A stretch of DNA of 9,225 nucleotides. Origin: Candidatus Sumerlaeota bacterium (lineage in GTDB: Bacteria > Sumerlaeota > Sumerlaeia > JAFGJS01). Where the stretch lies: positions 1 to 9,225 of the forward strand of contig JAFGJS010000112.1 of the NCBI GenBank assembly GCA_016928995.1, in the 5' to 3' direction. A program made the translations under genes and the position numbers. Positions 1 to 9,225 of this stretch are shown here, piece after piece (the stretch's first letter is position 1; each line of letters starts with the position of its first letter). The notes under the pieces are model-generated. The model saw only the letters and a program-made list of their open reading frames with translations, searched no databases and had not been told where the DNA came from.

Positions 1-2
1 CG

Positions 3-425
3 CTGGCCGCCGCGTTCGGCATGGATTTCAAAAACGACGCCCTGACCTGGGGCACGCTGGACTATGGCCAGACGTGGAAAAACCAGAAGCCCGCGGACTG
101 CTGGAATCGCTATCGGGCGTTGAGCCGCGAGGACGCCATGCTCATGGACGCGGAAACCTACAAGTGCGTCTTGCCGATCCTGCGCAAGCGCCTTTGCTGT
201 TTGAGGGACGGCAACTACAGCGAGAAGGACGCGCAGGTCGAACTCTCCAGCGTCTGCGGGGCGCTCGGTCTGAACCTGAAGGAAATGCAAAGCGAAGCCG
301 TCGGCGAAAAGCCCGAGCCAAAGTCCTGGGCAAAGCTCAACGCGGACGGCTCGCCGAAGACGGCGGCGAAAGCACCGAAAGCAAAGGCCAAGAAAACAGC
401 TAGCAAGCAAAAGGCGGCGGCCTGA
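3..425 (+). CDS. Unrecognised phage protein with Lys/Ala-rich C-terminal tail (5' end outside window)
   Basis: I do not recognise the family. The frame is open from base 3 to the TGA at 423-425. There is an ATG at 21, but the 20 bases before it have no Shine-Dalgarno sequence, so it is probably an internal Met and the gene starts upstream of the window. The visible part (140 codons) begins LAAAFGMDF. It has a Trp/Tyr-rich segment containing WNRYRAL, a basic stretch (ILRKRLCCLRDGNY), a short predicted helical region, and a final stretch of about 25 residues made almost only of Lys, Ala, Pro and Thr, like the tails of DNA-binding proteins. The stop overlaps the next start (TGATG), so the nuclease gene is probably translationally coupled. 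From its place at the head of a recombination/replication block, a DNA-metabolism role is plausible but not shown. Confidence 0.75.
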   Translation: MAAAFGMDFKNDALTWGTLDYGQTWKNQKPADCWNRYRALSREDAMLMDAETYKCVLPILRKRLCCLRDGNYSEKDAQVELSSVCGALGLNLKEMQSEAVGEKPEPKSWAKLNADGSPKTAAKAPKAKAKKTASKQKAAA

Positions 426-829
426 TGTCCGAGACCATGAGCGCCAAAGAGTATCAGGGCTGGCTTGCGGGCAAGTTCACGCAGCGGAAGAACAAGTTCA
501 ACGCCCAGCGCACGGAATACAACGGCGTCATGTACGACAGCAAGGGCGAGGCGCAGCGCGCGGCCGAACTCGATCAACTGAAGCGCGCCGGGCTGATCCG
601 CTTCTGGATTCGCCAGCCGCCGTTCTACCTCGGCAGCAGCGTCAATCTGTACCGGGCCGATTTTCTGGTCATCGGCCCGGGCGCCGCGGTGTGGGCCGAG
701 GACTTCAAGGGCAAGGAGACGCCAGGCTTCCGCCGCAACCGGCGGCTCTGGCGCGAGTACGGTCCTTGCGAGTTGCGCGTGATCAAAAAAGGAAAAGTGA
801 CTGAAGTCATCAAACCCAAGGAGACCTGA
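425..829 (+). CDS. DUF1064-like PD-(D/E)XK phage nuclease (putative junction resolvase/endonuclease)
   Basis: This 134-residue protein matches the DUF1064 pattern I know: an N-terminal basic segment with NKFNAQRTEYNG and the DSKGEAQRAAEL helix, then a beta core with YRADFL and a final AEDFKGKETP strand. The candidate PD-(D/E)XK residues are E42, D79, D93 and K95, all in the expected order. DUF1064 proteins are small phage nucleases of the restriction-endonuclease fold, often placed with recombination and replication genes and sometimes annotated as Holliday-junction resolvases. The exact substrate here is inferred. The length is typical for the family. The ATG overlaps the upstream TGA by one base, and the next gene starts two bases after this stop. 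A VRR-NUC-type nuclease would be the main alternative, but the KGxETP ending fits DUF1064 better. Confidence 0.8.
   Translation: MSETMSAKEYQGWLAGKFTQRKNKFNAQRTEYNGVMYDSKGEAQRAAELDQLKRAGLIRFWIRQPPFYLGSSVNLYRADFLVIGPGAAVWAEDFKGKETPGFRRNRRLWREYGPCELRVIKKGKVTEVIKPKET
818..823 (+). promoter_or_regulatory. Shine-Dalgarno sequence fixing a GTG start
   Basis: AAGGAG lies 7 bases upstream of the GTG at 831, inside the last codons of the DUF1064 gene. It supports GTG 831 as the start of the J-domain gene. Confidence 0.7.
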
Positions 830-830
830 C

Positions 831-1457
831 GTGACACGAGAAATCGACGCATATCCGCTGTGCTGGCCGGAAGGCTGGGACCGGACGCCGGATCACCAAC
901 GTCAATCCGGCGCGTTCAAAGGCACGCCGGGAGCGATCCGCGTCTTGCTGCTGGACGAAGTGGAGCGCTTCGTCTGGGGCCGCGCCTCTGGCGCACACAA
1001 CTGGCGGCAACGGATCATCCTCAGCAGCAACGTGCCCCTGCGATTGGACGGCGAACCCTACGCCAACGCGCGCGAGCCGGACGATCCGGGAGTGGCGATC
1101 TACTTTCCGCGCGACTCCAGCCAGGACGCGCAACAGATTTGCATGGCGTGCGATCAATACAACCGCGTCTGGAAGAACATGCGCGCGCTGCAGAAAACCA
1201 TGGAGGCGCTGCGCGGCATCGAACGCTGGGGATCGTCTCAACTGCTGGATCGCGCCTTTCAAGGCTTTCTCGCGCTGCCAGATCCGGATCAACAGACATG
1301 GTGGGAAGTCCTCGGCGTTTCGCGCCATGCCGGCGAGGCTGAAATCCGTTCGGCCTTCCGGGAGAAGGCGCGCGTCATGCATCCGGACCATGGCGGCAGC
1401 GCGGAGTCGTTCAAACGCCTCAACGACGCCCTGCAGGAGGGCTTACAGCGCAGATGA
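831..1457 (+). CDS. Phage protein with C-terminal J (DnaJ) domain
   Basis: 208 residues from a GTG start with a well-placed Shine-Dalgarno. Residues about 157-207 form a J domain: the WWEVLGV entry, the EIRSAFREKAR helix, an intact HPD motif at 184-186 followed by HGGS, and the FKRLNDALQ helix. HPD is the signature that stimulates Hsp70/DnaK ATPase. The N-terminal 150 residues are unrecognised. They include a patch with WNPx-free aromatic and basic residues (VERFVWGR, HNWRQR) and a region CMACDQYNRVW that could contact nucleic acid or a partner protein; I see no zinc-finger arrangement. J-domain proteins of this size occur in prophages near resolvases and helicases. A role recruiting host DnaK to remodel the replication complex is inferred. 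The stop overlaps the helicase start by four bases (ATGA). Confidence 0.8.
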   Translation: MTREIDAYPLCWPEGWDRTPDHQRQSGAFKGTPGAIRVLLLDEVERFVWGRASGAHNWRQRIILSSNVPLRLDGEPYANAREPDDPGVAIYFPRDSSQDAQQICMACDQYNRVWKNMRALQKTMEALRGIERWGSSQLLDRAFQGFLALPDPDQQTWWEVLGVSRHAGEAEIRSAFREKARVMHPDHGGSAESFKRLNDALQEGLQRR

Positions 1458-2611
1458 TCCAATTGTATGGCTATCAACAACACGCGGCCGAAGCCCTGCT
1501 CAACGCTCCCGCTGGAATCGTTCAAGCGCCGTGCCGTTCAGGCAAGACGGTGATCGGCGCAGCTGCCGTGCTCGATGCGCTTCTCGCTGTCAGGGAATCC
1601 TTTCCCGCCGGCCGCGTGTTGTGGATCGCCAATACAACCGATCAACTGGACCAAGCGCAGGACGCCTTCCGTCTGCTGCTGGACCTGCCAAGAAACTCGC
1701 GCCTGACCGAAATCAAGGGCGCGCCAATCCATTTCGCGCATCCGAGCGGCGCGAAAAACCTGCCGCTCGACGAGGTCGCGATCCTCGTCGTCGATGAGTG
1801 CCATCACGTGGCGGCGGCGACGTGGCGCGCGATCATCGAGCGCTGCGGACTCTGGCTCACGCACGTGTGGGGGCTTTCCGCCACGCCGAACCGCGACGAC
1901 GAACGCCGCAAGGACGTGTACGACCTGATCGGGCCGATTGTCTATCGCATCGACCGCAAGGACCTGGAGCGCGACGGCCGCATTGTCGGCGGCCGTGTGA
2001 CCTTCCTGCGCTTCGAGCCGGATCCGATGCTCCTAGCACGGATCAACGCCGCCGCGGGCATCGCCCTGGAGGACTGCGAATGCGACCGGGACAAACACCG
2101 GCACTGGCATGCGGTGAAGGCTCTCGGCCTGGTCGAGCACGAACGCCGCAACAACCTGATCGCGCGCGGCGTCGTGCACCACGTCCGGGAAGGCGATTTT
2201 GTGCTCGCGCTGGTCTCCACGATCGAGCAGGCGAAAAGCATCATCCGGCAGACCGGCTCGCAAGTGAAGGTCGTCAGCAGCCGCATGCCCAAGCGCTGGC
2301 GCCGGCACATCCTCGACGCCTTCCGCGAAGGAAGCATCCCGGCGCTGATCGCGGTCAACCTGGCCGACGAAGGCCTCGACGTTCCGCGCGCCAACGTGCT
2401 GTTGCACGGTGCGGCCGGCCGCGCCCAGGGCAAAACCGAGCAACGCACGGGCCGCGTCCTGACCGCCTTCAGGGACAAGAACCACGGCCATATTTACGAC
2501 TTCTGGGACGAATGGCATCCATGGGTCCAGAACCAGGCGCGGCAAAGGCTGCGGCTATACAAGAAACTCGGCTACGAAATCGAATTCAAATTCGCGCGAA
2601 CGGCGGCATAG
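1454..2611 (+). CDS. Superfamily 2 DNA helicase, XPB/RAD25/UvsW-like
   Basis: 385 residues with two RecA-like domains. Domain 1 shows a Q-motif-like GYQQHAA near residue 6, a Walker A of the form APCRSGKT at 25-32, Walker B DECH at 114-117 (VVDECHH), and motif III SAT at 142-144. Domain 2 shows motif V LADEGLDVP at about 303-311 and motif VI QRTGRVL at 330-336. This order and the DECH box are those of the RAD25/XPB and phage UvsW branch of ATP-dependent DNA helicases, which unwind or branch-migrate forked DNA in replication and recombination. It is compact, with no extra nuclease or specificity domain. The Walker A has Arg-Ser where many relatives have Gly, but GKT is intact. The ATG overlaps the upstream gene by four bases; an AGGAGG at 1435-1440 is 13 bases away, so coupling to the J-domain gene probably helps translation. 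Confidence 0.88.
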   Translation: MIQLYGYQQHAAEALLNAPAGIVQAPCRSGKTVIGAAAVLDALLAVRESFPAGRVLWIANTTDQLDQAQDAFRLLLDLPRNSRLTEIKGAPIHFAHPSGAKNLPLDEVAILVVDECHHVAAATWRAIIERCGLWLTHVWGLSATPNRDDERRKDVYDLIGPIVYRIDRKDLERDGRIVGGRVTFLRFEPDPMLLARINAAAGIALEDCECDRDKHRHWHAVKALGLVEHERRNNLIARGVVHHVREGDFVLALVSTIEQAKSIIRQTGSQVKVVSSRMPKRWRRHILDAFREGSIPALIAVNLADEGLDVPRANVLLHGAAGRAQGKTEQRTGRVLTAFRDKNHGHIYDFWDEWHPWVQNQARQRLRLYKKLGYEIEFKFARTAA

Positions 2612-5002
2612 ATGAGCAACCTGCATCCCATCGAGCAGATCAAAGACGCAATCACGTGCTCCGAGTATGCCACGCAGCATCTGGGCCTGAATCTGGATCG
2701 CAACGGCCGCGGCGTGTCATTTCGCCCGGAAGCGGGCAATCCCACGTCGCTGATGGTCAACGAGCGCGACTGGTTCGACTTCGGCGGCAACTTCGGCGGC
2801 GACGTGATCGCCCTGTGCGCCCATGCAAAGTACGGCGGTCAAATGGGACCGGCGATTCGCGAGCTCGCGCAGCTGTGCGGGATCACGGAAAAGGCTCCAA
2901 TCCCTCATGACGAGGGCATTGAACAATATGCGCTTCAGGCGCATCAAAATCTCACACCGGAGGTGCGTGACTACCTGCATCAACGCGGCCTGACGGACGC
3001 CATGATTGATGAACTCAAACTTGGACTCGGAGGCCCCGGCCAGCACGAAGGACGGATCACTGTCCCTTATTGGAAGTCCCGGAAAATCGTGTATTTGGCC
3101 TCCCGGGCGTGGCTGGATCAAACCGGCCAGCCGAAGTACAAGAAGCACCGTCGCGGCCCATGGACCGATCACCCGATCTGGGGGAGTGATTCGATAGGGC
3201 ATGCCGGCCCGGTGATAATCGCGGAAGGCGCCTTTGACGCCATCACCGCTCTTCAAGCGGCCTTTCCAACATTGTCGCCGATCACCGGCGCATTCTCCAG
3301 AGAGCAACTGAAGGACGTTGTCAGCCTGCTCCGAGGGCGGCAGGCGATCATCTGTTTTGATTACGATCCCGACAGTCAGGCGGGCCAGAAGGCCACCCGC
3401 AAGCTGGCGGATTTTCTATGGTCGAAAGGCATCGCATCAAAAGTCCTGATGCTGGAAGACCACGCCGATTCCAAGGATCGCAAGGTTGACTTGAACGATC
3501 TGCATTCAAAGGGCGTGGACGTCAAAGCCCTGCTGCTGGAAAAATCAGTCGATTATTTCCAGGTCCGAATCCGCGAAATTTCACAATTGGAGGTGACGGA
3601 ACGCAAAAACAAGCTCGCTCAATTCCTGCAGCACGCCGCCAGGTGTTTTCCGTGGCCCGACGTGGCCGAGATGGCGGACCACGCGAAATCGCTGGAATCA
3701 TGGTCGGATGTCTGGCTGTCGGAATTGAAAAAGACCCTGCAGAAAGCTCCGTCGGACGACATCATTGTCGCCGAAGTCAAAAAGCAGCACATGCTGATCT
3801 ACAACGAGCACCTGGGATGGTACGAATACGACGAAACCAAGGGCGTCTGGACCCGGCGTTATGACACGGAGATCGAGGCCTATTGCGCCCAGGTCCTGGG
3901 CCGGTACAAGACCGGACCGCGCATCGCATCCGCCTACAAGTGCTGCAAGACGGAGTTCTGCAATCACACGCCGTTGAATCTGTGCCCGCTGATCAATTTC
4001 CGCAGCGGCATGCTCGATCCGGAAAATCTGCACATGAAGCCCCACGGTCCGGATTGGCGCTCCACCATTCAGATGAATTACGATTACGACCCCGCGGCCG
4101 ACTGTCCGTTATGGCGAGACTTCATCGACGACATCACGGACGGCGACCCCGAGCGCAAGCGGGTGTTGCAGCAGATGTTCGGCTACGCCATGTCGAACGA
4201 CCGCCGCTACCAGAAGTCTTTCTTCCTGGTCGGCGACGGCTCGAACGGCAAAAGCGTGCTGCTCAACATCCTGTCGCAACTCCTGGGCAAGGACAACGTG
4301 TCAAACGTCGAAATCGCTTCGCTCAACGAGCCCTTTCAGCGGATCTCGCTATACGGCAAGAGGGTGAACATCGCCTGTGAGACGGAAACCCGGGTCAAGG
4401 GCACCGAGCAAATCTTCAAGCAGATCGTCGCCGGCGACAGCATCAGCGGCTGCTACAAGGGCAAGGACTTCATCACCTTCCGCCCGACAACCCTGATGAT
4501 CTTCGCGGCGAATGAATTCAGCGAGACCTCGGACCTGACCCATGGCTTCCTGCGCCGCATCCAGTTCGTTCAATTCCCGATTCGCTTTGTGCAGGATCCC
4601 AAGTTGGCGAACGAACGGCCCAAGGATCAGATGATCGAAACGAAACTGATGGAGGAGTTGCCCGGCATCGCCGTTTGGGCGCTCTACGGTCTCAAGGACC
4701 TGCGCATAAATGACGGATTCGCCGAGACCGAAGAGCAGCGAACAATGATGAAAGAGTTCGTTGAAAAGTCCTCGCCATTGCAACTCTGGCTCGATGACTG
4801 GCCGGATGGCTACATGGAGACCTGGACGCAGCGCAAGACGGTCTACACGCATTACACGGACTGGGCCAAGGACAACAACTGCCGGCCGCTTTCCGCGCGG
4901 CGTTTCTGGCCGGAATTGCGCAAGCATGTGTCGTTCGTTGAGACACGTTCCGGGACCGGAAGGTGCGTCATGCTGAAAAGCCCGGAACAAGTGACGGCGT
5001 GA
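2612..5002 (+). CDS. Phage primase-helicase: CHC2-like, Toprim and D5/P4-type superfamily 3 helicase
   Basis: 796 residues, starting directly after the helicase stop. Residues about 5-90 resemble the N-terminal CHC2 domain of DnaG-type primases (VSFRPE...NPTSLMV...WFDFGGNFGGDVIAL), but the Cys/His ligand positions are replaced (S36, P39, D56, G59). Residues 113-165 look like the start of the RNA-polymerase basal domain (YLHQRGLTDAMI, GRITVPYW). The Toprim core follows: acidic E205 in IIAEGAFDA and the DxDxD cluster at 250-254 (FDYDPD). The second half is a D5_N region and a superfamily 3 helicase: Walker A GDGSNGKS 541-548, Walker B VNIACETE ending at E592, and the motif C Asn in FAANEF at 634. 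A winged-helix tail occupies about 738-796. It should prime and unwind DNA at the phage origin. The intergenic repeat array begins about 110 bases after its stop. Family call is firm; active priming is inferred. Confidence 0.93.
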   Translation: MSNLHPIEQIKDAITCSEYATQHLGLNLDRNGRGVSFRPEAGNPTSLMVNERDWFDFGGNFGGDVIALCAHAKYGGQMGPAIRELAQLCGITEKAPIPHDEGIEQYALQAHQNLTPEVRDYLHQRGLTDAMIDELKLGLGGPGQHEGRITVPYWKSRKIVYLASRAWLDQTGQPKYKKHRRGPWTDHPIWGSDSIGHAGPVIIAEGAFDAITALQAAFPTLSPITGAFSREQLKDVVSLLRGRQAIICFDYDPDSQAGQKATRKLADFLWSKGIASKVLMLEDHADSKDRKVDLNDLHSKGVDVKALLLEKSVDYFQVRIREISQLEVTERKNKLAQFLQHAARCFPWPDVAEMADHAKSLESWSDVWLSELKKTLQKAPSDDIIVAEVKKQHMLIYNEHLGWYEYDETKGVWTRRYDTEIEAYCAQVLGRYKTGPRIASAYKCCKTEFCNHTPLNLCPLINFRSGMLDPENLHMKPHGPDWRSTIQMNYDYDPAADCPLWRDFIDDITDGDPERKRVLQQMFGYAMSNDRRYQKSFFLVGDGSNGKSVLLNILSQLLGKDNVSNVEIASLNEPFQRISLYGKRVNIACETETRVKGTEQIFKQIVAGDSISGCYKGKDFITFRPTTLMIFAANEFSETSDLTHGFLRRIQFVQFPIRFVQDPKLANERPKDQMIETKLMEELPGIAVWALYGLKDLRINDGFAETEEQRTMMKEFVEKSSPLQLWLDDWPDGYMETWTQRKTVYTHYTDWAKDNNCRPLSARRFWPELRKHVSFVETRSGTGRCVMLKSPEQVTA

Positions 5003-5040
5003 AAGATTAGTATAAGTTATTCAGGAAACTCGGCACTGAT

Positions 5041-5064
5041 CATTTTTGCTAATATGCAAAAATG
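5041..5064. repeat. Perfect 9-bp inverted repeat with 6-base loop
   Basis: CATTTTTGC (5041-5049) and GCAAAAATG (5056-5064) are exact reverse complements separated by TAATAT. It starts 38 bases after the primase stop. No T-run follows the stem, so it is a poor intrinsic terminator. An operator or initiator-binding palindrome is more likely, though unproven. Its right arm is part of the TGCAAAAATGGCG sequence that recurs near 5410. Confidence 0.6.
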
Positions 5065-5109
5065 GCGCTGTTTTGGATTTTATCAAGTTATGTGGGACAA
5101 ATAGGCGAT

Positions 5110-5366
5110 ATGACACGTTTAGTGACACGTATGACACATGGGAAAAGAAGTGACATGCAAAATAAATCAAATAAAATCAACGCTATGACAGAAGTGACAC
5201 TTTTTTTGATCTCCTATACTATATATATATTATTCGTTAGCGTTTCAAATCTCTATAGGCTGGTTAGGTATTCAATGTGTCACTTGTGTCATCGTATTCA
5301 TTTTACTATATTTAACCCCTTGTCACTTCTTTTGATAAGTGTCATTTTTATAGAACAAAGTGTCAT
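5110..5366. repeat. Dyad-symmetric array of eleven TGACA pentamers (iteron-like; candidate replication origin)
   Basis: TGACA on the + strand begins at 5111, 5123, 5132, 5151, 5186 and 5195. TGTCA (the same site inverted) begins at 5278, 5287, 5321, 5340 and 5361. Counting outward from the centre, step sizes are 9, 35, 19, 9, 12 on the left and 9, 34, 19, 21 on the right. Five left sites pair with five right sites about a centre at 5238-5238.5, and only 5123 has no partner. The flanks alternate between AAGTGACA/AGTGACA and ATGACA types on the left, and the same order holds on the right. Longer arms are conserved: 5131-5155 against 5321-5345 match at 21 of 25 positions, including an exact 13-mer (5143-5155 and 5321-5333), and 5185-5200 against 5277-5292 match at 15 of 16. 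Known iteron origins and multi-site operators use such arrays. The mirrored layout suggests an origin bound by a protein from both sides, but a centromere for a ParB-type system or a repressor array is possible. Confidence 0.75.
5215..5234. other. Alternating A/T tract, candidate DNA-unwinding element
   Basis: All bases are A or T except a C at 5219, mostly alternating TA. It lies between the innermost TGACA (5195) and TGTCA (5278), just left of the dyad centre. Easily melted tracts of this kind flank binding sites in many replication origins. It could equally be a -10-rich promoter region. Confidence 0.45.
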
Positions 5367-5532
5367 AGTATTAGAAATAAAAGACTTATGAGAGCAATAT
5401 AGAACAGTTTGCAAAATGGCGTATTCAATAACCATTCAGTTTCCATTTGGTCGGCTTCGGGTCCTTCCGAGGGGGGTACGGCGAGGGTTCGGCTTTTTGT
5501 TTGTCGCAATTTTTACACGAACTGAATTTTTT

Positions 5533-5540
5533 GGGAGAGG
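5533..5540 (+). promoter_or_regulatory. Ribosome binding site for the first ParB-like gene
   Basis: GGGAGAGG ends 9 bases before the ATG at 5550. It supports that start and shows that the right-hand gene block begins here with its own translation signal. Confidence 0.6.
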
Positions 5541-5549
5541 TAAGTAATT

Positions 5550-6206
5550 ATGACCAAACTGCAGGACAAGATCGCACTGAAAGATTTTTCGCCGGTTGGA
5601 TACAATCCCCGGGAAATCGCTCCCGAGGCCTTCGAGGGACTCAAGGCGTCGATTCGTGAATTCACGTCGACCGTGCAGGGCTGGGACGCGGCCAACGGTC
5701 TGCGCATGGTCGGCACGATCACGGTGAACGTGAACGGCAAACGGATCATCGGCGGCCATCAGCGGATCCGGGCGCTGCGCGAACTCGGGCAGGACTGGAT
5801 TCATCGCGACGACGTCACCTGGGTGGAGATCGAACCGGATTCGCCCAAGGAAAAGGCGCTGTGCGTCACGCTGAACAATCAGGAAATCGCCGGGCAGTTC
5901 ACGGCCGACCTGGACTTTCTGCTGTCCGACATTCGCGTGGAGATGCCGGCGTTCGACGATCTCGGGCTGGGCCTGCTCGAGGCTGATCTGGCCGGCGGTC
6001 TGGAAGACGGCATCCGGAACTCACCGGACCGCGCGAACAAAGCGGACGATCCCAAGGAACTGGCCGACGTCTGGTTCACCTTGGGCGAATACCGCTTTGA
6101 GGTGGAGCGCGGTCAGTACCTGCAATGGCAAGAGGCGTTGCGCCAGTCCGCGGGTTTCGCCGCGGCGGATTGCGTCAAGGAATTGCGCCGGAGGCTGGGA
6201 CTGTGA
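5550..6206 (+). CDS. ParB/Srx-fold N-terminal domain protein, phage type
   Basis: 218 residues. The N-terminal half is a ParB-like domain: GYNPREI at 17-23, a long insert with two Trp/Arg-rich turns, and KRIIGGHQRIRALRELG at about 64-80, where G69-H-Q-R corresponds to the GHRR box of ParB/KorB-type domains. The next part (ALCVTLNNQEIAGQFTADLDFLL) is the usual continuation seen in ParB-like proteins linked to DNA methyltransferases. The last 45 residues (WFTLGEYRFEVERGQYLQWQ...) resemble the linker that precedes a methylase domain in ParB-methylase fusions, but the methylase itself is absent here. There is no helix-turn-helix or C-terminal dimerisation domain of a true partition ParB, so I do not call it a plasmid-partition protein. 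It is probably part of the modification module with the next two genes. Its stop overlaps the next start by four bases (GTGA). Confidence 0.82.
   Translation: MTKLQDKIALKDFSPVGYNPREIAPEAFEGLKASIREFTSTVQGWDAANGLRMVGTITVNVNGKRIIGGHQRIRALRELGQDWIHRDDVTWVEIEPDSPKEKALCVTLNNQEIAGQFTADLDFLLSDIRVEMPAFDDLGLGLLEADLAGGLEDGIRNSPDRANKADDPKELADVWFTLGEYRFEVERGQYLQWQEALRQSAGFAAADCVKELRRRLGL
6190..6194 (+). promoter_or_regulatory. Shine-Dalgarno sequence fixing the GTG start at 6203
   Basis: GGAGG lies 8 bases upstream of GTG 6203. The longer possible start, ATG 6125, would overlap the previous gene by about 80 bases and has no comparable site, and the protein from 6203 begins like other ParB-like domains. 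GTG 6203 is therefore preferred. Confidence 0.7.
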
Positions 6207-7720
6207 ACCGAATCGAACTGACATCGCTCGAGGGGTTGACTCCGGCCAGTTACAACCCGCGCAAAGTTGATCCGGCGCGGCTGGAGCTGGTCAAACTTTC
6301 CTTGCGCAAACTCGGCTGGCTTTTGCCGGTGTACGTGGCGGAAGGCGGCGAAATCCTGAGCGGCCATCAGCGCACGTTCGTCGCCCGGGATTTGCCGTTC
6401 AAGCATGCGCCCGTGGTCCGGCTGGGCGCGATGCCGGATCACATCCGCAAGGCGGTGAACATCCTGTTCAACCGCAGCACGAACGACATGGACATCGACG
6501 TGGATTCCAGTTCACTGCTGGAAAGCCTCAAGGCTTCGAACGTGTATGACCTGGCCGAAGGATTGCCCGACGTTGACGAGAGTTCGGCGTATCCTTGCAT
6601 GCGGCTGGAACAGTTGCCGCTTGAACCGCTGCTGAAGGTCAACAGCGGGCGGTGGATCCGCTACGCGGCCAACGTGGCCAAGTCGCTTTACCGGCACAAG
6701 ATCGTGATGCCCGTGGCGCTGGATCCCGACGGCGTGGTGGTCAACGGCATCGGCCGGCTGCAGATGCTGGCCGAGAAGAAAGCCAAATACGTGGAATGCG
6801 TACGACTCTCGCGCGAGCAGGCCGAGTTTGCGCGGGTCATGCTAAATCTGCTCAGCATGGATTTCGACATCCACACGAAGTACGCCGACCTGCTGCGCTA
6901 CAACTCCTTTCGCCGCGCCAGGCGCACGCGCAGCGAACTCGGCCGCGGCTTCGTGTTCGCGCTGATCGGCAACAAGCCCGCGCACACCTTCGACATTCGC
7001 GACGCCGGCGACCGCGAGCGCTGGATCAAACTCTTTGGCCGGCGCGTGCTGGATTTCGGCGCCGGGCATCTCACGGAGACCCGGATGCTGCGCGAGAATG
7101 GCGTCGACGTGACGCCCTTTGAGCCGTACCGGCTCGGAGCGGACGGCCAGATCGACAAGGCGGAAAGCGTCGCGCTGGCCCGGGAGTTTTTGCGCCATGT
7201 GGCCGAGGGCAGGCAGTGGCGTTCAATCTTCATTTCCTCCGTGCTCAACTCGGTGCCGTTCTATCAGGACCGGCTGCAGCTGGTCCGGATCTGCGCGGCG
7301 CTGTGCCACGGCATCACGCGCGTCTATGCCGTGGCGTCCTCGGACAAGCAGGACGGCAGCGGCATCATTCAGATGCGCAAGAAGTATCTGAACCAGCGCG
7401 CGTCGTCGCACGCCGGTCTGGCCTTGAGTTATGAAGAGAACGTGTACCTGGGCGACATTCAGGAACTGCCGAAGGTGCAGAAGTTTCATTCGCTGGACGA
7501 GTTCTACAGCCTCTTCAAGACGGCCTTCAACCGTGTGAAAGTCGGCTACGACACGGGCAGCAACGTCAGCGCGATCGCGCAGGGCTGCGCCGGTTTCGAC
7601 GGGCTGCTGGACGCGTTGAAATTTGAATTCGATCTGCCGTATCCGGACGGCTCGCGCATGGGGCTGGCGGATGAAGCCGTCGCCGCGTTTGAACAGCGGC
7701 TGAAGATCAAGCTCAACTGA
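6203..7720 (+). CDS. ParB-like domain(s) fused to a class I SAM methyltransferase domain
   Basis: 505 residues from GTG 6203. The first 90 residues are a ParB-like domain (SYNPRK at 16-21, EILSGHQRTFVARDL at 50-64), clearly related to the preceding gene product. Residues about 148-235 contain a second, degenerate ParB-like segment (HKIVMPVALDPDGVVVNGIGRLQML, G182-x-G-R185) joined to a helical stretch. From about 280 a class I methyltransferase fold begins: motif I RVLDFGAGHLTET (281-293), an acidic beta2 end in TPFEPYR (E307), and a motif IV-like strand SIFISSVLNSVPFYQ (341-355). The Asn-x-Val/Pro turn there resembles orphan methyltransferases of modification systems, not a classical DPPY or cytosine PCQ enzyme. 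I see neither DPPY nor PCQ. The substrate is therefore unknown; DNA is the likely target because ParB-like domains bind DNA and the locus is phage. GC usage matches its neighbours. Confidence 0.72.
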   Translation: MNRIELTSLEGLTPASYNPRKVDPARLELVKLSLRKLGWLLPVYVAEGGEILSGHQRTFVARDLPFKHAPVVRLGAMPDHIRKAVNILFNRSTNDMDIDVDSSSLLESLKASNVYDLAEGLPDVDESSAYPCMRLEQLPLEPLLKVNSGRWIRYAANVAKSLYRHKIVMPVALDPDGVVVNGIGRLQMLAEKKAKYVECVRLSREQAEFARVMLNLLSMDFDIHTKYADLLRYNSFRRARRTRSELGRGFVFALIGNKPAHTFDIRDAGDRERWIKLFGRRVLDFGAGHLTETRMLRENGVDVTPFEPYRLGADGQIDKAESVALAREFLRHVAEGRQWRSIFISSVLNSVPFYQDRLQLVRICAALCHGITRVYAVASSDKQDGSGIIQMRKKYLNQRASSHAGLALSYEENVYLGDIQELPKVQKFHSLDEFYSLFKTAFNRVKVGYDTGSNVSAIAQGCAGFDGLLDALKFEFDLPYPDGSRMGLADEAVAAFEQRLKIKLN

Positions 7721-7731
7721 AAGGAGCGACA

Positions 7732-8451
7732 ATGACCGCGACCGATGCTGTGACGCCAGAGGGCCGCTGGCGGTTCAATGATGAAGTGACGGCCTGTTTC
7801 GACGACATGCTCCAGCGCTCGATCCCGCAGTATGACGTGATGCGCCAAACAGTGTTCGACGTGGCGTGCAAATTCGTGAAGCCGCAGACGGCGATTGTGG
7901 ACCTGGGCTGCTCGCGCGGCGAGGCCCTGGCGCCGTTCGTGGACCGCTTCGGCGAAAACAACCGCTACGTGGGCGTGGAAGTCAGCGCGCCGATGCTCGA
8001 GGCCTCGCGCAAACGGTTCGAAGGGGCCGTCGCGAGGAACGCCGTTTCGATCCGCGAAATGGATCTGCGCCGGGAGTTTCCGCTCGAGCGCGCGAGCGTA
8101 ATCCTTAGCGTGCTGACGATCCAGTTCACGCCCATCGAGTACCGCCAGCAAATCGTGCATTCGGCCTTTGAACAGCTCGTTCCCGGCGGCGCGATGATCA
8201 TGGTGGAGAAGGTGCTGGGGGCGACGCACCAGATCGACCGGCTGATGGTCGACCTTTACCTGCGCATGAAAGGCGAACACGGATACTCCAACGAAGCGGT
8301 CGCGCGAAAGCGTGCCAGCCTGGAAGGCGTGCTTGTTCCGGTCACGGCCGGCTGGAACGAGGAACTGCTTTTGCAGTCCGGGTTTCGCTGCGTCGATTGT
8401 TTTTGGCGCTGGATGAATTTCGCCGCGTGGCTGGCGATCAAGGGGGATTGA
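7732..8451 (+). CDS. CmoA-like carboxy-S-adenosylmethionine synthase homologue
   Basis: 239 residues, homologous to bacterial CmoA along almost the whole length: WRFNDEV at 13-19, MLQRSIPQY (26-34), DLGCSRG (57-63), a beta2 end ending at E83, MDLRR at 110-114, LTIQF (128-132), VPGGAMIMVEK (150-160), GYSNEAVARKR (184-194) and a C-terminal WMNFAAWLAIK. CmoA makes carboxy-SAM from SAM and prephenate, used by CmoB to carboxymethylate wobble uridine in tRNA. Against the E. coli sequence as I recall it, the residue contacting the carboxyl group, Arg199, is conserved as R194, and Tyr39 as Y34. Asp89, Asn90 and Asn132 are not conserved (E83, V84, V127). It may make carboxy-SAM, or have become an ordinary methyltransferase. 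A strong AAGGAG (7721-7726) sits 5 bases before the ATG. Its placement after a ParB-methyltransferase gene suggests a DNA, not tRNA, role; that is inference. Confidence 0.82.
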   Translation: MTATDAVTPEGRWRFNDEVTACFDDMLQRSIPQYDVMRQTVFDVACKFVKPQTAIVDLGCSRGEALAPFVDRFGENNRYVGVEVSAPMLEASRKRFEGAVARNAVSIREMDLRREFPLERASVILSVLTIQFTPIEYRQQIVHSAFEQLVPGGAMIMVEKVLGATHQIDRLMVDLYLRMKGEHGYSNEAVARKRASLEGVLVPVTAGWNEELLLQSGFRCVDCFWRWMNFAAWLAIKGD

Positions 8452-8452
8452 G

Positions 8453-9034
8453 ATGGCGGAAATTGTTGTGTCCGACGAAGACCGCCGGTTGGCGCTGGCC
8501 GCCCTTGAAAAGAAGAAACAGGGCCGGCGCGTGTCGCGCGATGAATCGAACGCGCTGAAACGGGTGCAGCAGGAGCGCGAGGAGCGCCTGCGCTGGGACC
8601 ACTACCGTTCCGTGCCCAAGCGGCACTACATCGCGATGAGCGGACGCCAGGCGCGCACGGTGAACGCCCAGGCGGATTTGTACGGCTTCCCGCTGCGTGG
8701 CGACACGTTGGACCTGAGCAAGGTGTTGAAGGCCTTTCATGACTTCCTGGCCGACAACAAATTCAAACTGATGCGCGACGATCAGCCGGCCGAGAAGGCC
8801 CTGACTCCATTGGAACGGGAGCGGCATCGGCGGTTGAAACGGGAAAATGACATCGAGGAAAAGAACCTGTTTCCGAGGGAAGATATTCAGCAGATGCATG
8901 ATTATCTAAGCTCGTTGCTGCGGTCCGCCACTGATGTCCTTCAGCGCAAGCATGGCCGCGAAGCGAAGGCCATCATCGACGAAGTGATTCAGCGATTCGA
9001 GGAAGAGCTTCAGAAATGCATGAAAAGGAAATGA
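8453..9034 (+). CDS. Terminase small subunit-like DNA-binding protein (Nu1-like)
   Basis: 193 residues starting one base after the CmoA-like stop, with AGGGGGA at 8441-8447 upstream. Residues 1-50 are strongly charged and helical (EKKKQGRRVSRDE). Residues about 52-100 look like a winged-helix/HTH with a Nu1-type layout: a helix-turn-helix-like SGRQARTVNAQADLYGFPLRG followed by the LDLSKVLKAFHDFL helix. Residues about 117-145 form a coiled-coil-like basic/acidic stretch (ERERHRRLKRENDIEEKNL) ending in FPRED, as in lambda Nu1-like small terminases. A C-terminal helical bundle with many Arg/Lys/Glu residues ends the protein. A small terminase recognises phage DNA for packaging and regulates the large subunit, which appears to start just downstream. 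The HTH call is moderate; a general phage DNA-binding protein is the alternative. Confidence 0.62.
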   Translation: MAEIVVSDEDRRLALAALEKKKQGRRVSRDESNALKRVQQEREERLRWDHYRSVPKRHYIAMSGRQARTVNAQADLYGFPLRGDTLDLSKVLKAFHDFLADNKFKLMRDDQPAEKALTPLERERHRRLKRENDIEEKNLFPREDIQQMHDYLSSLLRSATDVLQRKHGREAKAIIDEVIQRFEEELQKCMKRK

Positions 9035-9043
9035 TGTTTCACA

Positions 9044-9225
9044 ATGGCCTTTAGTCTCTTGCATCGATCCGCCGCCGAGGGCCTTCGCTTCACGGCGAAC
9101 GTGAAAGTTCGCGACCTGCGCACAATGGCGCAATTCGCCGAGGAAGAGATCCGCATTCCGGATGATCCCACGCATCCGGGTTATCGCATCAATGAACAGC
9201 CGTCGATCCGGCATTGGTTCGAGGC
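9044..9225 (+). CDS. Probable phage terminase large subunit (GpA-like), N-terminus only
   Basis: The frame from ATG 9044 stays open to the end of the window, giving 60 complete codons. The end falls outside the sequence. The visible residues include the pattern MAQFAEEEIRIPDDPTHPG followed by YRINEQPSIRHWFEA. This resembles the N-terminal region of GpA-type terminase large subunits (an acidic helix, a proline-rich turn, then a Gln-Pro and Arg-x-Trp segment before the ATPase domain). The ATPase motifs that would prove it lie beyond the window. The location directly after a small-terminase-like gene agrees. No good Shine-Dalgarno lies in front; an AAGGA at 9025-9029 is about 15 bases away, so the start is moderately certain. 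Confidence 0.55.
   Translation, partial: MAFSLLHRSAAEGLRFTANVKVRDLRTMAQFAEEEIRIPDDPTHPGYRINEQPSIRHWFE

Follow-up and report, generated by a model that had tools for sequence, protein, structure and literature searches.

The stretch of DNA analysed here (the window) is an entire contig of 9,225 bp from a genome of 4.5 Mb, and it carries, immediately 3' of the gene for a primase-helicase, an array of TGACA repeats that is very probably a replication origin of a phage or prophage, bound by the C-terminal domain of that primase-helicase. This kind of origin has already been described for SaPIs and PICIs and is found here in a new phage. The initial annotation, made from the letters, had read the array as an origin loaded by an initiator, possibly the neighbouring primase-helicase, and this reading is supported by the arrays of relatives, which have the same place and geometry but use other words, and by the membership of the protein in the P4/SaPI5 family. 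The array starts 108 bp past the stop of the candidate initiator gene (5002). The elements of the proposed origin and its initiator are as follows.

2612-5002, + strand: gene for the primase-helicase (796 aa), the proposed initiator, with Toprim, D5_N, SF3 helicase and a predicted C-terminal winged helix (Pfam, TIGR01613, 7OLA).
4769-4978, + strand: codons for the predicted C-terminal winged helix, residues 720-789, the proposed iteron reader (domain model, pLDDT 82).
5111-5136, + strand: outer left iterons, TGACA at 5111, 5123 and 5132 in steps of 12 and 9 (exact search).
5151-5155, + strand: lone middle left iteron, the mirror of 5321-5325 (exact search).
5186-5199, + strand: inner left dimer, TGACA at 5186 and 5195 (9-bp step), the core element common to relatives (exact search).
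5200-5277, no strand: AT-rich spacer (71% A+T) that includes TATACTATATATATATTATT, the proposed melting region (composition and facing-dimer analysis).
5278-5291, - strand: inner right dimer, TGACA at 5278 and 5287 (9-bp step; exact search and facing-dimer analysis).
5321-5325, - strand: lone middle right iteron (exact search).
5340-5365, - strand: outer right iterons at 5340 and 5361 (exact search).

An exact search of the window places eleven TGACA at 5111-5365, six on the + strand (starts 5111, 5123, 5132, 5151, 5186 and 5195) followed by five on the - strand (starts 5278, 5287, 5321, 5340 and 5361), as the initial annotation had counted them; beyond the array the pentamer is not enriched, with eight further copies in the 9.2 kb. 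All eleven sites have the form (A/G)TGACA, eight of them are followed by C, and the contexts AAGTGACA and TATGACA recur. With its flanking bases (5185-5200) the inner left dimer reads ATGACAGAAGTGACAC, and ATGACANAAGTGACAC fits the inner dimers of both sides. The strand of single sites is to be read with caution because the core GTGACAC is nearly its own reverse complement. The array has a GC content of 32%, compared with 58-64% in the adjoining genes. An open reading frame of 109 codons that spans it (5062-5391) was rejected as spurious, since it matches no family and is AT-rich in a way that the genes are not; Rfam likewise gave no match.

The matched outward steps that had been described (9, 35, 19 and 9 + 12 on the left; 9, 34, 19 and 21 on the right) and the mirror point near 5238 are both confirmed by the coordinates: five pairs share a centre at 5238.0-5238.5 (left start plus right mirror base: 10476, 10476, 10476, 10477 and 10477), and the TGACA at 5123 is the sole site that lacks a mirror partner. 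A palindrome search likewise recovered the conserved arms, as inverted arms of 41 nt (78%) and 25 nt (84%). Nor does AT-richness, dismissed in the initial annotation as a cause of the dyad order, explain the repeats: 3000 dinucleotide shuffles of the 400 bp around the array, which allow for the AT-rich composition, contained 1.25 TGACA on average and never more than 6, where 11 are present. Among 200,000 random placements that kept six sites on the left and five on the right, a centre shared by five pairs arose 366 times. Across all pentamers, the observed mirror statistic was reached by 3 of 3000 shuffles, and the symmetry of a few sites is therefore insufficient by itself; copy number and the relatives decide.

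The two halves of the array may descend from an inverted duplication. At the mirror centre, 38 of 71 arm bases outside the repeats are identical (54%); wrong centres give an arm match of 29% (sd 4.5%). Folding of the strand also surpasses that of its shuffles (z -4.3) because the arms are inverted. Both observations would fit a decaying inverted duplication or a structural hairpin to which no protein binds. We nevertheless regard this explanation as extremely unlikely: the repeats are specially kept, since the paired motif bases match at 25 of 25 positions, and the plan recurs in relatives with unrelated sequences. A duplication may be the source of the halves, but it leaves their upkeep unexplained.

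The candidate initiator matches Toprim_3, D5_N and DUF5906 in Pfam and the phage/plasmid primase P4 family TIGR01613 (197.4 bits; cut-off 108.7), and its closest solved relative is the SaPI5 primase-helicase (PDB 7OLA; 7e-18 by sequence, 4e-22 by predicted fold). The winged helix, predicted for the last ~75 residues, aligns with the P4 origin-binding domain 1KA8 over 67 residues (Z 6.9, rmsd 2.1), a score that unrelated winged helices reach similarly.

To the left of the array the + strand encodes, in order, a ParB/KorB-like end, a resolvase-like protein, a J-domain protein, an SF2 helicase and the primase-helicase; to its right follow two ParB-like genes (5550-6206 and 6125-7720), a methyltransferase and a gene resembling those for terminase small subunits (8453-9034; phrog_57, E 4e-5). 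The contig most likely comes from a phage or prophage. With regard to the features of PICI elements, the terminase-like gene and phage genes are present, and neither an integrase nor stl/rpr is seen in the 9.2-kb contig. In the + strand genes GC skew lies between -0.04 and +0.05 left of the array and between +0.04 and +0.11 right of it. This rise is a small signal and a weak sign of bidirectional replication; its direction agrees in 15 of 22 relatives. A skew inflection had been among the checks proposed in the initial annotation. No DnaA box was found, which is neutral for a helicase that loads itself.

Relatives were collected by the primase-helicase alone, and the 600 bp past each gene were scanned at 70 distinct loci, an array being defined as at least five copies of one 7-mer. 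Arrays follow the primase gene at 32 of the 70 loci, compared with none in the upstream 600 bp and six at 900-1500 bp downstream. The lowest possible shuffle p (0.016) was also reached by 32 of the 70, a set that overlaps with, but is not identical to, the set defined by 7-mer counts. The repeat word varies among relatives and includes CATTACG, TGTTCCA, TTACCGA, AGTAACA and GTCCACA. Thus, of the expectation that the same array would be found downstream of the primase-helicase in related phages, position and spacing plan recur and the TGACA word is not kept. At about 0.9-1.5 kb after the primase gene, three loci (L102, L080 and L084) have a second cluster of 6-10 identical 7-mers.

What recurs is best described as a facing-dimer core, defined as a pair of repeats on the same strand 7-12 bp apart, a spacer of 79-116 bp and a pair on the opposite strand 7-12 bp apart. 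This core is present in 18 of 33 arrays, the window array included, compared with 0.89 expected from random placement of the same numbers of sites, and the spacer is mostly richer in AT than the arms. Loci L080-L093 largely form one clade, so the 18 arrays represent fewer independent events; distant relatives (L009, L112, L115, L138 and L145) also have the core. Exact symmetry of the whole array is rarer among relatives, and mirror tests with the common 7-mer motif were non-significant in most of them when taken one by one. It is clear in L145 (TGTTCCA; four mirror pairs, 0 of 2000 random placements), in L138 (p 0.007; whole-arm z 6.5) and, by whole-arm mirror z, in Pseudanabaena phage Pan4 (6.5), satellite Javan612 (4.4) and Lactobacillus phage MLC-A (3.6), of which Pan4 and MLC-A are complete phages.

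By the 7-mer test about half of the relatives have no enriched array, and the four closest relatives (L074, L075, L076 and L100) have no clear one; the array is either not universal or too diverged for this test. An array after every gene of this type is ruled out by actinophages and some Vibrio relatives that have none; in actinophages such as ChiliPepper a polymerase gene occupies its place. The exact dimer ATGACANAAGTGACAC occurs at 33 places in viral contigs, by a rough estimate not above chance, and few of these have clustered TGACA. In three viral contigs (L049:2226-2366, L051:2886-3026 and L060:866-1006) five consecutive TGACA stand in 9-bp steps on one strand, together with two more.

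The repeats also co-vary with one part of the protein. Over their first 700 residues the primases of the sister viruses L005 and L007 match at 699 positions, and identity falls to about 73% in the C-terminal ~113 residues (74 of 100, then 8 of 13). The repeats after the gene differ in parallel: at L005:7392-7730 they are AGCGTACT/AGTACACT-like and at L007:7398-7737 AACGCACT/AGTGCG-like, with TAGCGTACTA in the former corresponding to TAACGCACTT in the latter and paired AGTACACT to paired AGTACATT; much of the spacer is alike in the two. Among L080-L093, most pairs show lower conservation in the C-terminal domain than in the remainder of the protein (e.g. 0.62 versus 0.84), and differing repeat sequences stand at nearly equal positions. 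Our regular expression for iteron change in this clade was too loose (2.1 versus 2.5 mismatches), and the claim is based on the visible sequences and on L005/L007. That the repeat word and the C-terminal domain change together is as expected if that domain reads the repeats.

The co-variation bears on the proposal that the array is a parS-like centromere or an operator array for a phage ParB-like protein. Two ParB-like genes flank it on the right, the cut gene at the left end (3-425) also encodes a ParB/KorB-like end, judged by a near-identical relative in L039, and parS sites can consist of clustered repeats. Against these points, the repeat word tracks the C-terminal domain of the primase in L005/L007, no ParB-like homologue lies within 3-5 kb on either side of the comparable arrays of relatives, and the sole two weak ParB-like matches (L117 and L120) are at loci without a clear array. 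A search for relatives by means of the second ParB-like protein found none and, weak matches apart, none of the other genes of the window, including the J-domain, ParB-like and terminase genes, has a counterpart near the arrays of relatives. We therefore consider a centromere or operator bound by a ParB-like protein very unlikely. A ParB centromere had been listed in the initial annotation as an alternative alongside a repressor array, and neither alternative gained support.

An operator array for a transcriptional regulator of the downstream late genes is improbable to the same degree. In its favor are the likeness of TGACA to the -35 hexamer TTGACA, a -10-like hexamer suitably spaced from each of two GTGACA sites, and the location of the array between early and late genes. 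However, promoter-like matches are at shuffle level (3 versus 2.1 expected), and a promoter or operator needs no facing dimers around an AT spacer, an arrangement that relatives keep with other motifs. Alternatively, the array may conceivably have a dual role as origin and in autoregulation.

A 91-bp element lies 90 bp downstream of the array (5455-5545) and is 86% identical to C35:2505-2595 on the - strand, C35 being a contig of another phage segment in the same genome; in both contigs it directly precedes a ParB-like gene. The element contains GGGTCCTTCCGAGGGGGG, which we take to recall lambda cosQ, and it is a candidate cos/packaging site or late leader. It has no match in the phage collection, nor, by exact pattern, in viral contigs. 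Contig C35 (L039) has a closely similar KorB-like gene and an unrelated replicase (PriCT_2 + AAA_25, phrog_2597), and directly after this replicase (L039:3166-3365) come about 14 GATTTCCC/ATTTCC repeats, often paired and on alternating strands, which are probably the origin of that other phage.

The proximity of this shared element, together with the terminase-small-subunit-like gene at 8453-9034, would be compatible with the array being part of a cos/pac packaging site that is bound by the small terminase. L039 retains the 91-bp element, but there a different array adjoins a different replicase, away from the element, and no terminase homologue was found near the arrays of relatives. A role in packaging therefore seems a most improbable explanation of the array, and we favor an origin that is read by the primase-helicase.

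This origin can be compared with several characterized systems. In PICIs the origin is located immediately 3' of rep, two sets of iterons invariably flank an AT-rich region, and rep together with ori replicates a plasmid (PMC6092414). The same layout is present in the window, with sets of six and five iterons facing each other across the spacer; as in SaPIbov1 and the E. coli PICIs (PMC6092414), the array is directly 3' of the initiator gene and the initiator is a helicase, and the initiators of SaPI5 and the window are both of the D5/SF3 family (7OLA). The iteron sequence differs from those of SaPIs and PICIs, the symmetry in the window holds to within 1 bp across 255 bp, and the carrier, with its terminase-like and phage genes, looks like a phage or prophage and unlike a SaPI/PICI satellite. 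Moreover, the primase part of the window protein is a Toprim domain, in contrast to the AEP-type primases of SaPIs (PMC7581432).

The D5-family helicase Cch2 of SCCmec, a relative of SaPI5 Rep, has AAGTG repeats just downstream of its gene, and its isolated C-terminal domain binds them (PMC7581432). AAGTG also lies inside several of the window repeats (AAGTGACA), which may be a coincidence. In contrast to the window, Cch2 has only three iterons, termed direct repeats, and its primase is a separate protein (PMC7581432). Binding to repeats directly downstream of the own gene is common to the members of the P4/SaPI5 family that have been studied (PMC6092414, PMC7581432). MLC-A, Pan4 and Javan612 resemble the window in having mirror-symmetric arrays directly after a D5-family gene, with different iteron sequences; in the stretches of these three that we examined no origin is annotated.

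P4 alpha shares with the window protein the Toprim_3, D5_N and DUF5906 domains and, by the predicted fold of the latter, a winged helix, which in P4 is the DNA-binding domain; the window protein falls into TIGR01613; P4 alpha shows zinc-ribbon and Pox_D5 matches, and the window protein has neither in Pfam. In P4, crr is a 120-bp direct duplication, and ori lies elsewhere. The annotated crr begins 46 bp after the alpha gene and has type 1 repeats on both strands. The window array is akin to crr, but its halves are inverted and those of crr are direct, which sets it apart from the crr type.

By likeness to the SaPI/PICI origins and to Cch2, we propose a mechanism in which the C-terminal winged helix of the primase-helicase encoded upstream would bind the TGACA repeats. 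Owing to the opposed orientation of the iteron sets on either side of the AT-rich spacer, two hexamers would assemble on opposite sides, aimed at the spacer, in a double-hexamer loading. The spacer would then melt, the SF3 motor would unwind the DNA and the Toprim domain would make primers, and two forks, i.e. bidirectional replication, would result.

The 2018 study of PICIs held the layout to be unique to these elements (PMC6092414). Here it is found in phages that infect several hosts, its spacing constant and its repeat words variable; in the open-licence literature we found no paper that describes its general occurrence in phages. On balance, we are inclined to think that facing dimers around an AT spacer are a general origin plan of the self-loading phage helicases of the P4/D5 family and not a hallmark of PICIs, and that iteron word and winged helix vary in concert while the spacing stays fixed, which would give sister phages separate, mutually independent origins. 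The fixed spacing points to a geometric constraint on the face-to-face loading of two hexameric helicases, and L005 and L007 form a natural pair in which sole control of origin choice by the C-terminal domain can be tested directly.
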